From Gammaproteobacteria bacterium (GTDB lineage: Bacteria; Pseudomonadota; Gammaproteobacteria; Nitrosococcales; Methylophagaceae): a stretch of DNA of 64,000 nt. The stretch spans positions 186,001 to 250,000 of the forward strand of contig JAQWIT010000013.1 in NCBI GenBank assembly GCA_029248745.1, written 5' to 3'. Made by a program: the position numbers and the translations under genes. Numbering within the stretch: the first letter of the stretch is position 1; the number at the start of each line of letters is the position of its first letter. The notes under the pieces were generated by a model. It did no database searches, had not been told where the DNA came from, and was given only the letters and a program-made list of their open reading frames with translations. Shown piece by piece: positions 1-64,000 of this stretch.

Positions 1-186
1 CAGATCCAAAATTTCTTTATCATCAGGTGCGATATTTTCATATAAACTTTTATACCAATCTTGTCGGTTTGCTTGGGAGTCCAGACATAATAAACCACAG
101 AGTGCGCCTTGTAGTTCTGCTGCATTGGTGGGACCATCACCCTCGTTATTTTCGGGTGAAAGTGAGGGGAAGTATAGTTCTGACAT
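1..186 (-). CDS. UPF0149 family protein (YgfB-like), N-terminal part
   Basis: The reverse strand reads from an ATG at 186 to the window edge (62 codons, no stop), beginning MSELYFPSLSPENN. The stretch AAELQGALCGLLCLD matches the start of the UPF0149/YgfB family, which carries an LHGLLCG-like helix near its N-terminus. The position supports the call: in many gammaproteobacteria this gene is divergent from zapA, as here. The molecular role of the family is poorly defined. The C-terminal part lies outside the window, so completeness cannot be judged. Confidence 0.75.
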   Translation of the reverse strand, partial: MSELYFPSLSPENNEGDGPTNAAELQGALCGLLCLDSQANRQDWYKSLYENIAPDDKEILDL

Positions 187-228
187 TGTGATAGAGCTCA
201 AAGTTAAAAAAATGATCATGGACAATTG

Positions 229-258
229 TTGACCCAATCGCCAGAGCACGTCTATGAT
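229..258 (+). promoter_or_regulatory. Sigma-70-like promoter for the zapB-like/zapA/ssrS unit
   Basis: A -35 TTGACC (229-234) and a -10 TATGAT (253-258) are separated by 18 bases, each one mismatch from consensus. Transcription would begin near 265, about 30 bases before the ATG at 294. A perfect 7-base inverted repeat (CCCAATC at 233-239, GATTGGG at 256-262) overlaps both boxes and could be an operator. The promoter is a consensus match only. Confidence 0.5.
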
Positions 259-293
259 TGGGACTTATTTTTGTCGTTTAAGAATGCATAGTA

Positions 294-503
294 ATGGAAA
301 AAGACGATTTACAACAATTAGAAAAGCAAATAGATGATTTACTTAAAGTCAGCCGTCGCACGCGCGAAGAAAATATGTTGTTGAAGTCGCAACAGTCTGC
401 TTGGGTGACTGAGCGCGCTAAATTGGTGGAGCGTACGGAACTCGCTCGTAGTCGTATCGATAAGATGGTTGAACGTTTAAAAGAATTGGATAACGAGTTA
501 TGA
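294..503 (+). CDS. ZapB-like small coiled-coil protein (TIGR02449 type)
   Basis: A 69-residue, highly charged protein that is almost entirely predicted coiled coil, with heptad-like hydrophobic spacing in LEKQIDDLLKVSRRTREEN and further leucines to the end. It matches the small TIGR02449 family that sits directly before zapA in gammaproteobacteria and resembles the division protein ZapB. A role in Z-ring organisation is inferred from this similarity and context. The stop overlaps the zapA start (ATGA at 500-503), so the two are translationally coupled. No cysteines or membrane segment are present. Confidence 0.75.
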   Translation: MEKDDLQQLEKQIDDLLKVSRRTREENMLLKSQQSAWVTERAKLVERTELARSRIDKMVERLKELDNEL

Positions 504-805
504 GTTCACCTGTTGTGGTTAATATTCTAGGTAAGGAATATCAAGTCGCTTGCCCGGAGGAAGAAAAGTCTGCGCTGATTGCATCTGCGGAGATGTTGCA
601 TGACAGCATGGAACAAATTCGAGGTACCGGAAAAGTGGTCGGTTTAGACCGCATTGCTGTGATGGCTGCGCTCAATATTGCACATGAATTGATTGGACTC
701 AAGGATCAAGAAGGCGAAGCTAATCCTGAGACAACAGAAAAACTTTTGTCTATGAAAGAAAAAGTTAACGCATTTTTACGAGAAGAGCGGCAGCTGGATC
801 TTTAA
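500..805 (+). CDS. zapA: Cell division protein ZapA
   Basis: This 101-residue protein has the usual ZapA length and plan. An N-terminal globular part contains VVNILGKEYQVACPEEEKSAL, followed by MHDSMEQIR and the conserved DRIAVMAALNIAHELI helix. The end is a charged coiled coil. ZapA binds FtsZ in the cytoplasm and cross-links protofilaments in the Z-ring. The start ATG overlaps the upstream stop by 4 bases. 6S RNA follows about 70 bases downstream, the classic gammaproteobacterial order zapA-ssrS. Confidence 0.92.
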   Translation: MSSPVVVNILGKEYQVACPEEEKSALIASAEMLHDSMEQIRGTGKVVGLDRIAVMAALNIAHELIGLKDQEGEANPETTEKLLSMKEKVNAFLREERQLDL

Positions 806-836
806 AAAAACGCTGACAGTGTTGCTAAAAAAACCT

Positions 837-863
837 TTGCATGTTGTCAAATAGGCGTATGAT
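837..863 (+). promoter_or_regulatory. Putative promoter of 6S RNA
   Basis: TATGAT at 858-863 is a good -10 box placed 9-10 bases before the predicted 5' end of 6S RNA. The best -35 is TTGCAT at 837-842 with a short 15-base spacer, so this half is weak. 6S RNA may also be processed from the zapA transcript. Confidence 0.35.
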
Positions 864-872
864 CTTGATTTA

Positions 873-1045
873 AGTTCTGCGGTGTTCGGCAGCGTCTAGC
901 GTGTCTTGAGCCGATAAGCAAATGCTTCGGAAACTAATATTGAGATGGTGTGCAGGCTCGCAAGACGAGAAGCCCAATTGTTAATAGAGGTCTCCACTTG
1001 AACCTCCTGGTTCAAGAACCCCGATCGCACCGGCACTGTGGAACT
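873..1045 (+). ncRNA. ssrS: 6S RNA
   Basis: The region directly after zapA folds as 6S RNA. Its 5' end AGTTCTGCGGTG (873-884) pairs over 12 positions, including G-U pairs, with CACTGTGGAACT (1034-1045), forming the closing stem. Inside are recognisable 6S landmarks: TGAGCCGATA, CGAGAAGCC, and CCACTTGAACCTCCTGGTTCAAG, which forms the hairpin seen in Escherichia coli 6S. The length, about 173 nt, is close to the 184 nt of E. coli. 6S RNA binds sigma-70 RNA polymerase and damps transcription in stationary phase. The fau (ygfA) gene that commonly follows is absent here. Confidence 0.9.
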
Positions 1046-1146
1046 ATTTATTTCTTAATTTTCTCCCCATGCTGCTACATATTCAGTATTCCCCTTGAAC
1101 GTGTTGTCTGTTTTAATAACAGTGCATTTTGCGTTATTCAGGGAAT

Positions 1147-1914
1147 ATGATGTTCAAGCCGCTCTTCTTTTGTTTTAGTTTATTTTCGTTACTTGTTTTC
1201 CCATCTGTTCAGGCAGTGGAGCTTGAAGTGGATCGTGTTAAAACGTTATTGAATGCTGTCGATGACTTGTGGCGAGGAGAGTCTTCTTATGCCGTGACAA
1301 CAATGTACGTCAAAACAGCAAATTACGCCCGCACGATGAAAATGGAAGGTTGGTCTAAGGGCAAAGAAAAGACGTTATTTCGCGTCGTGAAGCCATTACG
1401 CGAAAAAGGCACATCGACCTTAAAGTCAGATAACCATGTCTATACTTATTTACCTAAAACTGATCGCACGATTAAGCTTACCAGTGGCATGATGATGGGA
1501 TCCTGGATGGGTAGTCATTTGACCAATGATGATTTGGTGAAAGAAGCCCGTTTAGAAGAAGATTACACTGCCGAAATTAGCTTTGAAGGTGAACGCGATG
1601 GTCAGCGGATTATCGAGTTTACCTTGGTTCCAAAACTAGATGCTGCCGTGGTGTGGGGAAAATTAGAACTGACTATTCTAGCGGACGGTCATATTCCTGT
1701 TGTCGAGTCCTACTATGATGAGGATATGGTATTGGCTCGAACGATTCGTTTTACGGATATTCAGCAATTAGGCGGCAGATTACGACCAGCTGTATTGCGA
1801 GTTGTCCCTGCAGACAAGCCAGACGAATATACCGAGTTTGTTTATGAAAAATTGTCTTTGAATGTAAAGTTAAAAGACGGCCTATTTTCCCTATCTAGTT
1901 TGAAAAAGCGTTAA
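1147..1914 (+). CDS. LolA-like periplasmic outer-membrane lipoprotein-sorting protein
   Basis: This 255-residue protein begins with a clear signal peptide (MMFKPLFFCFSLFSLLVF, cleavage near VQA-VE). The mature part resembles the LolA_like (Pfam 17131 type) fold found next to lipid or lipoprotein exporters: WSKGKEKTLFRVVKPLREKGTSTLK, then YTYLPKTDRTIKL and MMMGSWMGSHLTNDDLV. The ATG at 1147 is preferred over 1129 because it puts the signal peptide first and follows AGGGA. It opens a five-gene operon with two FtsX-type permeases, an ATPase and a beta-barrel protein. A periplasmic carrier role for a hydrophobic substrate is inference; the substrate is unknown. Confidence 0.75.
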   Translation: MMFKPLFFCFSLFSLLVFPSVQAVELEVDRVKTLLNAVDDLWRGESSYAVTTMYVKTANYARTMKMEGWSKGKEKTLFRVVKPLREKGTSTLKSDNHVYTYLPKTDRTIKLTSGMMMGSWMGSHLTNDDLVKEARLEEDYTAEISFEGERDGQRIIEFTLVPKLDAAVVWGKLELTILADGHIPVVESYYDEDMVLARTIRFTDIQQLGGRLRPAVLRVVPADKPDEYTEFVYEKLSLNVKLKDGLFSLSSLKKR

Positions 1915-1923
1915 GCGCACATT

Positions 1924-3147
1924 ATGAATCTATTCACGCTGGCTTCAAGGAATGTTTATCGCCATCGTCACCGAAGTATTGTGACGACATTAGCGATGGC
2001 ATTCGCTTGTACGATGATGATTGTTTTTGCAGCTCTGATGGATGGTTTCACGATAGGCAGTGAACGCAATGTGGTGTCGATGAATACAGGCGATATTCAG
2101 ATCCATCAGCCGGATTATCGTGATGATCCTGATATTTATAGCCTTATTGAACAGGCTGGTGCCATTGTTGAACAGCACCAACAACTTGGGTTTTATGCAA
2201 CAGTACGATTATTTGCTTATGGTTTGATGGCCAGTGATGAGAGTTCATCAGGTGTGCAATTACGTGGCATTGAGTTAGAGACTGAGCCGACAGTAACCGA
2301 TATTGATCAACATGTGATGACAGGTCAGTGGTTATCTGGTGATGACCCTCATGGTGTTGTGATTGGAAAGAAATTATCTAAATTATTAGATGTGAGTTTA
2401 GGCGACGAATTAATTTTTGTTGGTCAGACTGCGGATGGTTATATGGCCAATGATCGCTTTGAGATCCGAGGCATTTTGAAATCAGTGTCAGCAGCCATTG
2501 ATAATGGCGGTGTGTTTATGAGCAATACCATGCTGCGTGAGCTGATTACCCTGCCAAAAGGGGCACATGAGATTGTCTTAATGAGACATGATCGCACTAC
2601 GGATTTAGCAGCAGTGACAGCGCAAGTGAAAAGCCGAGTGGGTGAACAGTTAGAGGTGATGAATTGGCAGCAATTGATGCCAATTATCAACCGCTTTATA
2701 GAAACGGCCCATCTGCAAACACTGATCATGATGATCTTTACTTATATTGCTGTTGGTTCGGTGGTGTTAAATGCGATGTTGATGAGTGTGTTTGAACGGA
2801 TTCATGAATTTGGCATTATGAAAGCGATTGGGGTAAAGCCGCAGCAATTAATTGTGTTGATTTATATAGAAATGTTCATTCAAACGTTTTTAGCAGTGTT
2901 ACTGGCTTTAGGAGCGGGCAGCGTTCTGTCTTGGTATATACAAGAAAATGGGCTTGATATGTCTTCATTAGCCGATGGTATTTCGTTTGCGGGGCTGGCC
3001 TTTGACCCGGTTTGGTATGCGGCACTGACATCCAATGCGTTGATGATGCCTTCTGTGTTCTTATTTATCATCGCAGCGATTGCGGTGATTTATCCGGCTA
3101 TCAAAGTGGCTGTGATTCAACCTGTCGAAGCGATCCATCATCAATGA
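1924..3147 (+). CDS. ABC transporter permease, FtsX/MacB family (LolE-like), first of two
   Basis: This 407-residue inner-membrane protein has the type VII ABC permease plan. It has one N-terminal transmembrane helix (about residues 15-38), a large periplasmic domain (about 40-260) and three C-terminal helices (about 266-290, 311-335, 375-397). The conserved FtsX signature appears as NAMLMSVFERIHEFGIMKAIG. Such permeases work as mechanotransmission devices rather than moving substrate through a pore. The next permease overlaps its stop by ATGA. It likely forms a heterodimer with that protein, powered by the ATPase at 4379. Confidence 0.85.
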   Translation: MNLFTLASRNVYRHRHRSIVTTLAMAFACTMMIVFAALMDGFTIGSERNVVSMNTGDIQIHQPDYRDDPDIYSLIEQAGAIVEQHQQLGFYATVRLFAYGLMASDESSSGVQLRGIELETEPTVTDIDQHVMTGQWLSGDDPHGVVIGKKLSKLLDVSLGDELIFVGQTADGYMANDRFEIRGILKSVSAAIDNGGVFMSNTMLRELITLPKGAHEIVLMRHDRTTDLAAVTAQVKSRVGEQLEVMNWQQLMPIINRFIETAHLQTLIMMIFTYIAVGSVVLNAMLMSVFERIHEFGIMKAIGVKPQQLIVLIYIEMFIQTFLAVLLALGAGSVLSWYIQENGLDMSSLADGISFAGLAFDPVWYAALTSNALMMPSVFLFIIAAIAVIYPAIKVAVIQPVEAIHHQ

Positions 3148-4382
3148 AATTGAATCTACTAGCCTGGCGTAATTTGTGGCGGCATAAGCGGCGGACTTTA
3201 ATCACGGCATCATCGATTGCCTTTGGGGTCTTGTTGTCAGTGACATTTACCGGTGCAGGGGATTACTTCTATACCCGAATGATTGATGCGGGTGCCAAGA
3301 TGGGTATGGGGCATATAACTGTCGCAGCGCGGGATTATAATCGTGCGCCGAGTAGTCAAAAGCGTTTACAGTCGGCAAATCAACACCAAGCAACATTACG
3401 TGAGTTACCTGAAGTGAGCTCGGTCATTGCACGGATTCAGGGGCAGGCTATGTTTGCCAGTGCGAGAAAAAGCGTCGGCGGGACGTTTATAGCGATTGAT
3501 CCCGCTCAAGAAACGGCCAGTAATAATTTGTTTATTCAGTGCTTAGTTGAAGGCAAAATGTTGGAGACAGTGTCAGACAAAGGCATCGTGATGGGTGTTG
3601 ATTTAGCCCGGAAACTACAGCTCAGTTTAGGTAAAAAAGTGGTGTACACAACGACTGATGTGAATGGCGATATTGTCAGTGCGATAGCGCGTGTTAGTGG
3701 CTTATTTAGGACGGGCGTATCAGAAGTTGATGGTGGACTGGCATTATTGCCTTTGCAGAGCGTACAAACTGTTTTGGGTTACGAATCAGATGAAGTGAGT
3801 TTTATTGCGGTTAATTTGCATGACCAAAGGGCGAGTCATGTATTAAGAGATAGTCTACAACAGCAAGCAGCGTTTCAAGATATGGAAGTGTTGAATTGGC
3901 AGCAGACTCAGCCAGATTTAGCGGGCATGATTGCAGTCGATAAAAGTGCAAACAAAATCAGTCAGTTATTGATTGCCTTGCTTATTTCTGCAGGGATTAT
4001 TAATACTATGTTAATGAGTGTATTAGAGCGAATTCGCGAATTTGGCGTAATGATGGCACTGGGTATGTCACCACGTCATTTGTTCGGTTTAGTGATGTTG
4101 GAATCATTTTGGCTGGCAGTGACTGGCTTGATTATCGGGATTATTATTACCATTCCTTGGTATTTGTATATGTTTGAGACAGGTCTTGATTTAACCTCGG
4201 CTTATGGCGATGATTTTAGTTTTGGTGGTGTCCTGCTTGATACGGTATTCAAAATCCGTTTGTTTAAAGAAAGTGTAGTGGGCATCTTAATTGGCTTATT
4301 CAGTTTGGCACTGATTGCAGGTGCCTACCCGGCATGGCGAGCGAGCCGTATTCCTCCTGTTGAGGGTTTAAAAGCATTATGA
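3144..4382 (+). CDS. ABC transporter permease, FtsX/MacB family, second of two
   Basis: A 412-residue paralogue of the preceding permease. It starts at the ATG at 3144 that overlaps the upstream TGA; longer in-frame starts run inside the first permease and are not credible. It has an N-terminal transmembrane helix (LITASSIAFGVLLSVTF), a periplasmic domain, and three C-terminal helices with the signature NTMLMSVLERIREFGVMMALG. The ATPase gene overlaps its stop (ATGA at 4379-4382). Two different permeases plus one ATPase mirrors LolC/LolE/LolD, but the fusion partners here (LolA-like protein, beta-barrel) differ from canonical lol loci. Confidence 0.85.
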   Translation: MKLNLLAWRNLWRHKRRTLITASSIAFGVLLSVTFTGAGDYFYTRMIDAGAKMGMGHITVAARDYNRAPSSQKRLQSANQHQATLRELPEVSSVIARIQGQAMFASARKSVGGTFIAIDPAQETASNNLFIQCLVEGKMLETVSDKGIVMGVDLARKLQLSLGKKVVYTTTDVNGDIVSAIARVSGLFRTGVSEVDGGLALLPLQSVQTVLGYESDEVSFIAVNLHDQRASHVLRDSLQQQAAFQDMEVLNWQQTQPDLAGMIAVDKSANKISQLLIALLISAGIINTMLMSVLERIREFGVMMALGMSPRHLFGLVMLESFWLAVTGLIIGIIITIPWYLYMFETGLDLTSAYGDDFSFGGVLLDTVFKIRLFKESVVGILIGLFSLALIAGAYPAWRASRIPPVEGLKAL

Positions 4383-5071
4383 GTTCTATTGTTGAGTTAC
4401 GGCAGCTACATAAACATTATCAGCAAGGTGAGCTTGAAGTGAAAGCGGTAAATGATGTGTCTCTCACTATCGAAAAAGGCGATTTTGCGGCGTTATGTGG
4501 CCCCTCAGGCTCAGGTAAAACCAGTATTTTAAATTTGATTGGTGGTTTGGACTCTGTGACATCGGGTCAGGTGTTATTAGAAGGCACTGATTTGTCCACG
4601 TTGGATAATAGCGAACTGGCTGATATTCGTAAAAGAAGAATCGGTTTTGTTTTCCAAGCCTATAACTTGATTCCTGTGATGACTGCTTATGAAAATGCGG
4701 CCTTTGTATTGGACTTGCAAGGGATGGATGACAAGACAAAGCACCAACGCGTAATGAAAACATTAGCTGATGTTGGACTAACTGGGTTGGAAGATCGGCG
4801 GCCTGATCAAATGTCAGGTGGACAGCAACAACGCGTGGCAATAGCACGCGCGATTGTGACAGAGGCTGCGATTGTCTTAGCCGATGAGCCGACTGCCAAT
4901 GTTGACTCGAAAACAGCAGAATCGCTATTAGATTTGATGCAGAAATTAAATCGTGAACAAGGTGTCACTTTTCTGTTTTCCACCCATGATCAACAAGTGA
5001 TGGATAGAGCCGAACATATCATCCATATCCTTGACGGCAAAGTTGAGCTGGATAAACGTAAGGCGACATGA
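4379..5071 (+). CDS. ABC transporter ATP-binding protein (LolD/MacB type)
   Basis: A 230-residue cytoplasmic ATPase with all catalytic motifs: Walker A GPSGSGKTS (about residues 41-49), Q-loop in GFVFQAYNLIPVMT, signature MSGGQQQR (about 145-152), Walker B IVLADEPTA and the switch His in FSTHD. The sequence GFVFQAYNLIP and the length are typical of the LolD/MacB/FtsE group that pairs with FtsX-type permeases. It overlaps both neighbours by 4 bases, so stoichiometric expression is likely. It should energise the two permeases encoded upstream. Confidence 0.9.
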   Translation: MSSIVELRQLHKHYQQGELEVKAVNDVSLTIEKGDFAALCGPSGSGKTSILNLIGGLDSVTSGQVLLEGTDLSTLDNSELADIRKRRIGFVFQAYNLIPVMTAYENAAFVLDLQGMDDKTKHQRVMKTLADVGLTGLEDRRPDQMSGGQQQRVAIARAIVTEAAIVLADEPTANVDSKTAESLLDLMQKLNREQGVTFLFSTHDQQVMDRAEHIIHILDGKVELDKRKAT

Positions 5072-6312
5072 AGTCGATTTTACTCTGGCACCTTTTAAGT
5101 CGGTGCGTCATTATCGTTACAATTTGTTTGGTTCCTATTACCTCGTATGCCTTTTATCCATGGCAAAATGAAGGAAAAGAGCTTGCGTTACGCGGTTTTG
5201 TGCGTGGCACTGGTTTAGCTGCCAACAATCCTAATGATGATTTTTTATTTGAGCAAGATGATGTATTGAGCACGGGTGTCCTTGGTCGTTTAATGTTGGA
5301 TATTGAATGGTCGAGACTCAGTGCAGAAATGCATGTGGTACAGAGTGTTTTGGGGGATGAGTTGCGAACTGGCGGAAGCCGATTTGCATCGTTAATTGAT
5401 GTTGAACGCAGCGATGGATTGCATTGGCGTTATGGAAATGGCCATGCTGATTTAGTCATTGACCGCTTGAATATTCAATGTGAGAGTGATGACTTTCGCT
5501 TAAAGTTAGGTAGGCAGCCAATTAATTTAGCGACCACCTTTTATTTCACGCCTAATGATTTTTTCGCGCCGTTTGCCGCTCAGGCCTTTTTCAGGACTTA
5601 TAAACCGGGTGTTGATGCCGCGCATTTTGACTGGCAGTGGAGTGAATACTCTCAGTTATCATTAATAGCCGTAATGGATTATGAATCAGAGTTGGGTCAG
5701 CCAACAGGCTGGCGGACATCACCCGACTGGTCTGAGACAGCTTATTTAGCCCGAGCGTCGACGTTAACTGATAATTTTGAGTTTGGGTTAGTGGCTGCCA
5801 ACGTGTCAGGTGATGATATTGTTGGTTTTTATTTTCAAGGTGAAATATTTCATTGGTTTGGTTTACGAGGAGAAGGTCATCTTAGATTTGCAGATGAAGC
5901 CAATATAGATCGAGATGCCCAGTTTTCAGTAGCGATGGACAAACGTTTTCAAAATACCCTGACGTTACGATTAGAACATTTTTACCAACGTCTTGGCGCG
6001 AATGACAGTGATGACTATAGGTTGAATGTCCAAGCTAACAACGATCAGTTTTATTTAGCCAGAAATTATACGGCTGTTGGTGCAAGTTATGAATTCACGC
6101 CTTTATGGTTCGGTGATGCGGTTTACTTGTTTAACCATCAGGATGCATCGAAGTTACTAGCGCTCTATTCGACTTATTCTTTATCAGATGAATCTGAGTT
6201 GTCGGTTGGGGTGAATATCCCGATGGGGAAACAACCAGAGTTTGGGAGATTAAAATCAGAGTTTGGGAGTTTCCCACACTCAGTAACGATGGAATATAGG
6301 GTTTATTTTTGA
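5068..6312 (+). CDS. Predicted outer-membrane beta-barrel protein of the ABC operon
   Basis: This 414-residue protein starts with a signal peptide (hydrophobic stretch CVIIVTICLVPITSYA, cleavage near SYA-FYPW). The rest is rich in alternating aromatic/polar strands, for example LRLEHFYQRLGA and FYLARNYTAVGASYEF, and ends in a barrel-like strand VTMEYRVYF with terminal Phe. That pattern fits an outer-membrane barrel exported through BAM. I do not recognise a specific family. Its start overlaps the ATPase stop (ATGA at 5068-5071), so it is part of the same operon. This suggests a trans-envelope pathway from inner-membrane permease through a LolA-like carrier to an outer-membrane partner. Confidence 0.65.
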   Translation: MKSILLWHLLSRCVIIVTICLVPITSYAFYPWQNEGKELALRGFVRGTGLAANNPNDDFLFEQDDVLSTGVLGRLMLDIEWSRLSAEMHVVQSVLGDELRTGGSRFASLIDVERSDGLHWRYGNGHADLVIDRLNIQCESDDFRLKLGRQPINLATTFYFTPNDFFAPFAAQAFFRTYKPGVDAAHFDWQWSEYSQLSLIAVMDYESELGQPTGWRTSPDWSETAYLARASTLTDNFEFGLVAANVSGDDIVGFYFQGEIFHWFGLRGEGHLRFADEANIDRDAQFSVAMDKRFQNTLTLRLEHFYQRLGANDSDDYRLNVQANNDQFYLARNYTAVGASYEFTPLWFGDAVYLFNHQDASKLLALYSTYSLSDESELSVGVNIPMGKQPEFGRLKSEFGSFPHSVTMEYRVYF

Positions 6313-6400
6313 TTGTGGAATAACTGGGATAGAATCTTAGTTAATGAAATATAAAGGGTTAATGGGTTTTCGTTTCAGAGTAATGACAAGGAGTTAGTTT

Positions 6401-6600
6401 CACACCTTGAATACTGAAGAAAAAAACAGCGATTGTGATTGCCCACCGTTTGCAAACAGTGTTAAAGACGGATCGGATTATTGTGATGGATAAAGGCCGG
6501 ATTATTGGGCAAGGTAAATCATCAGCAATTATTGGCACTAGAAGGTAAATATTTTGAGATGTGGCAACATCAAAGTGGTGGTTTTTTACCTCAAGAATGA
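6401..6600 (+). pseudogene. Remnant of an ABC exporter ATPase C-terminus
   Basis: In one frame the DNA reads KTAIVIAHRLQTVLKTDRII then VMDKGRIIGQGK. This is the H-loop and C-terminal part of an exporter-type ABC ATPase (MsbA/HlyB/Atm1 class). After one extra base near 6515 the reading continues in the next frame as HQQLLALEGKYFEMWQHQ and ends SGGFLPQE at the TGA at 6598. Walker A, signature and all membrane parts are missing. It is therefore both 5'-truncated and frameshifted. No matching upstream portion is visible between 6313 and 6400, which otherwise holds nothing I recognise. Confidence 0.8.
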
Positions 6601-6629
6601 TGTGAGTCTTGTTTGGAGAATAGAGTTAG

Positions 6630-6827
6630 ATGACTTCGTTGAATGAACAAATCATTAGCTGTCCTTATTGTGGTGAACAGCTAGATGTACTGATAGACGT
6701 AGAAGAAGCGGGACAGCAGTATATTGAAGATTGTCAAGTGTGCTGTTGCCCGATTGTATTCGTTATTAGTGCGGAGCTTGATGGTGAATTATCTGTGTCA
6801 GTACATGCTGAGAATGAGTCTTTTTGA
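6630..6827 (+). CDS. CPXCG motif-containing cysteine-rich protein
   Basis: A 65-residue protein with two cysteine pairs, SCPYCGEQ near residue 11 and the run CQVCCCP near residue 36, spaced as in the small CPXCG zinc-ribbon family (Pfam Cys_rich_CPXG). The rest is acidic. It probably binds one zinc ion. Members of this family are widespread in gammaproteobacteria and have no established function. A GGAGA ribosome binding site precedes the ATG at 6630. It is intact although flanked by two pseudogenes. Confidence 0.85.
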   Translation: MTSLNEQIISCPYCGEQLDVLIDVEEAGQQYIEDCQVCCCPIVFVISAELDGELSVSVHAENESF

Positions 6828-6906
6828 TTGTGTATTCATGCTTCATTCAGACGATGAAGTATATTATTTTTCGTGATTATTATTAATTTTGGGACGATGT
6901 ATACAA

Positions 6907-7548
6907 ATGCAATTTAAATCTTTGTGCTTTGTTGTATTGGCTTTGCTTTTTACGGGATGCTCGAGCACTTATTATTCTGCGATGGAAAAAGTCGGGGTAC
7001 ATAAGCGGGATATCATGATTGATCGCATTATGGATGCTGAGACTTCTCAGCAAGCGGCACAGTAACAGTCTAAGCCAGAACTGGAAGAGTTAACATTCTT
7101 GATACATTTTGATGGTGGTGAGTTAGAGCAAAAATATCAAGCTGTCGAGGCACAGTATGAAGCCAGCCATGCTGCTGCAGATGATGTGAGTAAGCGGATT
7201 GATAAAATTGAAAATGTGGCTGAGGCTTTGTTTGAGGAATGGCAATCATAAATAGAATTGATCTCAAACTCTAATTACCGTCGTCAAAGTAGGGCTAAAT
7301 TGCAAGAGACGAAAATGCGATATAGCATTTTGATTAATTCAATGCATAAAGCTGAAGAGAAAATGGCACTGATTTTGACAGCGTTGCAAGATAATACTCT
7401 GTTTTTAAAGCATAACTTGAATGCTAAGGCTATTGACGCATTTCAAGGTGAAATGCAGGCAATTGAGCGAGATATTGATGTGTTGATTAGATATATAAAT
7501 GCCGCTATTACTCAGTCACAACAATTTATCGATTTGTCACAAAATTAA
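6907..7548 (+). pseudogene. DUF2959 lipoprotein gene with two in-frame stop codons
   Basis: A single frame from the ATG at 6907 to the TAA at 7546 encodes about 213 residues of a DUF2959 protein, the normal family length. It opens with a lipoprotein signal (LCFVVLALLFTGCSST), then STYYSAMEKVGVHKRDIM and IHFDGGELEQKYQAVEAQYE, and continues with NYRRQSRAKLQETKMRY and FLKHNLNAKAIDAFQGEM. Two TAA codons, at 7063-7065 (after AAQ) and 7249-7251 (after EEWQS), interrupt it. Relatives usually have Glu at these places, so one base change each would explain them. There is no frameshift. The last third (7258-7548) could start at a TTG but would lack the signal peptide. Confidence 0.85.
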
Positions 7549-7551
7549 AGC

Positions 7552-8030
7552 TTAATTGTCATCATTTGAGGCTATCGGTTCATTGCTGATAGTGTCACCA
7601 ACAGGGGTGGCGAAGGCATCTGAAATAAGCCCGGTGATATTGTCTCCGTTGAGCGTCTTGAGAAAGGCAACCAAATCATCACTTTCTTTTTCAGTCAGGC
7701 CTAAGGGCTTGATGATCGGGGATTGGGTTACATTGGGGAAGCCGTTTTCATTGTGGCTGATACCGCCTTGGTTATAAAAAGCGATGACTTCTTTGAGACT
7801 GTGCACTGTACCGTCGTGCATATAGGGCCCGGTTAAGGCGACATTGCGTAATGACGGAGTGCGGTATTTCCATCTGTCGTCAGGGTTTTGGGTGATTTCG
7901 TACTGACCTACATCCGGCAATGGCGTTAGAGCGACTGTTTTCCGAAAAGCTTGGGAGATTTTCATATATAAACCGGGTGCGACCAGCGTGGTTTCTTGTT
8001 CTGGGAAAGCGACGGTCATTGGTATTGGCG
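7552..8030 (-). pseudogene. C-terminal fragment of a di-haem cytochrome c peroxidase/MauG-type protein
   Basis: The minus strand encodes DDRWKYRTPSLRNVALTGPY followed by MHDGTVHSLKEVIAFYNQGG and a final LTEKESDDLVAFLKTLNG. This is the C-terminal haem domain region of bacterial di-haem peroxidases, including the distal Met of the MHDG motif. Both CXXCH haem-binding motifs and the signal peptide are missing, so it cannot be functional. At about 8030 the reading runs directly into the remains of ogt, which shows a deletion fused two dead genes. The possible GTG start at 8037 is not credible. Confidence 0.8.
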
Positions 8031-8390
8031 ACGGCACGTACGGCTATAGGTTTACCAAATTTTTGGCAAGTTCTAAATAGCTGACTGTTTGTCCATAGGG
8101 AATATTTTGTAATGCCTGCCAGATTTGCTTTTGGAAGTCTGTGCCGGCAAGGATGAGTGATAACTCAAATTCAGTTCTTTGTTTATTGAAGTATTCATCA
8201 AGCTGTTTTATGGCATGATTTAAAGTGGCATTGCGGCCTTCGTTCAATGGCCCACCTGAGTGTTTGGTCAGTCTTTTTTTCCGACAGCGACTTTATTCTT
8301 CTTGTTTTGCTAATTACATAAACACAATTTGCCTTCGATACTACCGAGGACAAGATTACCGACGGGTGATTGATAAAGTTGAGTTGTAAT
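8031..8390 (-). pseudogene. ogt: Broken ogt: O6-methylguanine-DNA methyltransferase
   Basis: On the minus strand, three frame-shifted pieces make up an Ogt N-terminus and middle. They are LYQSPVGNLVLGSIEGKLC (about 8310-8390), ATLNHAIKQLDEYFNKQRTE with FQKQIWQALQNIPYGQTVSY (8062-8240), and after a one-base loss in an A-run, FGKPIAVRAVANTND (near 8025-8070). The following PCHRV active-site motif is deleted and replaced by a peroxidase fragment. A stop (TAG) also follows the first piece near 8310. The start codon is not clear. The gene is dead by frameshift, stop and C-terminal deletion. Confidence 0.8.
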
Positions 8391-8478
8391 TTGTGTAATA
8401 GTATTACAGTACCATTTAACGATTGTTTTGATTAGCAGTGACTCATATAATGACGTTTTGTTTATAGATGAGTCGACG

Positions 8479-8901
8479 ATGGAAATCACAGCTGTGCCTT
8501 TTGCCGCCCATAATGGCATTGAAATTGACGAAAATGGTGCTGTGTTTTTGCCTTTTCACGAAAGTGTACAGAACCATTTTGATGGTGTGCATGCCGGTGC
8601 TCAGTTTTTGTTGGCGGAAAGTGCGAGTGGTTATTATTTGTTAACGGCTTTCCCTGATTTAGTTGGTCATGTTGTGCCTTTACTGCGTGAATCACGCATT
8701 AAATATGTTCAGCAAGCTCAGGGCGAATTGGTATCAAAAGTGTTACTGGAGGAGGCAGAAAAGCAAAAAATTTTGCAGACACTGATGTCACGCAGACGTG
8801 CTGTGGTTACTGTCGCTGTCGATGTGAGTGAACGTGATGGTAATACGACGTGCTCTGGTGAGTTTAAGTGGTTTGTTCAGCTGCAGGGTGATATTGCTTA
8901 G
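8479..8901 (+). CDS. Thioesterase-like (hot-dog fold, DUF4442/PaaI type) protein
   Basis: A 140-residue protein starting at MEITAVPFAAHNGIEIDENG. The segment LPFHESVQNHFDGVHAGAQF resembles the hot-dog fold of DUF4442/PaaI-like thioesterases, where the HAGA helix packs over the sheet. The start is chosen at the ATG at 8479. An upstream TTG at 8428 would add 17 residues with no family support and overlap the decayed ogt region. Its stop overlaps the stop of the convergent gene at 8898 by 4 bases, within an inverted repeat (GATATT/AATATC). Substrate unknown; a role in acyl-CoA metabolism is inference from fold. Confidence 0.6.
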   Translation: MEITAVPFAAHNGIEIDENGAVFLPFHESVQNHFDGVHAGAQFLLAESASGYYLLTAFPDLVGHVVPLLRESRIKYVQQAQGELVSKVLLEEAEKQKILQTLMSRRRAVVTVAVDVSERDGNTTCSGEFKWFVQLQGDIA

Positions 8902-9317
8902 ATAATATCGAACATAACTTGATGTCCAGCCTTGAAGTGCTTTCCAGCATAGTCTGACAGCCAACTCAGGTCGAGGGTCTTGCTCTTAATTGCTTTTGAT
9001 TTTGCGTAGTAATAGGCAAGCATAAATGTCTCATCTTCTGTTCGTAACCATTTTTCTGTTTTTGTTTGGACAGAGACAGATTCACGACGAAATAATTCTT
9101 CAAACACGGCATCAACGATAAGGTTAAAGTGACTCTCGTTAATTTTGTTCGCGATGGCATAGCCACGACAAGAACCTAAGACTGAACCAGTGATTTCATG
9201 GCTCGATTGCATTTTTACAGGAACATTGCCCAGTTCATCTTTCAGCGCGTTAAAGCAATTAGAGAAGGCTTTGAGTAGATGATGTTTGTGTTGATTGTTT
9301 TTAAATAATTTGAGCAT
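8898..9317 (-). CDS. Unknown protein, tandem paralogue 4 of 4
   Basis: A 139-residue soluble, probably all-helical protein of a family I do not recognise. It shares a core with its three upstream neighbours: FxxCFxxLxxELGNVPxxMQ, then a GSCRGYAxxN helix, VDAVFEELFRRES, VQxKxExWL, FMxAYxxAK, and a final LDLSWLSDYAxxHF. No signal peptide, membrane segment or metal motif is visible. It begins 6 bases after the preceding paralogue ends and is last in the operon. It differs most at the C-terminus (GHQVMFDII). Confidence 0.65.
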   Translation of the reverse strand: MLKLFKNNQHKHHLLKAFSNCFNALKDELGNVPVKMQSSHEITGSVLGSCRGYAIANKINESHFNLIVDAVFEELFRRESVSVQTKTEKWLRTEDETFMLAYYYAKSKAIKSKTLDLSWLSDYAGKHFKAGHQVMFDII

Positions 9318-9323
9318 GGTTTC

Positions 9324-9725
9324 TTATGTTGTATGTCTTACCTCAAAAGCTGCATCAAAATGTGCCTTTGCATAAGTTTGTAACCAAGTTAAGTCTAGCT
9401 CTAACGAGACTTTATCTTTGGCGTGGTAATATGATTCCATAAAATCCTCATCGGCTTCCGTTAACCATGTCTCAGTTCTGGTTTGAACATCAATAGAATC
9501 TTGTCGGTAGACTTCTTCAAACACGGCATCAACGATAGAAGCGAATGCTTTTTCAGATAAATTAGCAGCTTCCGAGTACCCTCGGCATGTCCCTAAAATA
9601 GCGGCTGTGACATATTTGTCTTTTTGCATAGGGATAGGAACATTATCGAAGATACTTTTGAGTGGCTCGAAGCAGTCAGAGAATGCGTGCTTGAGTTTGC
9701 TTTTATGTTTCATCATTTCTAACAT
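9324..9725 (-). CDS. Unknown protein, tandem paralogue 3 of 4
   Basis: A 133-residue member of the tandem array. It contains FSDCFEPLKSIFDNVPIPMQ, AAILGTCRGYSEAAN, SIVDAVFEEVYRQDSIDVQ, WLTEADEDFMESYYHAKDK and LDLTWLQTYAKAHFDAAF. GGGGAG lies 6-7 bases before the ATG at 9725, a good ribosome binding site. The gene before it ends 20 bases upstream. Function unknown; the conserved acidic/aromatic pattern in the second half suggests a shared helical bundle. Confidence 0.65.
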   Translation of the reverse strand: MLEMMKHKSKLKHAFSDCFEPLKSIFDNVPIPMQKDKYVTAAILGTCRGYSEAANLSEKAFASIVDAVFEEVYRQDSIDVQTRTETWLTEADEDFMESYYHAKDKVSLELDLTWLQTYAKAHFDAAFEVRHTT

Positions 9726-9745
9726 GATGCTCCCCTTTTGTTAAA

Positions 9746-10147
9746 TTAAAGTTGTTGACCTAGTGTACTGGCTTTTTCAAAATGCGTTTGTACATATTGA
9801 CTTAACCAGTCTAAGTTTAGCTCAACTTCCGCGGCCGTTCTTGCATGTTGATAAGCAGTCATAAAATCACTATTTTCTTTATTGAGCCAATTTTGTGCTT
9901 TGATTTGCATAGCCAATGATTCACTGCGAAATACTTCTTCAAAAGCATTGTCTATGAGTTTATTGACGACGGCTTCTTTTAGTTTATTTTTAACGGCGTA
10001 ACCACGGCATGTGCCAAGGATGGCGCCAGATATATAGGGACTCTGTCTCATACTAGAGTGGACATTGCCTAAATCACTTCTCAATGGGTCTAAACAATCT
10101 GAGAAGGCTTGTAATAGTATGGGTTTATGTATGGCGGCAGTGAACAT
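9746..10147 (-). CDS. Unknown protein, tandem paralogue 2 of 4
   Basis: A 133-residue paralogue starting at MFTAAIHKPILLQAFSDCLD. An ATG or similar codon 18 codons upstream would run into the preceding gene and adds no conserved sequence, so 10147 is preferred. Shared core: LDPLRSDLGNVHSSMRQSPY, GAILGTCRGYAVKN, FEEVFRSESLAMQ, WLNKENSDFMTAYQHAR and LNLDWLSQYVQTHFEKAS. It keeps the VDxxFEE-like helix as IDNAFEE. It sits 10 bases after paralogue 1. Function unknown. Confidence 0.65.
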   Translation of the reverse strand: MFTAAIHKPILLQAFSDCLDPLRSDLGNVHSSMRQSPYISGAILGTCRGYAVKNKLKEAVVNKLIDNAFEEVFRSESLAMQIKAQNWLNKENSDFMTAYQHARTAAEVELNLDWLSQYVQTHFEKASTLGQQL

Positions 10148-10157
10148 TTTTTTCGTT

Positions 10158-10562
10158 TTATAACATGAGGCCTGTTGCTTGATCGAAATTCTCTTTAGCA
10201 TAGGTAGTCAACCAAGCTAAATCCAGATCTGCTGTTGTTTTATCCTTAGCAACTTCATAAGCCTGAGTAAAGTCATCATTGCTGCTATTTTTCCATGTAT
10301 CAACACGTTCTTGGACGTTAACTGATTCCATACGATAGACTTCTTCAAAGGCGGCATCAGATATCAATGCAATATCATTTGGTTTAGTGACATTTTGCAG
10401 TTCAGCATATTTTTCACAGACAGCTAGAATTGAGGCATTGATAGCCGGGTCAGTTTGCATAGGAATGGGCACATTACCCAATTCATCTATCAAGGGCCAA
10501 AAGCATTTTTCGAATGCCTGTTCTAGTTTCCTTTTATGTTTACCAAGACCGATGCCAAACAT
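10158..10562 (-). CDS. Unknown protein, tandem paralogue 1 of 4 (first gene of the array)
   Basis: A 134-residue protein, first in transcription order. It is the most divergent copy: the CRGYA motif is CEKYAELQN, but FEKCFWPLIDELGNVPIPMQ, AAFEEVYRMESVNVQ, FTQAYEVAKDK and LDLAWLTTYAKENFDQAT are kept. GAGGA precedes the ATG at 10562. A weak -10-like TATATT lies about 40 bases upstream. I cannot assign a family. The short N-terminal basic stretch (GLGKHKRKLEQAF) is common to the array. Confidence 0.65.
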   Translation of the reverse strand: MFGIGLGKHKRKLEQAFEKCFWPLIDELGNVPIPMQTDPAINASILAVCEKYAELQNVTKPNDIALISDAAFEEVYRMESVNVQERVDTWKNSSNDDFTQAYEVAKDKTTADLDLAWLTTYAKENFDQATGLML

Positions 10563-10660
10563 GTTTTTCCTCGTCCAATTACTGTTATTAATTAGTGAGA
10601 ATATACACCAGTCATAGCAGAATAAAAGGGTTTTTATGTTAAGCCATTCATGGCTGTTGT

Positions 10661-11077
10661 TTAGGCGTCGATTCTTTTATGTCGTAATGACTTAATTTTA
10701 CTCCGATGTTGTTTATTTACGAGTCGCTTTTTGAGGGCATTTTTGCTGGGTTTAGTAACTCGTCTTATTTTTCTTTGTTCGAGCTGTTCGAGAATAAGTT
10801 GTTGTAGACGGTTGAGCGCATCTTGACGATTTTTTTCTTGGGTCCGCCATTGTTGCGCTTTGATGATAATGCAACCATGTTTAGTAATTCGGTTATCTGG
10901 AGATGACAGTAATCGTTGTTTGATAGCATCGGGGAGTGAAGCTTTCTTTATATCAAAGCGAAGGTGGATGGCGGTGGCGACTTTATTGACATTCTGTCCC
11001 CCAGCCCCTTGTGCACGAATAGCTGTTAAGACAATTTCGTGATCGGGTATTGAGAGATGTTGGTTGATGTTTAGCAC
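10661..11077 (-). CDS. arfB: Alternative ribosome-rescue factor ArfB (YaeJ)
   Basis: A peptidyl-tRNA hydrolase of the release-factor-like family that frees ribosomes stalled without a stop codon. The catalytic GGQ motif is in IRAQGAGGQNVNKVATAIHL, and the C-terminal tail is strongly basic (KNALKKRLVNKQHRSKIKSL), as needed to enter the empty mRNA channel. With the GTG at 11077 the protein has 138 residues, matching the roughly 140 of E. coli YaeJ, and an AGGAA lies 7 bases before it. The ATG at 11107 lacks a ribosome binding site and sits almost on a TATAAT sequence. Confidence 0.88.
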   Translation of the reverse strand: MLNINQHLSIPDHEIVLTAIRAQGAGGQNVNKVATAIHLRFDIKKASLPDAIKQRLLSSPDNRITKHGCIIIKAQQWRTQEKNRQDALNRLQQLILEQLEQRKIRRVTKPSKNALKKRLVNKQHRSKIKSLRHKRIDA

Positions 11078-11230
11078 GTGCAATTCCTGTGGTGATGCTA
11101 GCGACATGGATTATATTACGGGTTTGCTTGTCAAAGGAGTCTACGTGGTTGTGCTTATTCTCCGTCAGACGTGAGATTTTATTGATTCTATAATAGAGCC
11201 AAGCTACTTTTGAAAATGCTAGGAATTTGA

Positions 11231-13508
11231 ATGGGATAGGTTATTAAAGTTGTTGCTAGTCTTATGAGTGTTATATTTATCGATGCTTTTTATGCGTTGT
11301 TAAATATTGACCTTAATGATTATAAATAACAGATTGAGGATGCAACTACGGATGCGACAGGTCGGCAATTGCGGCTGGAAGGCGATGTCTCGATTGCTTG
11401 GTCGTTGATTCCAACCTTAGCTGTTGAGAAAGTCACCTTTTCAAATGCCAGCTAGGGGATAGAGCCAGAGATGGTGGCGTTAGATAAGTTTGAAGTGCGA
11501 TTGGCTTTGTACCCTTTACTACAACGCCACATACAAGTGTCAAAAGTATTATTGCATAGCTCACATATCCTGGTTGAGACGAACAAAAAAAGGGGTTAGC
11601 AATTGGGTGTTTGACATTGAAGCGACACCAGAGCCTGAAGAAACTAGGCAGAATGAGAATGAAGCATCAGAGCTCCAATCTGTTATTGTCAATGAGCTGG
11701 ATACTACAGAAACGAAAATCGACTATATCGATGGCGTGACTGGTGACAAAAAGCAGTTTTAATTGAACATTTGTCAATTGATGTTGCTGATACAGAAACT
11801 CCAATGGATCTAGTGTTGAAAGCGGTAGTCGATGAGATTCCTGTTTCAGTTGAGGGTGAAATGGGTGGCGTTAAATCTCTAATCGATAATACGAATATGT
11901 CGTTAGATTTAACAGCTGATGCGGGGGTATTCCCCTTGAACTTGATGGTGAAATTGCTCAACTATAGATGGCAAGGGTGCTGTGCTAAAGCTGGAACTTA
12001 ATTCCGCGGGTGCTGCGTTATCCAAGTTGTCTAGTGAGACGTTACCCGCTTTTGGTAATGTCACGATTAAGGGCGATGTTAAGAGTGATGATGTGACCGA
12101 TAAGATCACATTAGACTTGTTGATAGCTATAGATGGTGTTGGTCTAGCGCTCAAAGGGCAGATTACTGAGCCACAGCAAGTTAAAGGAGTAGCACTCAAT
12201 ATTGATCTAACAACAGATTTCTCAACGTTGTCATTGTTATCTGGCTCTGAGATACCAAATATTGGTGATGTCGAATTAAAAGGGCAGATATCTAATCATC
12301 TCGAGGCGGAAGCGATAATGTCAACGGTGAAAGGGGATGTTCAGCGTCCCCAAGAAGCTGATGGTATTACACTTGATTTGTATTTGGTAACGCACTCTTT
12401 TGCTCTGAGTGTCTTAGCTGGGGATACATTACCAACGATAAGTGATATTAAGTTGTCCAGCGCAGTGACAGGTAATGACAATGTTTATAAGTTAGCGAAT
12501 TTGGCGTTAACTGCAGATAAAACGGACTTGAGTGGCGATGTCGTTGTGTCACTCGTAGGCGAAAATCCTAAAATCACTGCGGCATTGGTTTCGCAAACTT
12601 TTGATCTTACGTCGTTATTAAGAAGATGAGTCCACATCAGAATCTGAGAACGACTATTCTCGGATGACACATTGGTCTTTGATGCATTAAACGAACTTGA
12701 TGCTGATATCACGCTCAAGATACAAACTGTCGATTCAAATGCGTTAAAGCTAAGGAACGTTGATATTGCAGTTGTTTTACAAAATAGTCATTTACAAATT
12801 TCCCCTATGGTTCTGAGTTTCGCTGGCAGCCGATTGACAGGTCATGTTGATTTGAATGCGAAGAGTGAAACGGCAGCGTTGAGTACAAAGATGCAGGTGA
12901 ATGGGTTTAAGTTAGCGAAAGTAGACGCTTTAAAAGATGTTATTTCAGGCGGTAATACGGACGTTTATATCGATGCTAAAGGCAAAGGTAAAACGGTAAG
13001 ACAATTAATGGCAGGATTAGATAGTAAAGTCATCATAAAAATAGCTGAGAGTCAGATCGAAGACGGTACATTAGATTTGATAGGCGCTGACTTTATTACG
13101 GAATTGGTTAATCTTTTAAACCCTTTCAGTAAGGGGCAAAAAGGGACTGAGCTTGCTTGTGCTGTTGTGAATTTTAATATTAAAAATGGCATTGCGACAA
13201 CGGATAAAGGTATTGCTGTGAGAAAGGGCAAAATGATTATCTTTGGTGATGGAACGATTAATCTAAAAAATGAGAAGTCGGATATTGGTACTACACCTGA
13301 GGCACGGACAGGAATTGGGATGAACATGACCAATCTAGTTGGCTTAGTGCGTGTAGGTGGCACCTTAGCAGCTCCATCAGCCCTAGTGGATAATACGGGT
13401 GTTTTGGAAGCAGGATTGTCAACGGGAGCAGCTGTTGCAACAGGTGGCTTGTTAGTCGTTGCTGAGGTTTTAATCGATAGGGTGACTGCTGATGAGAACC
13501 CTTGTTAG
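11231..13508 (+). pseudogene. Heavily decayed AsmA-family gene
   Basis: Reading across frames reconstructs an AsmA-like protein: IDAFYALLNIDLNDYK, ATGRQLRLEGDVSIAWSLIP, LAVEKVTFSNAS, ALDKFEVRLALYPLLQ, and a long beta-repeat C-terminus. I count at least nine lesions. Stops are TAG at codon 3 (11237), TAA at 11327 and TAG at 11453 (a Trp position). Frameshifts lie near 11584 (extra A in a run), 11750, 11925, 11965, 12620 and 12660. The last piece (12672-13508) is a long open stretch but lacks start and signal. AsmA proteins act in envelope lipid transport and outer-membrane assembly. Confidence 0.88.
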
Positions 13509-13562
13509 ACCGTATTTGGCATTAAACCGAAAACACCATGATATTTGTCGAGTAAGGTGCTT

Positions 13563-15394
<1,832 letters not shown>

Positions 15395-15471
15395 TTACGT
15401 TGAGTTGCATCAATTTTAGCAAACTTTGTTATGTTTCATTGAAAATATCATCGTTGATAAATTGGGCCATC

Positions 15472-16288
15472 ATGAAAAGTCGAATCGGTGTTGTACAAAT
15501 GAATTCTTCTAATCAACCTGCTGATAATGTGGCTTTTGCTAAAGCTCAGACAGTGCAGGCAGCAGATCAGAGTTTAGATTTAGTGAGTTTCTCTGAAACC
15601 TTTATCTATATGATTAAAATCATAGTGAAAAACATCGGGCGGCTCAGACTTTAGATGGTGAATTGGTACAGACCTTTCGAGATTTAGCGAGTCAACATGA
15701 TATTTCTGTTCTAGTGGGTAGTATTTATGAGAAAACGCCTGATGAAGATAAGCGCTTGTGTAACACTTCGATTTTGATTGATCGCCAAGGTGAATTGAAT
15801 GGGGTGTTCCGTAAGATTCACATGATGTGATGCACCGACATTGGGCTACAACGAGTCGGTTGGAATTAAACCGGGCAATATTCCTGTTGTAGTGGATCAT
15901 GAAATGGTAAATTAGGTTTAACGATTTGTTATGACTTACGCTTTCCAGAACTGTTTCGTTTTTTAACTAAAAAAGGGGCAGAAGTTATTTTGTGCCCGCA
16001 GCTTTTTTTCTCTGTACCGGGAAGCACGACTGGTTGCCAATTTTGACTGCACGTGCCATTAGGGATCAAGTTTATATCGTGGCGCCAAACCAATGAGGAA
16101 ATCATTACCCTGGACGTACTTATTGTGACAGTAGTGTGATTATCGACCCGTGGGGTAGTGTGGTCTGCACTGCGCCCGAACGCCCCGGTATGGTTTCGGC
16201 GACAATCGATTTAGGCTATTTGCGTGAAGTGCGAGCGAGTATGCCAATGTTAGGCCATTGCCGGCCAGAGCTGTATCAAGCAAGTTAA
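15472..16288 (+). pseudogene. Broken carbon-nitrogen hydrolase (Nit1/omega-amidase-like)
   Basis: Frame-shifted pieces rebuild a nitrilase-superfamily enzyme. SRIGVVQMNSSNQPADN and SFSETFIYM (catalytic Glu) come first, then ELVQTFRDLASQHDISVLVG and FRKIHM (catalytic Lys). These are followed by ICYDLRFPELFRFLTKKG (catalytic Cys), ARAIRDQVYIVAPNQ and CDSSVIIDPWGSVVC. All triad residues are visible, but in different frames. Lesions include a shift near 15612, a TGA at 15828, and shifts near 15905 and 16000, with another near 16090. The product cannot be made as one chain. It lies divergent from hemB. Confidence 0.85.
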
Positions 16289-16432
16289 TTGGATTTAACG
16301 AACGAAGTTAAGCATATCATCGAGACCATTTTTGCGTGGACTCGGGTGTCTGTTTTGCGCTAAAATTACCGGAATTTTGTGTGAATGAAACGTTCCGTTT
16401 CGTCATGAGTTTATATCCGTTGGAGGTTTCCC

Positions 16433-17563
16433 TTGCGAACAAGCGCTCTACTTGCTCTTGAAGATGGCACGGTATTTCACGGCGAATCGATTGGTGCTAT
16501 TGGGCAATCAGTTGGTGAAGTCGTTTTTAATACATCTATGACAGGCTATCAGGAAATTTTGACTGACCCTTCATATTGTCGCCAAATTGTGACATTAACT
16601 TACCCGCATATTGGTAATGTCGGTGTGAACCTTGAAGACGAAGAGTCAGGCCGAATTTATGCTAGTGGCTTGATCATTCGTGAGCTCTCTCCAGTTGTTA
16701 GCAACTGGAGAAGTGAACAAGCGTTAGATACGTATTTAGAACAACATAATATTGTTGGCCTAGCAGAAATTGATACTCGGGCTTTAACACGACTGCTGCG
16801 GGAGAAGGGTGCGATGAAAGGTTGCATTGTGGCGGGTGAGGATATTGATGCTGATGCCGCTATTGCTGTTGCACAAGCTTTTGAAGGTCTTAAAGGTATG
16901 GACTTGGCAAAAGTAGTGACAACACAAGAAAGTTACAGCTGGGATAAGGCGTGTTGGCACTTATCTGGCGAGAACAAAGCAGCAGATGAACGTTTCCATG
17001 TTGTGGCTTATGACTTTGGTGCTAAAAGCAATATTTTAAGAATGCTCGTTGAGCGTGGCTGTCGATTGACAGTTGTCCCAGCCCAAACTTCTGCTACCGA
17101 TGTATTGGCAATGAATCCTGATGGTGTGTTTTTGTCTAATGGTCCAGGTGATCCAGAACCTTGTGATTATGCGATAACGGCGATTCAAACGCTATTAGAA
17201 GCTGATTTACCAGTTTTTGGTATTTGTCTGGGTCATCAATTATTGGCATTAGCGTGTGGTGCTAAAACAGTCAAAATGAAATTTGGTCATCATGGCGCGA
17301 ATCACCCGGTACAAGAAGGTTTGGCGGGGTTAGTGATGATTACCAGCCAAAATCATGGTTTTGCTGTGGACGAATCATCTCTACCAGAGTCGTTAGAAGC
17401 AACACATGTCTCGTTGTTTGATGGGACTTTACAAGGTATTCATCATAAGACAAAACCGGCTTTTAGTTTTCAAGGACATCCAGAAGCCAGTCCGGGCCCA
17501 CAAGATGCGGCACCCCTTTTCGATCATTTCATTGATCTCTTAGCAAAAGCGACAGGTAAATAA
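16433..17563 (+). CDS. carA: Carbamoyl-phosphate synthase, small (glutaminase) subunit
   Basis: A 376-residue class I glutamine amidotransferase subunit that delivers ammonia to CarB for carbamoyl phosphate, used in arginine and pyrimidine synthesis. The catalytic Cys is in [15 protein letters not shown] (about residue 265) and the His in [11 protein letters not shown]. The N-terminal domain has [17 protein letters not shown]. The start is TTG at 16433, fixed by a GGAGG six bases upstream and by the family's N-terminal sequence. carB begins 5 bases after the stop. Confidence 0.95.
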
Positions 17564-17568
17564 GCACG

Positions 17569-20500
17569 ATGGCAAAACGTACTGATATACAAAGTATCTT
17601 AATTTTGGGTGCAGGCCCAATCGTCATTGGTCAAGCTTGTGAGTTTGATTACTCAGGTGCACAAGCCTGTAAGGCGTTACGTGAAGAAGGTTACCGCGTT
17701 ATCTTGGTGAACTCGAACCCAGCAACAATTATGACGGATCCGAATATGGCGGATGCGACTTATATCGAGCCGGTGACTTGGCAAGCGGTTAGTAAAATTA
17801 TTGAAACTGAAAAGCCCGATGCGGTGTTGCCGACGATGGGTGGTCAGACGGCATTAAATTGTGCTTTAGATTTAAAGCGTGAAGGCGTATTGGAAAAATT
17901 TGGCGTTGAAATGATTGGCGCTGATAGCGAAGCAATCAATAAAGCAGAAGATCGTGATTTGTTCCGTGCTGCGATGCAGAAAATCGGTTTGGATATGCCG
18001 AAATCTGCTATAGCACACACGCTAGAAGAATCGATAGAGGTTCAAAAAGAGTTTGGGTACCCAACTATTATTCGTCCTTCATTTACGATGGGTGGCAGTG
18101 GCGGTGGTATTGCTTATAACAAAGAAGATTTTATTGATATTTGCCAGCGTGGTTTATATTTGAGTCCAACCTCTGAGTTACTGATTGAAGAATCAATAAT
18201 CGGGTGGAAAGAATTTGAAATGGAAGTGGTTCGTGATCGTAAAGATAACGCCATTATCATTTGTTCCATTGAAAACTTTGACCCTATGGGGGTGCATACG
18301 GGTGATTCAATTACGGTTGCGCCTGCTCAAACACTGACAGATAAAGAATATCAAATCATGCGTAATGCCTCATTGGCTGTGTTGCGAGAGATTGGTGTTG
18401 AAACGGGTGGGTCTAATGTACAGTTTGCCGTTAATCCTGACACGGGTCGATTGATCATTATTGAAATGAATCCTCGTGTGTCTCGTTCGTCTGCTTTGGC
18501 TTCAAAGGCAACGGGTTTCCCTATTGCGAAAGTAGCGGCGAAATTAGCTGTTGGTTATACGCTTGATGAATTACAAAATGAAATTACGGGTAATGCAACG
18601 CCCGCTTCATTTGAGCCAACGATCGACTACGTTGTGACAAAGGTACCGCGTTTCACTTTTGAAAAATTTCCACAAGCAGATAACCGTTTAAGCACTCAGA
18701 TGAAATCGGTTGGTGAAGTGATGGCGATTGGGCGTAATTTCCAGGAGTCATTACAAAAATCGTTGCGGGGGTTAGAAATTGATCGTGATGGTTTGACAGA
18801 GGTAGTTGACCTTACATCAGATGATGTAGTGGAAACATTGCGCCGTGAACTATGTTTGCCTGGTTCTGATCGTCTTTGGTATGTGGCTGATGCATTCCGT
18901 TATGGGTTTACTTTTGATGAGATTCAATCGTTAAGTCATATCGATCCTTGGTTTTTGATCCAAGTAGAGGAGCTAGTCACGCTTGAAAATGATTTACGTG
19001 ACCGATCATTAGCCGAGTTAGATACAAGCGAAATGCGCCGTTTAAAACGTAAGGGTTTCTCGGATTCTCGTTTGGCGACCTTATTACAAAAAACAGAGAA
19101 GCAAGTACGCGAACATCGCCATGACTTAGCGGTGCGCCCCGTTTATAAGCGAGTTGATACGTGTGCTGCTGAATTTGCTAGTTCAACAGCTTATATGTAT
19201 TCATCTTATGAACAGGAATGCGAAGCGAGCCCAAGTGATCGTGAAAAAATCATGATTTTGGGTGGTGGTCCAAACCGGATTGGTCAAGGTATCGAGTTCG
19301 ATTATTGTTGTGTCCATGCGGCACTCGCATTACGTGATGATGGTTATGAGACTATTATGGTGAATTGCAATCCAGAAACGGTTTCGACTGATTATGATAC
19401 ATCTGATCGTTTGTATTTTGAGCCTTTGACTTTAGAAGATGTGCTAGAAGTCGTTGCATTAGAACAACCTAAGGGTGTGATTGTGCAATATGGCGGTCAA
19501 ACGCCATTGAAATTAGCGCGTGCACTGGAAGCAGCAGGTGTACCTATTATCGGAACGTCGCCTGATGCGATTGACCATGCTGAAGATCGTGAACGTTTTC
19601 AGCAGATGGTTGAAAAACTGAACTTGTTACAACCTCCGAACCGTTTGGCTTTTTCTGCTGATACGGCAGTCGCGTTGGCAGCTGAAATTGGCTACCCGTT
19701 GGTGGTCCGTCCGTCTTATGTATTAGGTGGACGCGCGATGGAAATCGTTTATAACGAAGATGAATTGAATCGCTATATGACTAATGCGATTCAGGTATCG
19801 AATGATTCCCCTGTGTTATTGGATCGTTTCCTTGATGATGCGATTGAAGTCGATGTCGATGCCATTTGTGATGGCAAAGATGTCATGATCGGCGGCATTA
19901 TGGAGCATATAGAACAAGCAGGTGTGCACTCGGGGGATTCGGCTTGTGCTTTACCAGCTTACAGTTTGACTGAGGATGTAAAAGACCGAATGCGTGAACA
20001 AGTCCGTCAAATGGCGATGGAAATGGGTGTGGTTGGTTTGATGAATACGCAGTTTGCGATTCAAGGTGATAGTATTTTTATTTTAGAAGTCAATCCGCGT
20101 GCTTCTCGTACAGTGCCATATGTATCGAAAGCGATTGGTGTGCCGTTGGCAAAAGTGTCAGCGCGATGTATGGCCGGTCGTAGTCTGGCTGAACAAGGTG
20201 TGACAGAAGAGGTCATTCCTAATTATTATTCTGTTAAAGAAGCCGTTTTTCCTTTTATTAAATTCCAAGGTGTTGATCCTATTTTGGGTCCTGAGATGAA
20301 ATCAACGGGCGAAGTCATGGGCGTTGGCAGGACATTTGGTGAAGCCTTTGCTAAATCACAATTGGCTGCGAGTGTGGCATTGCCAACAGGTGGTAATGCG
20401 TTTATCAGCGTACGCGATGTTGATAAATCTGCAGTAGTGAAGGTGGCTAGAGATTTGTTGTCACTGGGTTTCTCATTATTGGGAACACGTGGAACACAAG

Positions 20501-20784
20501 TTGTATTGGCTCAGGCTGGTGTTGATTGTGACCATGTGAATAAGGTGGCTGAAGGGCAACCTCATATTGTTGATATGATTAAGAATGATGAAATAGCATT
20601 GATTGTAAATACAACAGAAGGTCGCCAATCTGTGGCTGACTCACGTGAAATACGTCGTGCGGCATTGCAGCATCAGGTCAACTACACAACAACTATAGCT
20701 GCGGCAAGAGCGACTTGTCAGGCCTTAGAAAGTGAACATAATGACTCTGTGAATTGCTTACAGTCATTACATGGAGAATTGTAA
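17569..20784 (+). CDS. carB: Carbamoyl-phosphate synthase, large subunit
   Basis: A 1071-residue synthetase (E. coli: 1073) made of two homologous ATP-grasp halves. The first opens [20 protein letters not shown] and the second [22 protein letters not shown]-binding loops are [12 protein letters not shown] and [14 protein letters not shown]-terminal allosteric MGS-like domain (about 935-1071) ends the chain. It uses bicarbonate, two ATP and ammonia from CarA. All segments are continuous with no disruption. It lies between carA and greA in the common gammaproteobacterial order. Confidence 0.97.
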
Positions 20785-20786
20785 CA

Positions 20787-21263
20787 ATGGCGGTACCGAT
20801 CACATTACGCGGTGTTGAGGCGTTAAGAGAAGAGTTAAAGCATTTGAAATCAGTAGCAAGACCAGAGGTGGTCGCTGCTATTGCTGAAGCACGTGCACAT
20901 GGTGATTTAAAAGAAAATGCTGAATACCATGCCGCTAAAGAGCAGCAAAGCTTTATTGAAGGTCGTGTCAATGAATTAGAAGGTATTTTATCGACTGCAC
21001 AAGTGATTGATGTTGCTTCTCTGTCTCAGGATGGTCGTGTTGTCTTTGGAGTGACGGTTGAGTTGTTGAATATTGATACTGATGAAACAGTCCATTATCA
21101 AATTGTGGGTGATTACGAGGCGGATATTAAATTGAACCGCGTATCAATTAGTTCGCCCATTGCCCGAGCTTTAATTGGTAAAGAGGTTGATGATATTGCG
21201 ACGGTACAAGCACCAAGTGGTGCAATTGAATATGAGATTGTTTCAGTTCAATACGACGCCTAG
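20787..21263 (+). CDS. greA: Transcription elongation factor GreA
   Basis: A 158-residue factor that enters the RNA polymerase secondary channel and stimulates cleavage of backtracked transcripts. The N-terminal coiled coil carries the acidic tip ([19 protein letters not shown]), and the C-terminal FKBP-like domain includes [14 protein letters not shown]. It starts at the ATG at 20787, giving [13 protein letters not shown]; a longer in-frame start inside carB is rejected. Only 2 bases separate it from the carB stop, so it is probably transcribed with carAB. Confidence 0.95.
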
Positions 21264-21272
21264 GCTTGTGAC

Positions 21273-21725
21273 GTGATAGCAGGGCAGGTGGGAGAGCGTC
21301 TATTATTAGCCTTATGGGTTGGGAGCTTATGGGCTATTGGCTATATTGCCGTTCCGGCAGCATTTATCCATTTTGATGATAGTGTTATTGCTGGTGCCTA
21401 TGCAGGACGTCTCTTCACGCTAGTAAATTATGTTGGCTTGGCTTGTGGTAGCGTATTGTTGATTCGGTATGCTGTGTTGGGCCAGAATGTCATTATTTGG
21501 TGGCGTTTCTATGTGACATTGTCGATGTTAGTGATGGTCGCTTTTTTACATTTCTATTTACAAGCTGAGATGTCAGATATCAAGCAACTTGATTGGCGTG
21601 AAGATGATAACGCATCTAACCGTTTTGATTTTTTGCATCATTTTAGTACGGGTGTTTATATGGTTATTAGTGTCTTAGGTTTGGCATTGGTGGCAACACA
21701 AATTACGCCTACTGAGAGGAAATAA
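21273..21725 (+). CDS. DUF4149 (TMEM205-like) membrane protein
   Basis: A 150-residue membrane protein with four predicted transmembrane helices (about 7-27, 47-67, 75-95, 125-145). The family hallmark is the N-terminal [20 protein letters not shown] followed by [19 protein letters not shown]4149 proteins commonly sit between greA and rlmE in gammaproteobacteria, as here. Function is unknown. The start is GTG at 21273. Its TAA shares one base with the rlmE ATG (TAATG), implying coupling. Confidence 0.75.
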
Positions 21726-22342
21726 TGGCAAAGAGTAAATCAAGCAATGATTGGTTACGCGAGCATTTTGATGACCCTTATGTTAAAAAGGCACAAAAGG
21801 CAGGTTATCGCTCACGAGCAACATTTAAACTAGAAGAAATTGATAAAAAAGATAAGCTTATTCGTCCTGGGATGGCCATTGTGGATTTAGGCTCTGCTCC
21901 AGGAGGATGGTCTGACTATGCTTCACGAAAGCTAGGGGGGAAGGGAACGGTTGTGGCGCTAGATATCTTGCCGATGACCCCATTATCAGGTGTGCATTTT
22001 ATTCAGGGTGATTTTCGTGAAGATGAGGTGTTGGATGAACTTAATATAGTTTTAAATAGTGAACCAATAGGCCTTGTATTATCAGATATGGCCCCCAATA
22101 TTACAGGTGTAGATGCGATAGACCAGCCGAGTAGTATGTATCTAGTGGAACTTGCTTTGCATTTTGCGATAGAAAACTTAAGCAAACAAGGTGTTTTTCT
22201 GGTAAAAGTATTCCAAGGCGAAGGATTTGATGTTTATTTGAAAGAGATGAAAGATAGCTTTCAAAAAGTAGTGACAAGAAAACCTGATGCGTCACGGGCG
22301 AGAAGCCGTGAAGTTTATTTATTAGGACGTGGTTTAAAGTAA
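21725..22342 (+). CDS. rlmE: 23S rRNA 2'-O-methyltransferase RlmE (FtsJ)
   Basis: A 205-residue S-adenosylmethionine-dependent enzyme that methylates U2552 of 23S rRNA during late 50S assembly. The SAM site is [20 protein letters not shown]. The catalytic K-D-K-E set fits [27 protein letters not shown] and SREVYLLG. The length matches E. coli (209). It lies upstream of ftsH, the classic ftsJ-ftsH order, but 253 bases apart rather than tightly linked. Confidence 0.95.
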
Positions 22343-22345
22343 TAG

Positions 22346-22403
22346 CTTTGAGAAGTATCTCAAAGGGAAGAAAATAAGCTATACAAAAAATAAAATTTGT
22401 ATA
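22346..22403 (+). other. Two adjacent inverted repeats in the rlmE-ftsH gap
   Basis: Just after the rlmE stop lies a perfect 8-bp hairpin (CTTTGAGA at 22346-22353, TCTCAAAG at 22358-22365, loop AGTA). A second follows (TATACAAA at 22380-22387, TTTGTATA at 22396-22403). Neither has a T-run, so classic Rho-independent termination is unlikely. They may protect the rlmE mRNA 3' end or bind a regulator of ftsH. The rest of the gap to 22595 holds nothing I recognise, and I see no convincing sigma-32 promoter. Confidence 0.5.
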
Positions 22404-22595
22404 ACTGTATCTGCTGATGCTATGCTAGCACTACACAAGCTAGGTTGATAAAAAATGTGCTCGTCGTTTGTCAGATAAAGTATTTTTTCATGACACTGAT
22501 GAGTTTAATTGAGGACTGAAGTGGTCTAAATAAAGAATAGTAGAAATTTAGTTAGTTAAATTTCTCTAAACAGAGCTATAGAGGGGTAATCAACG

Positions 22596-24497
22596 TTGAA
22601 TGATATTATGAAAAACATCGTTTTGTGGGTCGTCATTGCGGTTGTTTTGATGTCGGTGTTCAGTAATTTTGGGCCGAGGCAATCAAGAGCAGATGATATG
22701 GATTACTCAACATTCATCACGAGCGTTAAAAATGGCGCAGTTTCCTCTGTTAATATTCAAGACAGAACGATTACAGGTACACTGACGGATAACAGTAAGT
22801 TTACAACTTATAGTCCAAGTTACGATCCAGGTTTGATGGGTGACTTGTTGAATAACGGTGTGCAAATTCAAGCGAAACCACCTGAAGAACCAAGTATGCT
22901 GATGCAAATCTTCATCTCATGGTTCCCAATGTTGCTACTGATTGTTGTATGGGTTGTCTTTATGCGCCAAATGCAAGGCGGCGGCAGCGGTAAAAACCCA
23001 ATGTCCTTTGGCAAAAGTAAGGCTAAGATGTTGAGTGAAGATCAGGTTAAAGTGACCTTTAAAGATGTTGCTGGTGTTGAAGAAGCGAAAGAAGAAGTGG
23101 CTGAATTAGTCGATTTCTTACGTGAACCGAGTAAATTCCAAAAACTGGGCGGTAAAATTCCACGCGGTATTTTGATGTGTGGTTCACCAGGAACGGGTAA
23201 AACATTATTAGCTAAAGCCATCGCAGGTGAAGCAAAAGTCCCTTTCTTTACCATCTCAGGATCTGATTTTGTTGAAATGTTTGTCGGTGTTGGTGCGTCA
23301 CGTGTGCGTGACATGTTCGAGCAGGCAAAAAAACACGCGCCATGCATCATTTTCATCGATGAAATCGATGCGGTTGGTCGTCATCGTGGCGCAGGTGTTG
23401 GTGGCGGTAATGATGAGCGTGAGCAGACTTTGAACCAGTTGTTGGTTGAGATGGATGGTTTTGAGGGTAATGAAGGCGTCATTGTTATTGCGGCAACTAA
23501 CAGACCTGATGTCCTAGACCCGGCCTTGTTACGCCCTGGTCGTTTCGATAGACAAGTGGTCGTGCCATTGCCTGACATTCGTGGCCGTGAGCAGATTTTA
23601 AATGTCCATCTAAGCAAAGTACCTGCGGCGGAAGATGTCAAAGCATCGATTATTGCACGTGGCACGCCCGGTTTTTCTGGTGCTGATTTGGCGAACTTAG
23701 TCAATGAGGCTTCTCTGTTTGCAGCGAGATCGAACCAGCGTTTAGTCAGTATGGACGACATGGAAAAAGCCAAAGATAAAATCATGATGGGTGCAGAACG
23801 AGCTTCAATGGTGATGAGTGATAAAGAGAAACAACTTACCGCTTATCATGAAGCTGGTCACGCGATTGTTGGACGAATTGTCCCTGGACATGACCCCGTC
23901 TATAAAGTGAGTATTATTCCACGTGGTCGTGCGCTGGGTGTGACTATGTTCTTACCGACAGAGGATAAGTACAGTAACAGTAAGCAGCAGTTAGAAAGTC
24001 AAATTTCCACCTTATATGGTGGTCGTATAGCTGAAGAAATGATCTATGGTGCTGATGCGGTGACGACAGGTGCATCTAATGATATTGAACGGGCAACTGA
24101 AATTGCTCAGAGCATGGTTACTAAATGGGGCTTATCTGACCATATGGGGCCATTAGCTTACGGTGTCGAGGATGATGGTAATTTCCTTGGTCAAGGTAGT
24201 TCTAAATCGAAAGCTGTGTCAGATGTAACAGCGAAACAGATTGATGAAGATGTCCGTGCTGTGATTAACCGTAACTATCAGCGTGCTGAGCAAGTATTGA
24301 CAGAGCATAATGACAAATTACACACAATGGCTAAGTTATTGATGAAGTATGAAACAATCGATAGCGATCAAATTGATGCCATTATGGAAGGTCGTGAGCC
24401 AGGAGAACCAAAAGGCTGGAGTAATGATAATCCTACTCCTACACCACCTCCTTCAGCAGATGTAACTGATTCAGAAACAGCTGCCAAGCCTGCTTGA
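22596..24497 (+). CDS. ftsH: ATP-dependent zinc metalloprotease FtsH
   Basis: A 633-residue membrane-anchored AAA+ protease that degrades misfolded membrane proteins and regulators such as LpxC. Two N-terminal transmembrane helices (about 6-24 and 103-123) flank a small periplasmic domain. The AAA module has Walker A GSPGTGKT (196-203), Walker [12 protein letters not shown] and an arginine-finger region RPGRFDRQ. The zinc site is HEAGH (418-422). The start is taken as TTG at 22596 behind GAGGGG; the ATG at 22608 would also keep the first helix. The C-terminus is Pro/Thr-rich. Confidence 0.96.
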
Positions 24498-24534
24498 TTT
24501 ATTACATTAAATCAGTACAAATCAAAGGGCTCTA

Positions 24535-25374
24535 GTGATCCTTGATTGCAAGGGTAAGTCGCTTGATCTGACTTATCCGCAGGTGATGGGTATCTTGAAT
24601 GTGACCCCCGATTCGTTTTCTGATGGGGGTCATTTTTTTGCACAGGATGCAGCACTAAAACAAGCTAAGCAAATGGTCGCTGATGGTGCAGCAATCATTG
24701 ATGTGGGTGGTGAGTCAACACGTCCGGGTGCTGCTATCGTTCCTGTTGAAGAAGAAATAGCGCGGGTAGTACCTGTGATAGAAGCTATTCAGTCAGAATT
24801 AACGATTCCCATTTCCACTGATACAAGTAAACCAGAGGTTATGCGTGCAGCTGTCTCAGCTGGTGCAGGATTGATCAATGATGTGCAAGCTTTGCGTGTG
24901 GATGGTGCATTAGACGCAGCGTCAGAATTAGCTGTACCGGTGTGTTTGATGCATGCACAAGGGCCGCCACAAACCATGCAAGATGATCCTAAATATGATG
25001 ACGTTGTTGGTGATGTGATGGCTTTTTTATTGGAACGTGTTGCTGTTTGTGAATCAGCAGGGATCAATAGAGATCAGTTAATTTTGGATCCTGGTTTTGG
25101 TTTTGGTAAACGGGCAAGACATAATTTGCGGCTGATGAAACATTTGAACCGTATTATTGCACTTGATCTGCCTGTTTTGATTGGCGTTTCACGAAAATCA
25201 ATCATCGGAAAATTGTTAAATGTGACCGTTGAAGAACGGTTAGCAGGCAGTTTGGCTTTAGCATCGGTTGCTGTTTGGCAAGGTGCAAAAATTGTACGGA
25301 CACATGATGTCCGTGAAACAGCTCAAGCTGTTAATTTATGTAAGTATGTAATGCAGGTGGAAGAGAGTGACTAA
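24535..25374 (+). CDS. folP: Dihydropteroate synthase
   Basis: A 279-residue TIM-barrel enzyme joining 6-hydroxymethyl-7,8-dihydropterin pyrophosphate and p-aminobenzoate to dihydropteroate; it is the target of sulphonamides. Conserved loops are visible: [44 protein letters not shown] and GVSRKSIIG. The start is GTG at 24535. It overlaps glmM by 8 bases and follows ftsH by 37 bases, the standard ftsH-folP-glmM cluster. Confidence 0.95.
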
Positions 25375-26722
25375 ACAACAGAGACGTTATTTTGGGACAG
25401 ATGGTATTCGTGGCCGAGTCGGTGATGGTGCGATTACACCAGAGTTCGTATTAAAGCTAGGTTGGGCTGTTGGTCGTGTGTTGGCGAAAGAAAAGATAAA
25501 TCGCCGAGTATTGATTGGTAAAGATACGCGGATTTCGGGTTACATGTTTGAGTCAGCGTTACAGGCTGGTTTGTCTGCGGCGGGTGTGGATGTTTATCTA
25601 TTAGGCCCTATGCCAACACCTGGCATTGCATATTTAACCCGAACATTTCATGCACAGGCTGGTATTGTGATTAGTGCTTCACATAATCATTATCATGATA
25701 ATGGTATTAAGTTTTTTTCTGCTGAAGGCACAAAGCTGCCGGATGAGGTTGAATTAGAAATTGAAGCGATGTTGGATGAGCCGCTGACGACGGTGGAGTC
25801 CTTTGAGTTAGGTAAGGCTGTTCGTATTGAAGATGCGCGGGGTAGATATGTCGAATTTTGTAAGAGTTCTGTCCCGCTCAAGATGAATTTTTCAGGTATG
25901 AAGTTGGTTGTAGATTGTGCGAATGGTGCAACTTATCATGTTGCCCCCGATGTTTTTAAAGAATTGGGTGCAGAGATTGTTGTGATGGGGGCCGAGCCTG
26001 ACGGCTTTAATATTAACCAGAATTGTGGTTCGACCGAGCCACGTTTATTACAAGCGGCGGTGCTTGAGCATCAGGCTGATCTAGGGATTGCCTTAGATGG
26101 TGATGGTGATCGTCTGATTATGGTTGATCACACAGGTCAAATTGTAGATGGCGACGATTTATTGTTTATCATTGCCCGTTCTCAAAAATTGAGAGGCAAG
26201 GGAAGTTCAGCTATTGTGGGGACGCAGATGTCGAATCTGGGTCTTGAGCAAGCTTTAGAAGCGCATGATATGACATTGCATCGATCGAAAGTGGGTGATC
26301 GCTATGTTATTGAGAAGTTAAAAGAGACCGGTGGTGTTGTCGGTGGTGAGTCATCGGGTCATATTATTTGCTTAGATAAAACGACCACCGGGGATGGCAT
26401 CATTGCGGCATTGCAAGTGTTATGTGAAATTCGTCGTACTGAGAGTAGTTTGCATGATCTTAAATCTTTGGTGACTAAATACCCTCAGACTTTAATTAAT
26501 GTTCGTGTCAAGAAGATGATTGACTTGACGACTGATCAGGCAATTTCAGATGCTGTTAAAATGGCAGAAGAAGAATTACTCGACGCTGGGCGGGTTTTAT
26601 TAAGACCTTCTGGCACTGAACCAGTAATTCGTGTAATGGTTGAAGGCCGTGACGCGGCCTTGACTCAGGAACTAGCGACTCATATTGCAGATGTTATACA
26701 AAGCAGTGTAGAAAGCAGTTAA
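25367..26722 (+). CDS. glmM: Phosphoglucosamine mutase
   Basis: A 451-residue alpha-D-phosphohexomutase converting glucosamine-6-phosphate to glucosamine-1-phosphate for UDP-GlcNAc, hence peptidoglycan and LPS. The phosphoserine loop is [19 protein letters not shown] with catalytic Ser about residue 105. The metal loop is [13 protein letters not shown], the sugar loop GGESSGH, and the phosphate loop [18 protein letters not shown] at 25367 overlaps the end of folP, so the two are coupled. Confidence 0.95.
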
Positions 26723-26819
26723 TAATAAATAGTTATAAGCATATAATGAAATCATTGATTTCTTACTGTTGAGACGGTAGGCTCTCAGTTATTTGGTTAT
26801 CTTTATAGGGTTGAAATGA

Positions 26820-27602
26820 ATGCGTAAGCCTCTAGTTGCTGGCAATTGGAAGATGAATGGAACAAGTGCAAGCAATCAAAGTTTGTTAGAGCGTATTTTA
26901 GCTTCGGCGGATGACTTCTCAGACATTGATGTGGCTATTTTTCCACCTGCTGTTTATGTTCACCAGGTTCAACAGGCGTTGACGGGTACAGGCCTTCACT
27001 GGGGAACTCAGAATGTCTCTTCATATATAGATGGTGCTTATACAGGTGAAGTGTCAGCTGCGATGATCACTGACTTCAATTGTGAATACACTTTGATTGG
27101 ACATTCAGAGCGTCGTTGTCTTTATGACGAATTGGATTTGGATCAATTAGTACTGGATCAATTAGTTGCTGAAAAATATGAGACGGCTGCATCATCAGGG
27201 TTAACGCCGATTATCTGTATTGGTGAAAGCCCTCAAGAACATGATCAAGGTCAAACAGAAGAAGTTGTTGTTAGGCTTTTAGATACCTTAATAGCACATC
27301 AAGGTGCTAAAGCTTTGTCGCGGACTGTTCTCGCATATGAGCCTGTTTGGGCAATTGGAACGGGGAAGACAGCATCACCTGAATGGGCTCAGAACGTCCA
27401 CCAGTTCATGCGTGAGCGTGTAGCGAAGCATTGCCCGACTACGGCTGAGAATTTACGAATACTTTACGGGGGCAGCGTTAAAGGTAATAATGCGGCCTCA
27501 TTATTTTCGAAGCCAGATATAGATGGTGGACTGATTGGCGGTGCTTCTCTAATTGCTGATGAGTTTGTTGCTACATGTCGGGCCGCAGCACAACAAGTTT
27601 AG
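26820..27602 (+). CDS. tpiA: Triosephosphate isomerase
   Basis: A 260-residue TIM barrel interconverting dihydroxyacetone phosphate and glyceraldehyde-3-phosphate. Catalytic residues are present: Lys in GNWKMNGT, His in LIGHSERR and Glu in [15 protein letters not shown]; the phosphate loop GGSV and the final GGLIGGASL also fit. It has a slightly longer helix ([21 protein letters not shown]) before strand 5 than most. secG follows 10 bases downstream, the usual tpiA-secG pair. Confidence 0.95.
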
Positions 27603-27612
27603 GTTAGTAAAA

Positions 27613-27984
27613 ATGGATACAATAATACTAGTTATACATATCGTCATATCAGTACTGCTGGTGGGTTTGATTTTAATCCAACATGGTAAGGGTGCTGATG
27701 CAGGTGCTGCAGCTTTAGGCGGTGGCGGCGGTGGCGGTGGCGCATCATCAAGCCTATTTGGTAGCCAAGGGTCAGCTTCATTTTTATCGCGTAGCAGTGC
27801 GATTTTAGCGATGTTATTTTTTATTACGAGTTTGAGCCTCGCTTATTTTGCAAATAAGGCTCAGCGTGTTGAAAGTGTGACGGAAATGCCCGTTGCTCCG
27901 GTCACAGAAATTGTTGAGGAAGTAGAGTCTATGCCAGTGCCATCAACATCAGTTGCGCCAGCAGATTTGCCAGACTTACCGTAA
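27613..27984 (+). CDS. secG: Preprotein translocase subunit SecG
   Basis: A 123-residue inner-membrane protein with two transmembrane helices (about 3-22 and 57-76) joined by the typical glycine-rich loop [16 protein letters not shown] followed by [14 protein letters not shown]. SecG assists SecYE in protein export. The start at 27613 is chosen because it gives the canonical first helix; longer in-frame starts lie inside tpiA. The acidic, Pro/Val-rich C-terminal tail is normal for this family. tRNA-Leu follows 18 bases later. Confidence 0.93.
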
Positions 27985-28002
27985 CTTAAACTCCTTAAAT
28001 AA

Positions 28003-28088
28003 GCCGACGTGGTGAAATTGGTAGACACGCCATCTTGAGGGGGTGGTGGACATAGTCCGTGGCGGTTCGACTCCGCCCGTCGGCACCA
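28003..28088 (+). tRNA. tRNA-Leu (anticodon GAG)
   Basis: The 86-nt sequence forms a class II tRNA. Acceptor strands are GCCGACG and CGTCGGC, with A and CCA encoded at the 3' end. The D-arm is GTGGTGAAATTGGTAGACAC, the anticodon stem is CCATC/GGTGG with loop TTGAGGG (anticodon GAG, reads CUC/CUU), there is a long variable arm, and the T-loop is GGTTCGACTCC. The position after secG is conserved in gammaproteobacteria. Confidence 0.96.
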
Positions 28089-28099
28089 AAGTGCATTCA

Positions 28100-28131
28100 A
28101 AAGCCTACTTGTCCATCAAGTAGGCTTTTTT
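28100..28131 (+). terminator. Rho-independent terminator after tRNA-Leu
   Basis: A 9-bp GC-containing stem, GCCTACTTG (28103-28111) and CAAGTAGGC (28117-28125), with a 5-base loop, is extended by A-T pairs and followed by T6. It closes the tpiA-secG-tRNA unit before the nuo operon. Confidence 0.85.
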
Positions 28132-28433
28132 GTTATGGCAAGTTTGAGAATCCGTGGCTGTTTGTTTGTAAGTGAATGTGCGATTTGATCTGAAATTTGG
28201 ATTAATTATCAATCGCCTAGTCTTCTTCCTCATTTTATGAATGTCGTTATATGGTTGTTATTACTTTTTTTGAAGGCTGTTTGTGATGTGGTTTTGGCTT
28301 CTCATTATTCCTCAGACTGTGTAGTATTACGAGTTCATAAAGAGAGGAATGTTCGCTATGCTTGTAGCGTCATTCAAAGTGATGCTGTCAGCCCACTGTA
28401 TTAATAGCAGCAGAAAATAGAAGAAGAAACATT
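28132..28433 (+). other. Leader/intergenic region before the nuo operon
   Basis: About 300 bases with no credible gene. It must hold the nuo promoter, but I find no pair of -35/-10 boxes good enough to name. A purine-rich GAAGAAGAAAC just before the nuoA ATG is a weak ribosome binding site. No riboswitch or repeat is recognised. Confidence 0.5.
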
Positions 28434-28790
28434 ATGTTGGTGGAATACCTCCCCATTTTATTATTTGTGATTATCGGTATTGGTTTTGGTGTGATGCCGT
28501 TACTTGCTGGTTTTGTTCTGGGACCTAGACGTCCTGATGATGAAAAACTTTCACCTTATGAGTGTGGTTTTGAACCTTTCGAAGACGCTCAAATGAAATT
28601 TGATGTGCGTTTTTATTTGGTTGCTATTCTGTTCATTATTTTTGATTTAGAAATTGCCTTCTTGTTTCCCTGGGCTGTTGTGCTTGATGAAATAGGCATG
28701 TTTGGTTTATCAGCAATGTTTTTGTTTTTAGCTATTCTGGTTGTTGGCTTTATTTACGAATGGAAAAAAGGTGCGCTTGAATGGGAATAG
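28434..28790 (+). CDS. nuoA: NADH-quinone oxidoreductase subunit A
   Basis: A 118-residue membrane subunit of complex I with three transmembrane helices (about 5-27, 60-82, 88-110). The conserved loop [20 protein letters not shown] carries the Cys that becomes exposed in the deactive enzyme of mitochondrial homologues. It is the first of 14 nuo genes. The last 10 bases overlap nuoB. Confidence 0.95.
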
Positions 28791-29281
28791 AGGGCATTTT
28801 AGAAGAGGGTGTTGTTACCACTTCTGCGGATAAACTGATTAATTGGGCGAGAACAGGTTCTTTATGGCCAATGACATTTGGTCTTGCTTGTTGTGCGGTT
28901 GAAATGATGCAAGCGGGTGCATCGCGATACGATCTTGATAGGTTTGGTGTGGTGTTTCGTCCGAGCCCTCGCCAATCAGATGTGATGATTGTGGCGGGTA
29001 CATTGGTGAATAAGATGGCGCCTGCTTTGCGTAAGGTCTATGACCAAATGTCAGAACCGCGTTGGGTTATTTCGATGGGGTCCTGTGCTAACGGTGGCGG
29101 TTATTATCATTACTCGTATTCTGTTGTACGTGGCTGTGACCGTATTGTGCCTGTTGATATCTATGTGCCTGGCTGTCCACCGACAGCAGAAGCCTTGTTA
29201 TATGGCATCATTCAATTGCAGAAAAAAATAAGACGCACTGAAACAATTGCTAAACCAGCGAAGGTGATGATAGGTCGATAG
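28781..29281 (+). CDS. nuoB: NADH-quinone oxidoreductase subunit B
   Basis: A 166-residue peripheral subunit that holds cluster N2, the last iron-sulfur centre before quinone. The tandem Cys pair is in [14 protein letters not shown], with the other ligands in [15 protein letters not shown] and [17 protein letters not shown]. It starts at ATG 28781 inside the end of nuoA. nuoC starts directly after the stop. Confidence 0.96.
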
Positions 29282-29935
29282 ATGAGTCAGGTGTGGAAAT
29301 CAAAATTAGCATCGACTTTATCCGATGTGTTGTTAGAGTGTGAGTTGGTTGACGGTGAAGTGACAGTGTATGTTGCTGCTGAAGATATATTATCAGTCAG
29401 TCAAACTTTACGAGATGACTTTGGCTTTGAGCAATTGATGGATTTATGTGGCGTTGATTACTCAACGTATGGTGGTTCTGCTTGCTTGACTAAAGCTGCC
29501 ACCGATAAAAGGTTCAGCCGTGCTGTTGATGCTGCTACAGAACTGGATATCGAAGATGAAAGTTACCGTTATGCAGTGGTTTATCATCTTTTGTCATTAC
29601 AGCATAACCAGCGTTTGTGCGTCAAAGTGTATCTAGATGCTGACAGGCCCATTGTTGATAGTGTGACGTCAATATGGGAAAGCGCTGGTTGGTTTGAGCG
29701 TGAGGCTTTCGATTTATTTGGTATTTTGTTTAATGGACATGAAGACTTGCGTCGGATTTTGACGGATTACGGCTTTATCGGTCACCCTTTTAGAAAAGAT
29801 TTCCCATTGATTGGCCATGTGGAAATGCGCTATGACGCTGATAAAAAGCGTGTGGTGTATGAACCGGTCAGTATAGAAGAACGGACGTTAGTGCCGCGCG
29901 TGATTCGCGATGATAATCGTTACGATAAGGATTAA
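29282..29935 (+). CDS. nuoC: NADH-quinone oxidoreductase subunit C
   Basis: A 217-residue 30-kDa subunit of the connecting module. The signature is [18 protein letters not shown] followed by [20 protein letters not shown]. It is a separate gene, unlike the fused nuoCD of E. coli. Between the two N-terminal halves (after [12 protein letters not shown]) lies an insert of roughly 20-25 residues ([18 protein letters not shown]) before [10 protein letters not shown]. Confidence 0.94.
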
Positions 29936-29940
29936 GCTTA

Positions 29941-31194
29941 GTGGCAGAGATTAAAAATTACACGCTGAACTTTGGTCCGCAACATCCTGCAGCACATGGT
30001 GTCTTACGTTTGATCCTCGAATTGGATGGTGAGGTGATTGAACGGGCTGATCCGCATATTGGTTTGTTACATCGTGGTACAGAAAAGTTAGCCGAGTCTA
30101 AGCCATTTAATCAAAGCATTGGTTATATGGATCGTCTTGATTATGTGTCAATGCTATCGAATGAACATGCTTATGTGATGGCGATTGAAAAGCTCTTAGG
30201 TGTACAAGTACCTGAACGAGCACAGTATATTCGCGTCATGTTTGATGAGATTACACGGATTTTGAATCATTTGATGTGGTTGGGAACGCATGGGCTTGAT
30301 ATTGGTGCGATGACGATATTCTTGTATTGCTTCCGTGAACGTGAAGATTTGATGGATTGTTACGAAGCGGTATCCGGTGCGCGGATGCATGCAACTTATT
30401 ATCGTCCCGGTGGTGTGTATCGGGATTTGCCGAATTCGATTGCGAAATACAAGGCTTCGAAATGGCACAGTGAAAAAGAAGTTAAACAAAAGAATGAAAA
30501 CCGCGAAGGTAGTTTATTAGACTTTATTGAAGATTTCACTACCCGTTTTCCAGGCTGTGTCGACGAATATGAAACATTATTGACGGACAACCGAATTTGG
30601 AAGCAGCGAACAGTAGGTATTGGTGTTGTCTCTCCTGAGCGTGCCATGCAAATGGGTTTTAGTGGCCCAATGTTGCGTGGCTCAGGTGTTGAGTGGGATT
30701 TACGTAAAAAACAGCCTTATGAAGTATATGACCGCTTAGATTTTGATATTCCAGTCGGTGTGGAAGGTGATTGTTACGATCGTTACTTGGTTCGTGTTGA
30801 AGAAATGCGTCAATCGAATCGCATTATTAAGCAGTGTGTTGATTGGTTAAGAGCGAATCCAGGACCTGTTATTACCAGTGATAATAAAGTGTCACCGCCG
30901 AGTCGTGTTGAAATGAAACAGGATATGGAATCCTTGGTGCATCACTTTAAACTTTTCACTGAAGGCTATTGTGTTCCCGAAGGTGAGGTCTATACCGCTG
31001 TTGAGCATCCGAAAGGAGAGTTCGGTGTGTATATGGTGTCAGATGGGGCCAATAAACCGTATCGTCTGAAAATTCGTGCGCCGGGTTTCCCACATTTAGC
31101 AGCTATGAATGAAATGGCAAAAGGCCATATGTTGTCAGATGTTGTTGCCATTATTGGTACTATGGATATTGTGTTTGGTGAGATCGACCGATGA
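29941..31194 (+). CDS. nuoD: NADH-quinone oxidoreductase subunit D
   Basis: A 417-residue 49-kDa subunit that forms the quinone pocket with NuoB; it is related to the large subunit of NiFe hydrogenases. Conserved stretches are [18 protein letters not shown] (quinone-site His), [15 protein letters not shown] and the C-terminal [18 protein letters not shown]. The start is GTG at 29941, 5 bases after nuoC. Four bases overlap nuoE. Confidence 0.95.
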
Positions 31195-31700
31195 GTGAAT
31201 TGCAATTGGATGCCAATAAAGAAAGCTTATTTAATGCTGATCTACGTCAGAAAATTGATGTTTGGGTTGCCAAATACCCTGTGGGTCAGGCGCAGTCAGC
31301 CGTGATTCCTGCTTTGCTTATTTTGCAAGATGCTAATGGTGGATGGTTATCAAAGCCTCTGATGGATGCCTTGGCAGTTTACCTTGATATGCCGGCGATC
31401 AGTGTTTACGAAGTGGCGACATTTTATAGTATGTACGAGCTTGAACCGGTTGGGGAAAACAAAATCAGTGTTTGTACCAATATCTCGTGTCAGCTGTGTG
31501 GTTCCGATGAGATTGTTGAACATTTGAAAACACGTTTAGGCATTGGGTTTGGTGAAACGACAGAGGATGGCAAGGTGACTTTGAAAGAAGTGGAGTGTCT
31601 TGGGGCTTGTTGTGGCGCCCCTATGTTACAGCTGAATCGTGATTATCACGAAAATTTGACGGCCGATAAGATTGATAACTTATTGGATGGGTTATCGTGA
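31191..31700 (+). CDS. nuoE: NADH-quinone oxidoreductase subunit E
   Basis: A 169-residue subunit of the NADH-dehydrogenase module with a helical N-terminus and a thioredoxin-like 2Fe-2S domain. Four Cys ligands are in [11 protein letters not shown] and [12 protein letters not shown]. Its stop overlaps the nuoF start (GTGATG at 31697-31702). Confidence 0.95.
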
Positions 31701-33001
31701 TGGTTGAACAGAATCAAGTTTGTTTTAGAACCCTTGAATATGATGAGCCGTGGTCGTTGGAGACATATCGTCGTGTAGGTGGGTACCAAGTTTTAGAAAA
31801 GATTCTTAAAGAAAAGATAACACCTGAAGCGATTATCGAAGAGATTAAAACATCTAATTTACGTGGTCGTGGTGGCGCGGGTTTCCCGACAGGGCTCAAA
31901 TGGAGCTTTATGCCGCGTAAAGTGCCGGGTGATAAATATATTGTCTGTAACTCGGATGAAGGTGAGCCGGGTACCTGTAAAGATCGCGATATCATGCGTT
32001 ATAACCCTCACCAATTGATCGAGGGGATGATCATTGCTGGTTATGCAATAGGGGCTGAAACGGGCTATAACTATATCCGTGGCGAATTCATTGAGCCGAT
32101 CGAACGTTTTGAGGCCGCATTAATTGAGGCGAGAGATGCCGGCTACTTAGGTAAAAATATACTAGATTCAGGTATTAATTTTCACCTACATACGCAACCA
32201 GGTGCGGGTGCGTATATTTGTGGCGAAGAGACAGCTTTGCTTGAGTCTTTAGAAGGTAAGAAAGGGCAACCGCGTTATAAACCGCCTTTCCCAGCTGGTT
32301 TTGGTTTGTACGGTAAGCCGACAACGATTAACAATACTGAGACATTGGCATCGGTCCCTGTTATTTTGCAATATGGCGGACAGTGGTTTCATGATATTGG
32401 TCTGCCGAATAATGGTGGTACTAAATTATTTAGTGTGTCAGGTCATGTTAAGAATCCAGGTAACTTCGAGGTTCCGATGGGTCTGCCATTTTCTGAGTTA
32501 TTAGAACTCGCTGGTGGTTTGCGTGATGGCAGAACATTAAAAGCGGTTATTCCGGGCGGGAGCTCAACACCTGTTGTGCCTGGTGAAGTGATGATGGACT
32601 CGTTGATGAGCTACGATGGTATGACTAAAGCGGGTTCGATGTTAGGTGCCGGCTCAGTGATTGTGATGGATGATACGACGTGTATGGTGAAAGCGTTAGA
32701 GCGAATTGCTGAGTTTTATTATGAAGAATCTTGTGGTCAGTGTACGCCTTGTCGCGAAGGTACAGGTTGGTTATACCGTGTTGTAAAACGTATTGAGCAT
32801 GGTCAAGGAACACAAGAAGATCTTGATCGTCTGATCGATGTGGCAAAGAATATTAACGGTAATACGATTTGTGCCTTAGGTGATGCAGCGGCAGCGCCGG
32901 TATTGAGTTTTATTGAACATTTTAGGGAAGAGTTTCAATATCATATCGATCATCAGTGCTGCATGGTTTGGTCAAGTAAAGAGAGTCGGAAGGGTCATTA
33001 G
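31700..33001 (+). CDS. nuoF: NADH-quinone oxidoreductase subunit F
   Basis: The NADH- and FMN-binding subunit, about 433 residues. NADH/FMN motifs are [17 protein letters not shown] and [20 protein letters not shown]. The 4Fe-4S ligands are [13 protein letters not shown] plus a later Cys in [10 protein letters not shown]. Start ATG 31700 shares one base with the nuoE stop; a GTG immediately upstream (31697) is equally possible. Confidence 0.95.
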
Positions 33002-33004
33002 ATT

Positions 33005-35344
33005 ATGTTTAATATTGAAATCGATGGCATTCCATTAACAGTTGATCCGAGCAAGATGATCATTCAAGCTGCTGATGAAGCAGGTATTGATATTCCCCGT
33101 TTTTGCTACCACAAGAAACTGTCTATCGCAGCTAATTGCCGGATGTGTCTGGTCGAGGTCGAAAAGGCCAATAAAGCGCTGCCTGCTTGTGCAACACCTG
33201 TCAGTGAAGGGATGAAGATCTTCACAGCTTCCCCAGCAGCCAAAGCTGCACAACGTGGTGTAATGGAATTTTTGTTGATTAATCACCCGCTAGATTGCCC
33301 TATTTGCGATCAAGGTGGTGAATGTGAACTACAAGACTTGTCCATGGGCTACGGCGGTGGTGTAGGTCGTTTTAGCGAAAATAAGCGGGTTGTTAAAGAT
33401 AAGGATATTGGTGCATTAGTTAAAACAGATATGACACGGTGTATTCACTGCACACGTTGCGTGCGTTTTGGGCAGGAAATTGCTGGCATCAAAGAGTTAG
33501 GTGCGACGGGTCGTGGCGAGCATATGGAAATCGGGACTTATATTGAGCAGAGTCTGGGTTCCGAGTTATCGGGTAATATCATCGATCTATGTCCAGTAGG
33601 GGCTTTAACGTCGAAACCTTTCCGCTACAAAGCCCGTGCGTGGGAGTTATCTTCTCATGCTTCTATCGCACCACATGATGCGGTAGGGTCAAATATTGAA
33701 ATCCATACCCGTCGTGATGAAGTGATGCGGGTTGTACCTCGTGATAACGATGCCTTAAATGAAACGTGGTTGTCAGACCGCGACCGATTTAGTTATTTGG
33801 GTCTTTCGCATGAAGAACGTGCCACGAGTCCGATGGTTAAACAAAATGGACAATGGCAGAAGGTCGATTGGCAAACGGCACTAAATACAGCTGTTGAAGG
33901 GCTTAAGCGAGTAATCGATCAAGCAGATGCAGAGCAAGTAGCTGGTTTAGCAGCCCCCACAGCATCATTGGAAGAGGCTTATCTTTTCCAAAAACTCATG
34001 AATGGCTTAGGTGTGACAAATCTGGATCATCGACACCGTCAGCAAGACTTCGCTGATGATGGTGTTGATTATGATCAAGATGTTGCCTTAAGTGACATTG
34101 AAGAGGCAGAGACTATTTTAGTTGTTGGGAGTGCTATTCGACGCGAGCAGCCTATTTTGGCGCATCGTATTAGACAAGCAGCGTTATCGGGTACGCGGGT
34201 TAACGAATTGAACTTCTTTGCCAGTGATTTGTTGATGCCGGTCGATACCCAATTAGTGGTCAATATCAAGTTGATGTTGGCGCATTTGTCTGGCATTGCC
34301 AAAGCATTATTGTCATTAGCCAAAGTCGATGAATCGGATTGGGTTACTTTACTAGAGAATGTGGTTCCAAAAGCTGCCGATCAAACGATCGCATTACAAT
34401 TGTCCAATGCTGATAAAGCGATGATTCTGATGGGTGATTTGGCGAAGAATCATCCTGAAGCGTCCAAGATTAAGGCGTTATTGGCTTTGATAGCACGTTT
34501 AAGTGGTAGTGATTTTTTGATCTTACCTACAGCGAATTCAAAGGCTGCGAATTTAGTAGGTTTATTGCCTAACGCTGAGGGCAGTTTGAATGCTCAGCAG
34601 AGCTGGCAAGCTAAGCTAAAGAGTTATGTGTTACTTGGCCTTGAACCAGAATTGGATTGTACTAATACTGCAGAAGCTATGTCTGCATTACGCTCCGCTG
34701 AATGCGTGGTTGCGTTAAATAGCTATGTAACCGAAGCGATGTTGTCTTACGCAGATGTGATTTTGCCTGTCTCACCTTTTGCTGAATCGTCAGGGACATT
34801 TGTTGGTGTAGATGGTCAATGGCAAGCCTATACGGGTGCAGTATCACCAAAGGGCGAAAGTCGACCTGCATGGAAAGTATTGAGAGTATTGGCAAATTTA
34901 GTTGATTTAGAGGGCTTTGAGTATGTGTCTTCACAAGATGTCAGTGATGAAGTAAAGGCCATGATTCAGGGCAAAACAGCGACTAATACAGAGACATATT
35001 GTCCAGATAAACTGAGTGTGACCATGGATAGTCGTTTGCAAATGGTATCTGAAGTGCCGATGTATCAAATTGATAGTGTTGTTAGACGTAGTCATGCTCT
35101 AGCTGAGACGGTTGAGAACCAGGGTGTTTTTGTGGCGGCAATTAATTCTGCCGAGGCGAGTCAGTTGGGACTTAGTCAAGCTCAGCGTGTTGTTGTGACC
35201 AGTGATAACCAGTCGATTGAGTTAGCCTTTAGCGTTGATGACGCTATTGCAGATGGTTGTATCCATATGCCAACGGGTATTGTTGAAATGTCAGACTTTG
35301 CGCCGGCTTTTTCATCTGTTAGTGTCAGTGTGGCGCAGGGTTAA
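33005..35344 (+). CDS. nuoG: NADH-quinone oxidoreductase subunit G
   Basis: A 779-residue iron-sulfur subunit. The N-terminal ferredoxin domain has 2Fe-2S ligands in [16 protein letters not shown]. Next come the His-Cys3 4Fe-4S site [17 protein letters not shown] and [11 protein letters not shown] long C-terminal molybdopterin-oxidoreductase-like domain follows without obvious cofactor. It carries electrons from NuoF towards NuoI. The C-terminal half is the least conserved part of the operon but is unbroken. Confidence 0.94.
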
Positions 35345-35349
35345 CAGCT

Positions 35350-36450
35350 ATGATGGACTTTGTGCTTTACACGTTGCTACCGATTCTATTGAAAATCATG
35401 TTAATCGTGATGCCGCTGATGATCGCGGTGGCCTATCTGACTTATGCAGAGCGTAAGGTGATTGGCTATATTCAATTACGAATTGGGCCGAACCGTGTAG
35501 GGCCGAGAGGCTGGTTACAACCGATTGCAGATGCGGTTAAGTTGATGTTTAAAGAAGTCATCTTGCCACGACAGTCTAACTTGTACTTATTTGTTGTTGC
35601 ACCGGTATTGGCTATTGGCCCAGCCTTGGCGGCTTGGGCTGTGATGCCATTCGATGCGGGTTTGATTTTGGCAGATATTGATGCGGGTTTGCTTTATATT
35701 TTAGCGATCACCTCAATGGGTGTTTATGGTGTGATCGTGGCCGGTTGGGCTTCTAATTCACGGTATGCTTTCTTAGGCGCGTTACGCAGTGCGGCTCAAG
35801 TGGTGTCGTATGAGATCGCGATGGGTTTTGCACTCGTGGGTGTATTAGTCGCAGCCGGTAGTTTGAATTTAGGTGAGATTGTGTTGGGCCAGCAAGGCGG
35901 GTTCTGGCATTGGTATTTTATTCCTCTCTTCCCTTTATTTGTGGTTTATTTTTTATCTGGTGTGGCTGAAACTAACCGTGCTCCTTTTGACGTCGCTGAA
36001 GGTGAATCAGAGATTGTGGCTGGTTTCCATGTGGAATATTCAGGGATGGCCTTTGCGATATTCTTCTTAGCTGAATACGCCGATATGATCTTGATTTCGA
36101 TGTTGGCTGCTGTGCTCTTTATGGGAGGCTGGTTGTCGCCATTCCAAGGGACTGTGTTAGAACCCGCTTTTGCATGGGTACCGGGGCTGATTTGGTTATT
36201 GATGAAGACCTCTTTCTTTTTATTCTTGTATTTGTGGTTTAGGGCAACGTTCCCACGTTACCGCTACGACCAAATCATGCGTTTAGGTTGGAAAGTGTTT
36301 ATTCCCGTTACACTCGTGTGGCTTGTCGTGGTATCGACGATGCAGGTTATGGATATTGGGCCTTGGTTTACTGAAGCCAGTGATTTGGCTGAAACGATGA
36401 TGGTTGAGCCAGCTGCTGATGTAGAACAGGTTCAGGTGGATAGCTTATGA
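35350..36450 (+). CDS. nuoH: NADH-quinone oxidoreductase subunit H
   Basis: A 366-residue membrane subunit (about 8 helices) at the junction of the arms, lining the quinone chamber. Hallmarks are [20 protein letters not shown] and the acidic loop [20 protein letters not shown], then [20 protein letters not shown] 25-residue C-terminal tail ([19 protein letters not shown]) is somewhat long. It overlaps nuoI by 4 bases. Confidence 0.95.
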
Positions 36451-36938
36451 TGCGTTCCGTCAGTCATTTCTTCAAAAGCTTCTTGCTTTGGGAACTCTTG
36501 TTAGGCTTGAAGCTTACGGGACGTTATTTATTTGCGAAAAAAATAACCGTGCAATACCCAGAAGAGCAAACGCCACAATCTCCACGTTTTCGCGGTTTGC
36601 ATGCCTTACGCCGTTATCCGAATGGTGAAGAGCGTTGTATTGGTTGTAAATTATGTGAAGCGGTATGCCCAGCATTGGCTATAACCATTGAAACAGAGCC
36701 AAGAGATGATGGGACACGTCGTACAACACGTTATGACATTGATTTATTTAAGTGTATTTATTGCGGGTTTTGTGAAGAATCTTGTCCGGTTGATTCTATT
36801 GTTGAGACTCGAGTATTCGATTATCACTTTGAAGAGCGTGGCGAGAATATTATGACTAAGGATAAGTTGTTAGCCATAGGTGATAAATATGAAGATCAAA
36901 TTGCAGCTGATCGTGCTGCAGATGCACCGTACCGTTAG
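36447..36938 (+). CDS. nuoI: NADH-quinone oxidoreductase subunit I
   Basis: A 163-residue ferredoxin-like subunit with two 4Fe-4S motifs, [12 protein letters not shown] and [12 protein letters not shown], holding clusters N6a and N6b that feed NuoB. An amphipathic N-terminal helix precedes [14 protein letters not shown]. Length and order (H-I-J) are standard. Confidence 0.96.
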
Positions 36939-36953
36939 AGACAGGTTATAGAT

Positions 36954-37574
36954 ATGGAACAAATCTTATTTTACTGTTTTTCTGCTGTGCTGATATTTGC
37001 AGCAACGATGGTGATTACCGTACGCAATCCTGTGCGTGCTGCTTTGTTTTTAGTATTAGCCTTTTTTACCAGTGCAGGTATTTGGTTGCTATTGGAAGCC
37101 GAGTTTTTAGCTTTGACCCTTGTCTTGGTCTATGTCGGCGCGGTCATGGTGTTATTCCTATTTGTGGTGATGATGTTGGATATTAATTTGTCATCGTTAC
37201 AAGAGGGTTTTACGCGTTACTTGCCTCTAGGGATTATAGTCGCTGCGTTGATTACGATAGAAATGTTAGCGGTCTTGGATGCATCACACTTCGGTTTAGA
37301 TATTGTGTCGGCACCAGCGCCACAACCAGAAGGCTACAGTAATACCAAGGCGATAGGTTTATTGCTTTATACAACGTATGTTTATCCGTTTGAAATTGCG
37401 TCAGTTATATTAACAGTCGCAATTATTGCTGCGATTACATTGACCTTACGTGATACTAAGAGTCGTAAAGCACAAGTTGTTTCTGAACAAGTTAAAGTGC
37501 GTGCTGAAGATCGGGTTAGGGTGGTGAAAATGAAAACGAGTAAGCCTGACAATGATCAGGAGGCAGGTTCATGA
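36954..37574 (+). CDS. nuoJ: NADH-quinone oxidoreductase subunit J
   Basis: A 206-residue membrane subunit with five helices. The third contains [20 protein letters not shown], the helix with the pi-bulge linked to proton coupling. The C-terminal charged tail (about 35 residues) is hydrophilic. nuoK overlaps its stop by 4 bases. Confidence 0.94.
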
Positions 37575-37876
37575 TTGCTCTATCTGATGTATTAACACTA
37601 GGTGCCATTCTGTTTAGCTTGTCGGTTTTAGGTATTTTTATTAACCGTAAAAATATTATTATCCTGCTGATGTGCGTTGAGTTAATGCTGTTAGCGGTGA
37701 ATCTGAACTTTATTGCCTTTTCACATTTCTCTGGTGATATTGGCGGACAAATATTCGTCTTCTTTATTCTGACTGTGGCAGCAGCAGAAGCGGCCATTGG
37801 CTTAGCGATTCTGGTGGTGCTGTTTAGGAATCTTAGTACCATCAATGTTAGTGAACTTGATAGGTTGAAAGGTTAG
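37571..37876 (+). CDS. nuoK: NADH-quinone oxidoreductase subunit K
   Basis: A 101-residue, three-helix membrane subunit (MrpC-like). Key acidic residues lie in [16 protein letters not shown] (helix 2) and [18 protein letters not shown] (helix 3). Normal length. Confidence 0.95.
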
Positions 37877-37878
37877 AC

Positions 37879-39828
37879 ATGGAAGTACTTAACGAAAACC
37901 TATTATTAACTTTAGTCCTTGCACCGTTATTCGGTAGTGTTATTGCAGGATTGTTTGGTAAAAAAATTGGTGAAAAAGCATCACATACCGTCACGATTCT
38001 AGGTGTTGCAGTTGCCTTTATATTGTCAGTTTGGGTGTTTAAACAAGTCATTTTTGATGGTGCTAGTTATAACGACCGTGTTTATCAGTGGCTACAAGCG
38101 GGTTCACTAAGTATCGAAGTTGGCTTTATGGTCGATTCACTGACAGCAATGATGCTGGTGGTGGTGACCTTTGTTTCTTTGATGGTGCATATTTATACCA
38201 TTGGTTATATGCAAGGGGATGATGGTTACAGTCGGTTCTTTAGCTATATTTCCTTGTTCACCTTCTCTATGTTGATGTTGGTCATGGCCAATAACTTCAT
38301 GCAATTGTTCTTTGGTTGGGAAGCAGTAGGCTTAGTGTCTTATTTGCTGATTGGTTTTTGGTCTAAGAAACCGACAGCGATTTATGCCAGTTTAAAAGCC
38401 TTTTTAGTTAACCGTGTTGGTGATTTTGGTTTCTTATTGGGGATTGCAGGTGTATTAATGTACGCCGGCAGCCTGGATTATCTAGAAGTTTTTGCTCAAT
38501 CACGTGTTACTGCGACGCAATCGATGAGTATCTGGCCTGGATCTGAATGGTCTGCCATTACAGTTATTTGTATTCTATTGTTTATTGGTGCGATGGGTAA
38601 ATCGGCACAAGTGCCGTTACATGTTTGGCTACCTGATTCGATGGAAGGTCCAACGCCTATTTCTGCTTTGATCCATGCGGCAACAATGGTGACAGCAGGT
38701 ATCTTCATGGTGGCTCGGATGTCACCGATGTTTGAATTATCAGAAGCCGCTTTATCATTTGTTATGGTGATTGGCGCTATTACAGCGTTATTTATGGGCT
38801 TCTTAGGCTTGATTCAAAATGACATAAAACGCGTTATTGCCTATTCGACGTTATCGCAACTAGGCTATATGACAGTCGCGTTAGGTGCATCCGCCTATGC
38901 TGCGGGTATTTTCCACTTGATGACACATGCTTTCTTTAAGGCATTATTATTCTTAGGTGCTGGTTCGGTCATCATGGCACTGCATCACGAACAAGATATT
39001 CGTAAGATGGGTGGTTTGAAGAAATATATGCCAATCACTTACTGGACGGGATTAATCGGATCTCTAGCTCTAATTGGTTTCCCAGGTTTTGCTGGTTTCT
39101 TCTCGAAAGATGCCATTATCGAAGCGGTACATGCATCAACGATAGCGGGTAGTGATTTTGCCTATTTTGCTGTGCTGTCGGGTGTATTTATTACGGCGTT
39201 ATATAGCTTCAGGCTGTTTTTCATTGTGTTCCACGGTGAAGAAAGGTTTGAGCAACATGATGGTCATATGCCACATGAATCGCCTAAGGTAGTGACTGTA
39301 CCACTGGTCTTATTAGCCATTCCATCAGTTTTAGCGGGTTTCTTAATTGGGCCGATGGTGTTTGGTCATTTCTTTGCCGATGCAATTTACGTCTCAAGTG
39401 AACATGATGTCTTAAGTCAACTTAATTATCATGGTGTACTCGGTTTCTTAATGCATGGCTTTGTTGCGCCGCCATTCTGGTTAGCGATGGCCGGTTTGGG
39501 AACAGCTTATTATTTCTACATGGTCAATCCATCGATTCCGGCCAAACTCCATCAGTCATTTAATTGGTTGTATCGTGTGATGGAAAATAAATATGGTTTC
39601 GATAGGTTTAATGAAGTGGTCTTTGCAGGTGGTGCAAGAGCAATTGGTCGTGTGTTATGGAAAGCGGGCGATCTGGCTGTGATTGATGGTGTAGTAGTCA
39701 ATGGTGCTGCGAAGACCATCGGTTTAGTTTCGAAGACTGTTCGTCGTGTGCAATCTGGCTATTTGTATGCTTATGCTTTTGCCATGATCGTGGGTTTATT
39801 AGTGTTACTGAAATATTTTGTGGCTTAG
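37879..39828 (+). CDS. nuoL: NADH-quinone oxidoreductase subunit L
   Basis: A 649-residue antiporter-like proton pump at the distal end of the membrane arm. Signature FFGWEAVGLVSYLLIGFW has the coupling Glu, followed by VPLHVWLPDSMEGPTPISAL and KRVIAYSTLSQLGYM. The C-terminal part forms the lateral helix that runs along NuoM and NuoN. It starts 2 bases after nuoK. Confidence 0.95.
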   Translation: MEVLNENLLLTLVLAPLFGSVIAGLFGKKIGEKASHTVTILGVAVAFILSVWVFKQVIFDGASYNDRVYQWLQAGSLSIEVGFMVDSLTAMMLVVVTFVSLMVHIYTIGYMQGDDGYSRFFSYISLFTFSMLMLVMANNFMQLFFGWEAVGLVSYLLIGFWSKKPTAIYASLKAFLVNRVGDFGFLLGIAGVLMYAGSLDYLEVFAQSRVTATQSMSIWPGSEWSAITVICILLFIGAMGKSAQVPLHVWLPDSMEGPTPISALIHAATMVTAGIFMVARMSPMFELSEAALSFVMVIGAITALFMGFLGLIQNDIKRVIAYSTLSQLGYMTVALGASAYAAGIFHLMTHAFFKALLFLGAGSVIMALHHEQDIRKMGGLKKYMPITYWTGLIGSLALIGFPGFAGFFSKDAIIEAVHASTIAGSDFAYFAVLSGVFITALYSFRLFFIVFHGEERFEQHDGHMPHESPKVVTVPLVLLAIPSVLAGFLIGPMVFGHFFADAIYVSSEHDVLSQLNYHGVLGFLMHGFVAPPFWLAMAGLGTAYYFYMVNPSIPAKLHQSFNWLYRVMENKYGFDRFNEVVFAGGARAIGRVLWKAGDLAVIDGVVVNGAAKTIGLVSKTVRRVQSGYLYAYAFAMIVGLLVLLKYFVA

Positions 39829-39835
39829 AGAGTAA

Positions 39836-41344
39836 ATGATGTTTGATATTCCATTATTAAGTTTAGTGATCTGGTTGCCGATATTGGGCGGGATCGCTGT
39901 CTTATTAAATGGTGATAACGTTTTTACTCGTCCGTTATCTTTAATTGTGTCTATAGCGACATTGTATTTTTCATTTGGGCTCTATACAGGTTTTGATAAC
40001 GCAACGCATGAAATGCAGTTTGTTGAACACCTGCCTTGGATAGCGACTTATGGAATCCATTATTCTTTGGGTATTGATGGCTTTTCAATGCCATTGATTA
40101 TTTTGACGACGTTTTCTACTATTGTGGTGGTGATTGCGGCTTGGGAAGTGATTCAAGATCGCATCAGCCAGTATATGGCAGCGTTTCTTATTATGTCTGG
40201 TTTGATGATTGCGGTATTTGCTGCTTTGGATGTCATCTTGTTCTACGTCTTCTTTGAAGCGATGCTGATTCCATTGTTCTTGGTCATCGGTATCTGGGGT
40301 GGCCCAAACCGCGTTTACGCCACGATTAAGTTCTTCCTTTATACCTTCTTTGGTTCTGTCTTTTTATTAATTGCCTTGTTGTATTTGCGTTATGTCTCGG
40401 GCAGCTTTGCGATTCTTGATTTCCATACTGTTGCCTTAACATTACAAGAACAGATCTGGTTGTTTTTAGCATTTTTAATTGCCTTTGCTGTCAAAGTACC
40501 GATGTGGCCTGTTCATACTTGGTTGCCTGACGCACACGTCGAGGCACCAACGGGTGGTTCTGTTATTTTAGCGGCCATTACGTTGAAAATTGGTGGTTAT
40601 GGTTTACTCCGCTTTGCCTTACCAATTACGCCGGATGCAGCAATGACGCTGGATTGGTTTGTGATTGCCTTGTCGTTAACGGCCATTGTCTATATTGGTT
40701 TTGTGGCGTTAGTACAGGCTGATTTGAAGAAATTGATTGCCTATTCCAGTATTGCCCATATGGGATTTGTCACCCTAGGGTTGTTTGTTGTTTTTGGCAT
40801 TTTCGAAAATTCAGCAACGGGCAGTGGTGCGGTGCTGGCGGTTGAAGGCGCGATGGTACAAATGGTGTCACATGGTTTTATTGCCGCTGCGATGTTCTTA
40901 TGCGTTGGCGTGTTATATGATCGCATGCACACGCGAGAAATCTCTGCTTATGGTGGTGTCATCAACACGATGCCTTTATTTGCTGGCTTTTCAGTCTTTT
41001 TTGCAATGGCTAATGCAGGCTTACCAGGCACCTCGGGGTTTGTTGGTGAGTTTATGGTAATTTTGGCGTCATTCCAGGCGAATTTCTGGTATGCCTTTTT
41101 AGCGGCAACAACATTGATATTAGGCGCGGCCTATAGTTTGTGGATGGTCAAACGAGTTGTCTTCGGTGAGGTCAGTAATGACAATGTGGCTGCATTGGAA
41201 GATCTCAACCAACGTGAGTTCTGGTTGTTAACGGTATTGGCGTTAATCGTGTTGATCATTGGTTTGTGGCCTGCACCCTTGATCGATGTGATGCATAGTT
41301 CAGTTGAACATTTGCTAACACAAGTTTCACAGTCGAAGTTGTAA
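39836..41344 (+). CDS. nuoM: NADH-quinone oxidoreductase subunit M
   Basis: A 502-residue, about 14-helix antiporter-like pump subunit. FYVFFEAMLIPLFLVIGIWG holds the conserved Glu, VPMWPVHTWLPDAHVEAPTG the loop after the broken helix, and KKLIAYSSIAHMGFV the central Lys region. Length normal. Two ATG codons in tandem at 39836 make the exact start uncertain by one codon. Confidence 0.95.
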   Translation: MMFDIPLLSLVIWLPILGGIAVLLNGDNVFTRPLSLIVSIATLYFSFGLYTGFDNATHEMQFVEHLPWIATYGIHYSLGIDGFSMPLIILTTFSTIVVVIAAWEVIQDRISQYMAAFLIMSGLMIAVFAALDVILFYVFFEAMLIPLFLVIGIWGGPNRVYATIKFFLYTFFGSVFLLIALLYLRYVSGSFAILDFHTVALTLQEQIWLFLAFLIAFAVKVPMWPVHTWLPDAHVEAPTGGSVILAAITLKIGGYGLLRFALPITPDAAMTLDWFVIALSLTAIVYIGFVALVQADLKKLIAYSSIAHMGFVTLGLFVVFGIFENSATGSGAVLAVEGAMVQMVSHGFIAAAMFLCVGVLYDRMHTREISAYGGVINTMPLFAGFSVFFAMANAGLPGTSGFVGEFMVILASFQANFWYAFLAATTLILGAAYSLWMVKRVVFGEVSNDNVAALEDLNQREFWLLTVLALIVLIIGLWPAPLIDVMHSSVEHLLTQVSQSKL

Positions 41345-41360
41345 GGATAATGGGACGATT

Positions 41361-42800
41361 ATGATGTTTGAAGTTGCGAATATGTCTTTTGCCTTACCCG
41401 AAATGTTTTTGCTGACGATGGCCTGTGTCATCTTATTAATTGTTGCCTTTTTCAAACAAACAGGTGCTAGCTTAGCTTATGGTTTAAGTCAGCTCACGAT
41501 GATTGCATCTGCTGTGTTGGTTTATCGTGAAATAGGCGGACTTGAAGGTTTAGCTTATAGCGATACTTATATTCGTGATGCCTTAAGCAATGCACTGAAG
41601 ATAGCGATTTTTGTGATTAATATTGCTGTGTTGATGTATTCGACATCCTATTTGAAAGCACGTGACTTATTCAAAGGTGAATATTATGTACTAGCGGTCT
41701 TTGCGACGTTAGGGATGTCGGTTATGGTGTCAGCACATCACTTCTTAACTTTATACTTAGGCCTAGAGCTGATGTCTTTGTGCCTATATGCCATGGTGGC
41801 TATGCATCGTGATTCGGCGGTAGCGACTGAGGCAGCAATGAAATACTTTATTCTTGGCGCACTGGCTTCGGGCATGTTGCTTTATGGAATGTCTATTATT
41901 TATGGCGTCACTGGTAGCTTGTCAATTTCAGCTGTAGCGACAGCGATTCAAACAGGTGGCTTGGACAATACAGTCTTAAGCTTTGGTCTGGTCTTTTTGG
42001 TCATAGGTGTCGGCTTTAAGCTCGGTGCTGTGCCCTTCCATATGTGGTTACCTGATGTCTATGAAGGTGCGCCAACAGCCATGACCTTATTTATTGCAAC
42101 AACACCCAAATTAGCAGCATTTGCGATGATGATTCGTTTACTGGTTGAGGGCTTGGGCGATATACAAATGTATTGGCAAGATATGCTGGTGATGTTGTCT
42201 GTGTTATCGGTTGTACTGGGTAATATTGTGGCGATTGCTCAAACGAATCTCAAGCGTATGTTGGCTTATTCGACGATTTCACATGTCGGTTTTATCTTAT
42301 TAGGTATTATTTCAGGAACTGATGAAGGCTATGCGGGGTCTCTGTTCTATGCTTTGACCTATACGCTGATGACACTTGCGGCATTTGGGATGATTATCTT
42401 GATGAGCCGTCGCGGGTTTGAAGCAGAAGAGATTGCCGATTATAAAGGCTTAAGCCAGCGCCATCCCTGGTTTGCTTTGATGATGTTGATTGTGATGTTT
42501 TCTATGGCGGGTATTCCACCGCTTGTCGGTTTTTATGCCAAATTAGCTGTGATTAAATCTATTATTGATATTGGTTTGATCTCAGTTGCGGTGTTGGTTG
42601 TGGTTATGTCCGTGATCGGCGCGTTTTATTATTTACGGGTTATTAAAGTTATGTATTTTGATGAGGCCGAAGAAGCTTACGAGATCGATGCACCAACTGA
42701 TATGCGAATCATGGTCAGTGCGAATGCCGTAGCTGTACTAGGGCTGGGACTTTTCCCAGGTAGTTTAATGGCACTCTGTGCCAGCGTATTTATGTCGTAG
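41361..42800 (+). CDS. nuoN: NADH-quinone oxidoreductase subunit N
   Basis: A 479-residue antiporter-like pump subunit. Motifs are LYLGLELMSLCLYAMVAMHR, VPFHMWLPDVYEGAPTAMT and KRMLAYSTISHVGFILLG. It is the last canonical nuo gene; the DUF2818 gene follows 2 bases after its stop. Confidence 0.95.
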   Translation: MMFEVANMSFALPEMFLLTMACVILLIVAFFKQTGASLAYGLSQLTMIASAVLVYREIGGLEGLAYSDTYIRDALSNALKIAIFVINIAVLMYSTSYLKARDLFKGEYYVLAVFATLGMSVMVSAHHFLTLYLGLELMSLCLYAMVAMHRDSAVATEAAMKYFILGALASGMLLYGMSIIYGVTGSLSISAVATAIQTGGLDNTVLSFGLVFLVIGVGFKLGAVPFHMWLPDVYEGAPTAMTLFIATTPKLAAFAMMIRLLVEGLGDIQMYWQDMLVMLSVLSVVLGNIVAIAQTNLKRMLAYSTISHVGFILLGIISGTDEGYAGSLFYALTYTLMTLAAFGMIILMSRRGFEAEEIADYKGLSQRHPWFALMMLIVMFSMAGIPPLVGFYAKLAVIKSIIDIGLISVAVLVVVMSVIGAFYYLRVIKVMYFDEAEEAYEIDAPTDMRIMVSANAVAVLGLGLFPGSLMALCASVFMS

Positions 42801-42802
42801 TT

Positions 42803-43102
42803 ATGTCACCACTTGTATTGATCTTAGTCATCCTGATTATTGCTAACGTACCTTGGTTTACGGAGCGCTTGTTTTTGGCATTTCAAATGGAAAAGGGAAA
42901 GTCATGGGGTTGGCGGTTACTAGAGTTATTGGTGTTTTACTTCTTGAGCTTGGTGATTGCAACGATGTCAGAAATACGTTTTTCTGGTGATGTACATCCA
43001 CAACAGTGGGAATTTTTTGCAACCACATTTTGTGCGTTTTTAGTGTTATCAGTTCCAGGTTTGATTTATCGTTACCAATGGTTAGCAATAGCACGAAAAT
43101 AG
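42803..43102 (+). CDS. DUF2818 membrane protein downstream of nuoN
   Basis: A 99-residue membrane protein with three predicted helices (about 3-17, 41-59, 73-95). ANVPWFTERLFLAF and the LLELLVFYFLS region with GDVHPQQWEFFATTFCAFL fit DUF2818. The family is found immediately after nuoN in many beta- and gammaproteobacteria, which suggests a role linked to complex I, but no function is proven. No terminator is evident downstream. Confidence 0.85.
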   Translation: MSPLVLILVILIIANVPWFTERLFLAFQMEKGKSWGWRLLELLVFYFLSLVIATMSEIRFSGDVHPQQWEFFATTFCAFLVLSVPGLIYRYQWLAIARK

Positions 43103-43300
43103 CTCAAATTTCGCTTTGAATTGCGCATTCAGTTTTAAAGTTATCCCCTAAACCACATTGATTTATCAGTAAAACTAGCTTCATCTGCCTGTTCTTGCTA
43201 ATAAATCATTTTTATCAGTGCATGGATAATTAAACTAGTATAAAATCTTCTGGTTTATCTTCGTGTTAATGCACATTAATTATTTTTAGAGAACAGGAAA

Positions 43301-45394
43301 ATGGCCGCCGATTTATCTACGTATAGAAACATTGGGATCTTCGCTCACGTTGATGCGGGTAAAACCACAACAACGGAACGTATCTTAAAACTAACTGGTA
43401 AGATTCATAAAACTGGTGAAGTCCATGATGGTGAAGCAACAACTGACTTCATGGAACAAGAGCAAGAGCGTGGGATTACAATTCAATCAGCGGCAACAAG
43501 CTGTGAGTGGGATGGTCACCGTTTAAATGTTATCGATACCCCGGGACACGTTGACTTCACTATTGAAGTATACCGTTCATTAAAAGTCCTTGATGGTGGT
43601 GTTGGTGTTTTCTGTGGTAGTGGTGGTGTTGAGCCACAATCAGAAACAAACTGGCGTTATGCTAATGAATCTGAAGTATCTCGTATTATCTTTGTTAATA
43701 AACTGGATCGTATGGGTGCTGATTTCTATCGTGTAGTTAAACAGGTAAAAGATGTTTTAGGTGCTAACCCATTAGTCATGGTGTTGCCGATTGGCATCGA
43801 GGACGAATTCAAAGGCTGTGTTGATTTATTAACACGTAAAGCTTGGATTTGGGATAACGAACAAGATACCACTGCTTTCCGTATCGAAGAGCCGCCTGCA
43901 GATATGGCTGATAAAGTTGAAGAATATCGTGAGCTATTGGTCGAAACGGCATTAGAGCAAGATGATGACTTAATGGAAGCGTATCTTGAAGGTGAAGAGC
44001 CTTCAATTGAAGACCTTCACAAATGTATCCGTAAAGGTACATTGTCTATGGACTTCTTCCCAACTTACTGTGGTTCTGCCTTTAAAGACAAAGGTGTTCA
44101 AATGGTATTGGATGCGGTTGTTGCATATTTACCGACACCAACAGAAGTTGATCCACAACCAGAAGTGGATGAGGAAGGTACTGAAACAGGTGAAATGGCA
44201 ATCGTTACACCTGACGCGCCATTACGTGCTTTAGCATTCAAAATTATGGATGATCGCTTTGGTGCCTTAACGTTTATTCGTATTTATTCTGGTGTCATCA
44301 ATAAAGGTGATACGGTCTTAAATACCTTTACGGGTAAAACAGAGCGTGTTGGCCGTATGGTAGAAATGCATGCAGATGATCGTACGGAATTAGATTCTGC
44401 TCAAGCCGGCGATATTATCGCTGTTGTGGGCATGAAAGATGTACAAACAGGGCATACATTATGTGATCCTAAAAATCCTGCGACATTAGAGCCAATGGTT
44501 TTCCCAGATCCTGTTATCTCAATCTCTATTGCACCGAATGATAAAGGTGGTTCTGAGAAAATGGGTATCGCCTTAGGTAAAATGATTAAAGAAGATCCTT
44601 CTTTTCACGTCGAAACTGACCAAGAAAGTGGCGAAACAATCATCAAAGGTATGGGTGAGCTTCATTTAGATATTAAAGTTGATATCTTGAAGCGTACACA
44701 TGGTGTTGATGTTACAGTTGGTGAACCACAAGTTGCTTACCGTGAAACAATCACACAGCGTATTGAAGATAGCTACACACATAAGAAACAATCGGGTGGT
44801 TCTGGTCAGTTCGGTAAAATTGATTACATTATCGAACCAGGCGAAACAGGCAGTGGTTTTATCTTTGAATCAACGGTTACCGGTGGTTCGGTACCACGCG
44901 AGTTCTGGTCTGCAGTAGAAGCTGGCTTTAAGAAAATGATGGACCGTGGTGTATTAGCGGGCTACCCATGTTTAGACTTTAAAGTGAACTTATATGATGG
45001 TGGTTTCCATGCCGTGGATTCATCAGCTGTTGCGTTTGAATTAGCTGCTCAAGCTGCTTATCGTCAAACAATGCCAAAAGCGGGTCCACAATTGATGGAA
45101 CCGATTATGAAAGTAGACGTATTCACACCAGAAGATCACGTTGGTGATGTCATTGGTGATTTGAACCGTCGTCGCGGTATGATTAAATCACAAGATTCAA
45201 CACCAACCGGTGTTCGCATCAACGGTGAAGTGCCATTAAGTGAAATGTTTGGTTATATCGGCTCACTACGTACAATGACATCGGGTCGTGGTCAGTTCTC
45301 TATGGAGTTCGTACACTACAGTGCTTGCCCACGTAACGTGGCAGAAGAAGTCATTAAAGAAGCGAAACAACGAGAAGAGGATGCGAAGAAATAA
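43301..45394 (+). CDS. fusA: Elongation factor G, stand-alone copy (EF-G2-like)
   Basis: A 697-residue translational GTPase. G1 is [14 protein letters not shown], switch [11 protein letters not shown] and G4 [10 protein letters not shown]. Domains II to V follow in the usual order, with the domain IV region [12 protein letters not shown]. It is alone, between nuo and a terminator, not in the str operon (rpsL-rpsG-fusA-tuf). Features such as [17 protein letters not shown] resemble the second EF-G type of gammaproteobacteria. Whether it is the only EF-G of this genome cannot be seen here. ACAGGAAA precedes the ATG. Confidence 0.9.
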
Positions 45395-45425
45395 TCGCTG
45401 ACGCTAGATGAAGTTATATGAATCT

Positions 45426-45449
45426 GGCCGGTCTTTACCGGCCTTTTTT
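45426..45449 (+). terminator. Rho-independent terminator after fusA
   Basis: Stem GGCCGGT (45426-45432) and ACCGGCC (45437-45443), loop CTTT, then T6. Strong and well placed 32 bases after the fusA stop. Confidence 0.92.
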
Positions 45450-45514
45450 ATACGTAAAGTAAAGTTGACGGTATTGTAGTTGAATGGGAATGCCATTTTA
45501 TCAGGAGGTTAAAA

Positions 45515-46426
45515 ATGAATAAGTTAGTTATTATTTTTATTGTGGCTATGATGTGCGTACCGGCTTTCGCATCTGATTTAGCGAAAGAAAAAAGATGGGA
45601 AGCACAAGTTGTCGATGCGTTGATAGATGACGATGAGCTATATCCAGAGTCCGAAGGCATCCCGTTCTTGGCGATTGGAATGCCAAGTGAGTCAGACAAG
45701 ATTGTGGGTGTGATTGTTGTACATGGTATGGGCGTGCATCCCAATTGGGAGTGAGTTGTGCAGTCTGTGCGAATTGGCTTAGCAGAATCTGGCCTATTTA
45801 CATTGTCGATTCAAATACCTGTTTTAGCAAATGATGCCGCGGGTAAAAGATTATGAATCCTTAATGCCTCAAGCTGCTTCAAGATTTGATTCAGCCATAG
45901 GCTATTTAAAAGAACAGGGAAGAAGCAATATTGTATTAGTAGCGCATAGTTTAGGGGTAGAAATGGTGTCTTACTATCTTTCTGATGCAGCAGATAAATA
46001 GACGATGCTGTTGTTGGTTTTGTCGGTGTCAGTATATCGGCAAGTTCATCAAATTATTTGAGACGTATCTCGTTCGACAATCACGATTGTGAAGAGTAAA
46101 GTATAAGTCAATGTTTATCGGTAGCTGGTTCCAATCCTGATAATCAAAATGCTTATATTGTGGAAATAGAAGCAGGGAGACCTGAGATTGATTGGCGCAA
46201 TTTGTGTCCTGAAAGCCGTGCTGAACTATGCGATGCCTTTAGTATGTTGGATCATATTGGTTTTAGTGAGCCTGACGACCTAGATAAAAGGTTTGACAAT
46301 CGTTACACGCTGATCGGTTACGATATTCATGGTAATGGCCCTGTAACAGCCAATGGTTGTTATGTAACGTATGATTCATTTGGTGACCCTGAATGCACTA
46401 TGACGGTGGTTGATACAGATTGTTAA
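45515..46426 (+). pseudogene. Broken DUF3530-type alpha/beta hydrolase
   Basis: A strong AGGAGG (45503-45508) and a signal peptide (KLVIIFIVAMMCVPAFA) open the gene. VIVVHGMGVHPNWE then leads into an in-frame TGA at 45752. Homology continues: VRIGLAESGLFTLSIQIP, then after a shift near 45840, MPQAASRFDSAIGYLKEQ and the nucleophile elbow region IVLVAHSLGVEMVSYYL. A TAG follows at 45999 and a further frame change near 46000-46110. The last open part (46160-46426) encodes SRAELCDAFSML, which I cannot match. The TGA probably replaces a Trp codon. At least four lesions. Confidence 0.75.
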
Positions 46427-46440
46427 GATGTTGAGAGACT

Positions 46441-47442
46441 ATGTATAGCGACGAAGATTTAGATACTGCGGTTAAGCAAGGCATCTTCTCAGCGACGGAT
46501 GTAAAGACGTTCCGCCAGCGTAATGCTGAAAATAAGGCGTCATCTATTGCTGACGAAGAAAACTTTAAGCTGATAGGTGGTTTTAACGATATTTTTATCG
46601 TGATTGCGTGTGGCTTATTGTTGTTTTCATCTTTTTCAGTATTGGAGTCAATTAACGCTAGTATTGCTTATGTTGTCTTCGCGATACTTTCTTGGGGCTT
46701 GGCAGAGTTTTTTGTCTTAAAAAGAAAAATGGCACTTCCAGCGATTATGCTATTAATCGCTTTTGTGGGTGGTGTTGCTGGCTTATCACACTCTGTATTG
46801 CCGATGACTTCAGATTTTGGGCCGATGATGGCAGCGAGTTTATCTGCGATTGCTGCTTTTATGCACTGGCAACGTTTTAGTGTGCCTATTACAGTTGCTG
46901 TTGCTGTGGCTGCCTTTGTGGGTTTGATCGTTTCTTTATTAAGCGCAGTTATTCCTGAAATAGAAAATGTACTTTCACCCGTTATTTTTATTTGTGGTTT
47001 ATTGGTTTTTGCTTTTGCTATGGTCTGGGATGCGGCTGATACGTTGCGTGTGAATTACCGTTCTGATGTTGCTTTCTGGTTACACCTTCTTGCCGCGCCA
47101 TTAATTATTCATCCAATATTTACGGGTTTGGATATTTTAAAAGGTGATGAAAGTTTGACCAATATGATTTTGGTGGTGGCACTCTATTTATTACTCACTT
47201 TTGTTTCAATGTGTATTGATAGGCGTGTGTTGATGGTATCGTCTTTGATGTATGTGATTTATGCTTTATCAGGTCTTATTGATCGTTATGGTGTGGTTGG
47301 ATCTAGTTTTGCTTTGACAGGTGTATTGATGGGAGTGATGTTATTACTTTTATCAGCTTATTGGCATAGTGTACGTGCCATTCTAGTCGGTTTATTACCC
47401 AATGTTGTCCAAAACTACGTTCCAAAATCAAAATTAATTTAG
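46441..47442 (+). CDS. Polytopic membrane protein, DUF2157-like, unknown function
   Basis: A 333-residue protein. A short soluble N-terminus with a [16 protein letters not shown] motif is followed by about nine or ten transmembrane helices, starting at [16 protein letters not shown]. The arrangement resembles DUF2157-type membrane proteins. No catalytic residues or transport motif are evident. It lies between two pseudogenes but is unbroken. The C-terminus is basic (NYVPKSKLI). Confidence 0.6.
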
Positions 47443-47461
47443 CCTAGAATCTTTACATTGC

Positions 47462-47719
47462 TTGGCGACCTTTCTCATAGAGAAGGGGACGACATGGAAA
47501 GCGGTATCTCAAGATGATGATGTCTTTGAGGGACGCGATAGCGAGACAGGCCAACTTAGACGGATTGGTTCACGTGTTGACTTGATTTTTGGTTCTAATT
47601 CTCAACTTCGCACTTTGGCTGAGGTGTATGCATACCGAGATTCGCAATCTCGTTTTGTGAATGACTTTGTTAATACATGGATTAAAATAATGGAGTTAGA
47701 ACGTTTTGATTTAGCTTAA
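47462..47719 (+). pseudogene. katG: C-terminal stump of catalase-peroxidase katG
   Basis: About 77 residues match the end of Kat[40 protein letters not shown], and [20 protein letters not shown]. Intact KatG is roughly 720-740 residues, so over 85 percent, including both haem-domain His residues, is missing. The open stretch could start at a TTG at 47462, but there is no ribosome binding site. It begins about 20 bases after the membrane protein gene. A terminator follows, probably the original katG terminator. Confidence 0.85.
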
Positions 47720-47741
47720 TTGTCCTCGTGCTATGAAAAGT

Positions 47742-47774
47742 GCCAACTTTAGTTTTGAAAGTTGGCTTTTTTTT
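47742..47774 (+). terminator. Rho-independent terminator after the katG remnant
   Basis: Stem GCCAACTTT (47742-47750) and AAAGTTGGC (47758-47766), 7-base loop, then T8. It separates the plus-strand remnant from the convergent rluD. Confidence 0.88.
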
Positions 47775-47777
47775 ACT

Positions 47778-48755
47778 TTATTTTTCAACCTCTTGTAACA
47801 TGTCATCGGCTAAGATATTTAAGATAGTTTGCATGTCGTCTGGAATGTCGATTCGCCATGATACTTCCTGTTCAGTTTTAGGATGAATGAATCCTAACAA
47901 GCCGGCATGTAATGCCTGTCGTTTAAAGTTTTGTAGGGCCTGTTGACATGTTTCTGAGGCTCCCTTAGGCAAACGTAACCGGCCACCGTAGGAAGGATCA
48001 CCTAATAGCGGGTAGCGGATATGCGCCATATGAACACGAATTTGGTGAGTACGACCTGTTTCTAATTTACAACGAATGTGAGTATGGGCTCGAAAGCGTT
48101 GTTCAACACGGTAATGGGTGGTGGCTGGTTTACCCGTGTTAGTGATGGCCATTCGTTTTCTTTCAGTATGATGTCGGCCAATGGGTTTATCTACTGTCCC
48201 GCCCGCGGTCATGACACCCATCGCAATGGCTTGATATTCACGTTGCACCGTTCGCGCCTGCAGTTGGGATACTAGACTATTGTGTGCTTGCAATGTTTTA
48301 GCAATCATTAATAAGCCGGTCGTGCCTTTATCTATACGGTGGACTATGCCTGCTCGCGGCACACCTTCCAGTGGAGGTGAGTGATGGAGTAAGGCATTGA
48401 CTAAAGTGCCTTGATGATTACCTGCGCCGGGATGCACAACCATTCCTGCTGGTTTATTAATGATGAGAATATCTTGATCTTCATGAATAATATCAAGTTG
48501 TATTGCCTCTGCCTGCCATTTTTCATCAACGGCTTTTATTTGAGCATTAATCTCAACTTGTTCTCCCCCAATGACACTGTCTTTTGGGCGTAGAATTTTG
48601 CCGTCGATAAGGACGTAGCCGGCTTTAATCCACTTAGTGATTTGGCCTCTGGAATAATCTGAGAAAAGCTGTGCAAGTGCCTGATCTAGACGGATGCCCG
48701 CGCAGTCATCAGGAATTATGCCTGTTAAAGTTAATGTGTTGGTCATGGAGGTCAT
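47778..48755 (-). CDS. rluD: 23S rRNA pseudouridine synthase RluD
   Basis: A 325-residue enzyme forming pseudouridines 1911, 1915 and 1917 in helix 69 of 23S rRNA. The N-terminal S4 RNA-binding domain is RLDQALAQLFSDYSRGQITK. The catalytic Asp (about residue 142) is in GIVHRIDKGTTGLLMIAKT, and the C-terminal block RTHQIRVHMAHIRYPLLGDP is conserved. The pgeF/yfiH gene that often follows rluD is absent; the next item is a terminator for the opposite strand. Confidence 0.93.
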   Translation of the reverse strand: MTSMTNTLTLTGIIPDDCAGIRLDQALAQLFSDYSRGQITKWIKAGYVLIDGKILRPKDSVIGGEQVEINAQIKAVDEKWQAEAIQLDIIHEDQDILIINKPAGMVVHPGAGNHQGTLVNALLHHSPPLEGVPRAGIVHRIDKGTTGLLMIAKTLQAHNSLVSQLQARTVQREYQAIAMGVMTAGGTVDKPIGRHHTERKRMAITNTGKPATTHYRVEQRFRAHTHIRCKLETGRTHQIRVHMAHIRYPLLGDPSYGGRLRLPKGASETCQQALQNFKRQALHAGLLGFIHPKTEQEVSWRIDIPDDMQTILNILADDMLQEVEK

Positions 48756-49034
48756 CGTGATATTAAAACAGGGAAAGATTATAGCCTAGTGCTAATGTTC
48801 AGGTTTATTTGTCTTTATATTAAATCTCTAATTGTTTGTTTAATCTATTATTTCTCATAATGCTGTTGTATTTTTACTACAGTTTTAGGGGGCATCTGAC
48901 GATGTGTCGACAGGATATTGCATTTTTAATAGTATGCTGATACGGTGTCAAATCTGCTGATTTTTGAATCAGTTAGTCGGTATAGTCAGCGGGGACTTAC
49001 CGTCAGTATTTAAATTAATATGAAGTGAGATTTT

Positions 49035-49247
49035 ATGTCTGAACGTGTAACAGGAAGCGTAAAGTGGTTTGACGCAGCAAAAGGTTTTGGTTTTCTAGAG
49101 CGTGAGGGTGGTGATGATGTATTTGTCCATTTTCGTGCTATCCAAGGTGATGGTTTTAAAACTTTAGATGAAGGCCAGCAAGTTGAGTTTACGGTAACTA
49201 AGGGTGATAAAGGCTGGCAGGCGGAAGACGTTGTAGCAGTTAGCTAA
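49035..49247 (+). CDS. Cold-shock domain protein (CspA family)
   Basis: A 70-residue single-stranded nucleic acid binding protein with RNP1 (KGFGFL) and RNP2 (VFVHF) in [19 protein letters not shown] and [11 protein letters not shown]. It probably acts as an RNA chaperone. The 279-base upstream gap is long, as often for csp genes with a structured leader, and contains a small hairpin CTGATT/AATCAG (48956-48971). No clear promoter pair was found. Its TAA overlaps the stop of the convergent mutM by three bases. Whether it is cold-induced cannot be told. Confidence 0.9.
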
Positions 49248-50080
49248 CTCTTCCCAATGTTTGCCTGACACGAAGGGCAATAATATGTTGCCCTTTGTGT
49301 TTCTTTATAGTGTTTGATCTTGTTTCCGCAATGGAGACAGGGTTCATCTTTACGACCATAAACGTTAAGTTGTTGTGCAAAATAACCGGGCTTACCGTCG
49401 CTTTTAGTAAAGTCTTTTAACGTTGTTCCACCTGCCTTTATGGCTTTTTCTAGTACTAGCTTGATCTGTTGCGTTAATTGCTCACATTGCGTTTTTGTTA
49501 AGTTTTGAGAAATTGTCTTCGGGTGGATACCTGATAAAAATAGACTTTCATTGGCATAAATATTTCCCACACCCACAACAACCTGCCCATTCATGATCAA
49601 TGTTTTAACACTACAGTATTTTTTTTTTGCTTGTTCATAAAGGTAGTTTGCATCAAATCCTTTTAATAAGGGTTCAGGGCCGAGATGCGCAATGAGCTTA
49701 TGCTTTGTTACTGCTTCATCAGTCCACATGATGGCGCCGAACCGCCTCGGGTCGGTGTAACGCAGTAAGTGTCCGTTATTAAGGATGATATCTACATGAT
49801 CATGTTTAGCAGGATTGTTATGTTCTATTTTATCCAGAATTCTTAGGCTGCCTGACATACCTAAATGAATCATTAATGTACCGCTATCACATTGGACTAA
49901 TAAGTATTTGGCGCGTCGTTTAACCGAATGGATAAGCTGTTGCTTCAATGTCCTAGCTAGGTTCTCTGGAATGGGCCAACGTAGGCTATGATTGCGTATT
50001 GTCACCCGGGTAACGGTTGCATTTTCTAAGTAGGGCTTAATACCCTTTCGGGTGGTTTCAACTTCAGGTAATTCTGGCAT
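49244..50080 (-). CDS. mutM: Formamidopyrimidine-DNA glycosylase (Fpg)
   Basis: A 278-residue bifunctional base-excision repair enzyme that removes 8-oxoguanine. Pro2 and Glu3 of [14 protein letters not shown] act in catalysis. The helix-two-turn-helix is [21 protein letters not shown], and the C-terminal zinc finger has Cys pairs CLHCGNK and YYCPSCQ. Length normal. While other oxidative-stress genes in this window are dead (katG, di-haem peroxidase), this one is intact. Confidence 0.95.
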
Positions 50081-50101
50081 TGAGGTGCTCTTAAGGTGTT
50101 A

Positions 50102-50977
50102 TTAATGTGATGCTGGTAATAGTAATGTTTGGTAGCTAGCTTTGGGAAACTGATAAGCGAGTTCTGTCTGCTCATTGATGATAAAAAAATGCGTTTTACT
50201 TAAGTGTAAAGTGAGTTTTACAGATTCGTTTTGTTCTTTAAGCTGCACAATAACATGAAAAGGACTGGGTTGTAGTCTACTTGAGAGAGCATCAAGCTGA
50301 ATCACTTGTAATGCAGCTGCTTGTTGCCAGTTATCGATAATTTCAACTAGCTTATCTGCTGATTGTTTTGAATCAGATTGCCATTGGCCATTATTTAACT
50401 GCAATGATGTGGTTTGTTTTAACAAGCTTTGTTGTTGATAATGGGGAATGGTCAGTTGTGTGATGTGCTGTTGTGCTTTGATGAGGCGGTTGTCAATAAA
50501 ACTACTGGCACTGGTATTGAGTAAGGGACTGATGGTGTCTTCGAGTAGGTAGAGGTCGTTATTATGTTGCACATAACGGCGTTGCTCAATGGGTTCGATA
50601 TCACCAAAGATAAAATGATGGTCATTCAAGACCAAGTTTGTACTGTCTTTGTTTATACCAAACTGACTGAGATTTTGACCCGCTATTATGGTTTGCTGAC
50701 GATAGGGTTGTATAGTCAAAATTGAGAGTAGTAGTTTGATTCTATTTTGATTAGCACGGGCTGTGATAGGCGTGATGAGTTGCCATTGTTGCTTGAGTTT
50801 CTTTAAGACAATATCTGCACGATTCATTTGTGAGATGGTAATGTGGTGGATGGCTTCATTAGTGATGTTTGTGAGGGGGGGGGTTGCTGTGGTGCTTGTT
50901 AGTTCATCATTGATGAACCAATATAACCCGGCTAATACGGTAATGAGTATTAAGTTAATGAAATAGTTTGATTTCAT
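50102..50977 (-). CDS. DUF4340 protein of a Gld-type ABC operon
   Basis: A 291-residue protein with an N-terminal membrane anchor (FINLILITVLAGLYWFI) and a large soluble, presumably periplasmic, domain with repeated beta units (LKKLKQQWQLITP, TSLQLNNGQWQSDS). It fits DUF4340, which accompanies GldG-like proteins. The last of four genes. It overlaps gldG-like by 4 bases. Function unknown. Confidence 0.75.
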   Translation of the reverse strand: MKSNYFINLILITVLAGLYWFINDELTSTTATPPLTNITNEAIHHITISQMNRADIVLKKLKQQWQLITPITARANQNRIKLLLSILTIQPYRQQTIIAGQNLSQFGINKDSTNLVLNDHHFIFGDIEPIEQRRYVQHNNDLYLLEDTISPLLNTSASSFIDNRLIKAQQHITQLTIPHYQQQSLLKQTTSLQLNNGQWQSDSKQSADKLVEIIDNWQQAAALQVIQLDALSSRLQPSPFHVIVQLKEQNESVKLTLHLSKTHFFIINEQTELAYQFPKASYQTLLLPASH

Positions 50978-52317
50978 TGTTTACGTCGATACCACCATAA
51001 GCTCAGGCCGATGAGTAATAATGAAGCGGGCAAGATGACAAGAAAGCTCAGGCCGATGAACAGTGAGTTCATTTTACTGAGTTCAAGTTGGTTATCGATG
51101 GTGGTTTTAATGGGGATGGTGATTAAACTATCATCATCGGCTAACCAGTTAATTAAGGCGACACCGAGTTCTAAATTAGCGGCATTGCCAATAAAGCTAT
51201 TGGATAAGAAGTCGCCATCTCCAATAACAGCGATACGTTGTTGCTTGTCTTCTTGTGTTGATGTCAGTAAATAAGCAATATCTAGTGGCCCTGCTGTATC
51301 GATGCCTTGTTCAAATTGTGCCTGTAGACTCGGGTTAAGATCGCTCCATACATTTGTTGGTGTTGATAACAGGGCTTGATATTGCCATAAGTTATTTTCA
51401 GCTTTCGGTGCAATTGCGGCGGCTTTTGGAAATAGTGTCACGCTTGATGTAGCTTGGCCAATGGGATGATTTGCATAATCGGTAATGAGTGTAAATTGGG
51501 GATCTGGGATACCTAATAATTCGGTATTGGGATTTATGAGGGTGCCAGGGAGTAGCTCAAGTTCTAGGTATTCTGCTAAGGCTGTGAGAGGGGGGTTTTC
51601 GTGAGGCTCTGTTAACCAGAGTAGATTACCGCCGTTATCAAGGTAATCTTTTAAGACGTTTATCTCGCCGGGTAGCCACGACTTCTCTGGGCTTGCAATA
51701 ATTACAGCGGCAGTATTACGTGGTATCTGTTGATGTTGTACAAGATTGAGTGTTTTTGTTTTGAACCCTTTTTGTTTAAGCGTGGTTGTCCAAGTACTGA
51801 GATTAAAGTTAGCTTGATGATCAGGGCGTCGTTCGCCATGACCTTCTATAAAAACTAACCATTTATCTTGTTCTCGAGAGACTGAAATCAGTGCATTGGT
51901 GAGAGACTGTTCCGATAAATTGAAAACATGTTTTTGTTGTTGGCCCAGTGAAACGACCAGTTCACCTTGTTGTTGAATATTAAGCTCACGCACGATCTCT
52001 GGTGAGAAGTCTGGATCGATGTAATGAACAACTAGTGCCGGTTGGTGGTGTTGATAGCGGGATAATAGTCCCGTAAGCGCAGGCTTGAGCTCATTGGTCT
52101 CACTGATAAAAGTTTGGATAGTGACGGGCTTATCAAGCTGCGTAAGGAAGCGTATTGTAGTCTCAGACAGACTATGGCGCTGATTCGCTGTTAAATCTAT
52201 TTGGGTATCAGTTTTTATCGAAAGCTGTGCTAATAAAATAACAAGCCCAATCATCAGCAGATAGAACACACTATTCTGTATTCTCAGTTGACGATGTGTT
52301 TTTGAATTAATTTTCAT
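50974..52317 (-). CDS. GldG-like ABC-associated protein (DUF of ABC-type uncharacterised transport)
   Basis: A 447-residue protein with an N-terminal transmembrane helix (VFYLLMIGLVILLAQL), a large periplasmic GldG/IFT52-like domain (DLTANQRHSLSETTIRFLTQ, then VVIASPEKSWLPGEINVLKD and GGNLLWLTEPHE), and a C-terminal helix (SFLVILPASLLLIGLSLWW). GldG is the auxiliary subunit of gliding-type ABC transporters, but the family also occurs in non-gliding proteobacteria. It lies between the permease and the DUF4340 gene in a close operon. Confidence 0.8.
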   Translation of the reverse strand: MKINSKTHRQLRIQNSVFYLLMIGLVILLAQLSIKTDTQIDLTANQRHSLSETTIRFLTQLDKPVTIQTFISETNELKPALTGLLSRYQHHQPALVVHYIDPDFSPEIVRELNIQQQGELVVSLGQQQKHVFNLSEQSLTNALISVSREQDKWLVFIEGHGERRPDHQANFNLSTWTTTLKQKGFKTKTLNLVQHQQIPRNTAAVIIASPEKSWLPGEINVLKDYLDNGGNLLWLTEPHENPPLTALAEYLELELLPGTLINPNTELLGIPDPQFTLITDYANHPIGQATSSVTLFPKAAAIAPKAENNLWQYQALLSTPTNVWSDLNPSLQAQFEQGIDTAGPLDIAYLLTSTQEDKQQRIAVIGDGDFLSNSFIGNAANLELGVALINWLADDDSLITIPIKTTIDNQLELSKMNSLFIGLSFLVILPASLLLIGLSLWWYRRKQ

Positions 52318-52318
52318 G

Positions 52319-53059
52319 TTAGCTGAGACGCTGTGTGTTGATGCAACGAATAGTTAAAGTTAGGAAGAACCCGACGTTAATGCCGTAATAAGCAATATCT
52401 TTAGTGTGGAGGTCACCTTGTAGAATGGGTTGGAAATGGCTCAATAGTGATAACCAGCTGAAGAGGGTCGACTCTCCTGTATTACCTGTCCAATCGATGA
52501 TCCAAGATAAAAAAAGTAGGCTGAAGGTGCTGATAGCCGCGATAGTAGGTTGTTTGGTTAGTGCGGATAAAAATAGGCCGATAGCGGTGAAGCTGGCGAC
52601 CAACAGAAATAAACCAAAGATGGCTGAACCAATGGCCATGAGGTCGAGTGTTGCGCCGACGGATAAGGCTAATGGCATGCATGTAATCAAACCAATAAGA
52701 ATTAAGAAAAAGGCAAGTGTGCCCAAATATTTTCCCAGTACAATTTGCGTTACTGATAACGGTGCAGATAGGAGTAGGGGGAAGCTATCATTTCGGCGCT
52801 CCTCTGCAATGAGCCGCATAGTGATCAGTGGTGTTAACAATAACAAGATGGTGGCTGCATTGTTAAATAAGGGCAGTGCTATAAGCTCTGTCACACCTGG
52901 GGCACCGGGGATAGCTGATATTTTACCTTGAATTTGCATAAAGTAATCAATATGCGTCAAAAAGAGATACGCTAGGATGAGTTGACTTAACGCCAAGATG
53001 AGCCATGCAAGTGGCGATAGAAAGAGTCTATAGAGCTCATGGCGGGCTAATGTGAACAT
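52319..53059 (-). CDS. ABC-2 type permease (GldF-like)
   Basis: A 246-residue membrane protein with about six transmembrane helices. The N-terminal HELYRLFLSPLAWLILALSQ and LIAEERRNDSFPLLLSAPLS are typical of ABC-2 permeases. It ends 1-2 bases before the GldG-like start and begins 5 bases after the ATPase ends. It forms the membrane channel part of the operon. Confidence 0.85.
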   Translation of the reverse strand: MFTLARHELYRLFLSPLAWLILALSQLILAYLFLTHIDYFMQIQGKISAIPGAPGVTELIALPLFNNAATILLLLTPLITMRLIAEERRNDSFPLLLSAPLSVTQIVLGKYLGTLAFFLILIGLITCMPLALSVGATLDLMAIGSAIFGLFLLVASFTAIGLFLSALTKQPTIAAISTFSLLFLSWIIDWTGNTGESTLFSWLSLLSHFQPILQGDLHTKDIAYYGINVGFFLTLTIRCINTQRLS

Positions 53060-53064
53060 TATAT

Positions 53065-54006
53065 CTACTCTTTTGTTTGATCGGTTTCTTGTTGAATTAT
53101 ATCCATAAAGACATCTTCAAGAGAATGCTGTCCTGGCGTTAATGCTGTTAACTGCCATCCGTGGCTAACAGTTGACTCAAGTATGATTTGAGTTGGGTTG
53201 TGATCAGGTTGATAGTGGATTTTAAAATGTGTATTGGATATAGCATCTATACTCGTAACGCCGGGGAGTTGTTCTAGTGTAGCAATATCAGGTGGTGAGC
53301 CGAGTGTCAGTAGTATATGAGAAGATTGCATCTGCTGTTGTAAGGCATCAGTGGTATCGTTAAACACTAATGACCCTTGATTGATAATTTTTACTCGGTC
53401 ACACAGCATCTGCACTTCAGGCAAGATATGGGTTGATAAAATAACACTGTGTTCTTGAGCGATGTCCTTGATGAGTTGACGAATTTCTCTTATCTGAATG
53501 GGATCTAGCCCTGAGGTTGGTTCATCTAAGATGACAACAGCAGGTGTATGTATGATGGCTTGTGCAATGCCAACACGCTGTTGATAACCTCTAGACAGGT
53601 AGTGAATTAATCGTTTTCTGACGTTACCAAGGCCACATCGTTCAATAGCGGTATCAACGGCGCTTTTTCTATTGAGTGATGGAATGTTATTTATTCTTGC
53701 ACAAAATGATAAAAACTCTGTAACAGATAAGTCTTTGTAGAGTGGGGGTTGTTCAGGTAAATAACCTATATGTGCTTTGGCTTGTTTAGGCTGGCTAAGT
53801 AAGTCATATCCATTAATGGTGATTTCACCTTCATTCGGGGCTAAATTACCACTTAACATTTTCATGCTAGTGCTTTTACCCGCACCATTTGGACCAAGGA
53901 AGCCTAAAACCTCTCCTTTATAAATTTCGAAGTCGAGTTGTTTGACAGCCAGTTGTGGGCCGTAAAATCGTGAAAGTGATTTAGCAGAAAGGAGTGGTGA
54001 TGTCAC
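53065..54006 (-). CDS. ABC transporter ATP-binding protein (GldA-like)
   Basis: A 313-residue ATPase. Walker A is LGPNGAGKSTSMKML, the signature LSRGYQQRVGIAQ, Walker B VVILDEPTSGLDPIQ and switch ILSTHILPEV. A C-terminal extension of about 80 residues after the nucleotide-binding core is usual for the Gld/Nod-type ATPases. It is the first gene of the operon and sits 3 bases after the end of the EAL-HDOD pseudogene. Confidence 0.88.
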   Translation of the reverse strand: MTSPLLSAKSLSRFYGPQLAVKQLDFEIYKGEVLGFLGPNGAGKSTSMKMLSGNLAPNEGEITINGYDLLSQPKQAKAHIGYLPEQPPLYKDLSVTEFLSFCARINNIPSLNRKSAVDTAIERCGLGNVRKRLIHYLSRGYQQRVGIAQAIIHTPAVVILDEPTSGLDPIQIREIRQLIKDIAQEHSVILSTHILPEVQMLCDRVKIINQGSLVFNDTTDALQQQMQSSHILLTLGSPPDIATLEQLPGVTSIDAISNTHFKIHYQPDHNPTQIILESTVSHGWQLTALTPGQHSLEDVFMDIIQQETDQTKE

Positions 54007-54009
54007 AGT

Positions 54010-55233
54010 TTAGTTAATGGTTTCCAAGGTAGTGGCAGCCCAGTCCGTTGCGGTTACAAATGCTTGGTTAATGTCAGGAACGCTAGAAGAATTTGGCATG
54101 ATAGTCAAAGAGCCTCGTTCATGTGTTCGGACAAACATCAGTAACTTATCCAGTGGTCCCTCAGCTTCTTGAAGTGCTGACTTGATGTTGTTAGAGATAG
54201 GTAGGTCATTTAGTAATTCTGGCATCAGTTAATTAAAGAACGCGTCAACGGAAGAAAATAGCCCAAGAATGAAAGTATTTTCTGGCTCACAATCAACAGG
54301 TTCTGCCAGAAATTCAGCTATTTTAGCTCGAATTAATGCTGTGTTTAGCAAAGCACCTGATATGGGAGATTCAACGCTGGAAAAGGCGATAATGATTGCC
54401 CAAGATCGGATGGCATCGAGTCCTAAGTAGAACACTGCTTGTTTGAGTGAGTTAACGTGCTTGGGGAGTGCAAATGCCGCTGAGTTTAGGCAGCGTAATA
54501 ATTTATAGCTGAGAGAGGTATCTTGTTTTACGAGGTTTTCAACTTCTGTAAAACTAATATTTGGACGTTGTAATTCGCTGATGATTTGTAATGCAGCGGC
54601 TTTATTGTCAGGTAGTGGCTCGTCATCAATGATGGTCGGCTTACAAAAGAAGTAACCTTGATAGAGATCGAAGCCAAGTTGTTTACATTGTTGATATTGA
54701 GCGTCGGTGTCTATTTTTTCTGCTAATAGCTTTACATCGAATTGTTTAAGAATGTCGACATGATCAATAAGCCCTTGTTCGGAGAGTGTGAGGAGAACTA
54801 TTTTGATGATATTGGCGACATCAACCAATGGTTTTGAGTTTTCATGGTAAATAAAATCATCGAGCGCGATGGTGAAACCTTGTTCAGATAATTCTTTGAC
54901 GGCTTTAATCACCTCATCGTCTATTTCAATGTCTTCTAGAATTTCTAAGACGATATCTTTTGATTTAAAAGGAAGGGGGAATTCACCTGCTAAGAAGGCT
55001 CGTGTTACATCAAGGACGTCATGTTTGTCACCGAGAACACGATTAATACCAAACTCTAGAAAAGTATGGTTAATAACTTGGCTTGTGGCATGGTCATCAT
55101 CAAATTCTTCAATATTTGCTTGATTGACGTGGTTATTGCGAAAGAGTAACTCATAGGCAAAAAGTGAAAGGTCATTATCAAAAATGGGCTGTCTAGCTAG
55201 AAGAATTGAATCGGCAGAGCTATCTGGGTACAT
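54010..55233 (-). pseudogene. EAL-HDOD signalling gene interrupted by one in-frame stop
   Basis: The minus strand carries one continuous frame of about 407 codons for a YuxH-type protein. A degenerate EAL domain (LLARQPIFDNDLSLFAYELL, DVLDVTRAFLAGEFPLPF) is followed by an HDOD domain (LSYKLLRCLNSAAFALP, SLKQAVFYLGLDAIRSWAI). A TAA at 54229-54231 cuts it after GLFSSVDAFFN. The same frame resumes with MPELLNDLPISNNIKSALQE and GPLDKLLMFVRTHERGS, the normal HDOD end. A single base change would restore it. The 334-residue product could still fold as EAL plus most of HDOD, so partial function cannot be excluded. Confidence 0.85.
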
Positions 55234-55301
55234 ATTATCCCTTTTTTATGACGCAGTAGACATTATGTTGAGAAGAGGAGCATCATAGCAATTCTAGGCA
55301 A

Positions 55302-55330
55302 AAAAAAACCTGCACTAAGCAGGTTTTTTA
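55302..55330 (-). terminator. Terminator of the rpmB-rpmG operon
   Basis: Stem CCTGC/GCAGG (55309-55323) with a 5-base loop, extended by A-T pairs on both sides, with a T-run in the minus-strand direction. It lies 25 bases after rpmG and is symmetric enough to act in both directions. Confidence 0.8.
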
Positions 55331-55354
55331 AATTATTTAGTGTGTCTTTTGAAA

Positions 55355-55510
55355 CTATTTGATTTTAGCTTCTTTATACATGACGTGTTTACGGACGACA
55401 GGGTCGTATTTTTTTATCTCTAGCTTTTCTGGCATAGTCCGTTTGTTTTTATCTGTTGTGTAGTAATGACCAGTGCCTGCAGATGAGACTAATTTGATTT
55501 TATCGCGCAT
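55355..55510 (-). CDS. rpmG: 50S ribosomal protein L33
   Basis: A 51-residue protein starting [19 protein letters not shown] and ending [10 protein letters not shown]. It has no CXXC pairs, so it is the zinc-independent (C-) form of L33. It follows rpmB by 11 bases, the standard rpmB-rpmG order. It is a small, basic ribosomal protein near the E site. Confidence 0.96.
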
Positions 55511-55521
55511 GTACTATTCTC

Positions 55522-55758
55522 CTAGACTTTTTCGCCGCGGTCACGGATTTCAGTTAAGACAACATCGATGCCTTTTTTATCAATGATACGAAGACCATGA
55601 TTACTGACTTTTAATTTAACCCAACGGTTTTCCGATTCAACCCAAAAACGATGTGGGTGAAGGTTAGGAAGGAAGCGACGACGTGTTTTGTTGTGGGCGT
55701 GAGAAACGTTGTTACCGCTCATAGGGCGTTTACCCGTTACCTGACATATTCTGGCCAT
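55522..55758 (-). CDS. rpmB: 50S ribosomal protein L28
   Basis: A 78-residue protein, [20 protein letters not shown] followed by [17 protein letters not shown], matching L28 in length and sequence. The start at 55758 is chosen because L28 always begins with this motif; in-frame codons upstream are not part of the family. It is the first gene of the rpmB-rpmG pair. Confidence 0.97.
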
Positions 55759-55879
55759 TTTAGAACCTGCTCCTGATGAACTTTTTAAACTGTAAAAGGG
55801 ACGTATCTGACGGCCCATCTGAAACTGCAAAGCCGTACTTTATACCATATATAAAATCTGATGTGTGATTGAATTGTGT

Positions 55880-56389
55880 TTATGCTGGTGAAAGCAACAT
55901 GCTGTCTATCTTTTCCCGTAAGTACTCAAAATTCATTGTGCCAATTTTGCGCATCACAATTTCACCATTTGGGGCGATTAAGAAGTGAGTAGGAGTGACA
56001 CGAACACGGTTGAAAGCAGCTGCAATTTCGTCATTTTGATCCCATGTCAGCGTATAAGAAAGTTCGCGCTGATGTCGCATCGCATTGATATGCTCCGGTG
56101 TGTCGTGTGACATCGCTACACCGATCATCGCAAGGCCTTTATCTGCATAATCGTTGTACAAAGCATTGAGTTCAGGCATTTCCCTCACGCAACCAGGACA
56201 ATCAGTAGCCCAAAAAATCATTAAGACCGGTTTATTAGCATATTGTGAGAGTGAGTGTTGCTGTCCGTCGATATCGCTAAAACTGATGTCGGGAGCCATT
56301 TGTACATTATTATTCTTCACCCATGTGATGATGAACAATAAAACGGCTAGAGTGATAGCAAATAATAATGTTTTCTTAATAGCATTCAT
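55880..56389 (-). CDS. TlpA/ResA-like membrane-anchored thioredoxin
   Basis: A 169-residue protein with an N-terminal membrane helix (LLFAITLAVLLFIITWV) and a periplasmic thioredoxin fold. The redox motif is CPGC (Cys64 and Cys67) within IFWATDCPGCVREMPELNAL, and the cis-Pro is in VRVTPTHFLIAPNGEIV. It probably reduces or isomerises thiols in periplasmic proteins such as cytochrome c; the specific partner is unknown. It lies 83 bases after gatA on the same strand. Confidence 0.82.
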   Translation of the reverse strand: MNAIKKTLLFAITLAVLLFIITWVKNNNVQMAPDISFSDIDGQQHSLSQYANKPVLMIFWATDCPGCVREMPELNALYNDYADKGLAMIGVAMSHDTPEHINAMRHQRELSYTLTWDQNDEIAAAFNRVRVTPTHFLIAPNGEIVMRKIGTMNFEYLREKIDSMLLSPA

Positions 56390-56472
56390 AATTATTTATT
56401 CTTTAGATCATTATTGGATACAAGGATATGACTCAATTGTTAAGGATAAGTGCCCATTTTGGTTTGAATTTA

Positions 56473-57927
56473 TCACTTAAAAGGTTCGGGACTCTGTTGA
56501 TGCCAGTCTGTTATTTGCTGGTAGCGATGGGCGACATTGAGTAGACGTGCTTCATCAAAATAATTGCCAATGATTTGTAGGCCAACGGGCATATTGTTAA
56601 CGAAACCGGCAGGGATTGAAACACCAGGAAGGCCAGCTAGATTTGTACTGATGGTATAGATATCGGCCAGGTACATGGCAACTGGGTCATCTTTTTTATC
56701 GCCTAGTTTGAAGGCGGTTGTTGGCGCAGTTGGGCCCATGATGACATCGACATCGTTAAAGGCTTGTGTGAAGTCATCACTGATTAGCCGACGGCATTGT
56801 TGGGCTTTTAAATAATAGGCATCATAATAGCCGGCGGATAAAGCATAAGTACCAATCATGATACGTCGTTTGACTTCTTCTCCAAACCCTTCTCCACGTG
56901 AACGTTGATAGAGATCGAGTAAATCTTTTGGATCTTCACAGCGGTGGCCAAAGCGAACACCATCCATCCTAGATAAGTTTGATGAACATTCCGCTGGTGC
57001 GACGACATAATAGGTGGGCACTGCTAAATGTGAGTTCGGTAGTGTTATTTCTTTGATGGTTGCACCAAGTGATTCATAGGTTTTGATAGCTGCTTCGACA
57101 GTTGCAGCTACCTCGGGGTCTAAACCCTCACCAAAGTATTGTCTTGGAAGACCAATTTTTAGGCCTTCGAGTGAATTATTTAAACTGGCCGTGTAATCAG
57201 GTACATCCTGTTCTACGCTGGTGGAATCTCGTGGGTCAAAGCCTGCCATTTCATTGAGTAATAAGGCGGCATCTTCTGCGCTGCGTGCCATAGGGCCTGC
57301 TTGGTCTAAGCTAGAAGCAAAGGCGATCATACCGTAGCGAGAAATGCGGCCATAGGTAGGTTTCAAGCCCGTTAAGTTACACAAAGAAGCAGGCTGACGA
57401 ATTGAGCCACCTGTGTCTGTTCCGGTTGCAATAGGTGCTAAATTAGCGGCGACTGCCGCGGCAGAACCACCTGAGGAACCACCTGGAACAGCTTGATTAT
57501 CCCATGGGTTTTGAACTTGGCCATAAAAACTGGTTTCATTAGATGAGCCCATGGCAAATTCATCCATATTGGTTTTACCCAATGTCACCATGCCAGCTTG
57601 ATTAATTTTCTCAACGACAGTGGCGTTATATGGCGCAATAAAATTATCGAGCATTTTTGATGCACAACTGGTACGAAGCCCTTCTGTGCAGAAAATATCT
57701 TTGTGTGCGAGCGGAATTCCGGTTAGCTTGCCAGCTGTTTTTTGCTGTAACTGAACATCGGCTGCGCGTGCTTGTGTTAATGCATGATCTTCTGCAACGG
57801 TGATGTAGGCATTGAGCTCATTATTGTAAGTATTGATGCGGTCGAGGTAGTGCTGGGTTAATTCAACACTTGAAATGTCGCCGTTGTGTAGTGCAGTGGA
57901 TAATTCGTTTAGTGATTTCGTGTGCAT
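56473..57927 (-). CDS. gatA: Asp-tRNA(Asn)/Glu-tRNA(Gln) amidotransferase subunit A
   Basis: A 484-residue amidase-signature enzyme that releases ammonia from glutamine for GatB. The catalytic Lys is in [13 protein letters not shown], and the Ser-cisSer pair is in [18 protein letters not shown] with [14 protein letters not shown]. Typical length. It follows gatC by 10 bases. The expected gatB is not the next gene. Confidence 0.95.
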
Positions 57928-57937
57928 GATTTACCTG

Positions 57938-58225
57938 TTATTCGATAACTTGTGGGACCAGGTAAACACCTGCTTCTGTTTTTGGCGCAATGGCTTGAAA
58001 TTGTTCACGTTGATCTGTTTCAGAGACTTGATCTGGGCGTAGGCGTTGAACAGCATCTAGTGGATGAGCCATAGGCGAAATATTGTCAGTATCGACAGAA
58101 CTGAGTTGTTCGACTAAACCGAAGATAGTCGTTAAATCTCGCGCATAATTAGGAATATCAGCGTCATCTATGGCTAAGCGCGCCAGATGGGCAATTTTCT
58201 CTACATCTGTTTTATCTAAACTCAT
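57938..58225 (-). CDS. gatC: Asp-tRNA(Asn)/Glu-tRNA(Gln) amidotransferase subunit C
   Basis: A 95-residue subunit that stabilises GatA-Gat[21 protein letters not shown] and the segment [20 protein letters not shown] are family hallmarks. The start at 58225 is chosen because upstream in-frame codons extend into the mreB region without homology. It is divergent from mreB. Confidence 0.93.
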
Positions 58226-58297
58226 TGGTGGTCCTAATACTGACTTTTTATTCAAAAGTATGAAGTTTAAATGATTCGCGGCTTGCTCAACAGCCCA

Positions 58298-59393
<1,096 letters not shown>

Positions 59394-59426
59394 CAGTTTG
59401 CTTTACAATATAGAAACCTCATGAAT

Positions 59427-59449
59427 AACCTTATTTACGAAGGTTTTTT
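59427..59449 (+). terminator. Possible attenuator between mreB and mreC
   Basis: AACCTT (59427-59432) pairs with AAGGTT (59440-59445), 7-base loop, and the right arm runs into a T-stretch (59444-59449). The stem is short and A-T rich, so termination may be partial. It could raise mreB expression above mreCD. Confidence 0.4.
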
Positions 59450-59468
59450 CGTTTCTGGGACTTAGACA

Positions 59469-60338
59469 ATTAAACCGCTATTCACAAATAGGGCTTCACT
59501 GAATGTACGTTTAACGTTAGCAATTTTAGCTTCGTTGACGTTATTTTTCCTTGATTCTCGCTTGAATACATTCTCGAACTTGAGGAGTAATATTGCGACC
59601 TTAATGTACCCTGTTCAGTTGGTAGCCTCTTTACCCAGTGATATTGGTCATTGGACAAGTGAATATTTTCGAAGTCGTGCAAAATTGAAAGAGCAGAATG
59701 AGTCGCTTAGAGTGACGCAGTTATTGACTAGTGTTCGATTACAAAAATTACAGGCTTTAGAACGAGAAAATTCACGTTTACATGAACTGCTCGGGTCATC
59801 ATTTCGTTTACCTGAACGCGTGTTGGCCGCAGAATTATTGACTATTGATCCAGACCCTTTTTCCCAGCAAGTCGTTATTAACCGGGGTGAGCGTTACGAT
59901 GTCTTTGAGGGGCAGCCAGTGCTAGATGCTAATGGTGTGATGGGACAGGTGATGTCGGTTAGCCGTTTTTCAAGCCGGGTGATTTTGTTGACTGATCCGA
60001 GTCATGCAGTTCCAGTACAGGTGAATCGTAATGGATTACGTTCGGTTGTAATAGGCCGAGGTTTAGGTAAATATTTACAGCTAGAACATTTGCCTCATAA
60101 TGCGGATGTACGTGTTGGTGATCTATTAGTGACATCAGGTTTAGGGGGGTGTTTCCCGGTGGGGTATCCTGTGGGTACGATCAGTGCTGTTAGTCGTCCA
60201 GCGGGCCAACCATTTGCCAGTATTCAAGTTCAACCAGCAGCTGACTTAGCCACAAGTCGTGAAGTGCTTTTGGTTCTGCCAAGAGATGACGATGAAGCTA
60301 TTTTGTCTGAAGCACTTGAAGCAGAGGTGCGTGAGTAA
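59469..60338 (+). CDS. mreC: Rod shape-determining protein MreC, probable ATT start
   Basis: A 289-residue periplasmic scaffold protein of the elongasome if it starts at ATT 59469. The codons read IKPLFTNRASLNVRL, as in MreC proteins that begin MIKPLFTRG, then a transmembrane helix (LAILASLTLFFLD), a coiled coil (KLKEQNESLRVTQL) and the beta-barrel domain with AELLTIDPDPFSQQVVINRG. A TAG at 59463 lies two codons upstream, and no ATG, GTG or TTG occurs before TTG 59535. Starting there would remove most of the membrane anchor. GGGA lies 8 bases upstream of ATT. Start uncertain; gene identity is firm. Confidence 0.85.
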   Translation: MKPLFTNRASLNVRLTLAILASLTLFFLDSRLNTFSNLRSNIATLMYPVQLVASLPSDIGHWTSEYFRSRAKLKEQNESLRVTQLLTSVRLQKLQALERENSRLHELLGSSFRLPERVLAAELLTIDPDPFSQQVVINRGERYDVFEGQPVLDANGVMGQVMSVSRFSSRVILLTDPSHAVPVQVNRNGLRSVVIGRGLGKYLQLEHLPHNADVRVGDLLVTSGLGGCFPVGYPVGTISAVSRPAGQPFASIQVQPAADLATSREVLLVLPRDDDEAILSEALEAEVRE

Positions 60339-60817
60339 TGGCAAGCGTTGATAAGCCGCAAGGTGGCTTTATTATTGTCATGTCGGTGATGTTGGCGATG
60401 ATTTTGATGTTGATCCCTTTGTCAGAAAGTTGGCGTTTCCTTAGACCTGAATGGGTCCTACTGACATTGATGTATTGGGCGATGGCTTTGCCGAGGCGTG
60501 TTGGGGTCGGATATGCATGGCTGGTAGGTTTGTTTATGGATGTATTACTGGGCGGCACTCTAGGTGTGTTGGCTTTTGCCTACGCTTTGGTGATTTATTT
60601 GATATTGCACTTCCATCTTCAGCTACGCCAATTTCCACTCTGGCAACAAGCTTTGAGTTTGATGTCACTTATCTTATTGGTACATATTGTCACTGTTGTG
60701 ATGACGACGAAAGTGACGGGGTGGCATGCTTGGCTGCCAGCTATTGTGAGTACAGTATTGTGGCCATTTATCCATATTTTCTTGCGTGGTGTTAGGCGCA
60801 CTTTCCATGTTAGATAA
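60338..60817 (+). CDS. mreD: Rod shape-determining protein MreD
   Basis: A 159-residue inner-membrane protein with about five helices. RPEWVLLTLMYWAMALPRRV and WLVGLFMDVLLGGTLGVLAF are typical of the family. It bridges MreC and the elongation synthase. The ATG shares one base with the mreC stop (TAATG). Confidence 0.92.
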   Translation: MASVDKPQGGFIIVMSVMLAMILMLIPLSESWRFLRPEWVLLTLMYWAMALPRRVGVGYAWLVGLFMDVLLGGTLGVLAFAYALVIYLILHFHLQLRQFPLWQQALSLMSLILLVHIVTVVMTTKVTGWHAWLPAIVSTVLWPFIHIFLRGVRRTFHVR

Positions 60818-60824
60818 AGTGTAA

Positions 60825-62681
60825 ATGTCGACTCGATTTGTCTTAAAAGATCATGTCAATGAAAGCCGTTTAGTCAACGACAGGCTGATTTTTTCCGCGA
60901 TTTTTGCTGGAATCTTATTCACTGTGTTGATGGCAAGATTAGCCATATTGCAGGTGGTTGACCATGAACATTTCGATGTGTTATCGAATAAGAATCGCGT
61001 AGATATTGAACCATTACCTCCTCAGCGGGGCTTGATCTATGATCGTAATGGTGTCGTTTTAGCTGAAAATATTCCCACTTTTAGTTTGGAATTGATTCCT
61101 GAAAAAGTAATTGAGCTTGATGAAACTTTATCAGAATTGGCGGCTTTATTTTCTGTTTCTAGTGAAGAGATTACAGATATTACTGAGAAGATAAAGCAGC
61201 AGCGTCGTTTCCGGCATGTTGTCATCCGAGAACGGCTGACGGAGCAAGAAGTTGCTATTTTCTCTGCTAATCGTCATCGCTTCCCAGGTGTAGATGTCGT
61301 TGGACGGTTAATTCGACATTATCCGCATGGTGCCTTATTTGCTCATACCGTAGGCTATGTTGGGCGTATCAATGAGAAAGATCAGGCGCGTATCGATGAA
61401 AAAAATTATAAGGGAACGTTGCAGATTGGTAAGACGGGCGTCGAAAAATATTATGAAGATTTATTGCATGGCCAAGTAGGGTATCAACAGGTTGAGACTA
61501 ATGTACAAGGTCGTATTGTTCGTGAACTTGAAAATGAACCTTCAGTTTCTGGGCAAGATCTATTTTTAAATTTAGATATTCATTTGCAACGTGTTGCTTC
61601 AGAGGCATTGGGAGACTACAACGGTTCAATTGTCGCTATGGATCCTAAAACCGGGGGGATTTTAGCGATTGTGAGTAAGCCAGATTTCGATCCCAATTTA
61701 TTTGTATCTGGTATCAGCCTTAAAGATTATGCTGTGTTGAGAGATTCGATTGATAGACCGTTATTTGACCGTGCAATACGGGGTCATTACCCACCCGGTT
61801 CTACGTTGAAACCTTTTGTTGCCTTAGCGGGTTTAGAGTTGGGTGTGGTAAGAAAAAATACCAAGACCTATTGTCCTGGTTGGTATAGTTTACCAGGTAA
61901 AGATCACAGTTACCGCTGTTGGAAAGCACATGGCCATGGCAAAGTTGATTTGAAACAGTCATTAGCACAATCATGTGATGTTTATTATTACGATTTAGCC
62001 CATGTATTGGGGATTGATAGACTACATAATTTTTTAGATTTATTTGGCTTTGGTCGGCGAACAGGTGTTGATATACCAAGTGAAAGTCGTGGTCTATCAC
62101 CGTCGAGTGAATGGAAAAGATCGGCCAGAAATCAGGTTTGGTATCCAGGGGAAACACTGATTTCTGGGATTGGACAGGGTTTTAACCAAACAACACCTGT
62201 TCAATTGGCTTATGCAACCTCGTTGTTAGCGATGCGTGGTATTAACGCCTTGCCACAAGTTGCTAGGGGAAGCCGGGAAAATGCAAATAGTGAGCTGAGC
62301 CTAATGCCGATTAAGCGCGATGATAGTTTACCTATTGTGAAAACATCAAATTGGCAAGTGATTGTTGATTCTATGGTTGAGGTGACGTTGGGTCAGCGTG
62401 GTACAGCAAAATCTGTGGGTAAGGATTTCCCTTTTGTTGTGGCAGGTAAAACGGGTACAGCACAGGTGTTTGGTATCAAGCAGGATGAGAAGTACGATGT
62501 AGAGACGCTTGCTAAACGACTGCATGATCATGCTTTGTTTATGGCTTTCGCACCGGCAGAAAATCCAGAGTTTGTTGTTGTGGTAGTGGCAGAAAATGGT
62601 GGAAGTGGTAGTAAAACTGCAGCACCTATAGCACGCAAAATGATTGATCAGTATTTTGGGGTGGCGACCGATGAACACTAA
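60825..62681 (+). CDS. mrdA: Penicillin-binding protein 2 (peptidoglycan transpeptidase of elongation)
   Basis: A 618-residue class B PBP with an N-terminal membrane helix, a pedestal/dimerisation domain and a transpeptidase domain. Active-site motifs: SxxK as STLK (326-329) in HYPPGSTLKPFVALA, SxN replaced by SCD (383-385), and KTG (542-544) in VVAGKTGTAQV, all in the pattern of PBP2. It cross-links lateral peptidoglycan. It overlaps mrdB by 11 bases. Confidence 0.95.
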   Translation: MSTRFVLKDHVNESRLVNDRLIFSAIFAGILFTVLMARLAILQVVDHEHFDVLSNKNRVDIEPLPPQRGLIYDRNGVVLAENIPTFSLELIPEKVIELDETLSELAALFSVSSEEITDITEKIKQQRRFRHVVIRERLTEQEVAIFSANRHRFPGVDVVGRLIRHYPHGALFAHTVGYVGRINEKDQARIDEKNYKGTLQIGKTGVEKYYEDLLHGQVGYQQVETNVQGRIVRELENEPSVSGQDLFLNLDIHLQRVASEALGDYNGSIVAMDPKTGGILAIVSKPDFDPNLFVSGISLKDYAVLRDSIDRPLFDRAIRGHYPPGSTLKPFVALAGLELGVVRKNTKTYCPGWYSLPGKDHSYRCWKAHGHGKVDLKQSLAQSCDVYYYDLAHVLGIDRLHNFLDLFGFGRRTGVDIPSESRGLSPSSEWKRSARNQVWYPGETLISGIGQGFNQTTPVQLAYATSLLAMRGINALPQVARGSRENANSELSLMPIKRDDSLPIVKTSNWQVIVDSMVEVTLGQRGTAKSVGKDFPFVVAGKTGTAQVFGIKQDEKYDVETLAKRLHDHALFMAFAPAENPEFVVVVVAENGGSGSKTAAPIARKMIDQYFGVATDEH

Positions 62682-63804
62682 TTTGCTAACAGATAGGGCA
62701 AACCCTGAGCGTTGGAGTTTAACTAAAGCTTTACGTGTTATTCATTTGGATGCCTCACTGTTATTTGGGCTGCTCAGTTTGTTGGGTGTAGGTCTGATGA
62801 TTTTGTTTAGTGCTGGTAATCAAGAAGTCGCGTTATTAGTACGCCAACTGATTCGAATTGGTACTGCATTTTTTGGCTTGGTTATATTGGCTAACATTCA
62901 CCCCGATCGTATGAAAGATATGGCGTATTGGATTTATGGTGCCGGCTTGATTTTATTGATTGCCGTTTTGCTTGTGGGTGAAGAAGGGAAAGGGGCCCAA
63001 CGTTGGCTTAATTTAGGTGTGGTTCGTTTTCAACCATCAGAGCTGATGAAAATAGCAGTCCCTTTGTTAGTGGCAGCTTATATAGCTGAGCGTCCTTTAC
63101 CGCCGACGTTTTCTCGATTGACGGTCTGTTTTTTGATGGTGGTTATTCCGGCGCTCTTGATAGCAAAACAACCCGATCTAGGGACAGCTTTGTTGATTGC
63201 GAGTTCTGGCTTGATTGTGATTTTCTTGTCGGGTATTTCTTGGAAACTGATTATCAGTTTCCTTTTAGCAGCAGCTTCTGCATTACCAGTATTGTGGTAT
63301 GCGATGCACGATTATCAACGCCAGCGTGTGTTAACGTTTTTAAACCCCGAAAGTGATCCCTTGGGCTCGGGTTATCATATTATCCAATCTAAAATTGCGA
63401 TTGGTTCCGGTGGGTTATCTGGTCGAGGCTGGTTGGAAGGAACGCAATCCCAACTGGCTTTTTTACCTGAAAGATCAACCGATTTTATTTTTTCAGTTAT
63501 CGCTGAAGAATTCGGTTTAGTTGGGGTTGGGTTGCTGTTGTTATTGTATTTAGCGATTGCCGGAAGAGGCCTTTATATTGCTAGTCAGGCACAAAGTAGT
63601 TTTGCGCGATTATTGGCCGGGAGTATTTCACTGACTTTTCTGGTATATGTGTTTGTTAATGTCGGAATGGTGACGGGTTTATTGCCTGTTGTCGGTGTGC
63701 CTTTACCGTTGGTTAGTTATGGAGGAACCTCGATGGTGACCTTATTGGCCGGTTTCGGTATCCTGATGTCCATTCATACCCATAGAAGGATGATGACCTC
63801 TTGA
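62671..63804 (+). CDS. mrdB: SEDS peptidoglycan glycosyltransferase RodA
   Basis: A 377-residue membrane protein with about 10 helices. SEDS-family signatures are GLMILFSAGNQ, RWLNLGVVRFQPSELMKIA, PDLGTALLIASSG and LPEFVP-like LPERSTDFIFSVIAEEFGL. It polymerises glycan with PBP2. The ATG at 62671 is inside the end of mrdA; longer in-frame starts are not family-like. The mltB start overlaps its stop by 4 bases (TTGA). Confidence 0.95.
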   Translation: MNTNLLTDRANPERWSLTKALRVIHLDASLLFGLLSLLGVGLMILFSAGNQEVALLVRQLIRIGTAFFGLVILANIHPDRMKDMAYWIYGAGLILLIAVLLVGEEGKGAQRWLNLGVVRFQPSELMKIAVPLLVAAYIAERPLPPTFSRLTVCFLMVVIPALLIAKQPDLGTALLIASSGLIVIFLSGISWKLIISFLLAAASALPVLWYAMHDYQRQRVLTFLNPESDPLGSGYHIIQSKIAIGSGGLSGRGWLEGTQSQLAFLPERSTDFIFSVIAEEFGLVGVGLLLLLYLAIAGRGLYIASQAQSSFARLLAGSISLTFLVYVFVNVGMVTGLLPVVGVPLPLVSYGGTSMVTLLAGFGILMSIHTHRRMMTS

Positions 63805-64000
63805 AACATTTATTATCTATTGCAGCTTTATTGTCTGCGTTTTCTTCAGCGTCTTTCGCAAATTCATCGTTGCCTGGCTTGACGGGTTTTATCGATGAGA
63901 TGCATCAAAAGCAGCAATTTGATAAAGCGCAATTAAAGGATATCTTTGCACAAGTTGAGGTGAAAGAATCGATTTTAAAAGCGATTTCGAGGCCAGCTGA
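63801..64000 (+). CDS. mltB: Lytic murein transglycosylase B, N-terminal part
   Basis: Reading from TTG at 63801 gives a signal peptide (MKHLLSIAALLSAFSSASFA) followed by GLTGFIDEMHQKQQFDKAQL and SILKAISRPAE. That is the start of soluble lytic transglycosylase B (SltB1/MltB type), which cleaves the glycan backbone; this copy shows no lipobox Cys. The frame stays open to the window edge (66 codons). It follows rodA directly, as in many gammaproteobacteria. Confidence 0.85.
   Translation, partial: MKHLLSIAALLSAFSSASFANSSLPGLTGFIDEMHQKQQFDKAQLKDIFAQVEVKESILKAISRPA

Follow-up and report, generated by a model that had tools for sequence, protein, structure and literature searches.

DmoA, the dimethylsulfide (DMS) monooxygenase, and the membrane hydroxylases of the AlkB/XylM type are different kinds of enzyme, and the known contexts of the chaperones CbbQ and NorQ are Rubisco and NO reductase, respectively. 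In Methylophaga thiooxydans, mto-cluster 1 comprises genes for methanethiol oxidase (mtoX), SCO1-MauG, SCO1, persulfide dioxygenase, SqrB, SulP, APS kinase and a methylated-DNA methyltransferase (PMC6548844). According to that study, transcripts with strongly increased levels during growth on DMS include mtoX and MDMS009_226, a 'fatty acid desaturase', and M. aminisulfidivorans can grow on DMS although it has no mtoX. The study also reports the absence of a dmoA homologue from the six Methylophaga genomes it covered, and cites earlier findings that M. thiooxydans showed no DMS monooxygenase activity in assays, with a methyltransferase put forward as the alternative. Among the papers searched here, none dealt with an alkane-type or new DMS monooxygenase; the combination of Methylophaga and desaturase gave PMC6548844 only.

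Here, we analyse a tandem array of four genes in a 64,000-nucleotide stretch of a Methylophagaceae genome (contig JAQWIT010000013.1; hereafter, the window). The array encodes a family without a model in the libraries searched; the family is described below, and given a first functional context.

The array and its surroundings

The four genes lie on the minus strand and are transcribed in the order c1 (10158..10562, 134 aa), c2 (9746..10147, 133 aa), c3 (9324..9725, 133 aa) and c4 (8898..9317, 139 aa), with intergenic gaps of 10, 20 and 6 bases. The longest open reading frame of c2 runs to 10201 and overlaps c1; the ATG at 10147 is the preferred start. When c3 was used as a query against the source genome, exactly four matches were obtained, namely the array copies themselves (E 3e-88 to 8e-32). 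Pairwise identity among the four paralogues is 39–50%, and orthologues with open frames are present in other species. Together, these observations place the array far beyond chance and, with the coordinates, bear out the original prediction of four intact, neighbouring paralogues on one strand.

The prediction also held the family to be unrecognised, free of known motifs, helical and cytoplasmic. None of the four copies reaches the cut-off for any Pfam or NCBIfam model, and 39 members searched against Pfam gave weak matches only (best E 5e-4), to families that differ between members; we ascribe these inconsistent matches (ATLF, Sf6 terminase, APOC4, Tai4, LRR_5, DUF7275 and others) to chance. 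Searches of family sequences against solved structures likewise gave chance matches only. A globin identity was considered and rejected: Hemoglobin III, matched at E 0.19 with a 4-row profile, was no longer listed (E ≤5) once the profile had 16 rows. The AlphaFold2 model of c3 is all-helical (pLDDT 92.3). A Foldseek search with this model returned nothing significant (best E 3.5 in PDB and 2.9 in BFVD), and its best VIA-align Z, 5.5, is to a designed helical repeat. The family is thus unmatched by any curated Pfam or NCBIfam family, and the helical prediction agrees with the model; the proteins are presumably cytoplasmic, a signal sequence not having been seen.

An ancient divergence of the copies had been proposed, and is supported by a midpoint-rooted tree in which c2, c3 and c4 each form one clade across species, and c1 one clade within the genus; each copy is its own orthologous group across species. 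(The tree contains long branches for L041_c4, L042_A, L105 and L014_A; the tree and three alignments used a version of the window's c2 that is one codon short, 9746–10144.) The proposal that the array is open and under selection is supported by dN/dS values of at most 0.14 in 16 of the 17 cases that could be computed, indicating purifying selection. In the genus, nine loci with three or four copies were read, and c1–c3 keep an open frame in every one. Among close relatives, loss of an open frame was seen for c4 only: genome G011 retains a stretch of some 40 residues that contains a stop, and no c4 match was obtained in G015, G018 or G022.

The copies differ at a short motif. C-[E/D/K/N]-x-Y occupies the site in 12 of 12 c1/A proteins (C-E-x-Y in c1 itself, the A type), while all 26 c2, c3, c4 and B proteins carry C-R-[G/A]-[Y/F] (the CRGY type). 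Six single-copy relatives read C-[E/D]-x-Y, and c1 ends in LML, as do the single-copy relatives of family f45. Copy 1 had been thought to have lost the CRGYA motif; it does lack it, but since single-copy relatives share its form, the direction of change is reversed, and CRGYA, judged from these sequences, looks to be the derived state. A truncated copy in G224 (L058), excluded from the tree, reads C-G-A-Y at the motif.

Upstream of the array lies a gene with an RF-1 domain match (10661..11107, minus strand), which we take to be ArfB-like; it is the upstream neighbour in seven of the nine genus loci read, and is regarded as lying outside the system proposed for the array. The convergent downstream gene (8428..8901, plus strand), assigned to DUF4442 through its orthologue in L041, is a neighbour in five of nine. 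The description of the region as full of dead genes is correct for the array surroundings, the scope of our check. Here, three genes that are open in relatives are broken: (i) an AsmA-family gene (about 11210–13526), (ii) a MauG-type di-haem peroxidase gene, of which the last third remains (7582–8019), and (iii) an O6-methylguanine-DNA-methyltransferase gene, present as pieces in three frames (8018–8393).

Genes that accompany the array

Within the order, 12 of 63 genomes carry the array family. Counting genomes rather than independent events (the carriers within the genus may be one clade), we found an AlkB/XylM-type hydroxylase in 11 of the 12 array genomes versus none of the other 51 (Fisher 2e-11), mtoX in 11 of 12 versus 1 of 51, and D5, a conserved, unnamed protein, in 10 of 12 versus none of 51. 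Presence was scored at E ≤1e-20 for the hydroxylase and mtoX, and at E ≤1e-8 for D5. Genomes that depart from the pattern are the drafts G010 (81% complete; array without mtoX or D5), G016 (67% complete; array without a D5 match) and G022 (84% complete; array without hydroxylase), together with G025, which has mtoX but neither array nor hydroxylase. Many hydroxylase matches are cut by contig ends.

The association with the hydroxylase and mtoX covers the order; that with D5 extends to families f45 and f165. In a first test, D5 was present in 11 of 11 chosen array genomes. Across 369 genomes of the class it occurs in 10, which include all five array genomes, and in f45 it is found in all seven array genomes. 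D5 also occurs without the array, in 7 of the 14 D5 genomes of f45 and 5 of the 10 in the class. In f45 and f165, the family genes have mutS, ferredoxin, sugar or glycosyltransferase genes as neighbours.

Array sites vary, including the arfB locus, the L040 locus and a position beside CbbQ. Genes of the set proposed below are linked to the array in M. thiooxydans, M. sulfidovorans and G002. G002 apart, the genus loci read have no partner gene closer than about 8 kb to the array. The order in M. thiooxydans is D5 ... TodX – small protein – reductase – GST – globin – hydroxylase – vWA – CbbQ – array B,A – LysR – 6PGDH – mtoX – SCO1/MauG, with the array 3.5 kb from mtoX on the same scaffold. The hydroxylase combines a PF00487 domain (E 8.5e-25) with homology to AlkB structures (E 4e-28 and 1e-25), and so is of the AlkB/XylM type. 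It is the sole open reading frame of its kind found on the mto-cluster 1 scaffold; a crude histidine-box scan flagged six further frames, which besides the MauG gene comprise three assigned to other Pfam families and two without a Pfam family. The array-linked hydroxylase is probably MDMS009_226, which has been published as a lipid desaturase.

Candidate roles of the array proteins

As nearly all carriers in the order have both mtoX and the hydroxylase, the array is a probable helper of methylsulfur breakdown. The reading that we favour, and hold to be slightly better than even, is that the array encodes accessory proteins of a gene set for methylated-sulfur oxidation. This set would oxidise methylated sulfur compounds, most likely DMS to methanethiol to sulfide. 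It would consist of the membrane hydroxylase with a [2Fe-2S]/FAD reductase, the CbbQ/vWA AAA+ pair, truncated globins, a GST-like protein, an outer-membrane FadL/TodX-type channel, D5, and methanethiol oxidase. In its favour are the gene linkage, the near-complete co-occurrence of array, hydroxylase, mtoX and D5 across the 63 genomes, the pairing with D5 as immediate neighbours in a distant genus, and purifying selection. Against it stand the genus loci without nearby partner genes, the other gene neighbourhoods in f45 and f165, the occurrence of D5 without the array, the genomes that depart from the pattern, and the cited reports of undetected DMS monooxygenase activity and of growth on DMS without mtoX. 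The array proteins may act by binding D5, the hydroxylase or both, or by assisting their assembly, possibly together with the CbbQ/vWA pair; individual copies could be specialised for different partners.

Several other explanations share parts of this evidence. The family could primarily be a partner of D5 (a small subunit or chaperone). Its connection with the hydroxylase and mtoX in Methylophagaceae would then be secondary, and D5 might be the DMS methyltransferase predicted by others. D5 accompanies the family in the order, in f45 and in f165, and the family gene adjoins D5 with a gap of 11–12 bases in all five f165 loci read (six are known). Within D5 itself, the N-terminal half is very conserved, and weak methyltransferase-like matches come from the C-terminal half. 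This explanation is nevertheless rather unlikely, given that D5 often occurs without the family, that G010 and G016 (both incomplete) have the array without a D5 match, and that in M. thiooxydans and G002 the array adjoins not D5 but CbbQ/vWA and the hydroxylase. Less probable again is a hetero-oligomer of the copies as their main working state. The stable tandem order, in which every Methylophagaceae locus read sets an A-type gene beside one or more CRGY-type genes, would fit such an assembly, but single-copy members occur in f45 and f165. Further, the AlphaFold2 model of the contiguous A-B read-through from M. thiooxydans, in which both halves fold, has a pTM of 0.50 and no confident A-B packing, on an alignment of only 15 rows (8 of 23 were dropped, most single B copies having fallen on the A half).

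An unrelated array may simply have been passed on together with one set of accessory genes within a single clade: the carriers may represent few independent events, the genes could travel as one island, and, G002 excepted, the array and hydroxylase lie far apart or on different contigs in the genus loci read. We consider this improbable, as the association holds across differing array sites, two genera and, for D5, three families. Defence and mobile systems can show tandem paralogues and patchy distribution, and a module of this type (mobile, or for immunity or anti-phage defence), maintained as tandem copies, is another reading of the array. Yet none of 18 candidate stretches in viral contigs was confirmed as a relative, the c3 query gave no plasmid match, and 16 members gave isolated weak matches only in PADLOC and PHROGs; with copies that are old orthologues, and arfB so regularly upstream, such a module is very improbable.

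Returning to methylated-sulfur oxidation, its boldest form casts the hydroxylase as the first enzyme of DMS breakdown in Methylophaga and marine relatives. It would be a membrane di-iron DMS monooxygenase yielding methanethiol and formaldehyde. The array would supply a new class of small helical subunits for maturation or coupling, with duplication serving several hydroxylase paralogues. We regard this form as possible but doubtful; it is judged somewhat less likely because, as cited in PMC6548844, such activity went undetected in M. thiooxydans. The array family, D5 and mtoX mark a compact candidate gene set, which includes a hydroxylase so far explained by membrane-lipid upkeep, and the question is therefore directly testable in a cultured marine methylotroph.

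Comparison with described systems

To our knowledge, the array proteins resemble no known subunit of an alkane or xylene monooxygenase. The partner hydroxylase itself matches the AlkB/XylM-type membrane di-iron monooxygenases (PF00487; PDB 8sbb, 8f6t), and is linked to a reductase and a TodX-type channel. If it acts on DMS, it would carry out the same overall step as DmoA. The array orthologues of M. thiooxydans lie on the scaffold of mto-cluster 1, where the open reading frames after mtoX follow the published cluster order (matched by BLAST or Pfam for the MauG gene and those on the mtoX side, and read by eye for the rest); the cluster as described in the portions of PMC6548844 drawn on here does not include the array genes. 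Finally, set against the AAA+/vWA chaperones NorQ/NorD and CbbQ/CbbO (PDB 5c3c, 6l1q, 9qhd), the AAA+ protein that flanks the M. thiooxydans array is clearly related to CbbQ/NorQ, and its partner carries a vWA domain. Unlike in the NorQ and CbbQ settings, the M. thiooxydans pair adjoins a membrane hydroxylase and the array.

An unnamed family of helical proteins

In agreement with the original prediction, the array consists of four minus-strand genes, c1 (10158–10562), c2 (9746–10147), c3 (9324–9725) and c4 (8898–9317), separated by 10, 20 and 6 bases. The encoded proteins are 39–50% identical, and c3, used as query against the whole genome of the window (1.73 Mb, 20 contigs), matched only these four. 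The family was also rightly described as unrecognised and helical. No Pfam-A or NCBIfam model reached its cut-off for any of the four copies, and 39 family members searched against Pfam scored no better than E 5e-4, these weak hits falling in different families for different members. The AlphaFold2 model of c3 (39-row alignment) is all-helical and confident (pLDDT 92.3, pTM 0.87). Foldseek found no significant match to this model in the PDB (best E 3.5) or BFVD (best E 2.9), and the top VIA-align score (Z 5.5, a designed helical repeat) is of a size that common helical arrangements also give; thus, no solved structure clearly related to the fold emerged from these searches. Residues Cys18, Phe69, Trp114 and Leu115 (c3 numbering) are identical in all 49 proteins compared. 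The array genes belong to a real, conserved, unnamed protein family.

Selection was measured as Nei–Gojobori dN/dS between orthologue pairs (22 comparisons, of which five had saturated dS and 17 were computable). Sixteen of the 17 values lie between 0.035 and 0.141, in agreement with the proposed selection on the copies; the remaining value, 0.31, derives from few changes. Computable values were 0.06–0.08 for the upstream flanking gene with an RF-1 domain (which we call arfB), 0.09–0.13 for aroE, and 0.02–0.13 for hemB; two comparisons of the adjacent DUF4442 gene gave 0.24–0.25. The array does sit among dead genes: an AsmA-family gene is in pieces in different frames (11210–13526; a single frame of ~720–790 aa in relatives), only the last third of a MauG-type peroxidase gene is left (7582–8019), and the adjoining O6-methylguanine-DNA-methyltransferase gene runs across three frames (8018–8393). 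The latter two are open in locus L039.

Copy history and the CRGYA motif

In a midpoint-rooted maximum likelihood tree of 49 proteins (leaving out a truncated copy from genome G224), c2, c3 and c4 each form one clade across species, which bears out their long divergence; c1 forms one clade within the window's genus. Methylophaga and genome G002 carry two types of array gene, A and B. Type B groups with c2, c3 and c4 in a single 26-row clade (support 99/97), while c1, type A and the single-copy relatives fall outside. At the CRGYA position, all 26 c2/c3/c4/B proteins read CR[G/A][Y/F], all 12 c1/A proteins C[E/D/K/N]xY, and six single-copy proteins (five from family f45 plus that of locus L045) C[E/D]xY; the cysteine is absent from five proteins of family f165, and the truncated G224 copy reads CGAY. 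The motif was originally predicted to have been lost from copy 1. Since c1/A and the single-copy relatives lie outside the CR[G/A][Y/F] clade and are without that form, CRGYA was, judging from these sequences, most likely gained along with the duplication rather than lost from c1. In one genome (G011), c4 is a remnant of ~40 residues with an internal stop (L061 8653–8775).

Distribution and gene company

A survey of the window's genome together with 58 relatives (59 in all) matched the family in 10, all among the 29 of the window's genus, with two to four copies apiece. Order-wide it occurs in 12 of 63 genomes; the two further carriers, M. sulfidovorans (NZ_FOSH01000001.1) and M. thiooxydans (NZ_GG657883.1), are those found among 24 genomes of a second genus, g3. 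Class-wide it occurs in 5 of 369 genomes. Single-copy relatives are present in 7 of 19 genomes of f45's order and 6 of 20 of f165's order (every f165 genome listed). In f45 genome G224 the gene is interrupted by a stop, and lies beside what by eye appears to be an insertion element adjoining a broken sugar-phosphatase gene (L058 9029–10448).

In nine loci from the window's genus that hold three or four copies, the upstream neighbour is arfB in seven and the downstream neighbour a DUF4442 gene in five; both flanks differ in L040. There the array occupies another site, with a DsrE-like gene directly upstream of it (7329–7856).

The array of M. thiooxydans, like that of G002, adjoins a gene pair for a CbbQ-type AAA+ protein and its vWA partner, beyond which comes an AlkB/XylM-type membrane hydroxylase gene (PF00487); in M. 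sulfidovorans, one gene separates array and CbbQ/vWA pair. The hydroxylase matches AlkB structures, and the AAA+ protein CbbQ/NorQ structures. The same M. thiooxydans stretch encodes a truncated globin, a second globin, a GST-like protein, a 2Fe-2S/FAD reductase, a FadL/TodX-type channel, nitronate-monooxygenase-like and acyl-CoA-dehydrogenase-like proteins, a two-component pair, and an unnamed conserved protein, D5. Contig C12 of the window's genome carries the reductase, channel, globin and D5 genes ~10 kb from the methanethiol oxidase gene mtoX (C12:16171–17526); the genes between D5 and mtoX look by eye like a sox cluster (L121 5171–13942). Hydroxylase copies or fragments stand at contig ends in this genome (L119 on C14, L120 on C17, L123 on C13, and G000:C1:1–369), as if repeated hydroxylase genes split the assembly.

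Across the order's 63 genomes, the hydroxylase is present in 11 (11/12 array carriers, 0/51 others; Fisher p 2e-11), D5 in 10 (10/12 and 0/51; p 5e-10) and mtoX in 12 (11/12 and 1/51; p 2e-10), p values that assume an independence among genomes that does not hold. The carriers with a gene missing are G022 (hydroxylase; 84% complete), G016 (D5; 67%) and G010 (D5 and mtoX; 81%), while G025 (82%) has mtoX without array, hydroxylase or D5. Class-wide, D5 occurs in 10 of 369 genomes, including all five with the family; for f45, in 14 of 19, including all seven with the family, and is broken in one of the 14 (G412). In f165, family gene and D5 adjoin, 11–12 bases apart, in all five loci read (of six genomes). 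The N-terminal half of D5 is very conserved; the C-terminal half gives weak methyltransferase-like matches in members with coordinates shown. D5 homologues also occur in small genomes (~1.0–1.1 Mb) of two other families, with no array-family match and with neighbours that are unlike between the two (L147–L151).

Proposed role and the link to dimethylsulfide

The array is characterized by old, selected copies, by linkage and by co-occurrence. Its proteins may be soluble helpers of the D5/hydroxylase system, for which two simple forms would be (i) a subunit of a D5 complex, as the operon-like pairing in f165 suggests, or (ii) an adaptor linking the hydroxylase to the CbbQ/vWA chaperone, to which the array's position in M. 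thiooxydans and G002 points. A read-through of the A and B genes of M. thiooxydans is predicted to have two folded halves, but with a pTM of 0.50 that speaks neither for nor against A–B pairing.

Among six species, mtoX is reported, in the sections of PMC6548844 consulted, from M. thiooxydans and M. sulfidovorans only; these are also the two genomes of g3 that combine array, hydroxylase, D5 and mtoX. According to the same sections, mtoX and a 'fatty acid desaturase', MDMS009_226, are among the transcripts strongly raised on DMS, and the desaturase is attributed to membrane-lipid upkeep; the enzyme that begins DMS degradation was not found, prior work had failed to observe DMS monooxygenase activity and had put forward a methyltransferase, and a hydrolase or monooxygenase is considered still possible (PMC6548844). 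The array-bearing M. thiooxydans scaffold has ORFs that follow the published order of mto-cluster 1, and its mtoX ORF has the 467 aa expected for MDMS009_211 plus 40 residues. Among its ORFs of at least 120 aa, BLAST and a three-hydroxylase profile detect the hydroxylase alone; MDMS009_226 is therefore very probably the array-linked hydroxylase. By Pfam, none of six other scaffold ORFs flagged by a loose histidine-box scan is a desaturase (one MauG, three of other families, two without family).

In the sections consulted of other papers, the gene for the first DMS step is still called unidentified in 2022, with a methyltransferase spoken of (PMC9563715); conversion of DMS to methanethiol is assigned to DmoA, with Methylophaga unmentioned there (PMC13360808); and methanethiol oxidase and glutathione S-transferases are reported from bloom metaproteomes of methylotrophs including Methylophagaceae (PMC8371827). 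Linkage and co-occurrence give good support, within one order, for tying the array family to methylated-sulfur oxidation, and its gene company is of more interest than its tandem form.
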